Positions 1 to 64,000 of a stretch of 64,000 nucleotides of DNA are shown here, one piece after another. The DNA is from an uncultured Alphaproteobacteria bacterium (GTDB lineage Bacteria > Pseudomonadota > Alphaproteobacteria > Caulobacterales > Caulobacteraceae), in contig CAIOSI010000024.1 in the NCBI GenBank assembly GCA_903860975.1, forward strand, positions 55,698 through 119,697, given 5' to 3'. Every line of letters starts with the position of its first letter. Position 1 is the stretch's first letter. Under the pieces are notes generated by a model. That model searched no databases, was not told where the DNA came from, and saw nothing but the letters and a program-made list of their open reading frames with translations. Made by a program: the position numbers and the translations under genes.

Positions 1-270
1 CTTTGGCTTGGCATCGCCTGTCGCAGCCTTATCGCCAATGGAGACCTTGCTGCCGGATTTAACACCTGCGCCTGGGCCCGTCGAAGAGACTGCCGGATCT
101 GCGCTGGTTGCAACCTCGCTACCAAAGAGCGTCGCCAGCATGGATTCAAAGCCCGCCGTCGCGCCACTTGCCTGGGTGCCCTGAATGCCTTGTCCACCGA
201 CCGTCGCACCCATTGGGGCGACGGAGCCGGGGGTTTGCGAAGCAGCGATATTGATCGCGGGAGCGGACAT
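1..270 (-). CDS. fliK: Flagellar hook-length control protein FliK-like, N-terminal part (runs off window)
   Basis: Reverse strand reads MSAPAINIAASQTPGSVAPMGATVGGQGIQ... open to the window edge; low-complexity FliK-like N-terminus, divergent from flgKL, with a sigma-54-type promoter upstream. Confidence 0.55.
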   Translation of the reverse strand, partial: MSAPAINIAASQTPGSVAPMGATVGGQGIQGTQASGATAGFESMLATLFGSEVATSADPAVSSTGPGAGVKSGSKVSIGDKAATGDAKPK

Positions 271-342
271 ACGCTTGGAAGGCCTTAGAATGGAGTGATG
301 GTCTGACGCCTGCTGCGTCGGGGATCATTCGGACGAGCTGAC

Positions 343-357
343 GCAACCTTTGCGCCA
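343..357 (-). promoter_or_regulatory. Putative sigma-54 (-24/-12) promoter for the minus-strand flagellar gene
   Basis: Reverse strand TGGCGCAAAGGTTGC: GG and GC separated by 10 nt. Confidence 0.6.
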
Positions 358-518
358 ACTCATCAATCAATTGATTTAATTGAATAAACATTGGTTATGG
401 GGGAGGGGGCCCTTAGCCTCCAGAAGCGGAAATTGCCGAGTCATTCGGGGCCAGATGGGGCGTTTCCTGCCGCCCACCGACCGGACCGCGATTTGGCTCA
501 GCAGAGCTTTCCTCGAAC

Positions 519-533
519 TGGCACCGGTCTTGC
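519..533 (+). promoter_or_regulatory. Putative sigma-54 (-24/-12) promoter for flgKL
   Basis: TGGCACCGGTCTTGC: near-consensus TGGCAC-N5-TTGC, GG-N10-GC, about 150 nt upstream of flgK. Confidence 0.75.
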
Positions 534-680
534 GCTCAGTTTGGTGAACTCACCGGGCCCAGAGAGGGACCATGTTGAAAACAAACAGAAGTTTCGGGCG
601 CCATGGCGGCGCGTTGAGCCTGACCCCGGCAGAATTCGCCGGGCCATGCGTCAGCCTTTGCCGGGCGGAGGCCAAAGGGC

Positions 681-2789
681 ATGTCTCTTAATATCGCCAT
701 GATGACAGCCACGTCCGGGCTGCAGGCCGCCCAGGCGGCGCTCACGGCGGTGTCCGACAACATCGCCAACGTCAATACGCCAGGATACGTGCGTAAGTCT
801 GTCGTCCAGCAACAGCGGGTCGTCCAAGGCGCCGGGGCCGGCGTAGATGTCACCGGCGTCCAGCGGGTCACCGATCAATATCTGCAAACGGCAAGTATGA
901 ACGCGGGCTCCGACGCCAGCCGCTTCAGCGCCTATGCCGTCCAACTCAATAATGCTCAGGGCCTTTTCGGGGACCCATCGGGTAGCAATTACTTCTTTAA
1001 CCTGCCGAACAACATTTTCGCCGACTTCGCCAGCGCCGCGAACGATCCTTCGTCGACACTCCAGCGTAGCCAGGCGGTGAATTCGGTAAGCAGTTTCCTG
1101 AGTGCAGCCGACCAGATCAACGCTCAGCTGTCGACGCTGACCCGCACCGTCGACAGCAAGTTGAGCGACGATGTCACTCAGGCGAATGGCCTGCTCTCGC
1201 AGATCGATAAGTTGAACTCCGACATCCAACGCGCCCAGATCACCGGAGGCGACGCCACCGGTTCGCAAAACATCCAGGGTCAGCTGGTCAACCAGCTCTC
1301 AACGCTGATGAATGTGCGCGTGAGCGAAAAGGCGCAGGGCGGGATCGAAGTCCGCTCGACCGAAGGAGTCTTATTGGCCGGTAATGGTGCGTCGACGCTG
1401 ACTTACAACTCCACCGGCGCCACGCCAGGCTACATAACGGCCACGACCCCAGGGGGCGTGCCGACACCCCAGACAATTACCATGTCGAGCGGCGAGATGC
1501 GGGGTCTCTTGGACCTGCGCAACACCAAGTTGCCAGGGATCTCTGATCAATTGGGCGAGTTTGTCTCGCGCACGGCTCAGGATCTGAACGCAGCCAGCAA
1601 CGCCTCGAGCGCTTCACCTCCGCCGACGACCCTTTCGGGCCGAAACACAGGCCTAGACCTGCCGACTGCGGTCAGCAACTTCAGCGGTCAATCGACGGTG
1701 GCGATCACCAATGCGTCGGGCGTCGTTCAGCGGACGGTGGCGATCGATTTCACCGGCGGCACAATGAGCGTCAATGCGGGTCCAGCCACCGCGTTCACTA
1801 CGGCCACGTTCCTGAGCCAGCTGAACACCAGCCTCGGTGCCGCGGGCTCGGCAGCGTTTACCAATGGCGCCTTGTCGATTTCCGCCACCGGCGCCAACGG
1901 CGTCGCGATCGACAAAGGCACGGCTCAAAAGGCTGGCCAAGGGTTCTCACAGTTCTTCGGCCTGAACGACCTTGTCACCTCGACAGGCGTCTCGACCTAC
2001 GACACCGGTCTCACGGGCACGGACGCCAATGGCTTTGCGCCCGGATCTCAGATGACGCTGCGGCTCTCGACGCCCGGCGGCAATCCGATCCGTGATGTGA
2101 CGATTACTGTGCCGCCGGCCGGCACTCCGACCATGAGCGATCTGGTCAACACGCTGAACAACAATGTCAACGGGGTCGGCCTCTATGGCGCCTTCACCCT
2201 GGACGCCCAGGGCGGCCTAGCCTTTAGCGGCAACGCACCGCAGAACGCCCAGGTCTCCGTCGTTGCCGACAATACCCAGCGTGGCGTTGGCGGCCCGTCA
2301 ATCAGCCAGCTTTTTGGGATCGGCGTCCAGGCGCGCTCGACGCGGGCCGGTGCCTACCAAGTCAATCCGACCCTCGCCGCCAATCCGACCCTTTTGCCCT
2401 TGGGCACCCTCAACCTCGGCGTTGCAGCCGGTCAGCCCGCGATCACACCAGGTGACGGGTCTGGTGCGCTCACGCTTTCCCAGGCGGGCCAAGCCACCAC
2501 GCTGTTCAAGACCGCCGGCGATCTTGGCAGCGTTAGCATGACCCTGAATGACTATGCCGCCCAGCTCGGCGGCTTGATTGGCCGCGATGCCCAGACCGCC
2601 CAGAGTCAGTCCACCAGCGCCACCGCCGTCCAGACTGCGGCCGATGCACAGCGTCAGTCGGTTGAAGGCGTCAACATTGACGAAGAACTGATCCATCTGA
2701 CGACTTACCAGCAGGCCTATACTGCCAACGCCCGAATGATCCAGGCCACGAAGGACCTCTTTACGGTCCTGGACAGCCTAATCCCCTGA
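681..2789 (+). CDS. flgK: Flagellar hook-associated protein 1 FlgK
   Basis: MSLNIAMMTATSGLQAAQAALTAVSDNIANVNTPGYVRK N-terminal rod motif and C-terminal EELIHLTTYQQAYTANARMIQATKDLFTVLDSL. Confidence 0.95.
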   Translation: MSLNIAMMTATSGLQAAQAALTAVSDNIANVNTPGYVRKSVVQQQRVVQGAGAGVDVTGVQRVTDQYLQTASMNAGSDASRFSAYAVQLNNAQGLFGDPSGSNYFFNLPNNIFADFASAANDPSSTLQRSQAVNSVSSFLSAADQINAQLSTLTRTVDSKLSDDVTQANGLLSQIDKLNSDIQRAQITGGDATGSQNIQGQLVNQLSTLMNVRVSEKAQGGIEVRSTEGVLLAGNGASTLTYNSTGATPGYITATTPGGVPTPQTITMSSGEMRGLLDLRNTKLPGISDQLGEFVSRTAQDLNAASNASSASPPPTTLSGRNTGLDLPTAVSNFSGQSTVAITNASGVVQRTVAIDFTGGTMSVNAGPATAFTTATFLSQLNTSLGAAGSAAFTNGALSISATGANGVAIDKGTAQKAGQGFSQFFGLNDLVTSTGVSTYDTGLTGTDANGFAPGSQMTLRLSTPGGNPIRDVTITVPPAGTPTMSDLVNTLNNNVNGVGLYGAFTLDAQGGLAFSGNAPQNAQVSVVADNTQRGVGGPSISQLFGIGVQARSTRAGAYQVNPTLAANPTLLPLGTLNLGVAAGQPAITPGDGSGALTLSQAGQATTLFKTAGDLGSVSMTLNDYAAQLGGLIGRDAQTAQSQSTSATAVQTAADAQRQSVEGVNIDEELIHLTTYQQAYTANARMIQATKDLFTVLDSLIP

Positions 2790-2831
2790 CCAGACCCTTT
2801 AGCTGGCCAGTCTTTTAAGAGGACCTGATCG

Positions 2832-3767
2832 ATGGTCGATCGTATCTCCACAGCCGGCGGCTATTCGGCGATCCTCGCCAACCTGATGGCCGCCGAAAAC
2901 CGTCAGACAGACGCCGAAAACCGCGTCTCGACCCAGAAAAATGGCGTAGACCTGAAGGCCTATGCCAATCAGGTCGAGACCCTGACCGCCATGCAGGCTG
3001 TCGACGCGCGGATCACCAACTATCAGACCCAGAACGGTCAGATCGCCGCCAAATTGACGATTCAGGATCAAGGTCTCAGTGCGATCGCCGGATCTGCGAC
3101 GGGCGTTCGCCAAGCCATTGCTGATGCCCTAGCCAGCGGCAACGCAGACGCGCTCATGCAGAGCGTGCAGGGTCAGTTCCAGACGGCTGTGAGTGGGCTC
3201 AACACGCAATATGACGGAAAGTATGTCTTCGCCGGCGGCCAGATCAACACGCCGCCGTTTAGCGCAAACCAGCTCAGCACGCTGACCTCAGGCCCTGCGA
3301 TCGCCAGCTTCTTCCAAAATGACAATCTTCAAGTCCAGGCCAAGCTGGACGACAACACCACAGTCGCCACCGGCCAGCTGGCGAGCAATCTCGCCACACC
3401 TATGATGACCGAGTTCCAGGCGCTGCAAGCCTTCGATCAGGGGGCCGGCGGCCCGCTCAGTGGCCCGCTCACCGCAGCTCAGACAGCTTTCCTGACCACG
3501 CAGATGCAGACTTGGGCCGGCATCGCCACGAACTTGACGACGCAAACAGCCCAGAACGGCATGGTTCAGAAGCAAGTGGATGATGTGGCTTCCGGCCTGA
3601 CCACGCAGCATAATTCTCTGGCGAGTATGATGGGCAACATCACAGACGCCGACATGGCAAAGGCCGCGACAGACCTTGCCAGCGCCCAATTGGCTGTTCA
3701 GGCGACGGCAAAGGTCCTGGCGGGGCTTCAGAGTGACTCGCTGCTCACCATCTTGCCCGTGGCCTAG
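2832..3767 (+). CDS. flgL: Flagellar hook-associated protein FlgL (flagellin-like)
   Basis: Follows flgK; flagellin-type N and C termini (MVDRISTAGGYSAILANLMAAENR ... ASAQLAVQATAKVLAGLQSDSLLTILPV). Confidence 0.85.
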   Translation: MVDRISTAGGYSAILANLMAAENRQTDAENRVSTQKNGVDLKAYANQVETLTAMQAVDARITNYQTQNGQIAAKLTIQDQGLSAIAGSATGVRQAIADALASGNADALMQSVQGQFQTAVSGLNTQYDGKYVFAGGQINTPPFSANQLSTLTSGPAIASFFQNDNLQVQAKLDDNTTVATGQLASNLATPMMTEFQALQAFDQGAGGPLSGPLTAAQTAFLTTQMQTWAGIATNLTTQTAQNGMVQKQVDDVASGLTTQHNSLASMMGNITDADMAKAATDLASAQLAVQATAKVLAGLQSDSLLTILPVA

Positions 3768-3931
3768 CGTCTTTGGGTGAAATCTACGGTTCCATAAGAG
3801 GCCGGTGGCGTTGGTGAGCGGCTTTCGCGGGTTCAGTTTGGCTCTAAATGATCCGACACCGGGTTGATCTGCGCTTTCACGAAGGGACCCACCCCTCGCA
3901 AAATAAGGGTCGAGCGGTTAGACATGCGCCT

Positions 3932-5122
3932 ATGGACGCGCCTGTTCTTACTCCGGCTAACCTGAGCGACGGCCTTATTGAAGCCGTGCGTGAGAGCATG
4001 CGCCTGCCCGTCGGCGCGCGGATCGTGGCCGCCATGTCGGGCGGCGTGGACTCCACCGTGACCGCGGCCCTCCTGGCCAAGGCCGGCTACGACGTGGTCG
4101 GCGTGACGCTGCAGCTCTACGACCACGGTGCGGCGATTCAGAAGAAAGGCGCCTGCTGCGCCGGTCAGGACATTCACGACGCGCGCACCGCAGCCGAAGG
4201 GCTCGCCATCCCGCACTACGTCCTCGACTATGAAAGTCGCTTCAAGGCGCAAGTCATCGAAGATTTCGCTGACGCCTACCTGCGTGGCGAGACACCGATC
4301 CCTTGCATTCGCTGCAATCAGACCGTGAAATTTCGCGACCTGTTGGACGTCGCCCGCGATCTGGGCGCTGAAGCCATGGCCACTGGCCACTATGTCCGCC
4401 GCCACGTCGGTGAGGCCGGGCCGGAGCTACACCGCGCCACCGACGCCAACCGCGACCAGTCCTATTTTCTGTTCGCGACCACGGCCGACCAGCTCGACTA
4501 CCTGCGCTTCCCGCTTGGGGGATTTCCTAAACCGGTCGTCCGCGCCGCGGCTGCGCAACTGGGTCTAGCTGTGGCAGACAAGCCGGATAGCCAGGACATT
4601 TGCTTCGTCCCTGAGGGGCGCTACACCACAGTCATCGACCGTCTGCGCCCGCATGGTGCAGAGCCGGGCGATATTGTTCATATCGACGGCCGCGTCCTTG
4701 GCCGCCACGAGGGTGTCACCCGCTACACGATCGGCCAAAGGCGTGGACTCAACGTTGCGGTGGGCGATCCTCTGTTTGTGGTCCGCATCGATGCGGACGC
4801 GCGGCAAGTTCTTGTCGGGCCCCGAGAAGCGCTGCTCACCCGTGCGCTTGTTCTGGGCGAGACGAACTGGATCGGGGATGGCGTCTCAATCCTTGCTGCC
4901 TGCGAGGCGGCGCGTCCGGTCCTTGCTCGTGTCCGCTCTACCCGCGAGCCGGTCGCAGGCCGTATGACGCTCTTCGATGGCCAGCCGGGCGTCACCTTCG
5001 ATCTTCCGGAAGAAGGCGTCGCTCCGGGCCAAGCGTGCGCTCTCTATGCGCCGGAAGCCAAAACGCGAGTGCTGGGAGGCGGATTCATCGCGCGCGCGCT
5101 GAGAGCTAGCCTCCAACCCTGA
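3932..5122 (+). CDS. mnmA: tRNA-specific 2-thiouridylase MnmA
   Basis: [33 protein letters not shown]-loop, [18 protein letters not shown]; likely start MDAPVL at 3932. Confidence 0.95.
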
Positions 5123-5192
5123 TCTTCGCCCTCGGCTGCGTGATGGGATGGGATGGGATGACGATGTCGGGCGAGCGTCCTATATGCGTGGC

Positions 5193-6383
5193 ATGACCCA
5201 GACCTCTGACCCCGTCGTCATCGCAAGTTACGCCCGCACGCCGATAGGCGGCTTCCAGGGGGTGTTCGCCCCCGTAAAGGCCACCGAGCTCGGCGCCTGC
5301 GCCGTTCGTGCTGCCGTCGAGCGCTCGGGTGCGCCTGCCGATGCCGTCGAGCAGATCATCATGGGCTGCGTCCTGCCCGCCGGGCTTGGTCAGGCGCCTG
5401 CGCGTCAGGCGGCCATCGGCGCAGGGCTTCCGAAGTCGGTACAGGCCACGACGGTCAACAAGATGTGCGGCTCGGGTATGCAAGCCGCGATCCTGGCGCA
5501 CGATGCGCTGGCCGCCGGGACCGCTGACATCATCATCGCAGGTGGCATGGAAAGCATGTCCAACGCGCCGTATCTTCTTACCAAGCATCGCGCCGGAGCT
5601 CGCATCGGCCACGATACGTCCTACGACAGCATGTACCTTGACGGCCTTGAGGATGCCTATGAGCCAGGGCGTCTTATGGGGTCGTTTGCAGAGGAGACCG
5701 CCAAACAGTACCAGTTCACCCGCGAGGCCATGGACGAGTTTGCCATTCGCTCCTTGAGCAATGCCAAGGCGGCCACAGGAAATGGGGCCTTCACCCGCGA
5801 GATCGTGGCCATCGACGTGGTCACTCGCAAGGGCACGGTGCTGATTGCCGATGACGAACAGCCCGCAAAGGCTGATCCCGCTAAGATCGCAACGTTGAAG
5901 CCGGCTTTTTCCAAAGACGGCGCGATCACGGCTGCGAACGCCAGCTCGATCAGCGACGGCGCAGCGGCCCTTGTCATGACCCGCGAGAGCGTTGCACGGA
6001 ACCTTGGGATGACCATTGTCGCCCGTGTCGCAGCCCACGCTGCCCATGCCCACGAGCCTGGCCTGTTCACGACAGCGCCTGTGCCCGCCATCCAAAAGTG
6101 CCTGAAGCGTGCCGGTTGGAGCGTGGCTGATGTCGATCTTTTTGAAGTCAACGAGGCCTTTGCCGTGGTCGCCATGATCGCCGAGCGAGACCTCGGCCTC
6201 GACCGCGACAAACTGAATGTCAACGGCGGCGCATGTGCGCTTGGCCACCCCATCGGAGCGTCCGGTGCCAGGATCCTCGCCACCCTGCTGTCGGCGCTGG
6301 AAGCCCGAGGGGGTAAGCGCGGTGTCGCCAGCCTCTGCATCGGCGGCGGCGAGGCCACGGCGATGGCGGTGGAGTTGGTCTAG
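5193..6383 (+). CDS. Acetyl-CoA C-acetyltransferase (thiolase)
   Basis: VNKMCGSGMQA, NVNGGACALGHPIGASGARI, CIGGGEATAM thiolase motifs. Confidence 0.93.
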   Translation: MTQTSDPVVIASYARTPIGGFQGVFAPVKATELGACAVRAAVERSGAPADAVEQIIMGCVLPAGLGQAPARQAAIGAGLPKSVQATTVNKMCGSGMQAAILAHDALAAGTADIIIAGGMESMSNAPYLLTKHRAGARIGHDTSYDSMYLDGLEDAYEPGRLMGSFAEETAKQYQFTREAMDEFAIRSLSNAKAATGNGAFTREIVAIDVVTRKGTVLIADDEQPAKADPAKIATLKPAFSKDGAITAANASSISDGAAALVMTRESVARNLGMTIVARVAAHAAHAHEPGLFTTAPVPAIQKCLKRAGWSVADVDLFEVNEAFAVVAMIAERDLGLDRDKLNVNGGACALGHPIGASGARILATLLSALEARGGKRGVASLCIGGGEATAMAVELV

Positions 6384-6449
6384 CCCAAAAGATTCTGCGC
6401 GTTCCCGCCGGAACGGTTCCGCACGGAATTTTGGCGCAGGCTCGAAAAC

Positions 6450-7124
6450 CTACCTCCCGTCCTGGGGCTTCATGGACTTGGCCATCTCCATGGCCTGAGC
6501 CCGCATCTTGGCAATGTCATTTGAGGTGACGTGGCCGCCCGCGCCCAAGCCCGCAGGCATTCCACTGCCCGACATGCCACCCATGGCGTTTATCCTCATT
6601 CCACCCGGGAGGTCCATGTCGCCGGCCTTCATATCGGCTGGACAAGGGCCGTTCCAGGTCGCCTCGATGGTGACCTTATGGGTCCCATTGGCCTGAGATA
6701 TTGGCGAGCCACTTGTTACGGAATTCACTTCAACTTTGTAGTGCGAGCCAAAATCTCCCGTCGCTGAGCCGTCAGACGTCACCGTCCCGCTTTCGCCCAT
6801 GTTGCAGACCGAGTGAAAATCCCACCCTCCGCCCAGATGGGGGGTGACCTTCTCCTCGTTACAATTTGACGGGCTGCCATGCTGGCTGGAGCCCCACCAC
6901 TTCATCTTGGCATCGGCCGCGGCATCTAGGCACATCTTGATCGTCTGGTTCATTTGGCCGGTGGCGATGGTCTGGGTCCAAAGCCCCGCCTTGCGCGATG
7001 GGGGCGCGGCTGGCGCTGTTGCCGCAGCCGTCGCGGTCTGACCGGTTGCAGCCGTCTGCGTCGTCTTCGCGCACGCCGTTAGCGCCAGTAGAACGACCGC
7101 CGAAATCCCGATTGCGTGTTTCAT
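6450..7124 (-). CDS. DUF3617-like lipoprotein
   Basis: Lipoprotein signal MKHAIGISAVVLLALTACAK; 'RKAGLWTQTI...CLDAAADAK' architecture typical of DUF3617. Confidence 0.7.
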   Translation of the reverse strand: MKHAIGISAVVLLALTACAKTTQTAATGQTATAAATAPAAPPSRKAGLWTQTIATGQMNQTIKMCLDAAADAKMKWWGSSQHGSPSNCNEEKVTPHLGGGWDFHSVCNMGESGTVTSDGSATGDFGSHYKVEVNSVTSGSPISQANGTHKVTIEATWNGPCPADMKAGDMDLPGGMRINAMGGMSGSGMPAGLGAGGHVTSNDIAKMRAQAMEMAKSMKPQDGR

Positions 7125-7193
7125 CTTGAACCTCCCTGCCGAATGCTCAGTTTGGGACAGGCTAGCTCTGAACCCGCGCCAGGAGAACATGAT

Positions 7194-7460
7194 ATGACAG
7201 CGTTACGTGACACCGGTTCGCGCTACGAGATGGACGAACAGGGGCTGACCTCTTGGGCCGACTACCGCCGCCTCGGCGACCGTCTGTTCATCGACCACGT
7301 CGAGGCTCCCACACCCTTGCGTGGAACCGGCGCCGCAGGTCGCCTCATGGCCGCTCTTAGCGCCGAGGCCAGGGCAAAGTCCCTTCGGATTACCCCGATC
7401 TGCGGTTACGCCGCCGCCTGGCTGAAGCGGAGCAAGGATTTTGGAAGTCTGGTGGGCTAG
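7194..7460 (+). CDS. GNAT-like N-acetyltransferase, YidJ/YjdJ type
   Basis: SRYEMDEQGLTSWADYRRLGDRLFIDHVEAPTPLRGTGAAGRLMAAL...ITPICGYAAAWL. Confidence 0.8.
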   Translation: MTALRDTGSRYEMDEQGLTSWADYRRLGDRLFIDHVEAPTPLRGTGAAGRLMAALSAEARAKSLRITPICGYAAAWLKRSKDFGSLVG

Positions 7461-7639
7461 GGGATGAAATCGAACACTTGATGCCACTTGCCAACGGACC
7501 GGCAGAGCCGTGGATTGCGATCGAGGCATTCCTAGGAGCGGACATTCTCAACCGGTGAGATGGGGGAGGCTTCTCTCGCCATCTGGACGTCGGACAGCTA
7601 GCATCAACTGAAGGATTGCCGGTTAGTGGGCGGCGTCAC

Positions 7640-8290
7640 TTGACCACCACGATAACCGCCTTTGAACGATCCCCGGACGGCGGCTGGGGTTTGGCCCATG
7701 ATATGCGCGTCCGCTGGGCGCTGGAGGAGGTGAGCCAACCCTACGAAATTCTCCTCGTTTCGTTCGCCGATATAAAAGAACCTGCCCATCCGGCGCTCAA
7801 TCCGTTCGGACAGATTCGGATCGATGGGGATCGTGATCTTGCCCTGTTTGGGGCGGAGCGAGCTTGCTCCATATCGCGCAATGCTATCCCGGCCCATTTC
7901 CAGCTGAAGCGAACGTCCGAGCACGCGCGACCCAATGGATGTTCGGTGCGCTTAACACGGTGGAGCCGCCGAGCCTTGAGCTGACGATCGTCAGGCTCTT
8001 AGAGGGCGACATGCCCTGGGCCGTTGGGCGCACGCCTTTCAGTGCGGATCGACACCGTGGCCCGCTAGGCCAGCTAGCCCATCATATCGGCAACGCTGGC
8101 TGGCTCCACGGCGCCTTCAATACGGGCGATGTGATGCTGGTTTCGGTGCTTCTGAGGTTCAGAGCCTGGCGCATGTTGGACGATTATGCGCACCCCTCCA
8201 CTTATTTCCACCGAGGCCAAGCGCGCCCCGCCTACAGGCGTGCTTTCGCCGCTCAATTGGCGGCCTTCAGTCCCTTGCGGGCCGCCTTCA
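7640..8290 (+). pseudogene. Decayed glutathione S-transferase (frameshifted)
   Basis: Frame 1 reads AFERSPDGGWGLAHDMRVRWALEEVSQPYEILLV...ALNPFGQI...DLALF, then the GST fold continues in another frame as LLHIAQCYPG...RARATQWMFGALNTVEPP...; many atypical residues. Confidence 0.75.
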
Positions 8291-8420
8291 CCTCGTTGCC
8301 GCGGTGGATGGCCTCCACCACTTGATCGGCCCCAGCGCGATCAGCATCTTGATCATGATGGGCCCGATCTCCTTCAGGAACTCCAGCCAGCCATGCCGGG
8401 GTTTGGGTTTGTGGATTTGA
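8270..8420 (-). pseudogene. Fragment of a conserved alphaproteobacterial hypothetical protein (KPRHGWLEFLKEI...LIALGADQVVEAIH type)
   Basis: Reverse strand KPKPRHGWLEFLKEIGPIMIKMLIALG, then a one-base shift gives ADQVVEAIHRGNEVKAARKGLKAA. Confidence 0.55.
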
Positions 8421-8545
8421 TGTGGCGGGCAGCTGAATTGGCGCGCGCTTATGCCTACCGGGCTATTGACCACACTCCTTAAGCGAACGTGAACACGCAG
8501 GTTGCAGACTTCGCGGAAGGTTTTCGGAAACGGGAGGCCGTTTGA

Positions 8546-9340
8546 ATGAGCATCCAGGCGTATGACGCCGACATGGTCGAGCCGCCCGGCATCGAGGCTC
8601 TTGCCGCCGCCGGCATCGGCAATCTGTGGCGCTCGCTGGGCGGGATTTGGCCGCTGTGGTCGCTTCTGACGTTCGTTTATGCGATCAGCGTCTCGGTCCT
8701 GCAAAGCCAGGGCGCTCCAGGGGTCGGGGGTGGATTTTCAGGGGGGCTCACGTCCGGGGTCCTGGCGAGCTCTGCCGGCTCGAGCTTGGCGGCTGGCCTC
8801 GTGACCGGGGTCGCCGTGCGCACATTTCTTTATCGCCAAGGCGCGTGGAAGCCAGACCTGGGCCTGATGGCCTACGCTGCCATCATTGCCCTGCTGGGGA
8901 CCGTGCCTGCCGCGCTCGTCACCGTGGCGATAGCTCAGGTCCATGCCGGCGGACAGGTATCGCTGATGGGGGATGCCGGCATGACCGCCGGGGGTCTCGC
9001 CTTCGGTCTGTTGGTGCTTTGGGCGGCATTGCGCCTTACGTTGTGGCCGATCAGTGCTCTGGTGGGCGATTGTGAAATGAGCCCAGGCAAATCCTGGCAG
9101 CTGATGCGAGGCGCGGTCCTGCGCTATGTTTTGGCGGTGATCCTGCTGAGCGCGCCGGTGTTCATCCTGCAACTCGTCGTTGTGATGCTGATGCAGCCCC
9201 AGGGGCAGATGTTAGGCCAGCTCGCAGCGGCGCCGTTCAACAGCTTGATGGCGCTCTTGGCCGCCGCTGTGGGCGCCGAGATCTACCGTCTACGCGTACA
9301 GTTGCACCCCAGCGCGCCCGTCGTCGAGGGCGAGGCCTAG
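8546..9340 (+). CDS. Hypothetical multi-pass membrane protein
   Basis: Long ORF with several hydrophobic helices (WPLWSLLTFVYAISVSVL; AYAAIIALLGTVPAALVTVAI; LRYVLAVILLSAPVFILQLVVVML). Confidence 0.75.
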   Translation: MSIQAYDADMVEPPGIEALAAAGIGNLWRSLGGIWPLWSLLTFVYAISVSVLQSQGAPGVGGGFSGGLTSGVLASSAGSSLAAGLVTGVAVRTFLYRQGAWKPDLGLMAYAAIIALLGTVPAALVTVAIAQVHAGGQVSLMGDAGMTAGGLAFGLLVLWAALRLTLWPISALVGDCEMSPGKSWQLMRGAVLRYVLAVILLSAPVFILQLVVVMLMQPQGQMLGQLAAAPFNSLMALLAAAVGAEIYRLRVQLHPSAPVVEGEA

Positions 9341-9379
9341 GCGCGCCCACATGCATCGCAGCCTGAGCCTGATGGCTTC

Positions 9380-9584
9380 AAGGTGGCCGAAGGCTAGGTG
9401 TTGGGTGGCCGCGCGTTCGTATCGGGTTGCGAAGCGCTGTCAGGACCGGAGCTTGTTGAAGCCGCGCTCGATGGGGGTCTTGAGTTTGTCGACGCTACGG
9501 GTCGCAGGGGATGGCCGTTTTGCCAAAGCGGTCGGGAGGGATGGCGACCTCAGCGTCGATCTGGTCCAAGGGCTGGCGCAGGCT
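9380..9584 (-). mobile_element. IS5-family transposase C-terminal remnant, copy 1
   Basis: Reverse strand LKTPIERGFNKLRS*QRFATRYERAATQHLAFGHLEAI, resembling the IS5 DDE C-terminus; closely matches 12513-12714. Confidence 0.7.
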
Positions 9585-9769
9585 TTTGGCGTCCTGGGTG
9601 CGCCCCGGCGAGGACAGCCATTTGCCTTTCGATCTTCCGGCGAGGTCAGGCCTGTGCGCAGGTCGTGGCACTGACTTGGGCCAACCCGACGCAACTTTCT
9701 AAGCCAACGCCGTGGTCTAAGAATGCTGCGCCCTGCACGAAGTCGCAGTCTTCGTCGGCTGCAATGAAG

Positions 9770-9950
9770 AGAAGAGTATCGAGTATCCAATTCCCAAATA
9801 AATATCTGATTTTTCATCGAAAATAATTCGAAATTTAGGTTCATAAAAATCTTTTGACTGACTAAATTTCGCAAAAACATAATAATAATGTTGGAAAAAA
9901 TACAATAGTTTTAGATCTAAGCCGCGCGACGTAATTTTTAATCGTGGGGT
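9770..9950. other. AT-rich island upstream of TonB-dependent receptor
   Basis: Visibly AT-rich (e.g. caaataaatatctgatttttcatcgaaaataattcgaaattt, aaaaacataataataatg) in an otherwise GC-rich window. Confidence 0.8.
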
Positions 9951-9956
9951 TTAGTT

Positions 9957-12410
9957 TTGGTCGCGCACAAGGGATTTCTGTTGACGTTCGCGTCAGTGAT
10001 TCCACTTCTCGTTATTGCGTCTCAAGCCTGGGCTGCGACAGAGGAGACGTCCAAAGACCTCGAGCAATTGACGGTGATCGGATCGCGCGCCCTTCCCCGC
10101 ACGGCGCTTGAAAGTCTTGCCCCCGTGGACGTTATTTCCCGCGAAGAAATCGATCATACGGCCTCGGGCGAACTGGTCGAAACCCTTGCCGCGCTTGTCC
10201 CGTCTTTTGACGTGCAGTCCCTTCCGGCGCTCGACGCCACAATCTTTGTTCGGCCCGCCCGGCTTCGCAATCTGTCCCCAGACCAGACCTTGGTGCTGTT
10301 GAACGGAAAGCGGGTTCATCGCTCGGCGATGATGATGAACCCCAGCTACGGCAGCGCCTTTCAAGCCCCAGACCTCGACCAGATCGCCGGGTCGGCGCTT
10401 GGCTCCATTGATGTTTTGCGTGATGGCGCGGCGGCTCAGTACGGCTCGGACGCCATCGCCGGGGTCATCAACTTAAACCTCGACGATAGCGCTGCGCCTC
10501 GGGCGTTCGCCCAGTATGGCCAGTATCGCCCCGGCGACGGCGAAGGCCCCCGGATCGGCCTACATTGGGGCTACAAGGCCGATGACGTCTTCATTGCCCT
10601 GACCGGCGAATATGTGAACACCGGCCTTACCTCGCGTTCTCAGCCCGGCACCAATCAGATAGCCTCTCAGGCGGCGTACCCGAGCCTGACCTTTCCCAAG
10701 CTCGAGGTGAACTGGGGCCAACCTTCGCGGGAAGCCACGCGCCTTGCCATGACCTCCGGCGCCGAGATCATGGGCGTCTCGCTTTACAGCTTCGGGACCT
10801 GGGGCCAGGGCCATGGCGTCGGCGACTTCAACTATCGCGGGCCTGTCGGCAGCTACGCCAGCGTCTTCAAGACCAGCGCCGCCTTCCCAGGCTGGGATCT
10901 GAGATCCATCTATCCCACGGGCTTCACGCCACATTTCGGGTCCAATGACCAGGACGTCAACCTTATCGCGGGCGCGAAGAAGGCGTTTGCCAACGGCCTG
11001 AAACTCGATTTCAGCATCGACTATGGTCGCAACCATATCGCCTATTCGATGACCAACTCCATCAACGCCTCGCTCGGCCCGAACAGCCCGACCAGCTTCA
11101 ATGACGGCGCGGTTGAGCAGACGGAAATGAACTACAACCTTGATGGGTCGATTCCGCTCAATGTGCCGCAAATGGCCAAGCCGGTCGTCCTGGCCTTCGG
11201 CGCCGAGCAGCGCTCCGAGCGCTATGTCATTAGCGCCGGAGATAAAGCCTCCTACGCGATCGGTCCGGGCGCACCAGGTCTAGCCTGCTGCTCCAGCGGA
11301 TTCCCGGGCTATACGCCGGCAAATGCCGGGGCCTGGAGCCAGACCACGTCAGCGGCCTATATCGACGTCGATACAACGCCAACAAAGGGCTGGAGCCTCG
11401 ACGGCGCGGTGCGTTACGAGGATTACAATACGTTCGGCGGGACGACGAATTGGAAGCTGGCGAGCCGTTACGAGGTCTCCGACCAGTTTGCCTTGCGGGG
11501 CTCTGTTTCAAGTGGTTTCCGCGCGCCCACGCCAGCCCAGCTTTACAGTGAGGGCCTCTCGCAGTTCCTGCCGTCCGCGACCGCGTCCATCACCACATCG
11601 GGGCGGTTCAGTCCTGTGGGGCCCGTCGCGAAAATCCTGAACGCTCGTCCAGGGGTGAATATCCAGGCTCTGCGACCGGAAACCTCGCATAACCTGTCCG
11701 GGGGGCTCGTCTGGCATTCCGGATTTGGTCTTGAAACCACCCTGGATGTCTACAAGATCGACATCGACCATCGCCTCAATAACTCGACGACCTACGTCCT
11801 GACGCCGGCCGAAACCGCCGCTCTCACGGCCTTGAATATTCCGAACCTGCAAGCCATTTCCCAGGCCAATTTCCTACAAAACGACTTCAACACCACCAAC
11901 AGTGGCGTGGATCTGGTCTCGGCCTACCGTCAGACGTTGGGCGGTGGCCAGATGGTTCTCACCACGGCGATCAGCTATATGGAAACCCGCGTGACCGGCG
12001 GCTCCAAATCGCTGAACCCCTACAGTAAGAAGGTCTACGAAGACGCTCTGCCAAAGCTGCGCGGTACGATCTCGGCAGACTATAAGCTTCAGGCCTTCGC
12101 CTTGAATGGACGGGTCCGCTACTATGGCAGCTGGTCGGATTTCACCGACACCTTCCCTGCCTCGGCCACCCCCAGTGCAGCTTATCCGACCTATCAAGCT
12201 CAGGTTTTTTCGCCGATCGGCTTCCTTGATCTGTCGGCGACCTACCAAGCCACCTCGAAGGTGACCTTGAGACTTGGTGCCGATAACGTTTTGGACACCT
12301 ATCCCAATCGCGCGCAGTCCCAAGCCTTCCGGGGCCTGATCTACTCGCGTAACACCCCCTACAGCACCGACGGGGCCTACTACTACGCCAGGATCGAAGC
12401 CAAGTTCTAA
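9957..12410 (+). CDS. TonB-dependent receptor
   Basis: Plug (LTVIGSRA...LVLLNGKRVHRSA...IDVLRDGAAAQYGSDAIAGVINL) and beta-barrel ending in aromatic F (YYARIEAKF); TTG start. Confidence 0.93.
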   Translation: MVAHKGFLLTFASVIPLLVIASQAWAATEETSKDLEQLTVIGSRALPRTALESLAPVDVISREEIDHTASGELVETLAALVPSFDVQSLPALDATIFVRPARLRNLSPDQTLVLLNGKRVHRSAMMMNPSYGSAFQAPDLDQIAGSALGSIDVLRDGAAAQYGSDAIAGVINLNLDDSAAPRAFAQYGQYRPGDGEGPRIGLHWGYKADDVFIALTGEYVNTGLTSRSQPGTNQIASQAAYPSLTFPKLEVNWGQPSREATRLAMTSGAEIMGVSLYSFGTWGQGHGVGDFNYRGPVGSYASVFKTSAAFPGWDLRSIYPTGFTPHFGSNDQDVNLIAGAKKAFANGLKLDFSIDYGRNHIAYSMTNSINASLGPNSPTSFNDGAVEQTEMNYNLDGSIPLNVPQMAKPVVLAFGAEQRSERYVISAGDKASYAIGPGAPGLACCSSGFPGYTPANAGAWSQTTSAAYIDVDTTPTKGWSLDGAVRYEDYNTFGGTTNWKLASRYEVSDQFALRGSVSSGFRAPTPAQLYSEGLSQFLPSATASITTSGRFSPVGPVAKILNARPGVNIQALRPETSHNLSGGLVWHSGFGLETTLDVYKIDIDHRLNNSTTYVLTPAETAALTALNIPNLQAISQANFLQNDFNTTNSGVDLVSAYRQTLGGGQMVLTTAISYMETRVTGGSKSLNPYSKKVYEDALPKLRGTISADYKLQAFALNGRVRYYGSWSDFTDTFPASATPSAAYPTYQAQVFSPIGFLDLSATYQATSKVTLRLGADNVLDTYPNRAQSQAFRGLIYSRNTPYSTDGAYYYARIEAKF

Positions 12411-12512
12411 GCTCAGATCTCGTGGGGCCTGTGGTACTGCGGCTGCGATGACGTCTGGCAAAACAGCCTGGGACGAGGCCACATTCATCGCGGCCAGAGC
12501 AGGATGACGTCC

Positions 12513-12714
12513 AGGTGGCCGAAGGCTAGGTGATGGGTGGCCGCGCGTTCGTATCGGGTTGCGAAGCGCTGTCAGGACCGGAGCTTCTTGAAGTCGCGCT
12601 CGATTGGGGTCTTGAGTTTGAAGGCGCTCGTGTCGTGGGGGATCGCCGACTTGCGTGAGCGATCGCGAGGGATGGCGATCTCAGCATCGATCTGGTCCAA
12701 GGGCTGGCGCAGGC
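12513..12714 (-). mobile_element. IS5-family transposase C-terminal remnant, copy 2
   Basis: Reverse strand DQIDAEIAIPRDRSRKSAIPHDTSAFKLKTPIERDFKKLRS*QRFATRYERAATHHLAFGHLDVILLWPR*; same orientation as copy 1. Confidence 0.75.
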
Positions 12715-12950
12715 TGGCGATCGCATAGCGATGACGAAATAGCTTCAGCCAACCCACATTTAGAACTTTGTTCGGCGGCGTCGCGCGCACGCCGCCGGTT
12801 AGAGTTTGAACCGTTTGAAATCCCTAGACAGGTGCCGGTTTAGGGGGCTTTTGCACCTGCAGGGTGCCAACGGCTTTGGTGGATCGTTTGTGGTGAGGCT
12901 CGAGCGAGCCCAGGTGAATTCGCCACCCTGCCGAGCGACGTTGGGGATCT

Positions 12951-15203
12951 CTAGAGCCGCCCTTTGCGGAACCGCTCCGCCGCTTCTGCGCGCGCCTCCG
13001 ACTTCACCCGCCGAACCGCGCCTCGGTCGACCTCTTCGCCGGGCGCGGTCAAAATCTCGTTAGCGAACTCGAGGTCGAGCATCTTCAACCGTTTGATCTC
13101 GTCGCGCAGCCGCGCGGCCTCTTCGAATTCAAGGTTTGAGGCGGCGGTCCGCATGCGCCCTTCCAGATCGCGCAAGGTGGCTTTGAAATTATCGCCCAAG
13201 AAGGGCTTCGAGCCGTCCTGCGCCACGCCCACGGGCACGGTGACCCGGTCCTTCTCGTAGGGGCTGGCAAGGATATCCTTGATGCGGCTTTTGATGCTGG
13301 CCGGCGTGATGCCGTGTTCGGTGTTGTAGCTTTCCTGCTTTTCCCGTCGCCGCTGGGTCTCGGCCATGGCCCGTTCCATCGAACCCGTGATGGTGTCAGC
13401 GTAAAGGATCACCCGCCCGTCCACGTTGCGCGCTGCGCGCCCGATGGTCTGGATCAACGAAGTCTCTGATCGCAGGAAGCCTTCTTTATCGGCATCCAGG
13501 ATGGCGACCAGTCCGCACTCTGGAATGTCCAGACCTTCGCGCAGCAGGTTGATGCCCACCAGCGCATCGAAGGCACCAAGCCGCAGATCGCGGATGATCT
13601 CGATCCGCTCCAGGGTGTCGACGTCGGAGTGCATGTAGCGAACCCTCAGGCCCTGCTCGTGCATGTACTCGGTCAGATCCTCAGCCATCTTTTTGGTCAG
13701 GACGGTGATCAAGGCGCGGTAGCCTTGAGCTGCGACCTGCCGGACCTGGTCGATCACATCGTCGACCTGACTGAATCCGTCCTTGCTGACCGGTTTGATC
13801 TCCACTGGTGGGTCGATCAGGCCTGTTGGACGGATTACCTGCTCAGTAAAAACGCCCTTGGTGCGCTCCATTTCCCAGGTGCCAGGGGTGGCTGAGACGT
13901 GCACCGTGTCCGGCCGCATGGCGTCCCACTCCTCGAACTTGAGCGGGCGGTTATCGATGGCCGAGGGCAAGCGGAAGCCATACTCGGCCAGCGTGAATTT
14001 CCGCCGATAGTCTCCCCGGTACATGCCGCCGATCTGCGGCACGGTCTGGTGGCTCTCGTCAACGAACAGCAAGGCGTTGTCGGGGATGTATTCGAAGAAG
14101 GTCGGCGGTGGCTCGCCGGCCCGGCGCCCCGTCAGGTATCGGCTGTAGTTTTCGATACCAGCGCACGAGCCCGTCGCCTGGATCATTTCCATGTCAAAAG
14201 TTGTCCGCTGTTCCAGCCTTTGGGCTTCCAGCAGCTTGCCCTCAGCCACCATCCAGTCGAGCCGCTCCTTCAGCTCCTCTTTGATGTGGGTGATCGCCTG
14301 ATTGAGCGTTGGGCGCGGCGTCACATAGTGGCTGTTGGCGTAGATTTTTACGCCTTTGAGGTCTGCTGTCTTCTTGCCGGTCAGCGGGTCGAATTCGGTG
14401 ATGGCTTCGATCTCGTCGCCGAACAGGCTGATACGCCAGGCGCGGTCCTCGTAGTGGGCGGGGAAGATCTCGATGGTGTCGCCACGCCGGCGGAAGGTCC
14501 CGCGCTCGAAGGCTTGGTCGTTGCGCTTGTATTGTTGGGCTACGAGGTCGCCCATCAGCTTCTTTTCGTCGATCCGCTGGCCCGGCTCGAGTGTGAAGGT
14601 CATCGCCGTGTAGGTCTCGACCGAGCCTATCCCGTAGATGCACGAGACGGACGCCACGACGATCACGTCGTCGCGCTCCAGGATCGCGCGGGTGGCAGAG
14701 TGCCTCATCCGGTCGATCTGCTCGTTAATCGATGAGTCCTTTTCGATGTAGGTGTCGGTGCGCGGTACGTAGGCCTCAGGCTGGTAGTAGTCGTAGTAGG
14801 ATACGAAGAACTCCACCGCGTTCTGCGGGAAGAAGCTTTTGAACTCGCTATAGAGCTGAGCGGCGAGCGTCTTGTTGGGCGCCAAGATCAAGGCCGGTCG
14901 CTGGGTGAGTTCGATGATCTTGGCCATCGTGAACGTCTTGCCGGACCCGGTGACGCCGAGCAGCACTTGATCATGCTCGCGGGCGTTAACGCCTTCCACG
15001 AGCTCTGGGATCGCGGTTAGCTGGTCGCCGGCCGGCTCATAGTCGCTGACGAGTTTGAAGAGTTGGCCGCCTTCGGACTTGGCGGGTCGGTCTGGCCGGT
15101 GCGGCTTCCAGAGCATCGGCATCGTGTTCTCGTCATAGTCGAACGAGGCGGCGATATCAGCGACGTTGGTGACAGGTGCTGGAGAACGGGCCATGACCCG
15201 CAA
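12951..15203 (-). CDS. uvrB: Excinuclease ABC subunit UvrB
   Basis: [55 protein letters not shown]-terminal UVR motif. Confidence 0.98.
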
Positions 15204-15294
15204 GGTAGGTTTTCAGGAGGCCCAGCGCCACCCCATGGAACGCTGTTGCTGACAATGGGTTGGCAGGCGCAAGGTGCAAAAAACCGGAGGACCC

Positions 15295-15687
15295 ATGGCA
15301 AAAGACCACCTCGATGCAGAGGCCATTCGCGCTGCCCAGGGCGTGCTCGACGCGTTCATGACGGCGTTCAACGCGCGCGACATCCCAGCCTTCGAGGCGA
15401 CCTTCAATTTCCCAAGCGTGCGGTTGGCAAGCCAGGGGTTGGTGATCATAAACGCCGGCGACATGAAATCGGAGCGCTTCACCAGCGGCGCGCTGGTCGA
15501 TTGGCATCACTCAGCTTGGGATCGCCGCCACGTCATCCACGCCAGCTCCGACAAGGTGCATATCGACACTCGCTTCACCCGCTACCGCAAAGACGGCTCG
15601 GTGATCGGCGGGTTCGATTCGATCTATGTCGTCACTCGCCAGGACGGCCACTGGGGCGTGAAGGTCAGGTCGAGCTTCGCGCCTTAG
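15295..15687 (+). CDS. Hypothetical protein, NTF2/SnoaL-like fold
   Basis: AQGVLDAFMTAFNARDIPAFEATFNFPSVRLASQ...DSIYVVTRQDGHWGVKVRSSFAP. Confidence 0.65.
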   Translation: MAKDHLDAEAIRAAQGVLDAFMTAFNARDIPAFEATFNFPSVRLASQGLVIINAGDMKSERFTSGALVDWHHSAWDRRHVIHASSDKVHIDTRFTRYRKDGSVIGGFDSIYVVTRQDGHWGVKVRSSFAP

Positions 15688-16607
15688 TTCTTGCGCCGAG
15701 CATTCAGCCAATCCTTGATCGTTCGGTCGACCAGATCTTGGGCGTCGTGCTGCACAAAATGTCCTGCCGACGGGATCATCAGGATGGTCGAGTCGGCGGC
15801 AACGTAATTCCAGGTCCCCGCATGGCCAGCCGCGTTGAGTGCTGTGTCCTTCATTCCGTGGATCACCAGCACGGGAACTTTGATTGACGGATAGGTCTGC
15901 GCGGGCGGCGGCGGCTCGCCAGGCGTGATCTTGGGATAGTTGGCGCGATAGTAATTCATCATCGCGGCGAAGTCGGAACGCTTGAAGGCCTCGACATACC
16001 CAGCCTTCTCCGCTGGGTCCTTATTGGCCATTGAGGCTAGGCGCTCAGCCGTCAAGTTCTTCTCGGACCCTTCTTTTTGGAAGTCGCGCGCGTATTGGCT
16101 GTTGGACTGCTGATCCTTGTTGGTCGCCAGCTCTCGGGCCATGCCCGCTGGGTGGGGTACGGCCATAATGACGAGCTTGTTTACGAGATCGGGGCGGGTC
16201 AATACCGTCTGCCAACTGATCGCCGCACCCCAGTCGTGGCCAATCAGTATGGTCGAGGTCTGCCCCTCCGCCTTGATCACGGCGTCAATATCGCCGATCA
16301 GGTTGGGCATGGCGTAGGCGGCAACGCCCTGAGGTTTATCGGAGAGGTTGTAGCCCCGAGTGTCCATGGCCGCGACGCGGTAGCCGGCCGCCGACAGTGT
16401 GGCCATCAAAGGTTTCCAGGTCGCCCAATAGTCGGGAAAGCCGTGTACGAGCACAACCAGCGGACCCTTGCCTTCAACCACGTAGTGGATCTTCACTCCG
16501 CTGTTATTGGCGTACTTGTCCTGAGACTTGACGCTGGGCGCGCCGTGCGCGGCGAAGGCCAGGGTCATCGCAACGGCGACGAGACCGGCCAGGGTCAGTT
16601 TGCGCAT
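15684..16607 (-). CDS. Alpha/beta hydrolase (epoxide-hydrolase-like), secreted
   Basis: Signal peptide; VLVHGFPDYWATWKPL, LIGHDWGAAISWQ nucleophile elbow, SAGHFVQHDAQDLV. Confidence 0.9.
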   Translation of the reverse strand: MRKLTLAGLVAVAMTLAFAAHGAPSVKSQDKYANNSGVKIHYVVEGKGPLVVLVHGFPDYWATWKPLMATLSAAGYRVAAMDTRGYNLSDKPQGVAAYAMPNLIGDIDAVIKAEGQTSTILIGHDWGAAISWQTVLTRPDLVNKLVIMAVPHPAGMARELATNKDQQSNSQYARDFQKEGSEKNLTAERLASMANKDPAEKAGYVEAFKRSDFAAMMNYYRANYPKITPGEPPPPAQTYPSIKVPVLVIHGMKDTALNAAGHAGTWNYVAADSTILMIPSAGHFVQHDAQDLVDRTIKDWLNARRKN

Positions 16608-16637
16608 CTTTGGAAGCCTCCTGTTTCGCTGACCATA

Positions 16638-16657
16638 ACACCGCTTACGGTGTAAGC
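16638..16657. promoter_or_regulatory. Overlapping palindromes upstream of the alpha/beta hydrolase (TetR-type operator candidate)
   Basis: ACACCG-CTTA-CGGTGT overlapping GCTTAC-GGT-GTAAGC about 30 nt upstream of the start codon. Confidence 0.5.
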
Positions 16658-17150
16658 GACAAGAGCCCTCGGCCTCGGTGCGCGGCCGTCTTCGTCAAAT
16701 AGTCTGCCTTCTGAGGGTGAGATGTTCGATGCCCTTTGACTGAAACTGCGCTGCCGATCGCCCATCGCGGCCCCGCTTGGGCAAATCGACGCGAAGATTC
16801 CTGACCCGCGGGAAGTCGGGAGGAGCCGTGCGTCCCTGTCGCCGTTCCCAGGGTGGGCGCTTCGTCCTGACCCGCCTTGCCCAAACGTTGGACGGGGGTA
16901 ACGCCTCGGTTGCTGGAATTCAAAAGGGCGAGCGCAATGGACCTCATCTCGCGCCGTCCAGCCGCCGTTGGCCGTCAGTCACCCGGCTCGTCAGGCCTCC
17001 GTTATGGGGTGTGAGTTGCGGGGCGTACGGCTGTCTCGCTGACAAGGGCCTGAGGCTTTCCGCAGCTGACCAATGAGCGGATGCGCGGGGTCCATCTTGC
17101 CCAAAATCACCGCTAAGCGCCCGTGCGAGCCGCGGCTTTAGCTTTTGTGG

Positions 17151-17348
17151 TCAAGGGTGTGGCTTGGATTCTTCCTGGACTTTACCCACGACGGCACCCG
17201 CTGCGCCGCCGAGCGCTGCGCCTACCGGGCCCGCGACGACGGCACCTACGACGGCCCCTGTGGCGGCCTTCTGTTCGGTCGTCGTGCTGCACGCGCCAAG
17301 CGCCAGGAACACGCTGGCGATCGCCAGCAAGCTAAGCGTCTTGCGCAC
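17151..17348 (-). CDS. Small glycine-zipper lipoprotein
   Basis: GTG start; (V)RKTLSLLAIASVFLALGACSTTTEQKAATGAVVGAVVAGPVGAALGGAAGAVVGK. Confidence 0.75.
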   Translation of the reverse strand: MRKTLSLLAIASVFLALGACSTTTEQKAATGAVVGAVVAGPVGAALGGAAGAVVGKVQEESKPHP

Positions 17349-17682
17349 GGTGGATCTCCAATTCGGGGGGCGTCGCAAAGCACAACGTGACGGCTCGGCT
17401 CGAGGTTCCGCGCAACGATAAATAGGGCCGCGCTCAGCGGTTGAATCGTGTCCGAAACAACCGAAAAAACAGTCATTAACACCTGTGCGGCAACGCCCCA
17501 TTTCATGTTGCAATGCAAGATAGACTTGCCAAGTCGGCCTAATTTGTTCATAGACGCTTCACAAATTGCCGTCGCCCACCCCCATGAGTCCCGGGGTTGG
17601 CCAGCCAGCGGTCACTGCCAGCAAGAGCAGGGGCGACCGTGGCGACAATGTCGGGGGGCAGTTCGCCCTCGTCGTGTAGGAC

Positions 17683-18675
17683 ATGCTCATTTTGCCATCT
17701 GCAACACAGGCTCGCGCCGATCGGCGCGTGCTGTTCAGCGCCGCGTTGATGGGTTCCGGCATCGGCCTGGCCCTCGGCGTCAGTTATCTTTCGGCAGGGA
17801 TGGCGCAAGCCTCCGCTGACCACCTTAGAGCCGCCCGGATCGCGCAAGCCGCACAGGGTGGATTCTCCGAAGCCATGCTGCGGCGCGAAATGAATCGCAT
17901 GGATCCGGCTGCCTTACGCGTGGCCCGGGCCCATGATGGTCTGGCCGCCCACAGCGAGCGGGATCTGGCCCAAGCATGGCGCTCGCCAATCGATGAGCGG
18001 TCCGCCGTGGGCCATCGCGTTTCACCCCTCGAAAGCGCCCGGCAACTCGATTGTCTGACGCAAGCTGTCTATTTCGAAGCACGTGGCGAGACCCCCCGCG
18101 GTCAGGCCGCAGTTGCTCAGGTCGTGATGAACCGGGTGAATAGTCCGTCCTTCCCAAAGACGGTTTGCGGTGTCGTCTTCCAAGGCGCCGCCAGCCACGG
18201 CTGCCAGTTCAGCTTCGCCTGCGACGGCTCGATGCGCCACGGCGTTGAGGTCGATGCCTGGGACCGTGCGCGATTGATCGCTGAACGGTCTTTGTCGGGG
18301 GTTGTGCTGGCGGATATCGGCAGTGCGACCCACTTCCACACAACCGCCGTTCAGCCCAATTGGGGATCGCAGATGCTGCGTGTCGCTCAGGTTGGCCTGC
18401 ACGTCTTCTATCGCCTCAATCCGCATTCTCAGGTGGTGCAACCTGATGTCGATCGACGCGCCGTTTTCGTGAGCCTGCCGATTGGATCTGGCGGTAACTT
18501 TCGTGTGGCCGCCGCGATTTTGGAAAAAGCCGCCGACGCAACCGCTGTCGCAGCGGGGCTTTCGTCTGTTGAATCCAAGGCTGCGCCGCTCAAGCCCACC
18601 GAGGCACCTTCTGGCCTCTCGAAGGCGTCCGAACCGCCGAGCTCGGGGCAACCTACCGATATTGCCGCGTCCTGA
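17683..18675 (+). CDS. Cell wall hydrolase, SleB family
   Basis: CLTQAVYFEARGETPRGQAAVAQVVMNRVNSPSFPKTVCGVVFQG...GCQFSFACDG. Confidence 0.88.
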   Translation: MLILPSATQARADRRVLFSAALMGSGIGLALGVSYLSAGMAQASADHLRAARIAQAAQGGFSEAMLRREMNRMDPAALRVARAHDGLAAHSERDLAQAWRSPIDERSAVGHRVSPLESARQLDCLTQAVYFEARGETPRGQAAVAQVVMNRVNSPSFPKTVCGVVFQGAASHGCQFSFACDGSMRHGVEVDAWDRARLIAERSLSGVVLADIGSATHFHTTAVQPNWGSQMLRVAQVGLHVFYRLNPHSQVVQPDVDRRAVFVSLPIGSGGNFRVAAAILEKAADATAVAAGLSSVESKAAPLKPTEAPSGLSKASEPPSSGQPTDIAAS

Positions 18676-18840
18676 CGGCCTGCGACTTGCACGCGTGGGC
18701 GTCCCAGCCAGGCTTGCCGGCCTGAGCCCATTTCTGGGCCCTTGCCGCAGATCGTGCCCGGCGAGTCGACCAAAGCCTTCCACTGGCGAGGGGTACACGA
18801 TAGGAAAACCCCCTGCATAACAGTGGAATGGAGCCTGGCG

Positions 18841-20574
18841 ATGAGTGTTAAGCATAGGACGGCAGCAGCCGTCGGGCTCGGATCAGCACTGCTGTTGGCT
18901 CTTGGCGCGACATTTTCCGTTCAGGCTCAACCGAAGGCTCCCTCAGCCAAGGCCGCGGCTTGCCCGGGCGGCGATATGGGCATCACCCTGCCACCCGGCT
19001 TCTGCGCGACCATTTTCGCCGACAACCTCGGCAATACCCGCCATATCGTCGTCGCGGCCGATGGTACGCTCTATGCCAACACCTGGAACGGCTCGTCTTA
19101 TTTCCGGGGCACGATGGCAAACCCGACCGGCTTCCTGGTCGCCGTCCAGGATACCCTTCACTCAGGCAAGGCCGATAAGGTCACCTATTTTGGCGTGACG
19201 TCCGCCGAGGGCTCGAAGGGCGGCACCGGTGTCGGCCTCTACAAGGGTTTCGTCTATGCGGAAATGAACGATCAAATCGTCCGCTATCGGCTGACCGCGG
19301 GCTCGGATATCCCGACCGGCAGGCCTCAGGTTGTGCTCTCAGGAATGCCGCTGGGCGGAGACCACCCGATGCATCCCTTCGCGATCAACGCCAAGGGCCA
19401 GATGTTCGTCGACATGGGTAGCGCGACCAATTCTTGCCAGCCGAAAAACCGCCAGCCGGGCGTGCCGGGTGCTGAGCCCTGCGTCGAGAAAGAGACTCGC
19501 GGTGGAACCTGGCTCTATTCTGCCGACAAGCTGGACCAGAAATTCTCGCCAGCCGAACGCTATGCCACCGGAATCCGCAATGGGATGGGTCTGTCGTTCG
19601 ACGCGTCTGGGCGCCTCTTCGCCACCCAGCATGGGCGCGACCAGCTGATCCAGAATTGGGGTAAGCTTTACCCGGACGTAAAAGCGACGACCGAGCTCCC
19701 AGCAGAGGAGCTGATGCTGGTCAAGCAGGGCGGCGACTACGGATGGCCCAATTGTTATTATGACAACGTCCAACAAAAGCTGGTGCTCGCCCCGGAATAC
19801 GGCGGTGACGGTGGCAAGACGCTCGGTGTCTGCGCCGACAAGACCCCTCCCGTGGCGGCCTTTCCGGCCCACTGGGCACCCAACGGCATGCAGATCTACA
19901 ACGCCAAGGCCTTCCCGGCAGCTTATCAAGGTGGCGCTTTCATCGCCTTCCACGGCTCGTGGAACCGGACGCCCGCGGTACAAGATGGCTTCAACGTGGT
20001 CTTCCAACCTCTGAAGGACGGCAAGGCCAGCGGGAACTATTTGGTGTTCGCTGACGGCTTTGCAGGGCCAGGCAAGGCCACGGGAAAGGCGGTTTTCCGT
20101 CCAACCGGCATCGCGGTCGGTCCAGATGGGGCGCTCTACATCTCTGAGGATACCAAGGGCCGCATCTGGAAGGTGACCTATCAGGGCCCTGCGAATGCCC
20201 CGGCCTCGGCTGCGCCGCAACCGACCTATGAAACCCAGACGACCGCCGCTGGCGACACCTCGGTCCTGCCTGTTCCCAGCGGCACCACCGCAGCCCAGGT
20301 CGCCCACGGTCAAGCGGTGTTCAAAGCCGGCTCCTGCGGCGCCTGCCATGGGCCAGACGCGACGGGCGGCCCGCTCGGTCCGCCACTCAACACCGGCAGC
20401 CCGCTCTGGACCGACGGTGGATTGGCTTCGATCACGGATCTGATCACCAAGGGTGTGCCGACGCCAAAGCAATATCGCAGTCCCATGCCGCCGATGGGAG
20501 GCGCACAGCTTTCGTCAGACGATTTGTCCGCCGTCGCCGCCTACGTCTGGGCGGTCGGCCACCAGAAGAAGTGA
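18841..20574 (+). CDS. PQQ/sorbosone dehydrogenase-like protein with C-terminal cytochrome c domain
   Basis: Glucose/sorbosone dehydrogenase beta-propeller (NGMGLSFDASGRLFATQHGRDQL; FHGSWNRTP) plus haem motif CGACHGPDATGG. Confidence 0.85.
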   Translation: MSVKHRTAAAVGLGSALLLALGATFSVQAQPKAPSAKAAACPGGDMGITLPPGFCATIFADNLGNTRHIVVAADGTLYANTWNGSSYFRGTMANPTGFLVAVQDTLHSGKADKVTYFGVTSAEGSKGGTGVGLYKGFVYAEMNDQIVRYRLTAGSDIPTGRPQVVLSGMPLGGDHPMHPFAINAKGQMFVDMGSATNSCQPKNRQPGVPGAEPCVEKETRGGTWLYSADKLDQKFSPAERYATGIRNGMGLSFDASGRLFATQHGRDQLIQNWGKLYPDVKATTELPAEELMLVKQGGDYGWPNCYYDNVQQKLVLAPEYGGDGGKTLGVCADKTPPVAAFPAHWAPNGMQIYNAKAFPAAYQGGAFIAFHGSWNRTPAVQDGFNVVFQPLKDGKASGNYLVFADGFAGPGKATGKAVFRPTGIAVGPDGALYISEDTKGRIWKVTYQGPANAPASAAPQPTYETQTTAAGDTSVLPVPSGTTAAQVAHGQAVFKAGSCGACHGPDATGGPLGPPLNTGSPLWTDGGLASITDLITKGVPTPKQYRSPMPPMGGAQLSSDDLSAVAAYVWAVGHQKK

Positions 20575-20598
20575 CAAGAAGACTTGGGACAGAGGCAA

Positions 20599-21234
20599 AT
20601 GAATCCGCCTTTCCGCAGCGCGGTCTGCGTCATGCTGCTCAGCCTTGCCGCTGCGCCAGCGCTCGCCCAGGTGTCCCGCTCGACGCCTGGCCAGCCAGAG
20701 GCTCGCACGACCTTTGAGTTGATGCCGGCAAAGGTGAAGCTCACCGTCACCACGCCGGCCTTCAAGGATGGCGGTGACATCCCCTTCGAGAACACCCAAT
20801 ACCGGACCAACATCTTCCCAGGTCTGACTTGGACGAAGGGGCCGAAGGAAACCAAGTCCTACGTCCTGATCATGCAGGACAATGATCTTCTGGTGCGTGG
20901 CGCGCCGGTCCTGCACTGGACGATGTTTAATATCCCGCCGAGTGTCACCAGACTTGAAGTCGGCATGACAACGCCACCTGCGGGCGCTGGATATGGCCCC
21001 AACTACAAGGGCGCCGCTCAGTCTTATGCCGGCCCCAAAACGCCGCCGGGGCCAAAGGACCACTATCACTTCGAAATCTTCGCGCTCGACACGACCGTCT
21101 CTGATCCGGGTCGGGACTATGCTGCTTTGATCACCGCGATGGCGGGTCATGTCCTGGCGAGCGGCGAGGTGGTGGGTCTTGGTGAAAAAGATCCGATGGC
21201 GCCTGGTCCGGTGCCTGCGGCCGCGCCGAAATAG
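20599..21234 (+). CDS. YbhB/YbcL (PEBP) family protein, secreted
   Basis: Signal peptide; PEBP pattern VLHWTMFNIPPSVTRL ... YAGPKTPPGPKDHYHFEIFALDT. Confidence 0.85.
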   Translation: MNPPFRSAVCVMLLSLAAAPALAQVSRSTPGQPEARTTFELMPAKVKLTVTTPAFKDGGDIPFENTQYRTNIFPGLTWTKGPKETKSYVLIMQDNDLLVRGAPVLHWTMFNIPPSVTRLEVGMTTPPAGAGYGPNYKGAAQSYAGPKTPPGPKDHYHFEIFALDTTVSDPGRDYAALITAMAGHVLASGEVVGLGEKDPMAPGPVPAAAPK

Positions 21235-21315
21235 CTGCCAGGTCGCATAACGTGGCGCTCGCCTCTGGCTGGTCCTTCGCGCTATGCAGGGCCTGCGAGT
21301 CTGGGGGGCGCGTTT

Positions 21316-22926
21316 GTGAGCACTGAATTTACCGAGACGGAAAAACGCGTCACGCTTTGGGGTGTCGCGATCGTCTTTCTGCTTTCGGCCTTGGATCAGA
21401 CCATCGTCGCCACGGCCATGCCGCGGATCATCGCCGAGCTGAACGGCCTGGCGCTCTATTCTTGGGTCACCACAGCCTACCTGTTGTCCTCGACTGTCAT
21501 GGTGCCGATCTGGGGTAAACTGGGCGACCTCTTCGGCCGCAAACCCGTGCTGCTGGCCGGGATCAGTATCTTCGTGGCAGGCTCATGGCTTTCCGGTCTA
21601 TCGGGTGAGTTCGGGGACCTTCCTCTGATCGGCGGCGGTATGGTCCAGCTGATCGTCTTCCGCGCCATTCAGGGGATCGGCGGCGGGGCGCTTTTTACGA
21701 CCGCATTTGCGATCATCGGCGACCTCTATCCACCCCGGGAACGTGGCAAGATCGGCGGCATGTTCGGCGCGGTCTTCGGGCTTTCCAGCACGGTTGGCCC
21801 GCTGATTGGCGGCTACTTCACCGACCACGGCACGGTTACGCTTGCGGGCCAGGTGATCGCAGGTTGGCGCTGGGTTTTCTACCTGAACCTGCCGCTTTCG
21901 CTGCTCTCGCTGTTTATGATCCTCGTGAAAATGCCCACGATGTCCCACCATGCGAAGGGCAAGATCGACTTCGTTGGCGCGGCCCTGATCATCGCGACGG
22001 TCGTGCCGTTGCTGCTGGCTCTCACCTTCGGGGGTCACCAGTACGCCTGGACATCCATGACCGAAATCGGGCTGTTCGTAGGCTCGGCCCTGGGTCTGGT
22101 GCTCTACATCTTCGCCGAACGCTTTGCCTCAGATCCCATATTACCGCTCGAGCTTTTCAAGAACCCGGTGTTTTCCACCGCCAATCTCGCAGGCTTCCTG
22201 GTGTCCATGTCGTTCATGAGCACAGTGGCGTTCCTGCCTTTGTTCCAGCAGCTGGGTCAGGGTGTCGCGGCGACCACAAGCGGTCTGGCGCAGTTGCCGC
22301 TGATGTTGGGTCTTTTCAGCTCCTCGATCCTCTGCGGTCGGCTGGTCAGTAAGCACGGAAAGTACAAGGCCTTCATGATCGGTGGTGTCGTGGTGACCTT
22401 TGTCGGCATCTGGTTGTTGAGCCGCATGCATGCCGAAACCACGCGCCTGGACCTCGCCTGGAGAATGCTCGTCCTTGGGATCGGTCTGGGGCCTGGCCAG
22501 AGCCTCTTCAGCATCGCCATCCAAAACGCCATGCCGATCGAACGGCTCGGCGTCGTGACCAGCTCCAGCCAGTTCTTCCGTCAGATCGGCTCGACGATGG
22601 GTGTGGCGATCTTCGGCACATTGCTGACCGCCAATCTGAACCATGGACTTGGCAAGATCATGCCCGGTGTCGATGTGGGCAAGCTCAGGGCCATGGGCGG
22701 CATGACGCACTCAGGCGCCGCCCCGATGCTTCCGCCGTTCATCAAAGATATCATTTCAGACGCTATTACCGACGTCTTCGCCCTGGGTCTCTACGTCGTG
22801 GCCGCGGCCTTGTTGGTCACCTTGTTGATCCCCAACCTACCGATGCGCGAGCGCAGCCTGATGGGCGCTCAGGCCTCGCCCGAAAAGGACGGCGACACCG
22901 TTATCCCCGCGGAGGCGCACCTCTAG
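21316..22926 (+). CDS. MFS transporter, DHA2 (EmrB/QacA) type
   Basis: LSALDQTIVATAMPRIIAEL motif and 14-TM-like pattern. Confidence 0.92.
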   Translation: MSTEFTETEKRVTLWGVAIVFLLSALDQTIVATAMPRIIAELNGLALYSWVTTAYLLSSTVMVPIWGKLGDLFGRKPVLLAGISIFVAGSWLSGLSGEFGDLPLIGGGMVQLIVFRAIQGIGGGALFTTAFAIIGDLYPPRERGKIGGMFGAVFGLSSTVGPLIGGYFTDHGTVTLAGQVIAGWRWVFYLNLPLSLLSLFMILVKMPTMSHHAKGKIDFVGAALIIATVVPLLLALTFGGHQYAWTSMTEIGLFVGSALGLVLYIFAERFASDPILPLELFKNPVFSTANLAGFLVSMSFMSTVAFLPLFQQLGQGVAATTSGLAQLPLMLGLFSSSILCGRLVSKHGKYKAFMIGGVVVTFVGIWLLSRMHAETTRLDLAWRMLVLGIGLGPGQSLFSIAIQNAMPIERLGVVTSSSQFFRQIGSTMGVAIFGTLLTANLNHGLGKIMPGVDVGKLRAMGGMTHSGAAPMLPPFIKDIISDAITDVFALGLYVVAAALLVTLLIPNLPMRERSLMGAQASPEKDGDTVIPAEAHL

Positions 22927-22932
22927 GCGGCG

Positions 22933-24390
22933 TCAGGGTTTGAGCTGGCCCGCCAGGAATTTCTTGACGCCCGCGCCATAGGGCGGACGCAGCGCCTTCA
23001 TAGGCCCCAGGTCCTTTTTGAGCTGGCGATAGATGGACTTTCGATGGCTGAACTCACGAAAGCCGTCAACGCCGTGATAGCTGCCCATGCCGGAAGGCCC
23101 GACGCCTCCGAACGGCAGGTCCTCCATGGCGATGTGGAAGATCACGTCGTTCACAGTCACGCCACCTGACGTGGTCTGGCTCAGCACCTTTGCCTCCTCA
23201 GCGGCGTCGGCGCCGAAGTAGTAAAGGCCCAGCGGTCGGTCGTGGGCGTTCACATAGGCGATCGCTTCGTCGACATTCTTGTACGTCAGAACCGGCAGGA
23301 GGGGCCCAAAGATTTCCTCCTGCATCACCTGCATTTCCTCGGTGGGATTGATGATCAGCGTGGGCGGGATTTTGCGGTGCTCTTGTTGGCTGAAGTCCTC
23401 TGCAGCCGGATTGATCTCGATGATCTCGGCCCCCTTGGCGCGAGCGTCATCCACATAGCCCTTGATCCGCTCGAAATGCCGCTCGGCGATCACCGCGGTA
23501 TAGTCCGGATTGTCCTTGATGGTCGGGAACATGGCGTGCACCGCAGCGGTGGCCGCCTTGACGAAGGTCTCAAGTTGGTCGGCTGGGGCCAGCAGATAGT
23601 CAGGGGCCAGGCAGATCTGGCCGGCGTTCATGGTTTTGCCAGCCATGATCCGCGCCGCAGATGTCGCATAGTCCGCCGAGCGGCCTAGGATCACGGGGCT
23701 TTTGCCGCCGAGTTCCAGTGTCAGCGGCACGAGGTTCGTCGAGGCGGCCTTCATCACATGCCGCGCGATCGACGTCGCGCCGGTGAAGACCAGATGGTCG
23801 AATGCAAGTGCTGAGAAAGCCTGGCCAACCTCGGGCCCTCCGGGGAAGACGGCGATCTCGTCCTCGTCGAAGGCCTCGGACAACATCTGCTTCATCAGAT
23901 CTGAGGTGGCAGGCGTAAACTCCGAGGGCTTAATCATCGCGCGATTGCCTGCGGCCAAGACGCCCGCCAGCGGCGCGAATGTCAGGTTCACCGGGAAGTT
24001 CCAGGGGCTGATGATGCCGATCACGCCTTTCGGCTGGAATTGGACTTCAGCCTTGGCGCCCAGAAGACCGAGGAGGGCAGGCGTGGTCTTGCGTTTTTCA
24101 GGCTTGATCCACGCCTTCAGATGCGCCTTTGCGTGCTTCAGGGGCCCGAGCGAGGCGCCGATATCGGTGATGCCGCTGACCGCAGGCGCACGAGACCCAA
24201 AGTCCTGGGTTAGGGCGTTGACGATGGCGGTTTCGTTCTTGATCAAGACACCGATGGCGCGGTCCAGTCTCCCGATCCTGGTCTCTAGGCTGGGTGCGCC
24301 CTCGCCGATGTTTGCGGCCTTCTGACGAAGAAGCACGCCAGCCATTCGCTCTTGTCCATTGGCCTGCTCGATCTTCGGCGCCACGTTCAT
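22933..24390 (-). CDS. Aldehyde dehydrogenase (coniferyl-aldehyde-dehydrogenase-like)
   Basis: PWNFPVNLTFAPLAGVLAAGN, LELGGKSPVILG, GQICLAPDYLL. Confidence 0.9.
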   Translation of the reverse strand: MNVAPKIEQANGQERMAGVLLRQKAANIGEGAPSLETRIGRLDRAIGVLIKNETAIVNALTQDFGSRAPAVSGITDIGASLGPLKHAKAHLKAWIKPEKRKTTPALLGLLGAKAEVQFQPKGVIGIISPWNFPVNLTFAPLAGVLAAGNRAMIKPSEFTPATSDLMKQMLSEAFDEDEIAVFPGGPEVGQAFSALAFDHLVFTGATSIARHVMKAASTNLVPLTLELGGKSPVILGRSADYATSAARIMAGKTMNAGQICLAPDYLLAPADQLETFVKAATAAVHAMFPTIKDNPDYTAVIAERHFERIKGYVDDARAKGAEIIEINPAAEDFSQQEHRKIPPTLIINPTEEMQVMQEEIFGPLLPVLTYKNVDEAIAYVNAHDRPLGLYYFGADAAEEAKVLSQTTSGGVTVNDVIFHIAMEDLPFGGVGPSGMGSYHGVDGFREFSHRKSIYRQLKKDLGPMKALRPPYGAGVKKFLAGQLKP

Positions 24391-24457
24391 GATCTACGCT
24401 TCCCCTGTTTTCAGCACGGTGGCCCGCTCGCCAACGGCAAGCAAGCGTGCCCCTACG

Positions 24458-25303
24458 TCAAGCGGCGTCCAGGCCGATATCCAGCACACGGGCCGAGTGC
24501 GTGAGGGCGCCGACGCTGATGACGTCAACGCCCGTCTGGGCGATGGCCCTGACGCTCTCAAGCGTCACGCCGCCCGAAGCCTCAAGCACAGCTCGGCCGG
24601 CGTTTCGGCGGACCGCCTCGACCAGATCGTCCAGGCTGAAGTTGTCCAACATCAACACGTCTGGGCCGTGTTGCAGAGCCTCTTCCAACTGGCCAAGGCC
24701 GTCGATCTCGACCTCCACCTTCATCAGGTGACCCGCGGCGTCTTTGGCGCGCCGCACGGCCTCTGCGACCGAGCCGCAAGCGGCGATATGATTGTCCTTG
24801 ATCAAGATCGCGTCATCCAGGCCAAAGCGGTGGTTCGCCCCGCCGCCGCAACGCACAGCGTATTTCTCCAGGGCCCGCAGGCCAGGTGTGGTCTTGCGGG
24901 TATCCACGATCGTTGCGCCGGTTCCATCGATGGCCTCAACGTAGGCTCGCGTCAGTGTGGCCACGCCTGAGAGGTGGCCCAGCAGGTTCAGGCCAATCCG
25001 TTCGGCGCCGAGAAGGGCGCGGGCGTTGGCATCGACCCAGGCGAGTTTCTCGCCGGCCTTGATGCGAGTTCCGTCTTCGACGATGACCCTGAAATCGGCA
25101 GACGGATCAAGCTCGGTGATCGCCAGGCGTGCGCAGGCAAGGCCTGCCACGACCCCGGCTTGGCGTGCCGCGAAGACGCAGCTCAGCCGGGCCTGGGCGG
25201 GCACGCAGATCTGGGAGGTGACGTCGCCGGCGCGCCCGAGATCCTCCGCTAATGCGGCGCGGACGATCGGGGTGATAAGAAAATCAGCTAAGGGCTCGGT
25301 CAT
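24458..25303 (-). CDS. nadC: Nicotinate-nucleotide pyrophosphorylase NadC
   Basis: DTRKTTPGLRALEKYAVRCGGGANHRFGLDDAILIKDNHI. Confidence 0.96.
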   Translation of the reverse strand: MTEPLADFLITPIVRAALAEDLGRAGDVTSQICVPAQARLSCVFAARQAGVVAGLACARLAITELDPSADFRVIVEDGTRIKAGEKLAWVDANARALLGAERIGLNLLGHLSGVATLTRAYVEAIDGTGATIVDTRKTTPGLRALEKYAVRCGGGANHRFGLDDAILIKDNHIAACGSVAEAVRRAKDAAGHLMKVEVEIDGLGQLEEALQHGPDVLMLDNFSLDDLVEAVRRNAGRAVLEASGGVTLESVRAIAQTGVDVISVGALTHSARVLDIGLDAA

Positions 25304-26826
25304 TCGGCGGCGTGCTTCCAGGACGTGCGGGTTGGCAGATCAGTCCAGCGAACAAGCGTCCGGCGAGGGGATGCGTCAGGCTCGGTGGCGTCGGACCGGA
25401 AATGACCGCCGCGACTTTCCGTTCGCCCAAGCGCACAAGCCGTCACCAGACGGGCTGTGACCAGGGACGCGGCCCGTCCGTGCGCAGCCTCCAGCGCGTC
25501 GATCTGATTGAGCAAGCGCTGCAGGCCATCGGCTGATCGCACCACGCCCGCGTCGCGCGTCATTGCTTGGCGCAAGACCCTGACCGCCGAAGTCGGAAGC
25601 TCGGGAGGAAGCAGGCGGACCAATCCGTCGGCATCAAGCTCGTTTGCTTGCGCAGCGCTGCGTCCGGCCCGAGCCCCGAAAACCGCCGCCTCGAGAAGGG
25701 AATTCGACGCCAGACGGTTTGCGCCGTGTACACCCGTCGAGGCGCACTCTCCGGCGGCGTAGAGCCCTGGAAGCGAGGCCCGTCCCTCCGCGTCTGTCGC
25801 GATTCCGCCCATGTGATAGTGGCAGGCTGGCGCCACCGGGATCGGCTTGATGCGAGGATCGATCCCACCGGCCATGCAGGCTGCGAACACCACTGGAAAT
25901 GTCTTGGGGAATTGCGCGCCCACCGCCTCGCGGGCGTCCAAATAGACGCTGCGGCCGGCCTGCCGCTCGGCCTGGATGGCGCGTGCGACCACGTCTCGTG
26001 GCGCCAACTCGGCATCGGGATGGTAGCGCGCCATAAACCGCTCGCCGCGCGCGTTTATCAGGACGGCGCCTTCGCCACGCAAGGCCTCCGTGGCCAGTGG
26101 AGCTGGGTCGAGGGGGATGTCGATTGCGGTCGGGTGGAACTGGACGAACTCGGGGTCACCGATGAGCGCGCCTGCTAGGGCCGCGAGTCCAAGGCCTTCA
26201 CCTAAGAGCTCGGCTGGTGCGGTGGTGACGGCATAAAGTCCGCCCAGGCCCCCTGTCGCCAAAATTGTCGCAGCCGCGGTAATTTCGACCTGAGCGCCTT
26301 GCCGCTCAGCCACCACACCGCACACGCGACCGGATGGGTCTTGCAGGAGGCCCCGCAGCCGATAGCCGGTGCAGACCTTGATGTGCGGGGAGGCCAGAGC
26401 GGCGATCATCACGGCCTGCATGATTGCAGCGCCGGCCTGGTCGCCCTTGACCCGGGCGACCCGTGGCCGCGAATGCGCCGCCTCAAGGCTCTGAGCAAAG
26501 CCGCCATCGGCCGTTCGGTCGAAAGGTGCGCCGAGGTTCGCCAAGTTGCGAACCGCCGCTGGGCCCTCCTTGGTCAACAGGTGCGCCATTTCAGAAACCA
26601 CCAATCCCGCACCTGCTGCAATCGTATCGGCGGCGTGGATCTCGGCGCTATCGCCCTCAGAAAGCGCTGCGGCCATGCCGCCCTGCGCCCAGGCCGATGA
26701 GCAGCCCTGGCCGAGTGGCGCGTACGTCAGCACCAACGCCTTCCGCGGCGAGGCGGCGAGGGCTGCGCAAAGTCCCGCGAGGCCAGCGCCCACAACAAGC
26801 ACGCCGTCATGGGCGATGCGCGGCAT
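25300..26826 (-). CDS. nadB: L-aspartate oxidase NadB
   Basis: GAGLAGLCAALAA FAD motif, SSAWAQGGMAAAL, overlaps nadC and nadA. Confidence 0.95.
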   Translation of the reverse strand: MPRIAHDGVLVVGAGLAGLCAALAASPRKALVLTYAPLGQGCSSAWAQGGMAAALSEGDSAEIHAADTIAAGAGLVVSEMAHLLTKEGPAAVRNLANLGAPFDRTADGGFAQSLEAAHSRPRVARVKGDQAGAAIMQAVMIAALASPHIKVCTGYRLRGLLQDPSGRVCGVVAERQGAQVEITAAATILATGGLGGLYAVTTAPAELLGEGLGLAALAGALIGDPEFVQFHPTAIDIPLDPAPLATEALRGEGAVLINARGERFMARYHPDAELAPRDVVARAIQAERQAGRSVYLDAREAVGAQFPKTFPVVFAACMAGGIDPRIKPIPVAPACHYHMGGIATDAEGRASLPGLYAAGECASTGVHGANRLASNSLLEAAVFGARAGRSAAQANELDADGLVRLLPPELPTSAVRVLRQAMTRDAGVVRSADGLQRLLNQIDALEAAHGRAASLVTARLVTACALGRTESRGGHFRSDATEPDASPRRTLVRWTDLPTRTSWKHAAE

Positions 26827-27911
26827 CAGATCAGCTCCACATTCACATGGTGGCGCGCCTTTATCAGGTCATAGCGTGCAGGGACCGTCGGGGGCGGGAG
26901 GTCGATCATCCGTTGCACAGCCCTTCGCGCGCGCTCGGCGATGGACGCCTCCACGGTCACCTCATGGCGGCCGTAGAGAAGGGTTTCGTAGATATTCTCA
27001 AGTGTGATCCGCTTCATATGCGGACAAAGGTTACACGGCCGCAGGAACTCCGTGTCGGGAGCATCAGCAGCGATATTGTCTGCCATGGAGCATTCCGTGA
27101 TCAGCACCACGCGCTTCGGTTTCCGCTTCAGCACATAATCGTTCATCGCCTGGGTCGAACCGGCGAAGTCGGACACTTCGAGAACCTCGGCCGGACATTC
27201 AGGGTGCGCCAGGACCTCGGCACCCGGGTAAGCGGCTTTGATTTCCAGGATATCGGCGGCGGTGAAGCGTTCGTGAACCTCACATCGGCCCTGCCACGCG
27301 ATAATTTTAATGCGGGTCTGTCTGGCGACGTTACGGGCCAGGAATTCGTCAGGGATCAGGATCACGCGGTCTGTTCCCCAGAGCCGGGCGGCTTCTTCCA
27401 CGACCTGCACCGCGTTGGCGCTGGTGCAGCAGATGTCGGTCTCGGCCTTCACGTCTGCGGTGGTGTTGACGTAGGTGACGACCGGCACGCCTGGATAGCG
27501 TTGTTTGATCAGGCGCATGTCTGCCCCGGTAATCGAGGCCGCAAGCGAGCAGCCGGCTTGAAGGTCTGAGATCAACACAGTCTTGTCCGGCGACAGGATC
27601 TTTGAGGTTTCGGCCATGAAGTGCACGCCGGCCTGGACGATCACCCGGGCTTTCGACTTTGCGGCTTCCTTGGCCAGCCCAAGGCTGTCGCCGACATAGT
27701 CGCCAACCCCATGGAAAATCTCGGGCGTCATGTAGTTGTGCGCCAGGATCACCGCGTCCTTCTCGGCTTTCAGCTGGTTGATCGCGGCAATCAGCGGGGC
27801 CTGAGCGCGCCATTCCAGGGGCGTGACGTGATGTTTCACCTTTTCCCAGATGGGTGCGGTCAGAGTTTCGACGCGCGAAGTGAAGGCAAACTGGAACCCG
27901 TCAGCGGCCAA
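26826..27911 (-). CDS. nadA: Quinolinate synthase NadA
   Basis: [73 protein letters not shown] start at 27911 preceded by AAGGAGG. Confidence 0.93.
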
Positions 27912-27925
27912 TGTACGCCTCCTTA

Positions 27926-27940
27926 TGCTCAAAATGAGCA
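27926..27940. promoter_or_regulatory. Palindromic operator candidate 1 for nadABC
   Basis: TGCTCA-AAA-TGAGCA, perfect inverted repeat. Confidence 0.65.
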
Positions 27941-27998
27941 TTTCATCGGCTTAAAAAGACGCCAGACGAGAGCCCGGCTGGCGCACGATCTATATTTA

Positions 27999-28013
27999 TG
28001 CTCAATAAGAGCA
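27999..28013. promoter_or_regulatory. Palindromic operator candidate 2 for nadABC
   Basis: TGCTCA-ATA-AGAGCA, one mismatch from the first site; centres 73 bp apart. Confidence 0.6.
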
Positions 28014-28441
28014 AAAGTGCCTTTCAAGATATAATCCAATCCCCGGCGAGCGCAAGTCACGCAAGCCGGGTTATCTGGGTGCAGGCCGGATCAATGGGAG
28101 CGGTGTGGAGGTCCTTGATCCGGGTGAGGTTGGCCTGAGCCGCCTTGGCATGGCTTATGTCCTAGCTCGCCCCGATAAAGCCATTGACCCGGCACGCGAT
28201 CTGCAGGTCCAAAGCCCGAAGGCTCAAAATGGGAGTGCTGGAGATGAGGTTTAACCCGGGATAAAAGCCTGGACCGCTTGCCGCGATGTCTCGTTTCGGT
28301 GCGGCTTCATCATCTTTTGGCCCGTTTGTGGCCTAACCCCCGCCCTGGGCGTTCACTAAGGGATTTCGGCCAAGCCGACGGGTTGAGACAAGAAAGACGG
28401 ACAAGATACGAGCTTCAATCGACAGATGGCGTCGCGCCAGT

Positions 28442-29551
28442 TTGGCCGTGGCTTTCGCGGTCGTCGCGCTTAGCGGATGCGCGCCGGCAACTCAACATTC
28501 TGCCGCTGCGGAAGTCCGAACGACGTCGGCGCATAATCTGTCAGATCCAGCGTTGCTGGCCATCACCGCTAACTTCGATTTCGCCGCCCGAGATCTTGCG
28601 CGGCGGCACGATCCGGCTTTGCGGCGTGCGGACCTTTGGGGTCGGCCTCTTGGTTGGTCCAATTTCGATCTTCGCCAGGCACCCGATCTCGGCATTCCGC
28701 GTGAGCAGGGAGACGCCGCCGTCGCCCTCAATAAGCTTCGCCCTTTCGCCGGGCTGCCGATCCGCGCCATGCGGCCTTTCATGCTGGAAGCCGGCGCTGA
28801 CGACAGCGCGCGTGCTCTGCACTGCATGACGCAAGCGATCTACTTTGAGGCGGCCCGTGAGCCGGTCCGTGGCCAACAGGCGGTTGCGCAGGTGGTGTTG
28901 AACCGGGTGCGCCACCCGGCTTATCCGAAGTCTATCTGCGGTGTGGTCTACCAAGGCTCCGCCCGACCAACCGGCTGTCAGTTCACCTTTACCTGTGATG
29001 GATCGCTTCGCTGGACGCCACAGCCAGCCCTTTGGCGACAGGCCCAGGATGTCGCCAGGCGCGCCTTGGCGGGTTACGTCGATAAGGATGTAGGTTCAGC
29101 CACGCACTATCACGCGGCCTATGTCATCCCTTATTGGGCCCCGACACTTGTGAAAATGACACAGGTTGGTCAGCACATCTTCTATCGCTGGATGGGCTCC
29201 TGGGGCGAGCCGCCGGCGTTCAGCGGTCATTATGCAGGCCGTGAATCGGAGCTTTCACCGGCGTTGTTGGCCAGCCTCGATCCTCTAACGCAAGGTCGGC
29301 TCGTCGTGCAGGATCAAGGCCCGCCGGTCGAACGCAAGGTGACGCTCGCCGTCGCAGGCGAGGTGCGGACCTATAGCATTATCGATCCGCCGGCCTCCGC
29401 CGGTGACCGAGCGCGCGCCGGATCGATCACAACAGCGCGCCGCCAGCCGACGCCAGACGAGATCAATCGGATCAATGAGAGCTTGGCGGCCATGGATCGG
29501 GGCTCCGAGGCGTCTGCAGCTGTGCCTGGGTCTGGCAAGACCGGTCCTTAA
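28442..29551 (+). CDS. Cell wall hydrolase, SleB family (paralogue of 17683-18675), lipoprotein-like
   Basis: CMTQAIYFEAAREPVRGQQAVAQVVLNRVRHPAYPKSICGVVYQG...GCQFTFTCDGSLRW; ALSGCAP lipobox. Confidence 0.85.
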   Translation: MAVAFAVVALSGCAPATQHSAAAEVRTTSAHNLSDPALLAITANFDFAARDLARRHDPALRRADLWGRPLGWSNFDLRQAPDLGIPREQGDAAVALNKLRPFAGLPIRAMRPFMLEAGADDSARALHCMTQAIYFEAAREPVRGQQAVAQVVLNRVRHPAYPKSICGVVYQGSARPTGCQFTFTCDGSLRWTPQPALWRQAQDVARRALAGYVDKDVGSATHYHAAYVIPYWAPTLVKMTQVGQHIFYRWMGSWGEPPAFSGHYAGRESELSPALLASLDPLTQGRLVVQDQGPPVERKVTLAVAGEVRTYSIIDPPASAGDRARAGSITTARRQPTPDEINRINESLAAMDRGSEASAAVPGSGKTGP

Positions 29552-30051
29552 GTTGGCACCATGGGCTTGGGATGAAATGCATCCGGATAGGTGACGCTCA
29601 TCGCGCTGGCGAACGCATCTTCCTCCAAGGCTAGGGCCTGGAAGGCGGCTAGGCCCGCGTAGGGCGCGCGCACCAAGCGCGTGGCCTCGGCGGTGAAGCC
29701 GAAGCGCCCGTAAAAGACGGGATCGCCCAGAACCAGTATGCCAAAGCAGCCGAACTCACGCGCGCTCTCCAGCCCGGAGCGGATCAGCCGCGAGCCCAGG
29801 CCCTGCCGATGCCAGTCGGGGCGCACTGCCACCGGGGCGAGGGCGCTATAGAGCTCGAAGACGTCGGCCCAAAGGCGGCTGAAGAGAATGTGCCCCACCA
29901 CCTCACCGGCTTCCTCAGCGACCATCTCGAAGATGCAATCTTCATCCGCACGCAACTGAGCGACCAAATCGGCCTCGTCCTGTCGGCCAAAGGCGGCCAC
30001 TAAGGTGGCCTCGATTGCGGCGTGGTCGCTCGTGCGAGCGTAGCGGATCAT
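29548..30051 (-). CDS. GNAT family N-acetyltransferase
   Basis: MIRYARTSDHAAIEATLVAAFGR...PVAVRPDWHRQGLGSRLIRSGLESARE...GDPVFYGRFGF. Confidence 0.88.
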   Translation of the reverse strand: MIRYARTSDHAAIEATLVAAFGRQDEADLVAQLRADEDCIFEMVAEEAGEVVGHILFSRLWADVFELYSALAPVAVRPDWHRQGLGSRLIRSGLESAREFGCFGILVLGDPVFYGRFGFTAEATRLVRAPYAGLAAFQALALEEDAFASAMSVTYPDAFHPKPMVPT

Positions 30052-30067
30052 GCGGTAAGGGCGCCGT

Positions 30068-31093
30068 TCACCAGACCCCGATCGTCTCGGCGTCTTGGTG
30101 GCTGATCGAGTGATGGGCCTTGCGGTGATCTTCTTCGGCGAGGAAGCGCACGGCTTCCAGTGCGGCCATGCAGCCCATTCCGGCGGCTGTGACCGCTTGG
30201 CGGTAGATGTCGTCTGTAACGTCACCAGCTGCATAGACACCATCGATAGCGGTCGACGCTGATCCGGCCTTGACCTTTAGGTAGCCCGCGGCGTCCATCT
30301 CCAGCTGGTCCTTGAAAAGCTGCGAGGCTGGGGCATGCCCGATGGCGATAAAGACGCCATCGCAAGGGAGGTCCTGGGTTTCGCCAGTCGTGACGTTTTT
30401 CAACCGTACGCCTGTTACGCCCATCGGGTTGGAAGTGCCTGTCACCTCGTCTACGGCGCTGTCCCAGATCACCTCTATTTTGGCATGCGCAAAGAGGCGC
30501 TCCTGCAAAATCTTCTCGGCACGAAATTCGTCCTTACGGTGGACGACGGTGACTTTCGAGGCGAAGTTTGTCAGGAACAGGGCTTCTTCGACCGCGGTAT
30601 TACCACCGCCCACGACGACGACCTCTTTGCCGCGATAGAAGAAGCCGTCGCACGTGGCGCACGCGGACACCCCGAAGCCTTGAAATTTCTGCTCGGACTC
30701 GAGCCCAAGCCACTTGGCTTGGGCTCCGGTGGCGATGATCAGGGTCTCGGCGAGCCATTCCTGGCCGCTGTCCGTCGTCAACCGGAAGGGTCTTTTGGAC
30801 AGATCAGCGGAGAGTACAATGTCGTTGACGATCTCAGTGCCGACATGCTCGGCCTGGGCCTGCATCTGCTCCATCAACCATGGACCTTGGATAACCTCGG
30901 CAAAGCCTGGATAGTTTTCCACGTCGGTCGTGATGGTGAGCTGGCCGCCGGGCTGAATGCCTTGGATCAGCACCGGGTTCAGCAGCGCGCGCGCTGCATA
31001 GACAGCTGCTGTGTAGCCTGCTGGACCCGATCCAATGATCAGGCAGCGGACCTGCCGCGGTTCAGGGGGGGTGTTGGAACGATCATCGGACAT
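30068..31093 (-). CDS. trxB: Thioredoxin reductase TrxB
   Basis: GSGPAGYTAAVYAARA, CATCDGFFY redox motif, GGGNTAVEEALFLTNFA. Confidence 0.96.
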   Translation of the reverse strand: MSDDRSNTPPEPRQVRCLIIGSGPAGYTAAVYAARALLNPVLIQGIQPGGQLTITTDVENYPGFAEVIQGPWLMEQMQAQAEHVGTEIVNDIVLSADLSKRPFRLTTDSGQEWLAETLIIATGAQAKWLGLESEQKFQGFGVSACATCDGFFYRGKEVVVVGGGNTAVEEALFLTNFASKVTVVHRKDEFRAEKILQERLFAHAKIEVIWDSAVDEVTGTSNPMGVTGVRLKNVTTGETQDLPCDGVFIAIGHAPASQLFKDQLEMDAAGYLKVKAGSASTAIDGVYAAGDVTDDIYRQAVTAAGMGCMAALEAVRFLAEEDHRKAHHSISHQDAETIGVW

Positions 31094-31126
31094 GGCCCTT
31101 ATGTAAGTGAGATTCTGGAGCGGCGC

Positions 31127-31324
31127 ATGCAAGACGAGTTGAAAACTGCCGGCGTGGTCGTTTTGGTCGGTGCAGCGCTTGGGGCCGGCGTCGCGCTGGG
31201 CCTGGGACTGCGCTTCTATTCGTCGATCGCCATGGTCGGTCTGGGCGCGGGTGTCGCGATAGGCCTAGTCGCCGGCACCACGCCCAGGATCGCGACCATG
31301 GCACCCAGCCCAGAGTTCCTCTGA
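31127..31324 (+). CDS. Small glycine-rich membrane protein
   Basis: MQDELKTAGVVVLVGAALGAGVALGLGLRFYSSIAMVGLGAGVAIGLVAG. Confidence 0.6.
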   Translation: MQDELKTAGVVVLVGAALGAGVALGLGLRFYSSIAMVGLGAGVAIGLVAGTTPRIATMAPSPEFL

Positions 31325-31337
31325 TCGCCAGCTTCAG

Positions 31338-31352
31338 TTAACGCCCGTTTTA
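31338..31352 (+). promoter_or_regulatory. TTAA-N7-TTTA motif (CtrA-like?) upstream of pseI
   Basis: gTTAACGCCCGTTTTAgcc, ending 26 nt before the ATG; similar element at 35283. Confidence 0.4.
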
Positions 31353-31377
31353 GCCACGGGGTTTAGACTACGCTGCA

Positions 31378-32442
31378 ATGAACTCGGTCTCCAACCTTCC
31401 AGAAATTGAGATCGCCGGCCGCAAGATCGGCGCGGCCTATCCGCCCTATGTGATCTGCGAGCTCTCCGCAAACCACAATGGAAGCCTGGAACGTGCGCTC
31501 ATCATGATCGATGCCGCCGCCGCGACCGGCTGCGATGCGATCAAGATCCAGACCTATACCGCCGACACCATTACCCTCGATGTCGACCGGCCCGAGTTCA
31601 AGATCACGGGCGGCCTTTGGGACGGGCGAAGCCTGCATGAGCTCTATCGTGAAGCCCAGACGCCCTATGAATGGCATGCCGCGCTGTTCTCCCGGGCCGC
31701 CGAGCGCGGCGTCACCTTGTTCTCCAGCCCCTTTGATGAGACCGCCGTCGATTTGCTGAGCGGCCTGGATGCACCGGCCTACAAAATCGCCTCGTTCGAA
31801 GCCGTCGACCTGCCGCTGATCCGCTACGCGGCAAGGCAGGGCAAGCCGCTGATCATCTCAACCGGTATGGCCAACCTGGCTGAGATCGAAGCCGCCCGCA
31901 CAGCGGCGCTGAAGGCGGGGGCGGCGGGGGTGGTTCTGCTGCATTGTGTCTCCAGCTATCCAGCAGACCTCTGCGATGCCAACGTCCGCACGGTCGCAGA
32001 TATGGCGCAACGGTTTGCTTCGCCCATTGGTCTGTCTGATCACACCCACGGTGCAGCCGCCTCGATCGCGGCGATCGCGATGGGCGCCTGCGTCATCGAA
32101 AAACACTTCACTCTGGCCCGCTCCGACGGCGGCCCGGATGCCGCTTTCAGTCTGGAACCTGCGGAATTCACGGGCCTGGTCGGCGACTGCAAAGACGCCT
32201 GGACTGCGCTTGGCCGCGCCCACTACGACCTTCTAGGGTCTGAACGCGCCAATCGACAGTTCCGCCGTTCGCTCTACATCACAGCCGACATAAAGGCGGG
32301 CGAGGCGCTGACCCGGGCTAATTTCCGATCGGTACGCCCCGGTAATGGCTTGGCCCCAGATCACTTCGATGAGGTGCTTGGCCGTGCGGCATCGCGCGAC
32401 CTGAAGCGCGGCGAACCGCTTGCCTGGGATATGCTGGCTTAG
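31378..32442 (+). CDS. pseI: Pseudaminic acid / nonulosonate synthase (NeuB family)
   Basis: YVICELSANHNGSLERALIMIDAAAATGCDAIKIQTYTADTIT, GLSDHTHGAAASIAAIAMGACVIEKHFTLARSDGGPDAAFSLEP, C-terminal SAF-like domain. Confidence 0.92.
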   Translation: MNSVSNLPEIEIAGRKIGAAYPPYVICELSANHNGSLERALIMIDAAAATGCDAIKIQTYTADTITLDVDRPEFKITGGLWDGRSLHELYREAQTPYEWHAALFSRAAERGVTLFSSPFDETAVDLLSGLDAPAYKIASFEAVDLPLIRYAARQGKPLIISTGMANLAEIEAARTAALKAGAAGVVLLHCVSSYPADLCDANVRTVADMAQRFASPIGLSDHTHGAAASIAAIAMGACVIEKHFTLARSDGGPDAAFSLEPAEFTGLVGDCKDAWTALGRAHYDLLGSERANRQFRRSLYITADIKAGEALTRANFRSVRPGNGLAPDHFDEVLGRAASRDLKRGEPLAWDMLA

Positions 32443-32701
32443 AGCGAATAACGCTGCGGCCACGATCGGCCGCGAGATCCAAGACCTAAAACGCCGAAAC
32501 ATGCCCGCCTTGCATGCGTCCACATCTGTCGAGACATCGACAGCCAGGAAACGATCTTGAAGGGTGACGGAAGAGATCTATCACCAGACGTTCGATCACC
32601 TCTCTTCGGGGCGTCGGGACTAGGCCTTCGACATGAACGCCAGGCCCTGACGGTCGACGGCGCACGCGACCCAAACAGCGACAGCCATCACATCAGAGCC
32701 G

Positions 32702-33493
32702 CTAGTCCTGGCCCGGTTTATAGAGCCGCGTCTCCGTCGGTTGGTACCACTCGTCAAGGCTCGCCGGCGTGCGTGCATCCCAGCCGAGCATCTGACGCAG
32801 CCGCGGATCCATTTTCGCCACCCGATCTTCGCCGAAGAAGCGAATGTAATCGAACTGCGGCTTGACCAACCCTTTGCTGAACGTAAGCGTGATCGCCCGT
32901 CGCGGCATGTTCGTCAGGTTCTGGCCCGCAGCGTGCCACAGGTTGGAGTCGAAAAGGCAGATCGTGCCGGCCGTCCCGGTTAAGCGGTAGGCCTCTTGCT
33001 CAAAGGTATGCGGCGAAGGTCGCTCTGGATGGGAGTGGGAGCCGCTTAAAAGATAGGTTGCGCCGTTCTCGAGCGTAAAGTCGTCAAGCATGAGCAACAG
33101 GTTCATAATCAGCTTGAATTCGCCGGTGAATGTCCTGACGTCGCGATGCAGGTTCATCGCATAGGAAGTGGCCTCTTTGTGGGTCACGACCGCACCGAAG
33201 CTGTTTAGGATGTACTTGCTCTGGAAGAAGGCCTCGATCTGGGCGTCGAGGTAATATCGCGCGAGGAAGTCCATGAACGGACCTTCGAACATCAAGACAT
33301 GGTGGGCCGTGCCTTCGATGTTGGTGAGTCCCTTCCGCTGCTGAACTTCGCCGCAGAGCCTACAGGCCTCATCGAGCGCCTCTCGCAGCCGTCCTAACTC
33401 GTCCTGCGGGACGATCGAATCGAACCGCGACCAGCCTTGGGTTCGCATCTCCTGAAGAAACTCTGATGTGCCCCTTGTTTTACCGGTGAGCAT
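32702..33493 (-). CDS. Phytanoyl-CoA dioxygenase (PhyH) family protein
   Basis: Fe-ligand pattern NLHRDVR...LWHAAGQNLTNMPRRAITLTF. Confidence 0.82.
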   Translation of the reverse strand: MLTGKTRGTSEFLQEMRTQGWSRFDSIVPQDELGRLREALDEACRLCGEVQQRKGLTNIEGTAHHVLMFEGPFMDFLARYYLDAQIEAFFQSKYILNSFGAVVTHKEATSYAMNLHRDVRTFTGEFKLIMNLLLMLDDFTLENGATYLLSGSHSHPERPSPHTFEQEAYRLTGTAGTICLFDSNLWHAAGQNLTNMPRRAITLTFSKGLVKPQFDYIRFFGEDRVAKMDPRLRQMLGWDARTPASLDEWYQPTETRLYKPGQD

Positions 33494-33567
33494 GTTCTTC
33501 CCTGGACGCGGCGGAGATAATGGAAAAAAGACCATGGCCCTAAATCCAGCATAACGTCTGAAGTTCG

Positions 33568-34434
33568 ATGAAAAAGAAAATCGTCTTCATCGGCAATCGC
33601 ACGCAGGTCTTGGACGTTTGCCTGAACGAGCCTGACTGGAAGGTGGTCGCGATATTCGCGCACCGAGGCGGGTTTCTCGCACCAGACTTGGCCGCGCGTC
33701 AGATTGCCCATTTTTCGTTCGCCTTCGCCGAGAAGGAAGACGTGCTGCAGCGGCTGGAAGCGTGCGACTTCGACATCCTCGTGTCCAACGGTTGTCCCTT
33801 CATACTGCCGATCTCGCGGCTAAGCCGACAGGAGCGCCTCTTCATCAACACCCATCCTTCGGTGCTGCCGGACCTCAAGGGACCCCATCCCGTCAACGGG
33901 CTCTTCTTGCAAGGCCGCCAGGAATTCGGCGCGACAACCCACTACATGGACGAAGCGGTGGACGCTGGAGACGTCCTCGCCCAGCAGCGGGTTCGTCTTA
34001 CGGCGGACCTCGACGCCGGATTGGTCTACCGCCTTTCGTTCCAGCTTGAGGCCGAAGCCTTCCGACAAGCCGTGGCGGTGCTGAAGGAGGCTGGCTACCG
34101 ACGAGCCGGTCGGCCTCAGGAGGCGGGTGGTTCTACCTACAAACGCACCGCAGCTGATCAATTTGCCGACGCCACGCTGGAACCCGCATTGGATATCGAA
34201 AAAAAATTTCGGGCCTTCGGAATCCGCTCACTGGGAACGATCTTGACTACGAAGCAGGGTGCCTATCGCGTCTTTGAAGGCTGCGCTGTGACCCACGAGG
34301 AAGCCAAACAGCGTTTTGGTCGAGGCGAGCCTGGCGCGATCGTATTGGAGTATGATGGAAAGCTTCTGGTCGAAACACCGGAAGGCCTTCTTAAGCTGGT
34401 GGTTTATGAGAAGCTGGATGGTCCGCCGGTTTGA
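33568..34434 (+). CDS. Formyltransferase-like protein
   Basis: LFINTHPSVLPDLKGPHPVNGLFLQGRQEFGATTHYMDEAVDAGDVLAQ: formyltransferase N-x-H...D catalytic pattern. Confidence 0.85.
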   Translation: MKKKIVFIGNRTQVLDVCLNEPDWKVVAIFAHRGGFLAPDLAARQIAHFSFAFAEKEDVLQRLEACDFDILVSNGCPFILPISRLSRQERLFINTHPSVLPDLKGPHPVNGLFLQGRQEFGATTHYMDEAVDAGDVLAQQRVRLTADLDAGLVYRLSFQLEAEAFRQAVAVLKEAGYRRAGRPQEAGGSTYKRTAADQFADATLEPALDIEKKFRAFGIRSLGTILTTKQGAYRVFEGCAVTHEEAKQRFGRGEPGAIVLEYDGKLLVETPEGLLKLVVYEKLDGPPV

Positions 34435-34465
34435 CTTGGATCAAAGACCGCTCCAGACATCAGCA

Positions 34466-35197
34466 ATGAGCTCGCGCGACTACAACCAAGAACATCGTGA
34501 TACGGCCGATAAGAAGTATTTCTACGACTTTGATGCGATCTTGCGTCGATACATGATGAAGGCGTTTGAGCCGCTGTTGCTTCCTGGCAAGGCTCTTGAA
34601 CTCGGCTGCTACAAAGGCGACTTCACGGAAATCCTTGTCGAACGTCTATCCGATCTCACTGTGGTCGAGGCCTCCGACGAGCTGATCGAATACGCGCGTG
34701 CGCGCCTGAGTCAGAAGCCCACGTTCATCCACTCCACGTTCGAGGCTTTCAAACCTACCGAGCACTACGATTCCATCTTCCTCGTTCATACGCTTGAGCA
34801 CCTCGATCACCCTGTTGAAGTCCTCAGCGCGATCAACGGCTGGCTGTCTGAACACGGCCGGCTCTTCCTTGCCGTCCCAAATGCGAACGCTGCGTCCCGC
34901 CAAATCGCGGTGAAGATGGGGCTCATTTCGCATAATGCTGCGGTCACTGACAGCGAGCGGACCCATGGTCACCGTTGCACCTATTCCCTTGACACGCTGG
35001 AGCGCGACACAAAGGAAGCGGGATTGCGGGTGGTGCAGCGCGGCGGGGTGATTTTCAAGCCACTCGCCAACTTCCAGTTCGATGCAGCCCTTGCGGCAGG
35101 AACGATTAGCGCGGACTACATCGAAGGCTGCTACCAACTTGGGATGGTCTACCCTGATCTTTGCGCGAGTGTTTACCTGGTCTGCGAAAAGGGCTGA
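34466..35197 (+). CDS. SAM-dependent methyltransferase
   Basis: ALELGCYKGDFTEIL motif I; LVHTLEHLDHPVEVL. Confidence 0.88.
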   Translation: MSSRDYNQEHRDTADKKYFYDFDAILRRYMMKAFEPLLLPGKALELGCYKGDFTEILVERLSDLTVVEASDELIEYARARLSQKPTFIHSTFEAFKPTEHYDSIFLVHTLEHLDHPVEVLSAINGWLSEHGRLFLAVPNANAASRQIAVKMGLISHNAAVTDSERTHGHRCTYSLDTLERDTKEAGLRVVQRGGVIFKPLANFQFDAALAAGTISADYIEGCYQLGMVYPDLCASVYLVCEKG

Positions 35198-35282
35198 TCG
35201 CGCGGGAGCCGAGAAACGTGGCTTTTGGTCGTTGGCGCGCTTGTGCGTCGGACTCGTCTGACGTTTCACATGCGTCACGCGG

Positions 35283-35297
35283 TTAACCGGTCCTTTA
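35283..35297 (+). promoter_or_regulatory. TTAA-N7-TTTA motif (CtrA-like?) upstream of DegT-like gene
   Basis: gTTAACCGGTCCTTTAgcg, ending 26 nt before the GTG start, same spacing as at pseI. Confidence 0.4.
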
Positions 35298-35322
35298 GCG
35301 GGCGCACGTCAGCCTTGGCTCC

Positions 35323-36342
35323 GTGAGCTCACTTTGCGCCATCGGCAGCGTTCTGCCCTTCCCCGAGGTTGAAGGTCCATTGGCAACAAGCCTCTGGAGC
35401 GTCTGGGCCGCGGGCCGAGCGACCGCGACGTACCAGACAGCCCGTGCCGCATTCGCCGCTTTGCTAAGGGCCCGCGATGTGCGGCGTCTGTGGCTTCCCG
35501 CCTATGTCTGCGATGCCTTGGCGCAAGCCTGTATCTTCGCCGGCGTCGAGGCATGCTGGTATGGCGTCGACCATCGCCTGGAGCCAGACATCGCCGGCTT
35601 GTCGCAAGGCTTGAAGCCCAGCGATGCAGCTCTCGTCGTCGCCTATTTCGGCCGCTCGCCCCCGGTGGCGCTGCAGGACCTCGCACTGCGCCGCGCCGAT
35701 GTCCTCTGGATCGAAGACCGCGCCCAGGCGCTCGCCCCCGACGGTCCATCCTGGGCAGGGGTCGAGCTCTATAGCCCTCGCAAGCTGATCGGGGTTCCTG
35801 ACGGGGGTCTTCTGGTGGGGGAGGGATCGCTTCCGCCGACTTTGGAGCCGGGCGTCGCCGATGCCGCGCCGCAGCGAGCCCGCGCCGCTGACCTCGACGG
35901 CGTGGATCCGCAAACCTGGTATCCAGCTTTTCAAACCCAGGAGGCCCATTTCGACGCAAGGCCCCTAGGGATGAGTGCGCTCACCCGTGATCTGCTCACC
36001 CAAATCGATCCCGTACCCTTGGCCGCGCGAAGGCGGACGAACTATGCCATTTTGGCCCGCGCGCTCCCCCAGTTTGCTTTGTGGCCGCAGGTCGAACCTG
36101 CCTTCGCGCCGCTCGCCTTTCCGGTGCGGGTGAAGGATCGCGACGGCGTGGTGGCGCGCATGGCCGCCGAGCGCATTTACTGTCCCCACCATTGGCCGGA
36201 TCTGCCGAGCTCTGCTGCGGATTTCCCCGAAGTTCACGCGCTAAACGCGGAATTGCTGTCTGTCCCCTGTGACCATCGCTACGGCGCCCAGGACATGGCC
36301 CGGGTGATAGAAAAACTGACTTCGCTTGCGCGTCCCGCTTAG
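35323..36342 (+). CDS. Divergent DegT/DnrJ-like (PLP-fold) aminotransferase-related protein
   Basis: WLPAYVCDALAQACIFAGV...WIEDRAQAL...YSPRKLIGVPDGGLLV (candidate PLP lysine). Confidence 0.7.
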   Translation: MSSLCAIGSVLPFPEVEGPLATSLWSVWAAGRATATYQTARAAFAALLRARDVRRLWLPAYVCDALAQACIFAGVEACWYGVDHRLEPDIAGLSQGLKPSDAALVVAYFGRSPPVALQDLALRRADVLWIEDRAQALAPDGPSWAGVELYSPRKLIGVPDGGLLVGEGSLPPTLEPGVADAAPQRARAADLDGVDPQTWYPAFQTQEAHFDARPLGMSALTRDLLTQIDPVPLAARRRTNYAILARALPQFALWPQVEPAFAPLAFPVRVKDRDGVVARMAAERIYCPHHWPDLPSSAADFPEVHALNAELLSVPCDHRYGAQDMARVIEKLTSLARPA

Positions 36343-37232
36343 GCCGCCTGAGCGGGTGCGCGATAGGCGGGGAAGAAATCGGTCGTTGCCCGGCCTGCGC
36401 TGAGGCTTTCGTAGGAGGCCGGATCCAGAATTGCGCCACAGACGTGGGCCTGTACCTCGCTGTTGGCAAAGCCTCGCTTAAATGCCGTCAGGCCGTCAGA
36501 GCCGCCAGCCGCGCCCGCGCCGCCGCCCAGGTGGATCACACCTTGGCCGGCAAAGTGATCGACCGCGGCGCCGACAAGGCTGTAGGCGGCACCCATGGCA
36601 TAGCCTGCCGGGCTGACCGCGGAGAGGTGGTAGTAGACGACACCCTCTGCGGCGAACCAGATCGACATTCCGACGATCTCATCGCCCGCAAAAGCCGCGA
36701 AGGCTTGCATGGTCGGTTCGGCGGCCAATGCGTCGAAATAGGCGGGTGTGAAATCAGCTGTACCGGTGACCGCGCGACGCGAAACAAGTCCGGCGTAGAG
36801 CTGTCGCCAGACGTCCAAATGCTGAAACAGCGAAACCCGTTCGACCCGACAACGGCGCGCGGCGCGACGCAATTCCTGCTTGTGGTGGCGGCTAGGTGCA
36901 AATAGCCCCCGCGCAGGATCGATCAAGTAGTGTGTCTTGAACGGACGGCAGATCTGGAACAGCCGCTCCAGGTCGCCGGCGATGGCGTGCAGCGGGTCGG
37001 GAACGCACACGGCAGAAACCAGCCCCCCCGAAGCCAGCCGCTCCAAACCGGCTGCGATATCAGCGCCGCTTGCGAAAACCTGCAGCGGATAGATGCCCAC
37101 TGCGTCGTAGAGCCCATCATCAATGGGTCGTCGGATTAAGTGGGAGCCCCATTCGGGTACCGAGATCACAGCCGAGGCCGACGCCAGCCCCTCAGCGTAG
37201 CGCGCGCTAGCGAAAGGATGGGCCGAGGCCAT
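36339..37232 (-). CDS. FemAB-like / BioF2-like GNAT acyltransferase
   Basis: HHKQELRRAARRCRVERV...YAGLVSRRAVTGTADFTPAYFDALA...GFANSEVQAHVCGAIL; ATGA overlap with the upstream DegT gene. Confidence 0.72.
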   Translation of the reverse strand: MASAHPFASARYAEGLASASAVISVPEWGSHLIRRPIDDGLYDAVGIYPLQVFASGADIAAGLERLASGGLVSAVCVPDPLHAIAGDLERLFQICRPFKTHYLIDPARGLFAPSRHHKQELRRAARRCRVERVSLFQHLDVWRQLYAGLVSRRAVTGTADFTPAYFDALAAEPTMQAFAAFAGDEIVGMSIWFAAEGVVYYHLSAVSPAGYAMGAAYSLVGAAVDHFAGQGVIHLGGGAGAAGGSDGLTAFKRGFANSEVQAHVCGAILDPASYESLSAGRATTDFFPAYRAPAQAA

Positions 37233-38395
37233 CAGCCGTGACTCAGCGCTCGGTCTAGGGCTGCAGCGGTGCGCGCGATTGCGTGGGCGTCCATGTCGAT
37301 GGAAAAGGGTAGTCCAATTACAGAACTCGCCAGCGCTTGGGTCACCGGTAGCGGTTCGCGGCGGCAGTCGGTGAAAGCGCGGTTTGTGTGGCACCCGCGG
37401 CCCCACCACTGGCGTGTGTCGACACCGTCTTGGCGCAAACTGTTCGCAACCTGATCGGCTGAGCCCAGCGGGAGGGCGACCGAGCACACGCTCGTGGCCC
37501 AATCGGTTCCCCAACCCTCTTGGAACCTGACGTCGGGACGGCCAATCAGGGCAATCCGCAGGTGCTGAGCCGTCCGAAGAAAGCGGAGACGATCGGCGGG
37601 CCAGCTGTCGAGTGCGGCCAGGCCAATGGCGGCGGCATATTCCGAGAGCTTGGCGTTGGTCGCGGGTATCAGGCTATCGCGACACCCGTTGAACCCGAAG
37701 GTCGTCAGCTGCTGCACCTTGCCGGCGAATTCGGCGTCTTCAGTCGCGAGATAGCCGCCTTCGCCGAGTCCCAGAACTTTTGTGGCATGCAGGCTCACAA
37801 CGGCGGGCAGCCGTGCGTCGTGCAGGGTATCGAAGGCCGCCGCCGCGTCGATCAACACCGGAATGCCAGTGGCTTGGCGGAACGCCACCCAACGATCCAG
37901 GTCCGGCATTGCCCCGAAGGCGCAAACCGGGATCACGGCGACGACTTCGCCCTGCAGGTTCAGCGCCAGGTCTTCGATCTCTGCGACGTCAAGCATCCAT
38001 GTCACAGGGTCGACATCCACGAACCAGGGCGTGAGCCCGGCTTGGATGACGGCGTGGGCGGTCGCCACAAAGGTCCATGCCGGCAAGACAACGTAGCCGC
38101 CAGGCATCAGATCCATCGCCTGCAGACCCAGCGTCAGCGCCTGGGTGGCGTTGGCGACCGTGACGACCTTTGTCGTCCGCGCGAAGCGGTCTGCCAGCCG
38201 CTGTTCCAGTTCATTGATAAGCGGCCCGAAGTTAGAATACCAACGCGCCGCGTCGATCCGATGCAGGTACGGAAGAATGGCCTCGGCGTTCGGCAGGCGC
38301 GGGCGTGCGACAGCGACGGGCGCGATCATCGCTGCCGGGCTTGCTTCGTGCGGTACTGCGCGCGCCTGCGCCAAACCTTGGCCCTCCAGAATCAT
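37232..38395 (-). CDS. DegT/DnrJ/EryC1/StrS family aminotransferase
   Basis: WYSNFGPLINELEQRLADRF, VVTVANATQALTLGLQAM, VVSLHATKVLGLGEGGYL. Confidence 0.9.
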   Translation of the reverse strand: MILEGQGLAQARAVPHEASPAAMIAPVAVARPRLPNAEAILPYLHRIDAARWYSNFGPLINELEQRLADRFARTTKVVTVANATQALTLGLQAMDLMPGGYVVLPAWTFVATAHAVIQAGLTPWFVDVDPVTWMLDVAEIEDLALNLQGEVVAVIPVCAFGAMPDLDRWVAFRQATGIPVLIDAAAAFDTLHDARLPAVVSLHATKVLGLGEGGYLATEDAEFAGKVQQLTTFGFNGCRDSLIPATNAKLSEYAAAIGLAALDSWPADRLRFLRTAQHLRIALIGRPDVRFQEGWGTDWATSVCSVALPLGSADQVANSLRQDGVDTRQWWGRGCHTNRAFTDCRREPLPVTQALASSVIGLPFSIDMDAHAIARTAAALDRALSHG

Positions 38396-38464
38396 TGAAA
38401 GATAAGGGCAACACGTTTGAGGTTAACGGCGGATTAGGCTGATGCGCGATTGCGACCCTTTGGC

Positions 38465-39496
38465 TCAACCGCGCGCAGCAATCAGCTTCAAGAAGGTCTC
38501 AGCGACGCGGGGCGCGCCTTGTCCATCGCAGAGTTCGGCGCTCGCCGCGGCGAGCTGGCGGCGCAAGGCTGCGTCGGTGGTCAGCCGCATGAGCGCGCGG
38601 TCGAAGGCGCTCTCGAAATTAGAAGCTGCAGGATCAAGGACGATAGCGGCGTTGCGTTCAGCGAGCGTTCGCGCCGCGGCGCGCTGATTGTCTGCCAACA
38701 CCAGCATCAATGTCGGAAGGCCAAGCGTGCAGCGCTCCCAGGTCGAGGATCCGGCTGCGCCGATGGCGATGTCGGCCTCCGCTGTGAGGCGAGCCATATG
38801 GGGACTGTCGATATGCAACTGGATGCGGGTGTCCCGCTTTGCGATCTTCGCAAGGCTGGGAAGGCTTGGGGCCTCGGCACCCAGTACCACATCGATGCCG
38901 ACATCGCTGACCCTCGGTCGAAGCCGCTCGACGACACGGCCGGTAATGGCATCAACATCGGTGAGACCTAACGAGACGAGGATGCGGCGCACGGGCTCAC
39001 CGCGCCAGGACAGTGCGGTCTCGCGCAAGGCGGCGAACTCGGCGCGCACAGGTGCGTATTGCGGGCCAAGCAACAGGCGCGCTCCATCTGGGATTAGACC
39101 GTCGTAGTCCTCGGCCCGCCGCGCAGGCCCGCTGTCCAGAACAAGGTTTGCGCCAAGCTGGCGGTCGGCCAGATCGTCAAGCACAAGCGCAGGCTTGTTT
39201 CGACCTATCAGCCGATGGTCCGGCTCGGCGAGGCCATAGTGATCGAACACGACAGCATCGAACCGCTCGCTCTTAAGCGCCGCAGACAGGTCATCTGTCG
39301 CACTCGAGGCTGCCGAGATCTGCGGTGTATCGGGAGCGAAGGCCGCCAGGATCGCCCCAACAGCGGGCGGCGCCGCAAAGCAGACGCTCGCCCCTTGCGT
39401 CGCCAAAGCTTGCGCCAGGGTCAAGGATCGCATGACGTGTCCGCCACCGACCGCGGCACCGGCGTCTACAACAAACAGGATGCTGGGGCCGCTCAT
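38465..39496 (-). CDS. pseG: UDP-2,4-diacetamido-2,4,6-trideoxy-beta-L-altropyranose hydrolase PseG
   Basis: MSGPSILFVVDAGAAVGGGHVMRSLTLAQAL; VVFDHYGL; IAIGAAGSSTWERCTLGLPTLML. Confidence 0.92.
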   Translation of the reverse strand: MSGPSILFVVDAGAAVGGGHVMRSLTLAQALATQGASVCFAAPPAVGAILAAFAPDTPQISAASSATDDLSAALKSERFDAVVFDHYGLAEPDHRLIGRNKPALVLDDLADRQLGANLVLDSGPARRAEDYDGLIPDGARLLLGPQYAPVRAEFAALRETALSWRGEPVRRILVSLGLTDVDAITGRVVERLRPRVSDVGIDVVLGAEAPSLPSLAKIAKRDTRIQLHIDSPHMARLTAEADIAIGAAGSSTWERCTLGLPTLMLVLADNQRAAARTLAERNAAIVLDPAASNFESAFDRALMRLTTDAALRRQLAAASAELCDGQGAPRVAETFLKLIAARG

Positions 39497-39602
39497 GACC
39501 GCAACTTGGCCTCCCGACGACTCAATCGCCGGCACCCTAGGCTCAAACGCCAAGTGCTGCGCTGAACAGCGGCCCCGGCGGCAGCGGATGTGCAACGATT
39601 TC

Positions 39603-40592
39603 TCATCTGGTCTTTCGTGCGTCTAGACGGCGTAGGAGTTCTGTCGCTGCACGGCTTGTCTCATCGAGCGGCGGGTAGCTCCAGGCCTCAAGGATTCCTG
39701 AGAAGAGGCGTTCGATGCCTCGGCGCCGAAGATCTTCGTGGAAAAGATCGAATTTACGTCTGCCGCCGGCCAAGGTCAGCGTGTAGATTGGCTTGCCGGT
39801 GGTGGCCGCATCCGTCGCGAGATTGGTCGAGTCATCGGTGATCAGGATAATGTCAGCGGCGGCAAGGAAGGCGGCGTAGGGGTTTTCGCCCTGGTTGTCC
39901 CAAATCCAACCAGGGATTTCCTTCAAGCCCTCCGTCAAGATCTGCTGGGCAGACGCTGGCGTACGGCGGGTGAAGCTCACCATTAACGAGCCGCCCATCG
40001 TGCGAACGGCGTTGCTGACCTCGGCGGCTATGACCTTGGCTCGTGCTGGCGGTAGATCGTGAGAGTTGGATTTTCCTCCAACAATCAGCGCGACCCGTGG
40101 CCTAGGCAAGGGGTCGATCCGTGACCTGAACCGCGCCAGATCGTGTTGGAATTTCTCGGCGCTCATGCGGTTTGGAGAGCCGATAATCGGTACGACGTTT
40201 GGGCCAGTGACGTCATCATGCGCCGGTGGGATGACGAGGTCGAAGGCTTCAAGCCCGCCTCGAGGGGCCTGGGTCTGGACGACAAAAGTCTCGCCTCCCG
40301 ACCAGCGGCGTACGCGCCTCGAGAGCGGAAGGCTCGCGCGTCCTGAACTAATCCAGACGTTGGGCCAGGGCGGGCCAAGCGGGCTATCGGCCTGTGCTGT
40401 CAGCCGCGGAAACGGTATCAACGGCCAAGGCAGAAGACCCAACCCCCAGCGCCACCCAATCTTCTTTGCGACGATCGTCGCTGGACGCTGGCGTGCCAAG
40501 GCTTCGGCAAGGCCCAGGACCTGGGCCTCGATTCCGGCGCGGCCATCCGAAACGGCCCAGATGGTCAGGCGAGGGGATCGTTCCTCAGCCAT
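39603..40592 (-). CDS. Mitochondrial fission ELM1 family protein
   Basis: IWAVSDGRAGIEAQVLGLAEAL...ISSGRASLPLSRRVRR...ITDDSTNLATDAATTGKPIYTL. Confidence 0.85.
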   Translation of the reverse strand: MAEERSPRLTIWAVSDGRAGIEAQVLGLAEALARQRPATIVAKKIGWRWGLGLLPWPLIPFPRLTAQADSPLGPPWPNVWISSGRASLPLSRRVRRWSGGETFVVQTQAPRGGLEAFDLVIPPAHDDVTGPNVVPIIGSPNRMSAEKFQHDLARFRSRIDPLPRPRVALIVGGKSNSHDLPPARAKVIAAEVSNAVRTMGGSLMVSFTRRTPASAQQILTEGLKEIPGWIWDNQGENPYAAFLAAADIILITDDSTNLATDAATTGKPIYTLTLAGGRRKFDLFHEDLRRRGIERLFSGILEAWSYPPLDETSRAATELLRRLDARKTR

Positions 40593-40602
40593 TGGGAGTG
40601 GG

Positions 40603-41076
40603 TCAGACCCACTCCACCTTGGTGATCTCGTAAGCTTTGACGCCGCTGGGGGTGTTCACCTCGACGGTTTCGCCACTTTCCTTACCGATCATCGCGCGCG
40701 CGATCGGAGAGGTTATCGAAACCCGCCCGCTTTTTACGTCGGCTTCGTGTTCGCCGACGATCTGGTAGCGGGCCTGTTCCTCAGTGTCCTCGTCAATTAC
40801 CGAGACGGTGGCACCGAACTTCACCTGACTGCCCGATAATTTGGACACGTCGATAACCTGGGCGCGGGCCATCTTGTCTTCGATCTCGGCGATCTGGCCT
40901 TCGATCCAGCCTTGGCGGTCTTTGGCGGCGTGATACTCGGCGTTCTCGGAGAGGTCGCCGTGCAGACGCGCTTCTCCGATCGCGGCGGTTACGGCAGGCC
41001 GCTCCACGGTCTTCAAACGCTTCAGTTCTTCGTCGAGGGCATGGTAGCCCTCGGCGGTCATCGGGACTTTATCCAT
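40603..41076 (-). CDS. greA: Transcription elongation factor GreA
   Basis: [56 protein letters not shown]. Confidence 0.97.
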
Positions 41077-41585
41077 TGAGATGGTGACTCGAGTTCGCCC
41101 TAGTTTGAAGTTCGCAGTTTCCGGCCGCGGGCGCATTCGTCCGGGGGCGAAGAGGATAGAATTGTGCGCCGCAAAAAGCAAGGTGCAGAAACCCGCGCTA
41201 CGCGGACGCGATTTCAGCCGGCATCGTGCAGTGTCGCTGAGCGGAGTGTCGCTGACCATTGCGACTTCATCATGTCAACAAGTCATGTCCAACCCTTGGC
41301 TGCATTTGCCGTGGATTCAAGAAGAACTTCACCGCAGTCATCCTGCGACCTGCCCAGCCTCGCCGCAGTAACGCTTTCATCGGCTAGGGGGAGTTTCGCC
41401 TGATGACCACAAACCGACGGTGCCGATCGCGACGCCGACCTGACGTGGATTAACTTTTTTTCCAGCGCGGCGGTGGTCGCCGAGGCGACCTTGCGTGAGG
41501 AGGGGATCGATTTTCCGACTGAGCGCACCGGGCGCGCCGTGCTGCCGAGGCGGCTTGGCCCAGTCCACCCTGCCCGAGCGCCCAG

Positions 41586-42221
41586 TTAGTGACGGTTCAA
41601 TGGCGGCAGGTGCGGCCCGTCCTTTGGCGCGGCCACCTGGGCGGTGTTCAAGGTCATCGAGACCAGGTCGTAGTAGCCACTGAGCGCCACCAGATCGACG
41701 ATACCTTGATCGCCCAGCACGAGCTGTGCAGCGGCGTAGGTCGGGTCGCTGACCCGGTGGGTGCGACGAAGCTCAGTGACAAAATCGTATACGGCGGTCT
41801 CGTCGGAGGCCATATCGGCGGGGCGCTTGTCGGAGGCCAACGCCGCGGCGATTGCGGGCTTGAGGCCGGCCTTCATTGCAAGCGGATAGTGCGCTGACCA
41901 CTCATAATCGGCGTCCCAGGCGCGTGCCGTCAGCAGGATCGCAAACTCATTCAAGCGTGGCGGCAGGCTGGAATGGAAGCGCACATGTTCGCCGACCTGT
42001 TGCAGTTTGTCGGCGAGCTCGGGGCTCCGCATCCAGGTGTTGAAGGGCCCGCCCAGGCTTTTACGTGGGCCGGCCATAATGGTGCTTGCGACTTTTCGTT
42101 GATCCGGCGTCATCTGATCAAGCGTAAGCGTTGGAAAACGCTCTGCCGATTGTGCCGACGAGGCTGCGGCCATCCCCACGCCAAGGGCCAAAGCGACGAT
42201 CTTGCCCGAAGTCCTGGCCAT
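41586..42221 (-). CDS. Carboxymuconolactone decarboxylase family protein (exported)
   Basis: Signal peptide; RLNEFAILLTARAWDADYEWSAHYPLAMKAGL. Confidence 0.85.
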   Translation of the reverse strand: MARTSGKIVALALGVGMAAASSAQSAERFPTLTLDQMTPDQRKVASTIMAGPRKSLGGPFNTWMRSPELADKLQQVGEHVRFHSSLPPRLNEFAILLTARAWDADYEWSAHYPLAMKAGLKPAIAAALASDKRPADMASDETAVYDFVTELRRTHRVSDPTYAAAQLVLGDQGIVDLVALSGYYDLVSMTLNTAQVAAPKDGPHLPPLNRH

Positions 42222-42233
42222 AGCGTTTTCTCC

Positions 42234-42734
42234 CTAGTCGCTGACGCTGATCATTGCGCCCACAAGTTCGTCAGGTTCTGGCGGTTCGTAGACACCCTCG
42301 ATAAATTCGAAGAGGTCAGGTGTCACCTCGATTGCAAAGCTTTCGCCACGCACGACGTTGCGGTCCAAAACGCGGGACCGGCGCACGCCTTGCGGCGCAT
42401 CGACAAAGTGGAACTGCAGTCCAAGACCGGTCGCCTCTGCGATCTGTCGCACGCGAGCCCGATCGGAGACGCGCATCAGTCCGATATCCAAGATCACGGA
42501 CGTCCCTGCTGCGATGGTCGCCGCAGCCACAGACCAGATCTGTGCCTCGCACCGGGCGACGCGCTCCAGCATCCATTCGTATTGCATCGGCTCAGGCATA
42601 TCGGGTCCGAACATCTGCGCCATCCAGTCATCCAGGATGAAGGCCACGGCCTTCTCCCTTCGGGCAAAGCCGTGCGCATAGGTCGTTTTGCCTGCGCCGC
42701 AAGGACCGAAAATAACGTTCAGGGGCGCGCTCAT
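42234..42734 (-). CDS. AAA family ATPase / zeta-like small-molecule kinase
   Basis: VIFGPCGAGKTTYAHGFA Walker A; 166 aa P-loop kinase-like protein. Confidence 0.82.
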   Translation of the reverse strand: MSAPLNVIFGPCGAGKTTYAHGFARREKAVAFILDDWMAQMFGPDMPEPMQYEWMLERVARCEAQIWSVAAATIAAGTSVILDIGLMRVSDRARVRQIAEATGLGLQFHFVDAPQGVRRSRVLDRNVVRGESFAIEVTPDLFEFIEGVYEPPEPDELVGAMISVSD

Positions 42735-42744
42735 GGTGGGTTTG

Positions 42745-43533
42745 CTAGCGGACCGACAGCCCGCCGTCGATCACCAGTTCTGCGCCGGTGACATAGCGGC
42801 TTTCGTCGCTTGCCAGCCACAGCACGCCGTTTGCGATATCCTCCGGATAGCCCTTAACCCCCAGCGGTACGGCCATGTTCGACATGGCGTCGAGATCCGG
42901 CGGGGCGTTCGTACCCGTTGCGCCAGGATTGAGGATCGACAGCCAGATCGGCGTCTCGATGATGCCGGGGTGCACGGAGTTCACCCGGATGCCGTCTTTC
43001 GCGTTGGCGCATTCCATGGCGACCGCCTTGGTAAAGAGCCGCACCCCGCCTTTTGTCGCGCAGTAGCCTGCCAGGATTGCAGATCCCTTCAGGCCTGCGA
43101 CAGACGACATGTTGATGATGCTGCCGCCATCGCCCGATAGACGCATGAGCGGAATGGAATGTTTGGTCCCCAGGAAGACGCCATCAAGATTGATCGCGGT
43201 CTGCTTGCGCCAGTCGGCCAGGGACATTTCGATGACTGAGCCTGGAATGGCAATCCCGGCATTGTTGACGAGAATGTCCAGGCGACCATGACGCGCCTTC
43301 AGTTGAGCGATCACGCTTTCCCAGGCGGCCTCGTCGGTTGCGTCGTGGTGTAGATATTCAGCGTGGCCGCCGGATTTAGCGATAGCGACGACCGTTTCGG
43401 CACCTTTGTCATCCTGCATGTCGGTCACGACGACCGTTGCCCCTTCGGCGGCCAATTTCTCGGCGCAACCGCGACCGATGCCGCTTGCGCCTCCGGTGAC
43501 CAACGCAACCTTGCCCTCAACGCGACCCGCCAT
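42745..43533 (-). CDS. SDR family oxidoreductase
   Basis: VALVTGGASGIGRGCA, NNAGI, SSVAG...YCATKGG. Confidence 0.95.
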   Translation of the reverse strand: MAGRVEGKVALVTGGASGIGRGCAEKLAAEGATVVVTDMQDDKGAETVVAIAKSGGHAEYLHHDATDEAAWESVIAQLKARHGRLDILVNNAGIAIPGSVIEMSLADWRKQTAINLDGVFLGTKHSIPLMRLSGDGGSIINMSSVAGLKGSAILAGYCATKGGVRLFTKAVAMECANAKDGIRVNSVHPGIIETPIWLSILNPGATGTNAPPDLDAMSNMAVPLGVKGYPEDIANGVLWLASDESRYVTGAELVIDGGLSVR

Positions 43534-43675
43534 GGCGCTCTCCCCTAAATCCCGTTCGTGGGATCATCTGGGCGAGGCCTAGCGCAGAGCACAGCCAGCC
43601 GCCAGTCGCGAAGCGGCGTTCACATGGCAATCAAGTCCTGCGCCGACGTTTGATCAGACGCCGACGCCTGTGACG

Positions 43676-43837
43676 TCAATGGAAGTAGGCGGGTGGCGTG
43701 TCGCCGGTGGCAATGGCGTAAGCCAGCCCGATCGCCAGGATGACGATGGCGACGAACATTAAGGGCCCAAGCATCCCCTCGAGCTGTTGCATCGCAGGCT
43801 TTTTGTGGTGCCGAATTTCCGGGTGATCGGAATGCAT
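43676..43837 (-). CDS. Small single-TM hypothetical protein
   Basis: MHSDHPEIRHHKKPAMQQLEGMLGPLMFVAIVILAIGLAYAIATGDTPPAYFH. Confidence 0.6.
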   Translation of the reverse strand: MHSDHPEIRHHKKPAMQQLEGMLGPLMFVAIVILAIGLAYAIATGDTPPAYFH

Positions 43838-44167
43838 AGAACGTCCTTCCCAATCTGTTGGGGGGTCTTCGCCCCTGCCAGACTGCTGCAGACGCCACGT
43901 GGCTTTGACCCGGCCGTCTCTATCTGGGGCCGCCGGAACGTACCCGTGAGCCTTCAACACTCAGGCTTCTGCCATCGAATCTGCGCCTTCAAATAACATC
44001 GGTCAATGAAAAGGTTGGTCGCAAATTGTATCGAGGGGCGAACGCAAAAACGGGCGCCCCGTCGCCAGCGGTACACGCCCGCTCGATGAGCGGCCGCGCG
44101 CTCGACAGGATTTTTGTATGCCCGTCACAGCCTCCTGTTTTGCCGAAGGCTAGTCGATGCGCATGCC

Positions 44168-47100
44168 TCAGCCGTAGCTTTGCAGGGGCCGCACTTCGAG
44201 GGTATCTTCCACGGTCGCCACGATCGCCTGTGCGGCGGCGAGCGCCCCGGCTGCGGTTGTGTAGTAGGGCGTCTTCATCATCAGGGCCGTCCGTCGCAGC
44301 TCGAAGCTGTCAGCCAGAGACTGGCGGCCTTCCGTGGTGTTGAAGACCAACTGGACCTCGCCATTCTTCATTGCGTCGACAATGTGTGGACGGCCCTCCA
44401 GGACTTTTTTCACCTGCTCCACCGGCAAACCTTCGTCCTGCAGGAAACCTGCGGTGCCAGATGTGGCGACGACCCGAAATCCGAGGCCAAGCAGCAGCTT
44501 CACGGGCTCCAGGATCCACGGCTTGTCAGCGTCTTTAACGGAAACGAAGACGCAGCCGCTTTTGGGCAGGACCGTGCCGCCACCGAGCTGACTTTTGGCG
44601 AAGGCGCGCGCAAAGGCCGGCGCGAGCGTTTCACCGGGTCGAACCCAGTCGAGACCCATGACCTCTCCTGTGGAGCGCATTTCTGGGCCCAGTACAGTGT
44701 CGACACCCGGGAACCGCGCGAACGGGAAGACAGCTTCCTTCACCGCAATGTGGTTGTAAGGCGTCTCGGTCAGGTCGAATTCAGAAAGCTTCATGCCTGC
44801 CATTATCTTGGCGGCAATCGCCGCAAGCGGTCGGCCGATGGTCTTGGCGACAAACGGCACCGTGCGGCTCGCCCGCGGATTGACTTCCAGCACAAATATG
44901 CGCGGCGCCGCGGAGTGTGGCTCTTCGATTGCGAATTGCACATTCATCAGGCCGCGCACTTCCAGGGCGCGCGCCATAGCCTCCGTCTGCCGCTTGAGCT
45001 CAGCGATGGTCTCCGGCTTCAGAGAGAAGGGCGGTAGGGAGCAGGCGCTGTCACCGGAGTGTACGCCGGCCTCCTCAATGTGCTCCATGACGCCGGCGAC
45101 GAACACCGCCCCATCGGCGTCGCAGAGCGCATCAACGTCCACCTCGGTTGCGCGCGACAGGTACTGGTCGATCAGCACGGGGCTATCGCCACTGACCTTC
45201 ACCGCGTTGGTGATGTAACGCTCCAGTTGCTCGTCATCGCGTACGATCTCCATCGCGCGACCGCCAAGGACGTAAGACGGCCGGATCACCACGGGGTAGC
45301 CCACCTGATGGGCGCCGGCGAAGGCCTCGTCGCGGGACCGGGCGATGGCGTTGATCGGCTGGGCGATCTTTAAGCGATGCAGCAGTTGCTGGAACCGTTC
45401 CCGGTCTTCTGCCAGGTCGATAGCGTCAGGTGTGGTGCCAAGGATCGGGATGCCCGCGTCGGCCAGAGGTTGGGCCAATTTCAGAGGCGTCTGGCCGCCG
45501 AACTGGACGATCACCCCGAGCAACGTGCCCTTCGTCTGCTCGACGTGGATCAACTCGAGCACATCTTCGGCCGTCAACGGCTCGAAATAGAGCCGGTCGG
45601 AGGTGTCGTAGTCCGTGGAGACGGTCTCCGGGTTGCAGTTGACCATGATGGATTCTACGCCGATCTGGTCGAGCGCAAACGCGGCGTGGCAGCAGCAGTA
45701 GTCGAACTCGATCCCTTGGCCGATCCGGTTTGGTCCGCCGCCCAGAATGATCGCCTTCCTGGCTTCTGACGGATCGCTCTCGCAATCGGGTATTTGGCCC
45801 AACACACCGGTCTCATAGGTCGAATACATATAGGGCGTTTCGGCCCGGAACTCGCCAGCGCAGGTGTCAACGCGCTTGAAAACCGGCCGCACACCCAGCG
45901 CCTGGCGGTCGCTGCGAACACGGGCTTCTGTGGAGCCTGTCAGCACGGCCAAGCGGGCATCAGAGAAGCCCTGCGCCTTCAAGGCCTGGAATCTCTGTGC
46001 GGTCTTGGGCAGCCCATCGAAGCGTACGCGCGCCTCTTCGTCCACCAGGGTCTGGATCTGGCGCAGGAACCAAGGCTCATAAGAACAGGCGGCGTAGATG
46101 TCCTCGACACTCAAGCCATGACGGAAGGCCTGGGCGATGACGCGCAGGCGGTCTGGCGTTGGCTGTCCTAAAGCGCGAACCACGGCGGCGTGGCCCATCT
46201 CCGGATTGCTGGCGTTTTCGATCTCGACCTCGTCGAGGCCGCACAGTCCAGTCTCCAGCCCGCGCAAGGCTTTCTGCAGGCTTTCGGCGAAGGTTCGCCC
46301 GATCGCCATAACCTCGCCCACTGACTTCATCGAGGTTGTCAGGTGGGGCTCTGAGCCTGGATATTTCTCAAAAGCAAAGCGGGGGATCTTGGTGACGACG
46401 TAGTCGATGGTGGGCTCGAACGCGGCGGGCGTAGCGCCGGTGATGTCGTTCATCAGTTCGTCGAGGGTGTAGCCCACGGCGAGACGTGCGGCGACCTTGG
46501 CGATTGGGAAGCCCGTGGCTTTAGACGCTAGAGCCGAGGATCGCGACACCCGCGGGTTCATCTCGATGACCACCATGCGTCCATCGGCCGGATTGATCGC
46601 AAACTGCACGTTGGATCCGCCGGTTTCGACGCCGATCTCTCGCAGCACGGCGATCGAGGCCGCGCGCATCACCTGGTATTCCTTATCGGTCAGCGTCAGC
46701 GCAGGGGCGACCGTGATGGAGTCGCCGGTGTGTACGCCCATCGGGTCGATGTTTTCGATCGAGCAGACAATGATGCAGTTGTCCGCCTTGTCGCGGACAA
46801 CTTCCATTTCGTACTCCTTCCAACCGAGCACGCTCTCTTCGATGAGCACCTCTGTGGTCGGCGAAAGGTCCAAGCCGCGTTCGACGATCTCACGGAATTC
46901 CTTGGCGTTGTAGGCGATGCCGCCGCCGGTGCCGGCGAGCGTGAAGCTCGGTCGAACGATGGCGGGCAGACCCACGAACTCAAGCCCCTCTAGGGCCTCG
47001 TCTATGTTGTGCGCGGCCTTGGACTTGGGGCTTTCGAGGCCCAGCTTGTCCATGGCGTTGCGGAATTTCTGACGGTCTTCGGCTTTGTCGATGACGTCGG

Positions 47101-47458
47101 CCTTGGCCCCGATCATTTCGACGCCGTACTTTTTCAGGACTCCCGATGCGTCGAGTGCAAGCGCGGTGTTCAGCGCAGTCTGGCCGCCCATGGTGGGCAA
47201 CAGCGCGTCAGGCCGCTCTTTGGCGATGATCTTCTCGACCATCTCCGGCGTGATCGGTTCGATGTAGGTGGCGTCTGCGACGTCCGGATCGGTCATGATC
47301 GTCGCCGGGTTGGAGTTCACCAGCACGATCCGGTAGCCCTCGGCACGAAGCGCCTTGCAGGCCTGAACCCCCGAATAGTCAAACTCGCAGGCTTGGCCGA
47401 TCACGATCGGCCCCGCACCAATGATCAGGATCGAGGAAATATCGGTACGTCTGGGCAT
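44168..47458 (-). CDS. carB: Carbamoyl-phosphate synthase large subunit
   Basis: [30 protein letters not shown]...; duplicated ATP-grasp synthase halves, MGS-like C-terminus. Confidence 0.98.
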
Positions 47459-47599
47459 CTCGTCTCGCGCACGAGGGCTCACACGTGCTCGCACGCGCTG
47501 GCCCAGCCAAATCTGCAGGTTAAGCCGTCCGTTTAGAGACGGAGTCGAGGCGGCGCAACCCATCGGCTCTGCGGCTTGGTTCGTGCGTCGGGAAAAAAA

Positions 47600-47642
47600 G
47601 GGTCAAAAAACAAGATGGGCCGGTGTGAACACCGGCCCATCT
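47600..47642 (-). terminator. Rho-independent terminator downstream of cspA
   Basis: Perfect stem gatgggccggtg-tgaa-caccggcccatc followed on the minus strand by TTGTTTTTTG. Confidence 0.85.
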
Positions 47643-47683
47643 GTCGTGGCTTGGCAGGGTTTTAAACCCGCAAATCTCTAATC

Positions 47684-47890
47684 TTAAGCCTGCAGTTGGC
47701 CCGCGGCGGACTTGCCGCTGCGTGGATCCTTCTCGAGCTCGTAGGTGATCTTCTGACCTTCGTTCAAGGAACGCAGGCCTGCACGCTCGACCGCGGAGAT
47801 GTGCACGAACACGTCAGGACCGCCTTCATCCGGTTGGATGAAGCCGAAGCCCTTGGCGCCATTGAACCATTTGACGGTGCCGGTAGCCAT
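47684..47890 (-). CDS. Cold-shock protein CspA family
   Basis: [38 protein letters not shown]. Confidence 0.97.
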
Positions 47891-48172
47891 GTAAATTCCA
47901 GTCCTTCGAAAGGTTATTGCCGACCGGCCCAAGTATTTGTGCCGACGATCAAACTTCGATCGGGGTCGGGAGGCAGGTCCAGCGCCTGTGAAACAGGGCT
48001 GGGAAAGTCGGCCGAGCCGTGGCGAATTCGATGGATTCAACCGTGGAGGATTTCCAAACGCGAGGCAATACGGGCTAAAAAATTGCGAAAACCTCGAAAC
48101 CAATACGGCGCTTGGACATATAGTCCTTGTGAGGTTGCGCTTGTCGCGTGGCCATATTTTGGAGGGGTGTCC

Positions 48173-48397
48173 ATGACCCTCATCGAAAAAATCCCCACGA
48201 TGACTGATGTTGAGGTGGTCAATCTGTTGACCAACGCACGTCGCCTTCATGAGTCGGGCGATGAGCGTCAGCAGGCCGCTGCTGGCGAATTGCTGCCGGC
48301 TCTGGAAGTGGTCGCCACAGAGCGCAAGGCCGAACGCCTGGCGCTCGCCCAGGCCAAGCGCTCGGCCGCCCGAAAGCCCAAGGCCATCGCTGCTTAG
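48173..48397 (+). CDS. Small hypothetical protein
   Basis: [47 protein letters not shown]. Confidence 0.6.
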
Positions 48398-48466
48398 CCT
48401 GTGATTGCAAAGGTTCCGCCAGCAAGGCGATGCGTGTAGACACGGTCCACTGTTTCGCGACGCGGC

Positions 48467-49063
48467 TTGCGTTCGCGTCCCTGCTTCGCGAGATTTGAGC
48501 CCGCAAAATTGGCTGCTGCGACAACCCCCGAAGATCTCGCTCACCTGATGGCCCGTGTCGCAGCCGGCGAGCGTGCGGCGCTGCGGCAGCTTTATGACGC
48601 CACCTGCGCGAAGCTTTTCGGCGTTTGCCTCCGTATCCTATCCGATCGCGAGGAATCTGAGGACGTGTTGCAAGAGGTCTATGTCACGATCTGGCGGCGC
48701 GCGGACCGGTTCGATGTGTCCCGTGCAAGCGTAATGACATGGATTTCCACCATCGCGCGTAACCGAGCGATCGATCGCCTGCGCGCCCGCGGCCCCCTGG
48801 CCTATGCTGACCAGGTTGAGGATCTTGAAATTCCTGACGGCTCTGTCAGCGCCGAAGCCTTGCTTGTCACGGCGGGCGAAGTGGGTCGACTGCATGATTG
48901 CCTGGGTGCACTCGATGATCGGACCCAGACGGCAATCCGAACGGCCTTCTTCGATGGCGTTACCTATGAGGCGCTGGGCCATCGCATGGGCGTGCCCCTG
49001 GGTACGGTGAAAAGTTGGGTCCGCCGTGGCCTTGCCAAGCTCAAGGGATGTCTCTCCCAATGA
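48467..49063 (+). CDS. ECF-type RNA polymerase sigma factor (start uncertain)
   Basis: [28 protein letters not shown]...[22 protein letters not shown]...[18 protein letters not shown]. Confidence 0.93.
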
Positions 49064-49782
49064 GTGAACGTCCTGAACTCTCGGAGGCCGAAGCCTTTGC
49101 GGCGGAACATGCCTTGGGCCTGCTGACCTCTGCCGAGCGTCGCCAGGCCGAGACGCGTATGGCGAGGGACGCCGTATTCGCCGGTCTGGTCGAGGCCTGG
49201 CGCAACCGGCTGGATTCACTGATCGATGCGATCATGCCGATCACGCCGTCGCATGGGGTCTGGGCGGGGATTGAGCAGACGCTGCCGGTCAACGACAACG
49301 CCGCCGACTCCAGAGGATTACGCTTCTGGCGCGCGGCCACCGTTGGGTCGCTCACGCTTGCGGCCGCCAGTCTCACGGCAGCGGTCTTCCTTGCAAACCA
49401 GCCGCCGGTGATTATCCACCCGGTGCCGGTCGGTCAGCTTCTGAACGCAAGCCTTATCAGCCCCTCGGGCGCGCCAGTCCCGCTGTTCGTCGCAGCTTAC
49501 GACCCGGTTCGAAAGGCGCTGATCGTCACCTCTCTTGTGCAACCTGGCAAGGATCCGGCGCACGTGCATGAGCTCTGGGTGATCCCTGCGGACGGCAAGC
49601 CTCGGCCGCTCGGCTTCATCGAGCCTGGCAAAACCAAGACCATGCCCATGCCTGAGGCCTTGCGAAATTCATTGGCCTTGGGCTCGGCTATCGCGGTCAC
49701 TGTGGAGCCGCCGGGCGGTTCGCCGAAGATTGATGCGCCGAGCGGCCCGGTCGCCGCTGTCGGGAAACTCGTCAAGATTTGA
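49060..49782 (+). CDS. Anti-sigma factor, RskA (anti-sigma-K) type
   Basis: Overlaps the sigma stop codon (ATGA); SEAEAFAAEHALGLLTSAERRQAE, single TM, RskA-like C-terminal domain. Confidence 0.88.
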   Translation: MSERPELSEAEAFAAEHALGLLTSAERRQAETRMARDAVFAGLVEAWRNRLDSLIDAIMPITPSHGVWAGIEQTLPVNDNAADSRGLRFWRAATVGSLTLAAASLTAAVFLANQPPVIIHPVPVGQLLNASLISPSGAPVPLFVAAYDPVRKALIVTSLVQPGKDPAHVHELWVIPADGKPRPLGFIEPGKTKTMPMPEALRNSLALGSAIAVTVEPPGGSPKIDAPSGPVAAVGKLVKI

Positions 49783-50025
49783 TTTTCTAAATAGAATATA
49801 ATTTCCTGAAATTCTGTTCTGGTCGTCTATAAATTTTCCGAATTCTCAAAATTCAGACGCCAATTTTCACGCGAAATCGGCTTGGATTGATCCCATTTAT
49901 TGAATTCAGGATTTCATGAGCGGGTGGAAATTTTTTCCTAAATCAATTCAGAAATATATCTGATTTTTTCGGGGTCGGTGGCGCTTCGATATAATAATCG
50001 AAGAATATCAGCTTCAATGTGATGA
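49783..50025. other. AT-rich intergenic island with multiple short palindromes
   Basis: e.g. tttctaaatagaatataatttcctgaaattctg, aaattttttcctaaatcaattcagaaatatatctgattttttc, cgatataataatcg. Confidence 0.8.
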
Positions 50026-50035
50026 GCTCAAAGGG

Positions 50036-50302
50036 TCACGCCGCGCGCGGTGCGGCCGTCAAGGGCGAGGGAAGGGTGTAGATCCTTGAAGGTCGTGGCC
50101 CGTTCACAGTCTTTGCGTCGAACATCACGGCCTTGGGTAAACTTGCGGCGGGCGTCGTCGCGACGCTGCCTGTTGCGGCCAAGGACCTCACGGTCTGGCT
50201 CACCCACCCCAGGCGCGGCAGGTCCAGTATGAACATCCCCAACCTGGCCCCGTCCAACGGCGTGATCCACTTCGTCGGGGTCTGCACCAGGCCAAGGGGC
50301 AA
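50036..50302 (-). CDS. Short hypothetical ORF, possibly a remnant
   Basis: LGLVQTPTKWITPLDGARLGMFILDLPRLGWVSQTVRSLAATGSVATTPAASLPKAVMFDAKTVNGPRPSRIYTLPSPL; natural-looking composition but no recognised family. Confidence 0.35.
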   Translation of the reverse strand: MPLGLVQTPTKWITPLDGARLGMFILDLPRLGWVSQTVRSLAATGSVATTPAASLPKAVMFDAKTVNGPRPSRIYTLPSPLTAAPRAA

Positions 50303-50377
50303 GGGGCCGGCCGTTTGTGGCCGGCTCCAGCCTGATTGCGCGTGGCTTTCCTGTGGCGGGCTACCTATCTAGGGGGC

Positions 50378-50560
50378 ATGGCCACTCCGCTCTGTCCAAA
50401 CTGCAAGGCTGCGATCAACCGGGTCAGGCCAGTCCGCATTGTGACCGACCCGGATTCGCCGCGATGGACGGGACGGGTTCCATCTGCGCTGGGCTTCGTG
50501 TGCCCGAACTGTGATGTCCTTTTGCCGCTTAGTCCGACGGGCCCGCGCGACGACGCTTAG
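50378..50560 (+). CDS. Small zinc-ribbon-like protein
   Basis: [53 protein letters not shown]; two CPNC knuckles. Confidence 0.7.
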
Positions 50561-51729
50561 GCAACTTTGGTGGCGTCCATTAGCCGCGCGAACCGCTCGA
50601 AGAGATAGAGGCTGTCGGTCGGCCCTGGCGAGGCCTCCGGGTGATACTGCACCGAGAACACCGGATGGTCCTTCAGAGCGATGCCGGCATTGGTGCCGTC
50701 GAAGAGCGAGACATGGGTTTCCACCACAGGCTCGGGCAGGCTTGAACGATCCACCGTAAAGCCGTGGTTCATCGAGACGATCTCAACCTTGCCCGTCGTC
50801 AGGTCCTTCACCGGGTGGTTCGCCCCGTGGTGGCCTTGCTCCATTTTCACGGTCTTGGCGCCCACCGCCAACGACAACATCTGATGGCCCAGGCAAATGC
50901 CGAAAATCGGCAGGCCGCTGTCGATCAGTTTCTTGATTTCCGGCACGGCGTATTCGCCAGTGGCAGCCGGGTCGCCGGGGCCGTTCGAGAGCAGTATACC
51001 GTCAGGATGACGCGCCAGGATGCTTTCTGCGCTCGTCGATGCCGGCACAACAGTGGCGCGAGCACCAACGCTGGTCAGCGCCCGCAAGATGTTCCGTTTC
51101 ACGCCGTAGTCGACGACGACCACCTCATACTTGGGTGGGCCAGGCGATGCGTAACCTTCCGGCCAGGTCCAAAGCCCCTCGTCGTAGACGAACGTTTGGA
51201 GGCAAGAAGCCTCTTTGGCGAGGTCCAGACCGTCAAGACCGGCCCAGGCCTTGGCCTTTGCAACAAGGGCGTCGAGATCGAACTGGCCATCTGGTGAATG
51301 TGCGATCACCGCATGGGGCATGCCATGTTCGCGGATCGAGCGTGTCAGGGCGCGGGTATCGACACCCGCCAGGCCCACCACACCGCGTCGCGTCATCCAT
51401 GTCGCCAGATCGCTATCGGCTCGCCAATTTGCAGGCGGCGTTGGCAAGTCGCGAAAGATTGCGCCTCGCGCGGCTGTCTTCGCCGAGCCCGATATTTGCT
51501 CAATGTCTTCCGCGTTCGTGCCGGTGTTTCCGACATGGGGGAAGGTGAAGGCGACGATCTGAGCCATGTAGGAAGGGTCGGTCAGGATTTCCTGGTAGCC
51601 GGTCATCGCGGTGTTGAAGCAGACTTCACCCACGGCCTCGCCGACTGCGCCGACGCCGAGCCCTTGCAATATTGTCCCATCGGCGAGGGCCAGCACGCCA
51701 GTGCAGCCGGGCAGCAGATCGCGGCTCAT
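50557..51729 (-). CDS. carA: Carbamoyl-phosphate synthase small subunit
   Basis: [67 protein letters not shown]. Confidence 0.97.
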
Positions 51730-51831
51730 GACGAAGGACTCCTTTTGGGCAAACGGCGGCGTAGTTAGTGAGTCCCACTTGCGGGGTCAATGTGCGCATA
51801 TCGCACAGGAACGAAACGGAGGGCGCCCCTG

Positions 51832-52272
51832 ATGACCGACGGCTTTATCGATCCAGACCGTCAGGCCTGGGAAATCTTCAAGTCATTGCCGCGCGATCAG
51901 CCGATCCACATGTTGAACCTGATCCGTCTGCGTGAAAATGCGTCGTACCCTGAAGGCCATCCGAACCACGGCAAGGTGATTTCTGGACTCGAAGCCTATC
52001 GCGAATACGGCCGTACGATCGCCCCGCACCTTGCGCGGTTGAACAGCCGCCAGGTTTGGGCCGGCGCGCCGCAGGTCATGGTCACAGGACCGATCGCTGA
52101 GGCCTGGGACCTTGCCTTTATCGTCGAATATCCGGGATCGCAGGCCTTCATCGACATGGTTCGCGATCCCGATTATCGCGCCAACGTTGTGCCGCATCGG
52201 ACGGCAGCCGTCGCGGACTCTCGCCTGCTACGCCTGGCGCCGCTTGGCCATGACCAGGAACTTGGTCACTAG
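51832..52272 (+). CDS. DUF1330-like protein
   Basis: PIHMLNLIRLRENASYPEGHPNHGKVISGLEAYREYGRTIAPHL...FIVEYPGSQAFIDMVRDPDYRA. Confidence 0.75.
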   Translation: MTDGFIDPDRQAWEIFKSLPRDQPIHMLNLIRLRENASYPEGHPNHGKVISGLEAYREYGRTIAPHLARLNSRQVWAGAPQVMVTGPIAEAWDLAFIVEYPGSQAFIDMVRDPDYRANVVPHRTAAVADSRLLRLAPLGHDQELGH

Positions 52273-52333
52273 CTGCGTATGTCGAGGCAACCCGGTCGGG
52301 TTCTCGAGCTGAAGGCAGGCGCAGGTTCTGCCA

Positions 52334-52579
52334 ATGCTGATCCTCAAGCCAAACTGCGAGTGCTGTGACCGCGACCTGGCACCCGATGACGCCCAGACCC
52401 GCATCTGCACGTTGGAATGCACCTTCTGCGCTGAGTGTGCCGAAACCCGGTTTGGCAACGCTTGCCCAAACTGCGGCGGGAACTTCGTCGCCCGACCGAT
52501 CCGTCCGGCCACGATGCTGCTGAAGTACAAGGCTTCAACCGACCGGGTCACTAGGGCCCATGCGGCCCGTGCAGTCTAG
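52334..52579 (+). CDS. DUF1272-like cysteine-rich protein
   Basis: LKPNCECCDRDLAPDDAQTRICTLECTFCAECAETRFGNACPNCGGNFVARPIRP. Confidence 0.85.
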   Translation: MLILKPNCECCDRDLAPDDAQTRICTLECTFCAECAETRFGNACPNCGGNFVARPIRPATMLLKYKASTDRVTRAHAARAV

Positions 52580-52633
52580 GCGATCAACGGACTGGACTTC
52601 GAACGCGCAGCGGGGGCTGCTAAAGGCGGCTTT

Positions 52634-53329
52634 ATGCGTATCACCACGGTCGGTCTCGATGCCGACGACACCCTTTGGCACAACGAGACGATCTTTCGGC
52701 TGACGCAGGATCGGTTCCGGAACTTGATGACCGATGTGGCTCCCGCCCAGGTGCTCGACGAGCGTCTGGCGGCTGTCGAGCAGCGCAACCTGGCGCTCTA
52801 CGGCTACGGCGTTAAAGGTTTCACCCTATCCCTTATCGAGACCGCCATGGAGCTTACCGGCGGCGAGCCTTCCGGGCGAGTCATAGCGGGCATCCTAGAG
52901 GCCGGGCGCGAAATGCTGGTCCATCCAGTTGAACCGCTGCCGGGTGTCGAGCATGCGCTCGTGGAACTTTCGCGAGACTACAAGCTCGTCCTGGTCACCA
53001 AGGGCGATTTGTTGCATCAGGAGCAAAAGTTGGCGGCGTCCGGTCTTGGCGAGCTCTTCGTCGGGGTTGAGATCGTCAGCGAGAAGGATGCGGCGACCTA
53101 CGCCGGCGCTTTCGCACGCCATGGAACCGGACCCGCAGAAGCTGCGATGGTCGGTAACTCTCTGCGTTCCGACATCTTGCCTGCGCTGCAGGCTGGCTCC
53201 TTTGCCGCATACATTCCCTATCACGTGACCTGGGCCCACGAAGTGGCCGACCCACCGACGGACCATCCGAGGTTCACGGAGCTTGCCGCGATCGGGGATC
53301 TGCCCGAATGGGTCAGAGGTCTGGGCTAA
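52634..53329 (+). CDS. HAD family hydrolase
   Basis: TTVGLDADDTLWHNE, VLVTKGD, MVGNSLRSDILPALQAG. Confidence 0.92.
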   Translation: MRITTVGLDADDTLWHNETIFRLTQDRFRNLMTDVAPAQVLDERLAAVEQRNLALYGYGVKGFTLSLIETAMELTGGEPSGRVIAGILEAGREMLVHPVEPLPGVEHALVELSRDYKLVLVTKGDLLHQEQKLAASGLGELFVGVEIVSEKDAATYAGAFARHGTGPAEAAMVGNSLRSDILPALQAGSFAAYIPYHVTWAHEVADPPTDHPRFTELAAIGDLPEWVRGLG

Positions 53330-53354
53330 GTCCCAAAAGTGCCGGTGGTGATTG

Positions 53355-53624
53355 TTAGCCGCGCGGTGGCCGTGCCAGGGCCCGCTTTAGGTGAGCCGCC
53401 CAGCGACGAGCCGCCGCCAGCAATGACGTCGCCATGACCACAAAGAAGATCAATAGCCAGAAGATCTCTCGGCTGGGGCCATAGGCAGCTGAAGGCGCGT
53501 CGTCAGGCGCACGCGCGCCAAGCAGCCGGCTGACGCCAAAGTACTCCAGAGCACCGATCGCGGCCAACGTCACCAAAAGGGCGCCTGCAAGGCGGAGCCA
53601 CATGATCAAACGGGCACCCCCCAA
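53355..53624 (-). CDS. Small two-TM membrane protein (possible start at 53603)
   Basis: MWLRLAGALLVTLAAIGALEYFGV...EIFWLLIFFVVMATSLLAAARRW. Confidence 0.6.
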   Translation of the reverse strand: MGGARLIMWLRLAGALLVTLAAIGALEYFGVSRLLGARAPDDAPSAAYGPSREIFWLLIFFVVMATSLLAAARRWAAHLKRALARPPRG

Positions 53625-53746
53625 ATCGACGCACCAAAAGAGCTGCGACCATCGGCCCTGACGGGCGTTTCGTCAAATCCGCACCACCGGACGATCATGA
53701 AGAGGGTCGCTTGCCACGCCCTTTGACGTCGCATCGGAATCGACTA

Positions 53747-53761
53747 GAACAAAAATAGAAC
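53747..53761. promoter_or_regulatory. LexA (SOS) box, alphaproteobacterial type
   Basis: GAAC-AAAAATA-GAAC (minus: GTTCTATTTTTGTTC), exact GTTC-N7-GTTC direct repeat. Confidence 0.75.
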
Positions 53762-53931
53762 TCACAGCTTATCAACAGTCTTGCGTGATCCACCTACAAG
53801 CTTCGATTGCGCTGGGTGAAAAGTCTGTAGAAGCGTCGACAGATTGTCTCGCGCGCAGGGGTCGCCTGTTTATAGGGAACCCGGCGGGCTGCGCCGCAGT
53901 TGGTAGCGAATTCGGCCCGGGTGCTTTTTGA

Positions 53932-55836
53932 ATGGTCGGACGATTTGACGAGCGTTTCCTAGACGAAATCAAGACACGCCTGCGCCCGTCCGACGTCATC
54001 GGTAAGACGGTGAAGTTGCGACGGCAGGGGCGCGAATACGTCGGCCTTTCGCCCTTCTCGAAGGAGAAAACGCCTTCCTTCTATGTCAACGACGACAAGG
54101 GGCAGTTCTTCGATTTTTCCTCCGGTAAGACCGGTGACATTATCTCGTTTCTGCAGGAGAGCGAGCGGCTGACCTTTGTCGAAGCCGTCGAGCGGCTGGC
54201 CGCCGAGGCGGGTGTCGCGCTTCCCGCGGTCGATCCCCGCGCTGCCGAGCAGGAGAGGGTCCGTCAGGGCCTTGGCGAATGGCTGGAAACCGCGGCCCAT
54301 TGGTTCGAGGCCGAGCTGCGTCGCCCATCTGGCCGCGAGGCCCGCGCTTATTTGGAAAAGCGCGGCCTACCCGAAAAGGACTGGGCTCGCTTTCGCCTGG
54401 GTTTCTCACCGCCCGGCCGGACGGCGCTCAAGGACTACCTTATTGCCAAGGGCGCACGGCCCGGCGAACTGATCGAAGCGGGTATGCTGATCGCCCCGGA
54501 AGACGGCGGAGCGCCCTACGACCGCTTTCGCGACAGGATCATCTTTCCGATCGCCGATGCGCGGGGCCGCGTGATCTCGTTCGGTGGTCGGGCCATGGAT
54601 CCGCAGGCTCGTGCGAAGTACTTGAATGGTCCGGAGACCAGCGTCTTCCACAAGGGCCACCAGCTCTATGGCCTGGCCGAAGCTCGAAAGATTATCGCTG
54701 CGGCGCCAGCAGGCGAAACGCCACCACTGGTCGTCGTCGAAGGCTACATGGACGTGATCGCCTGCCAGCGTGCGGGTCTGCCGGCCGTTGCCGCGATGGG
54801 CACCGCGCTTGGCGAGGACCAGATGGAGGTCCTTTGGCGCCACCACCCCGAGCCTTCGATCTGTCTCGATAGCGATCGTGCCGGCCGCCAGGCAGCCCAT
54901 CGGCTGTTGGATCGCGCCCTGCCGCTGCTGAAGCCCGGGAGGAGCTTCAAGTTCGTCCTTATCGAGAGCGGCAAAGATCCGGACGAGGTGTTGCGTGAAC
55001 AGGGCCCTGCCGCGCTGAAAGCGCAGCTGACCCAGGCAACGCCCTTTGTGGAAGCCCTCTTCCTGCGTGAGCGTGACGCCGATCCATCGGATACCCCCGA
55101 GCGCAGAACCGCGCTCAAGGTGCGCCTGCGTAAACTTGCGGCCACGATCGCGGACCCCGATCTCGCACAGGCTTATAAGGAAGACCTGCTGAGCCGCTAT
55201 GAACAGCTGTGGCCAACCCAACAGCCGGTATTCACTGTCGGGGCTGCGGCGCGCGAGATGTCTCGTCGGCGCTGGGACAAGGAAAAATCAGGTATATCGC
55301 AGGCTGGATCGACGCCTGAGGCTAAAGACGCGAGCCGCCGCTTGAGGGTCTCCCCGCGTCCTCTTGCCGCCGCGCTGGCCCTGGCGGCGGTTCGCGACCC
55401 AGCGGTTATTGATGAAAAGATCGAGCTGATCGGAGCTCGCGGCTTCGGCGACGAAAAACTGGATGGCCTCGCCCAAGCGCTGGTGCGCCTAAGGTATGAG
55501 GCTGACGGCCAGGAATTCGACGGCGCGCTCCAAGCCAGGGGGTTCGATCCTGCCATGTTGACGTTGTTGGAACAGGACGCGCGGCGCGCCGGCGTTAGCG
55601 CCCCGTTCCTCCAGGAGAGCGGTGAGCACGCGCGCGAGCTCTGGTGCCAAGCCTTCGATCTCCTCATGCAGCTGGAGAGTTTGGAGCGCGCGGTGGAGGC
55701 CGCCGCACGCGATCTCGATCGCGAGCGCGACTCAACGGCGTTGAATGCCCTGAAGGCTGAGCGGGATCATCTTCGCAAGCGTCTGAACAGCGACTGGGCG
55801 CACCCGGAAGAGACGGTGGCCGTTCTGCCCCATTGA
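53932..55836 (+). CDS. dnaG: DNA primase DnaG
   Basis: SFYVNDDKGQFFDFSSGKTGDIISFLQE, VVVEGYMDVIACQRAGL TOPRIM. Confidence 0.97.
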   Translation: MVGRFDERFLDEIKTRLRPSDVIGKTVKLRRQGREYVGLSPFSKEKTPSFYVNDDKGQFFDFSSGKTGDIISFLQESERLTFVEAVERLAAEAGVALPAVDPRAAEQERVRQGLGEWLETAAHWFEAELRRPSGREARAYLEKRGLPEKDWARFRLGFSPPGRTALKDYLIAKGARPGELIEAGMLIAPEDGGAPYDRFRDRIIFPIADARGRVISFGGRAMDPQARAKYLNGPETSVFHKGHQLYGLAEARKIIAAAPAGETPPLVVVEGYMDVIACQRAGLPAVAAMGTALGEDQMEVLWRHHPEPSICLDSDRAGRQAAHRLLDRALPLLKPGRSFKFVLIESGKDPDEVLREQGPAALKAQLTQATPFVEALFLRERDADPSDTPERRTALKVRLRKLAATIADPDLAQAYKEDLLSRYEQLWPTQQPVFTVGAAAREMSRRRWDKEKSGISQAGSTPEAKDASRRLRVSPRPLAAALALAAVRDPAVIDEKIELIGARGFGDEKLDGLAQALVRLRYEADGQEFDGALQARGFDPAMLTLLEQDARRAGVSAPFLQESGEHARELWCQAFDLLMQLESLERAVEAAARDLDRERDSTALNALKAERDHLRKRLNSDWAHPEETVAVLPH

Positions 55837-56337
55837 AGTGTGCGACAAAATAGCTTCATAAAAACAGAGAGTAGGCTGACGGTTCGGCAGTTCAGAGAGA
55901 ACTTCCCTGCCATCTGTCCACAGCTCATCTTGACATCCGCCGTCTTCGACGCCATCTGGCCGTTGCGGATTTAGCGCGCTGTTGACAGGCATTCGATCGG
56001 GCCGCCGCGAGGATTCGGGCGCGCCCATAAAATCAGATGATGCCTCCCTCGATGCGCGGTGATCCCAGTGGTCGCGCCTCTTCGCGGACTCTTTTAAAGG
56101 GTCGGCAGCTTGTGACGATGCCACCGACGCCTAGGGGGTAGACCTTGGGTGATCGCGGTGTGGCGCGTTTGAGAAGCCCGGAGGTGAAGTGCGGCGCACT
56201 GACGCAAAGCCGATAACATACCGACCAATTTGGGGTGGGCGACAGGTTGCGATGCTTCGGCATTGGCCTTTCCGTCCGCAAGAAATTCTTTCCGGCCCAT
56301 GCCTTGCTGGGGCTTAGCGCCGAATTCGGAGAACTCG

Positions 56338-58293
56338 ATGAGTACGAACACCGCTGAAGCTGAAGCGCCAGAAACCACAGGCAGCGACGGCCCTTTGCTT
56401 GATCTGACGGACGCGGCGGTCAAGAAATTCATCAAACAAGCCAAGGCTCGCGGCTATGTCACGATGGACGAGCTGAACAAGGTCCTGCCGTCAGAGGAGG
56501 TCACCTCCGAGGCAATCGAAGACACCTTGGCTATGCTTTCCGAGATGGGCGTCAACGTCGTTGAGGCCGAAGAGGACGCCGAGGGCGGCGGCGAAGTCGC
56601 AGTTCGGGAAGAGACCTCGGTCGTCGAGACCACCAAGGAAGCGGCCTACGATCGCACGGACGATCCGGTACGCATGTACCTACGCGAGATGGGCTCAGTG
56701 GAGCTGCTGTCGCGCGAGGGCGAAATCGCGATCGCCAAGCGCATTGAGGCTGGCCGCGACACGATGATCCGCGGGCTCTGCGAAAGCGCGCTGACGTTTG
56801 AAGCTATCATGGTCTGGCGCGAAGAGCTGGGCTCAGGCCGCATCCTGTTGCGCGAGGTCATCGACCTTGAGCAGACTTACGGCGGCGTCAATGCCGCGGC
56901 CGCCGAGGAGCTGGCCGCGAACGCGCCGACGCCCGCCGAAGTCGAAGAAGATGCCGAGCCCGAGTTAAACGCCGATGGCGAGGCGATCGCCAAGAGCGAT
57001 GATGACGATGATTTCGACGATGGGGCTGGTCCGACCATCAGCGCGATGGAGAGCGAGCTGCGCGAAGGCGTGATGCTCACGCTGGATGCGATCGCCTTGG
57101 AGTTCGAGAGCTTCCGCTTGCTGCAGGAGAAATTGGTCGGTCAGCGCCTGAAGGGCGAGGACCTATCGGAAAAGGACCGTGCAGCCTACGTCACGGCGAC
57201 GGGCGCGATCGTCTTGCATCTGAAGACGCTGAAGCTGAACAACAACCGCATCGAGGCGCTGGTCGAGCAGCTCTACGCCATCAACAAACGCTTGATGGGT
57301 CTAGAGGGCCGCCTTCTACGCCTCGCCGACAGCTACGGAATCAGCCGGGGCGAGTTTTTGAAGGCCTACTTTGGCTCCGAATTGCGTCCCGACTGGACCG
57401 ACCAAGTGAAGGCATTGGGCGTACGGTGGACAAAGTTCTCCGAGAACGACAACGGCCAGATTGGCGACATCCGCACCGAGATCGCCGCTCTGGCGACTGA
57501 GACGGGCGTGCCGATCGATGACTACCGACGCATAGTCCAGACGGTCCAAAAAGGTGAACGAGAGGCACGGCAGGCCAAGAAGGAAATGGTTGAGGCCAAC
57601 CTTCGTCTCGTAATCTCGATCGCCAAAAAATACACCAACCGCGGTCTGCAGTTCCTGGATCTCATTCAGGAAGGCAACATTGGTCTGATGAAGGCGGTTG
57701 ATAAGTTCGAATACCGCCGCGGCTACAAGTTCTCGACCTACGCCACCTGGTGGATTCGTCAGGCCATCACCCGTTCGATCGCCGACCAGGCGCGCACCAT
57801 CCGAATTCCGGTGCACATGATCGAGACGATCAACAAGATCGTCCGGACGAGCCGCCAGATGCTGCACGAAATCGGCCGCGAGCCGACACCGGAAGAGCTG
57901 GCCGAAAAATTGGCAATGCCTTTGGAAAAGGTCCGCAAGGTCCTGAAGATCGCCAAGGAGCCAATCAGTCTCGAGACACCGATCGGCGACGAAGAAGACA
58001 GCCACCTTGGTGACTTTATCGAAGACAAGAATGCGATCCTGCCGATTGATGCGGCAATCCAGTCGAACCTGCGGGAGACCACCACTCGTGTGCTCGCGTC
58101 TCTGACGCCCCGCGAAGAACGCGTGCTGCGCATGCGCTTTGGTATCGGCATGAATACCGACCATACCCTCGAGGAAGTCGGCCAGCAGTTCAGCGTCACC
58201 CGCGAGCGCATTCGTCAGATCGAAGCCAAGGCGCTGCGCAAGCTCAAGCATCCGAGCCGCTCGCGCAAGCTGCGCAGCTTCCTGGACAGCTGA
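56338..58293 (+). CDS. rpoD: RNA polymerase sigma factor RpoD (sigma-70)
   Basis: [62 protein letters not shown]; region 4 HTH. Confidence 0.98.
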
Positions 58294-58303
58294 GAACGGT
58301 CAG

Positions 58304-58328
58304 GGCCCCGCTCCTTGCGGGGCCTTTT
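58304..58328 (+). terminator. Rho-independent terminator of rpoD
   Basis: GGCCCCGC-tcctt-GCGGGGCC-TTTT, immediately after the rpoD stop. Confidence 0.9.
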
Positions 58329-58338
58329 CGTTCTGCGC

Positions 58339-58959
58339 TTAGCGCCAGCCGTAGTTGAAACTAATCGAGATCCGCTCCGTCTTGGCGCGGTTGGCGGGCA
58401 CTTCGTGGCGCAGCCAACTTTCCCACATGAACACTGTGCCCGCCTCCGGGGTCAGATAGACGAACGCCTGGTCATCTTGCGGTGCGTCGCGTCTTCGCGG
58501 CGGGGCGGCCATCATCATCGGCAGGCGCGGGTCCTCGAGCTTGAGAGCACTCGAGCCTGGCGGCGTTGTCACATAGATCGTCCCCGACAATACGCTGTGA
58601 GGATGAATGTGCCCTGAGTGGGTCGCTCCCGGTTTCAGCAGGTTGGCCCAAAGGCTGTCGAGCTTCAGCCGGCCACGGCCCAGGTCAAACGCCAGGTCCT
58701 TGGCGAAGGTGGCGGCATGCTTGTCGAGTTTGGTCTTCAACTCCCCAAAGACGCTTGCCCGCGTCGTCAGGTCGTTCAGCGAGGCATAGGAGGTGTAACC
58801 GTCATAGTTGTTGGCCTTGCACCAAGCTCGTCCTGCGATATCCTCACGCGCCAGCATGCGACAAGCGCCTTCCAATTCGGCCCTGAAATTTTCGAAGTTC
58901 CGGTCTGTGCTAAGTGATGCATTATAGATCGGAGTCGCGAACAGGTGACGTATCGCCAT
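58339..58959 (-). CDS. Putative 2OG-Fe(II) oxygenase (TIGR02466-type)
   Basis: FATPIYNASLSTD; LKPGATHSGHIHPHSVLSGTIYV; FVYLTPEAGTVFMWESWLRHEV. Confidence 0.85.
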   Translation of the reverse strand: MAIRHLFATPIYNASLSTDRNFENFRAELEGACRMLAREDIAGRAWCKANNYDGYTSYASLNDLTTRASVFGELKTKLDKHAATFAKDLAFDLGRGRLKLDSLWANLLKPGATHSGHIHPHSVLSGTIYVTTPPGSSALKLEDPRLPMMMAAPPRRRDAPQDDQAFVYLTPEAGTVFMWESWLRHEVPANRAKTERISISFNYGWR

Positions 58960-59087
58960 AGGGGGGCGCTAATCGTCTCTGCGCCGAAAGTCAAAAGTTG
59001 GTGCGTCTGGCGCTTCGCTTAAAGGTCCGCTAGGAATTTCAGCAAATACGACTCCGTCGGTTTTTGAGATGGAGATTTGGGGAGCGA

Positions 59088-59987
59088 ATGATGATTAGGA
59101 CTTTGGTTGCGCTGGCGTTGGCTGGCGCGGTTGTTGGCGGTCAGGCTCAAGCCCAGACCGCTCCCGCCAAGGCAAAGCCGGCGGCTACAGCGACGAAGGG
59201 TGCCTCGAAGGCTTCGGCCTACCGTGCGCCCCGCGGTCCGGATGGCAAGCATCCCGACCTGAACGGTGTTTGGCAGGTGATGAACACTGCCAATTGGAAC
59301 ATCGAGCCCCATGCGGCGAGCGCCGCGCTTCAAATGCGTCCTGGTCCCGTGGTTCCAGTGCCAGCCAAGGACGTGTTGGCGCTTGGAGCGGTTGGCTCAG
59401 TGCCCGCCGGTCTTGGCGTCGTCGAAGGCGGCGCGATCCCTTACACGCCAGCGGCTTTGAAGCAGCGCGACGCCAACAAGTCTGACTGGATCCACAAAGA
59501 TCCGGAGATCAAGTGCTACCTGCCAGGCGTACCACGCGCCAACTACATGTCGCTGCCGTTCCAGATCTTCCAGTCTGAGAGCGCGACCTTGATCGCCTAC
59601 GAATATGCAGGGGCCGTGCGCAATCTGCAGTTCAAGGACCCAGGTCCGGCCCCCGTCGACAGCTGGATGGGTCAGTCGGTCGCTCACTGGGAAGGCGATA
59701 GCTTGGTGGTGGTTGTGACCGGCATGCTCGACTCGACCTGGTTCGATCGCGCAGGCAATTTCCACACCGGCGATGTCAAGGTTGTTGAGCGTTGGACCCC
59801 TACCGGTCCTGGCGTGATGCGCTATGAGGCCACGATCGAGGATCCCAGCATCTTCACGCGTCCTTGGAAGATGAGCATGAATCTTTATAAGCACGTTGGC
59901 GAAGACGCTCGCCTTCAACAGTTCAAGTGTGTCGAGTTCGTCGAAGAATTGATGTACGGTCACTTGCGCAAAGAGCCGCTTAAGTAA
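59088..59987 (+). CDS. Secreted hypothetical protein
   Basis: Signal peptide MMIRTLVALALAGAVVGGQAQAQ; GKHPDLNGVWQVMNTANWNIEPHAA...KCYLPGVPRANYMSLPFQIFQ. Confidence 0.75.
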   Translation: MMIRTLVALALAGAVVGGQAQAQTAPAKAKPAATATKGASKASAYRAPRGPDGKHPDLNGVWQVMNTANWNIEPHAASAALQMRPGPVVPVPAKDVLALGAVGSVPAGLGVVEGGAIPYTPAALKQRDANKSDWIHKDPEIKCYLPGVPRANYMSLPFQIFQSESATLIAYEYAGAVRNLQFKDPGPAPVDSWMGQSVAHWEGDSLVVVVTGMLDSTWFDRAGNFHTGDVKVVERWTPTGPGVMRYEATIEDPSIFTRPWKMSMNLYKHVGEDARLQQFKCVEFVEELMYGHLRKEPLK

Positions 59988-60093
59988 CGACTACTCCCGC
60001 CCTGTCTTCCTGCGCCCGTTTTGTGGTCACCATGGCCTCAATGTGGTCGCAGAAAGATGAAAAGATAGCAGCATCCTCCGCTGGAGACGCCCA

Positions 60094-60549
60094 ATGAATT
60101 TCCGTAGTTTTATTATCCCAACGATGATTTCCGCCGGCCTTTTGGCCGCTGCGACGATCGGCGTCACGCAGGCTTCGGCCCACCACGCCTTCGCCGCTGA
60201 ATTTGACGGCAAGGCCCCGGTTCTGCTCCGCGGCAAGGTCGTCAAGGTCGAATGGATCAACCCGCACGCGTGGGTGCACGTCAATGTGATCGCCGCTGAT
60301 GGCACAGCGACGGAGTGGATGGTTGAGGGCGGCACGCCCAACACCCTGCTGCGTGCTGGCATTGACCGTAACTCGCTGAAGGTCGGCACGGACATCGTCG
60401 TCCGCGGCTATCAGTCGAAAGACAAGGCCTGTACGCCGATCTGTAAGGCGAACGGCCGCGATGTGACCTTCCCGGACGGCCGCAAGCTGTTCATGGGCTC
60501 GTCCGGCACTGGCGCGCCGAAGGATGGTTCCGACGCGACCGAGAAATAG
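60094..60549 (+). CDS. DUF6152-like secreted protein
   Basis: Signal peptide ending ...QASA/HHAFAAEFDGKAPVLLRGKVVKVEWINPHAWVHVNV. Confidence 0.78.
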   Translation: MNFRSFIIPTMISAGLLAAATIGVTQASAHHAFAAEFDGKAPVLLRGKVVKVEWINPHAWVHVNVIAADGTATEWMVEGGTPNTLLRAGIDRNSLKVGTDIVVRGYQSKDKACTPICKANGRDVTFPDGRKLFMGSSGTGAPKDGSDATEK

Positions 60550-60569
60550 GCATTAGCCAGGATTTATTA

Positions 60570-60594
60570 GGGGGGCGCATAGCCCCCCTTTTTT
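60570..60594 (+). terminator. Rho-independent terminator
   Basis: GGGGGGC-gcata-GCCCCCC-TTTTTT after the DUF6152-like gene. Confidence 0.9.
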
Positions 60595-60864
60595 CTGGGC
60601 GCGCTGAGTGCTGTGAGCCGGCGTCGTCGCGCGTGATGATATCGAGCGAAGCGGCTGGGCCGCTTTGGCCCTGACGTCTTCCGTTCGGTACGACAGCGTG
60701 CCTCGGACAGTCTAAGACGTTCAGACTGTAACCAAGGTGTAACAGCGCTGGAACCGTTGGTTGCTTGATTGTCGGGCTATGGCGGGTGCGTATGAGCAGG
60801 CGACGCGATCACGATCGCTGCTTGAGGTGGGGAACAGGATGGACGGACTAAGGGAGCTGCGCCA

Positions 60865-61479
60865 ATGATTGGCGCATTCTTAAACTGGCTTCAGCACGGC
60901 TTTGGAAAAGGTCCGACGCCGGATGGCCAATCCTTCAGCGAATTGCTTCTAGGCTCGCTCAATTTCTGGAATCTTCTGGAAGGCACCCACCTCATCGCGC
61001 TGATGTTGTTTGCGGGCACAATCTTGGTGGTCGATCTGCGGCTTCTGGGCGTAACGTTTCGGAAAACAAAGGTATCGGTGGTCAGCAATGCAATCCTGCC
61101 GCTGACGGTGTTCAGTTTCATCTTTGTGGTGATCACGGGGACGGGCCTGCTTTTCGCCAAGCCGATTTTCTACTACCACGACATCTGGTTCCGAGCGAAA
61201 ATGGTCTTCTTGGCCATCGCGCTGATCAACATCTTGGTCTTCCATGGCCAGACCCAGAAGACGCAAGGCTCGTGGGACGCCGATGAACTCCCACCGCGCA
61301 CAGCGCGCTTGGCTGCGGCCGGTTCGCTGTTTATGTGGCTTCTGGTTATCGCAACCGGCCGGTTCATTCCCTACAACTGGTATGAGTGCGGCAAGCCTCA
61401 GCCGGCCTTCATCAACTGGGTGGAGGAGTGCAAGACCTCCGATAAGGGCGAAATGAACCTCGCGGGGCAGCACTTATGA
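60865..61479 (+). CDS. DUF6644-like multi-pass membrane protein
   Basis: NLLEGTHLIALMLFAGTILVVDLRLLG...FSFIFVVITGTGLLFAKPIFYYHDIWFRAKMVFLAIALINILVFHGQ. Confidence 0.75.
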   Translation: MIGAFLNWLQHGFGKGPTPDGQSFSELLLGSLNFWNLLEGTHLIALMLFAGTILVVDLRLLGVTFRKTKVSVVSNAILPLTVFSFIFVVITGTGLLFAKPIFYYHDIWFRAKMVFLAIALINILVFHGQTQKTQGSWDADELPPRTARLAAAGSLFMWLLVIATGRFIPYNWYECGKPQPAFINWVEECKTSDKGEMNLAGQHL

Positions 61480-62315
61480 GCAGCATAAACCTCGAGTACT
61501 TTTTCCCCCATGCCAAGCCTTGGGTAGAGAGCCTCGCGAACATTCCCCCGGCGACGTGGGTCAACGGACCCACCTTCGGCTACGCCTCATGGGAGGTCGG
61601 GCATATCGTTTCCCTGGTTCTGCTGGGCGGAACCACAATCCTGATGAACCTGCGCATGCTGGATGCGGGCATGACCGAGGAGCCACCGGCGGAAATCTAC
61701 CGGAATCTGAGATTTTGGCAGAACCTCGGCATCGTTGGCATCGTCATTACCGGTGTGCTGATCGGCTCAGCCAACGCCGTTAAACTCTACGACAGCTCTG
61801 CCTTCGTCGTGAAAATGATGGCGCTGCTTGCTGGGGTCATCCTGACCTATGGCGTGAGCCGCCCCGTCGCTGCGGCCAATGGCGCCGTGGCGCTCCTGCC
61901 GAAGATCTGGTTCGCGATCGGAGGCGCCATATTCCTGGCCGGAATTTGGATCTTTTCGACAACGGAACTGATCGACGTGGGCATCTACCATTTGATCACG
62001 GCCGCAGCGCTGATCCTAATCCCCGTGACGCGTGGCCGGCTACGATGGGCTTATCTCGCTGGCATGATCGCGCTGATCTTAGCGCAGTTCATCCACACTC
62101 ACATCGTGATCAAGCCGGATGACTACGCACATCTGGACCCGGTCAACAAAGTCTACACCGGTCTTTACGTCGCCTGGGTTCTCGGCACGGGAATGGTCAC
62201 CCTGTTCCGCGGTTCGGGCGAGGGGGGCGGGCCGCTGACCAAGCTCGTGGCTTATTCGACGATGCTGGTCTGGGTGCTTGGCGCCGCAGCCGGACGCTGG
62301 ATCGCCTTCCAATAG
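61476..62315 (+). CDS. Multi-pass membrane protein, paralogue of the preceding gene
   Basis: ATGA overlap; WEVGHIVSLVLLGGTTILMNLRMLD...IVITGVLIGSANAVKLYDSSAFVVKMMALL matches the upstream protein. Confidence 0.78.
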   Translation: MSSINLEYFFPHAKPWVESLANIPPATWVNGPTFGYASWEVGHIVSLVLLGGTTILMNLRMLDAGMTEEPPAEIYRNLRFWQNLGIVGIVITGVLIGSANAVKLYDSSAFVVKMMALLAGVILTYGVSRPVAAANGAVALLPKIWFAIGGAIFLAGIWIFSTTELIDVGIYHLITAAALILIPVTRGRLRWAYLAGMIALILAQFIHTHIVIKPDDYAHLDPVNKVYTGLYVAWVLGTGMVTLFRGSGEGGGPLTKLVAYSTMLVWVLGAAAGRWIAFQ

Positions 62316-62332
62316 GGACGGCGCGAAGGTCC

Positions 62333-62548
62333 TTAGCGCGCCTGGAGGCCGAGCAACGACTGCCACATTTCGTTGGCGACCTTGATCACGCCTGCATCCG
62401 CCGTGAAGGCCTGCTTGGCTTGGATCTGGCTGACGGCTTCTGCCGGGTAGTCGCCGTTGACGCCATTGGCGGCGACGCGGTTGGCTGAGGCTGTGAGCTG
62501 CTGGGTCGCTGCCATCATGCCGTAGCGGGCGGTTGAGATCGGATCCAT
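62333..62548 (-). CDS. Small flagellar basal-body rod-like protein
   Basis: MDPISTARYGMMAATQQLTASANRVAANG...AFTADAGVIKVANEMWQSLLGLQAR: rod/hook-type N and C motifs in 71 aa. Confidence 0.65.
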   Translation of the reverse strand: MDPISTARYGMMAATQQLTASANRVAANGVNGDYPAEAVSQIQAKQAFTADAGVIKVANEMWQSLLGLQAR

Positions 62549-62617
62549 TTCGCCACTGTGAACGGGCCGCAGTTAAGCAATCGCAAGGCGACGTGGTGAA
62601 TTGCCGCTAAGCTTATC

Positions 62618-63061
62618 TTGCCTATCGTCCTTTCGGCGATTGACGCTCCTAGCCGATGTGCGGCTGAATGGGCTGGCTGGGGGACGCGACGGAGAAATGC
62701 CATCAAGCCTTTGAGTCTGCTTGGCGCTGCAGCCTTGGTCTTCGGAGCTGGCCTCGCCGGCGCCACACCCCTGTCGCTGAGCCCTCCAAAGTCTGCCACG
62801 ATCTGCCTGGACGGCGGCGGTCATCAGATGCCGGTCGATTGCCGCACGGCCGAGTCCAGCCGTCTCGTCGCGCGCGAGGACGTTTGCACTTGCCCCGGAG
62901 CCACCTTGCAGGTGACTGCGCCCGTCTGCGGGCCTGGCGTGAAGCCCCCCGGCGAGAACGCCGCTTATGAGAAAGAACGCCTCAAAGCTGTGAGCCATGG
63001 CAGCTTGATGAATGCGAGCTGGCGGGGCCAACCCATGTGTGTCGCGCCCCACAACCGCTAG
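62618..63061 (+). CDS. Secreted hypothetical protein (start uncertain)
   Basis: Hydrophobic leader LSLLGAAALVFGAGLAGATP; CLDGGG...CTCPGA cysteine-containing mature part. Confidence 0.55.
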   Translation: MPIVLSAIDAPSRCAAEWAGWGTRRRNAIKPLSLLGAAALVFGAGLAGATPLSLSPPKSATICLDGGGHQMPVDCRTAESSRLVAREDVCTCPGATLQVTAPVCGPGVKPPGENAAYEKERLKAVSHGSLMNASWRGQPMCVAPHNR

Positions 63062-63112
63062 CGGCGGCCGAATGATCGTCGCGTTGAATACGTCGAACTT
63101 CCTGCGTATTGG

Positions 63113-63583
63113 GTGAGGATGTTCGCCCGCCAAATCGCTGTGGCCTGTCTTGCCGCCGAGGCTCTTACAGCTTGCGCGCCCGAGGCGCCAAAGGGCGTCG
63201 AGCGGGAGGCCCTCGATGCGGCGATTTCGCGGGCGATCGGCGATCCACAATCTTGTGTTCTGATCGCCGAACTGGACAGCGGCAAGCTCGTCTATCGCTA
63301 CAATACGCACTCTGCTTGCGACCGGCAGCTTCCCGCTTGCGCCGGACCTGGCTCCGCAATGCAGACCATCGACGATCTTCTCAAGGTCACCCGCAAGGAT
63401 GGTCAGGCGAGGGCGATGAGCTGTAATTCCCTGGCGGATGCCTCGCGCGGAGTAGGCTGGGCGTCCGGGGCTATTGCGGGCAAAGGCCTCGTCTACGCCG
63501 CGATGATGGAGGGGGACCGCGCCTTTCCAGGCCGGGTGATGGCCGACCGGCTTTCGCAGGCTTTCAAGGATGCTGGCCACTAG
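63113..63583 (+). CDS. Secreted hypothetical protein
   Basis: LAAEALTACAPEAPKGVEREALDAAISRAIGDPQSCVLIAELDSGKLVYRYNTHSACDRQLPACAG; lipobox-like C. Confidence 0.65.
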   Translation: MRMFARQIAVACLAAEALTACAPEAPKGVEREALDAAISRAIGDPQSCVLIAELDSGKLVYRYNTHSACDRQLPACAGPGSAMQTIDDLLKVTRKDGQARAMSCNSLADASRGVGWASGAIAGKGLVYAAMMEGDRAFPGRVMADRLSQAFKDAGH

Positions 63584-63635
63584 CCCTTTAAGGTGCTTAG
63601 CACCCGTGCTAACCGCCATTGATGCGTCGCTGCTG

Positions 63636-63711
63636 GGGCCTGTAGCTCAATGGTTAGAGCCGGCCGCTCATAACGGTCTGGTTGCAGGTTCGAGTCCTGC
63701 CGGGCCCACCA
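63636..63711 (+). tRNA. tRNA-Ile2 (CAT anticodon, expected lysidine-modified)
   Basis: Cloverleaf GGGCCTG/GCTC..GAGC/GGCCG-CTCATAA-CGGTC/GCAGG-TTCGAGT-CCTGC/CGGGCCC-ACCA; resembles tRNA-Ile2 more than elongator or initiator Met. Confidence 0.88.
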
Positions 63712-63874
63712 GCGAGGCTCCACTGACGTCCACTGGCGGCCAATGCGTCATTGAATCTGCTAGTGAATACGGATTGCCGATGCCGGGGAGTGTCAGTGGA
63801 CGTGCCGGTGTCCACGAAAATTGGTGCTAGATCCAGGCCGGTATACCAACACCCATTTTCGAGATACCAACCAC

Positions 63875-64000
63875 ACGCCCCTTACGGACGCCAAGCTTCG
63901 AACGCTCAAGCCGGCGACGAAGCCTTACAAGGTCAGCGATTCTGAGGGCCTCCATGTCCTCGTGACCACCACAGGCTCCGTGTTGTGGCGCTTTGCCTAC
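63875..64000 (+). CDS. Tyrosine-type (P4-like) integrase, N-terminus, truncated by window edge
   Basis: PLTDAKLRTLKPATKPYKVSDSEGLHVLVTTTGSVLWRFAY matches the Arm-DNA-binding (DUF4102-type) N-terminus. Confidence 0.8.

Follow-up and report, generated by a model that had tools for sequence, protein, structure and literature searches.

A sequence with the form of a LexA box lies between dnaG and a divergently oriented ORF for an 82-aa protein with two transmembrane (TM) segments, and the question raised by this locus is which of the two, if either, the box controls. An earlier note on the window (the whole stretch of 64,000 nucleotides that was analysed) had placed the box at the head of a candidate damage-induced peptide operon consisting of a 42-aa ORF and the 82-aa ORF, and had named dnaG as an alternative target. 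All the coordinates that it gave were correct and every feature that it stated was present; the box, the 82-aa gene, and dnaG were the only ones among these features for which evidence of function was obtained (Table 1). The analysis makes it probable that the box is a LexA operator on an auxiliary promoter for dnaG, which would be repressed until DNA damage. The host genome (53 contigs, 3.83 Mb) is presumably of the Phenylobacterium type (Caulobacteraceae), as judged by the organism names on the closest dnaG loci.

Table 1. Features of the dnaG locus, with positions in the window.
Feature	Position	Strand	Evidence or remark
82-aa two-TM protein, lineage-specific gene	53355..53603	-	Homologues beside dnaG in 15/90 genomes; ATG at 53603
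42-aa open frame, probably spurious	53606..53734	-	No homologue; overlaps the 82-aa gene's promoter
Conserved promoter of the 82-aa gene	53648..53676	-	-35 TTGACG (53676-53671), N17, -10 GATGGT (53653-53648)
Putative dnaG-facing promoter	53723..53750	+	TTGACG (53723-53728), N14, ACTAGAAC (53743-53750)
Predicted LexA operator GAACAAAAATAGAAC	53747..53761	+	Identical to the imuA box; 12 orthologous boxes in one orientation
DnaA-box-like TTATCAACA	53769..53777	+	Between the LexA box and dnaG
dnaG, DNA primase	53932..55836	+	TIGR01391, E 1.6e-123; Pfam DNAG_N, Toprim
rpoD, primary sigma factor	56230..58293	+	NF004208, E 1.1e-269; downstream of dnaG

The Box Matches Those of SOS Genes in the Same Genome

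The box GAACAAAAATAGAAC is a direct repeat, GAACN7GAAC, with an A-rich spacer. Bare GAACN7GAAC was not enriched, as the window contained 2 copies vs. 2.1 expected and the whole genome 98 vs. 134 for the reversed control, while the A-rich form GAACAAAANNNGAAC was enriched in the genome, with 7 copies vs. 1 of its reversed control. The genome carries lexA (PF01726 match), whose own box GAACGTCTAGAGAAC is located 11 nt before the lexA ORF, and A/T-rich boxes or the lexA box precede lexA, imuA, a dnaE2-like polymerase gene, ssb, uvrA, and a PA0069-type radical SAM gene. The box upstream of imuA is the identical 15-mer. The enrichment of the A-rich form, together with the boxes before lexA and the SOS genes, indicated that LexA very probably uses a GAACN7GAAC operator in this bacterium, and GAACAAAAATAGAAC is very probably such an operator, as the earlier note had proposed from its sequence. 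The boxes of uvrA and the radical SAM gene have the other orientation, so the orientation of a LexA box alone is no proof of the direction in which it acts.

The Box Is Patchily Associated with dnaG in Phenylobacterium

The dnaG upstream regions of 90 Phenylobacterium genomes, some of them incomplete MAGs, were gathered together with those of 27 additional named loci and of 66 loci from other genera of the Caulobacteraceae, and boxes were counted as exact matches or by a position weight matrix (PWM) within 300 nt upstream of dnaG. An exact box with an A/T-rich spacer was found in 12 of the 90 Phenylobacterium genomes, 106–199 nt before the dnaG start, a greater distance than at imuA or lexA; in the window it is 170 nt. 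All 12 boxes have GAAC towards dnaG, that is, 12 to 0 by orientation, vs. Markov expectations of 0.45 and 0.25, and the dnaG coding sequences (46.7 kb) contained no exact box. Similarly, the PWM at a score of at least 16 detected 12 sites, again 12 to 0 by orientation, vs. 0.4 in shuffles, with the window's own score partly circular because the own-genome boxes used for training include the imuA copy. None of the 27 further named loci and none of the 66 loci of other Caulobacteraceae genera had a LexA box upstream of dnaG, and at one locus, L054, the box looks decayed. The box is patchy even within Phenylobacterium.

Six of the 12 boxed dnaG loci lack the small gene. In three of these (L103, L106, and L136) the next gene upstream, a sigma-factor-like ORF, is co-directional with dnaG, which leaves dnaG as the only evident target of the box. 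These observations support dnaG, the alternative target of the earlier note. The box was more frequent in loci with the small gene (6/15) than in those without it (6/75), which may reflect relatedness among the genomes; on a weak dnaG tree (~210 columns) the box changed state about 10 times and the small gene 5 times, giving too few independent pairs for a comparison of the two.

A Putative Promoter Facing dnaG Overlaps the Box

The housekeeping promoters of Caulobacter have the consensus TTGACGS-N10-14-GCTANAWC. The sequence TTGACG-N14-ACTAGAAC fits this consensus, the first GAAC half-site of the box is located inside its Caulobacter-type -10 element ACTAGAAC, and the layout and spacing are those of the imuA promoter in the same genome. 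TTGAC occurs 19–20 nt before the box on the dnaG-facing side in 4 of the 12 boxed loci (L051, L055, L056, and L135), and the locus with the decayed box keeps it as well. Because TTGAC is absent at this spacing in the other 8 boxed loci, and a generic TTGACA/TATAAT sigma-70 scan called no promoter at 53723-53750, we regard this promoter as putative.

Taken with the distribution of the box, this arrangement suggests a mechanism in which the LexA operator would cover the -10 element and the start region of an auxiliary plus-strand promoter. In the undamaged cell, bound LexA would hold this promoter shut, and basal dnaG expression would come from one or more other promoters closer to the gene. Upon DNA damage, RecA would trigger the self-cleavage of LexA and the auxiliary promoter would open, giving a transcript with a leader of ~170 nt and raising the expression of dnaG, possibly together with rpoD. 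The physiological benefit could be that extra primase helps replication restart and lesion skipping. The 82-aa gene would be transcribed separately from its own promoter.

The 82-aa Gene Has Its Own Promoter

The earlier claim of a real two-TM ORF of 82 aa was well founded. The dnaG loci contained 16 members of its family, the window's included, of which 15 are directly divergent from dnaG and one is 931 nt away, and one further homologue was found elsewhere in genome G034. The homologues are 54–85% identical to the window's protein and their substitutions fall mostly at third codon positions. No convincing homologue was found outside Phenylobacterium in 120 genomes of the order, and the protein matched no Pfam or NCBIfam family. 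AlphaFold2 predicted two helices, at residues 2-29 and 43-77, with a mean pLDDT of 73, that is, at moderate confidence. As judged by this conservation, the 82-aa ORF is a genuine gene that is restricted to Phenylobacterium.

Could the box then control this gene, alone or together with dnaG, as a damage-induced protein of the SidA/DidA kind? The reality of the gene, the predicted two-helix membrane protein, and the higher frequency of the box beside it are what such a role would lead one to expect. However, the motif TTGAC[GC]-N17-GATGTT was found at -70 to -76 of the ATG in 14 of the 16 homologues, whether the LexA box was present or not, and in the window the box is located ~70 nt upstream of the -35 element of this promoter. 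No TTGAC was found at promoter spacing from the box towards the 82-aa gene. Further, the conservation of box and small gene as a unit held in part only, as the two occur together at 6 of the 15 dnaG-adjacent copies, while the other 9 adjacent copies and both separated copies, 11 of the 17 loci in total, have no box. Control of the 82-aa protein by the box is thus unlikely, and its description as an SOS target is probably wrong, although the excess of boxes beside the small gene leaves some room for a dual control of dnaG and the 82-aa gene. What had been a candidate division inhibitor is thereby reinterpreted as a gene specific to its lineage that has a promoter of its own.

It appears quite improbable that the box has no function and is a product of chance or a sequence in decay. 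The lack of enrichment of GAACN7GAAC over the genome, the patchiness of the sites before dnaG with the apparent decay at L054, and the lack of such sites in the other genera would all suit this explanation, but it has to account for 12 A/T-rich sites that are orthologously placed in one orientation where 0.45 were expected, and for a box in the window that shares both its sequence and its promoter layout with that of imuA.

Short Open Frames beside the Box

The 42-aa frame does exist as an open frame and starts 12 nt from the box. A homologue search with it retrieved none (best E 0.06), its region could be aligned among the loci only as promoter and leader, and the frame covers the promoter that is conserved before the 82-aa gene, so it was rejected as a gene and probably is not one. 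The damage-induced peptide operon found no support in these results, with its first member lacking a homologue and its second keeping its own promoter regardless of the box. On the plus strand, a 48-aa frame (53785-53931) ends directly before the dnaG ATG and was rejected as a conserved leader peptide, as no homologue was found (best E 0.24). A role of the box in the damage induction of a leader RNA or peptide before dnaG, such as this 48-aa frame, is very improbable, for although the dnaG leader is long and the frame abuts the dnaG ATG, the frame has no homologue and the leader varies in both length and sequence among the loci.

Other Sites Noticed

DnaA-box-like sites were also found in the dnaG upstream regions. 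With at most one mismatch, TTATCCACA occurred at 31 sites in 27 of the 117 loci, vs. 1.9 expected, and the TTATCCACA/TCATCCACA sites were mostly on the dnaG strand; DnaA may be a further regulator of dnaG.

Elsewhere in the genome, A/T-rich LexA boxes were located directly before three ORFs of ~100 aa at L032 (C2:78566), L038 (C37:44320), and L039 (C34:118075). These ORFs contain cysteine pairs and belong to no family, and they are better candidates than the 82-aa protein for new SOS-induced small proteins. A further box, GAACATACAGTGAAC, was found at L042 (C27:84352), ~200 nt upstream of mraZ, which heads the division and cell wall cluster, and could be due to chance.

Comparison with Known Systems

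SidA and DidA are small membrane division inhibitors of Caulobacter that bind divisome proteins (FtsW/FtsN). The 82-aa protein resembles them as a small membrane protein encoded near a damage-response element, and to this extent the likeness drawn by the earlier note was apt. In contrast, it has two helices without a family match and a promoter that appears independent of LexA, and the control by LexA or DriD that the likeness implied was not borne out.

In the limited literature collection searched, no study of the SOS response in Phenylobacterium was found. The LexA operator of C. crescentus is GTTCN7GTTC (PMC12700426), the same as the operator here read on the other strand. The LexA regulon of C. 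crescentus further resembles the present one in the boxes found here at lexA, imuA, ssb, and uvrA and in a box that overlaps a putative sigma-70-type promoter. It appears to differ at dnaG, which is unmentioned in the main text of the 2025 SOS study (PMC12700426) and which had no LexA box in the 66 loci of other Caulobacteraceae genera.

In C. crescentus, dnaG belongs to the targets of DriD, an SOS-independent damage activator of didA, bapE, recJ, and dnaG (PMC12340889). The two systems would share dnaG as a target and an increase of primase following DNA damage, while the regulator is DriD there and LexA is proposed here. A DriD orthologue of 331 aa is encoded in the own genome (L221, C39:12608-12802; phmmer E 6e-136 to chain 9pfq_Q). 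A DriD site was sought as ATACGAC-N7-GTCGTAT overlapping the -35 element of a dnaG promoter. No CGAC-N7-GTCG was present in the 300 nt that precede dnaG in the window, and the best match to the site had 4 mismatches, which is the background level, so that a DriD site in this leader was rejected. Over the dnaG leaders of the 117 loci, the exact core CGAC-N7-GTCG was found 6 times vs. 1.35 expected, slightly above background. Motifs resembling the DriD core were noticed upstream of dnaG at similar positions (-91 to -118) in L067, L089, L091, L098, and L120.

In E. coli, a LexA site is present upstream of the dnaG-rpoD operon. The locus here shares with it a predicted LexA control before dnaG and rpoD downstream, but the operator sequence differs and rpsU is absent, and the LexA-dnaG links of E. 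coli and Phenylobacterium most likely evolved independently. If the present prediction is confirmed, replication priming belongs to the SOS response in some Phenylobacterium, and close relatives with and without the box allow a direct comparison. We tentatively suggest, with less than even confidence, that dnaG of Caulobacteraceae has been tied to damage by different regulators, LexA in some Phenylobacterium and DriD in Caulobacter, with the LexA site repeatedly gained or lost; if this is true, raising primase after damage would itself be under selection. Considered together, LexA in E. coli, DriD in Caulobacter, and, if confirmed, LexA in Phenylobacterium suggest that the induction of primase evolved more than once.
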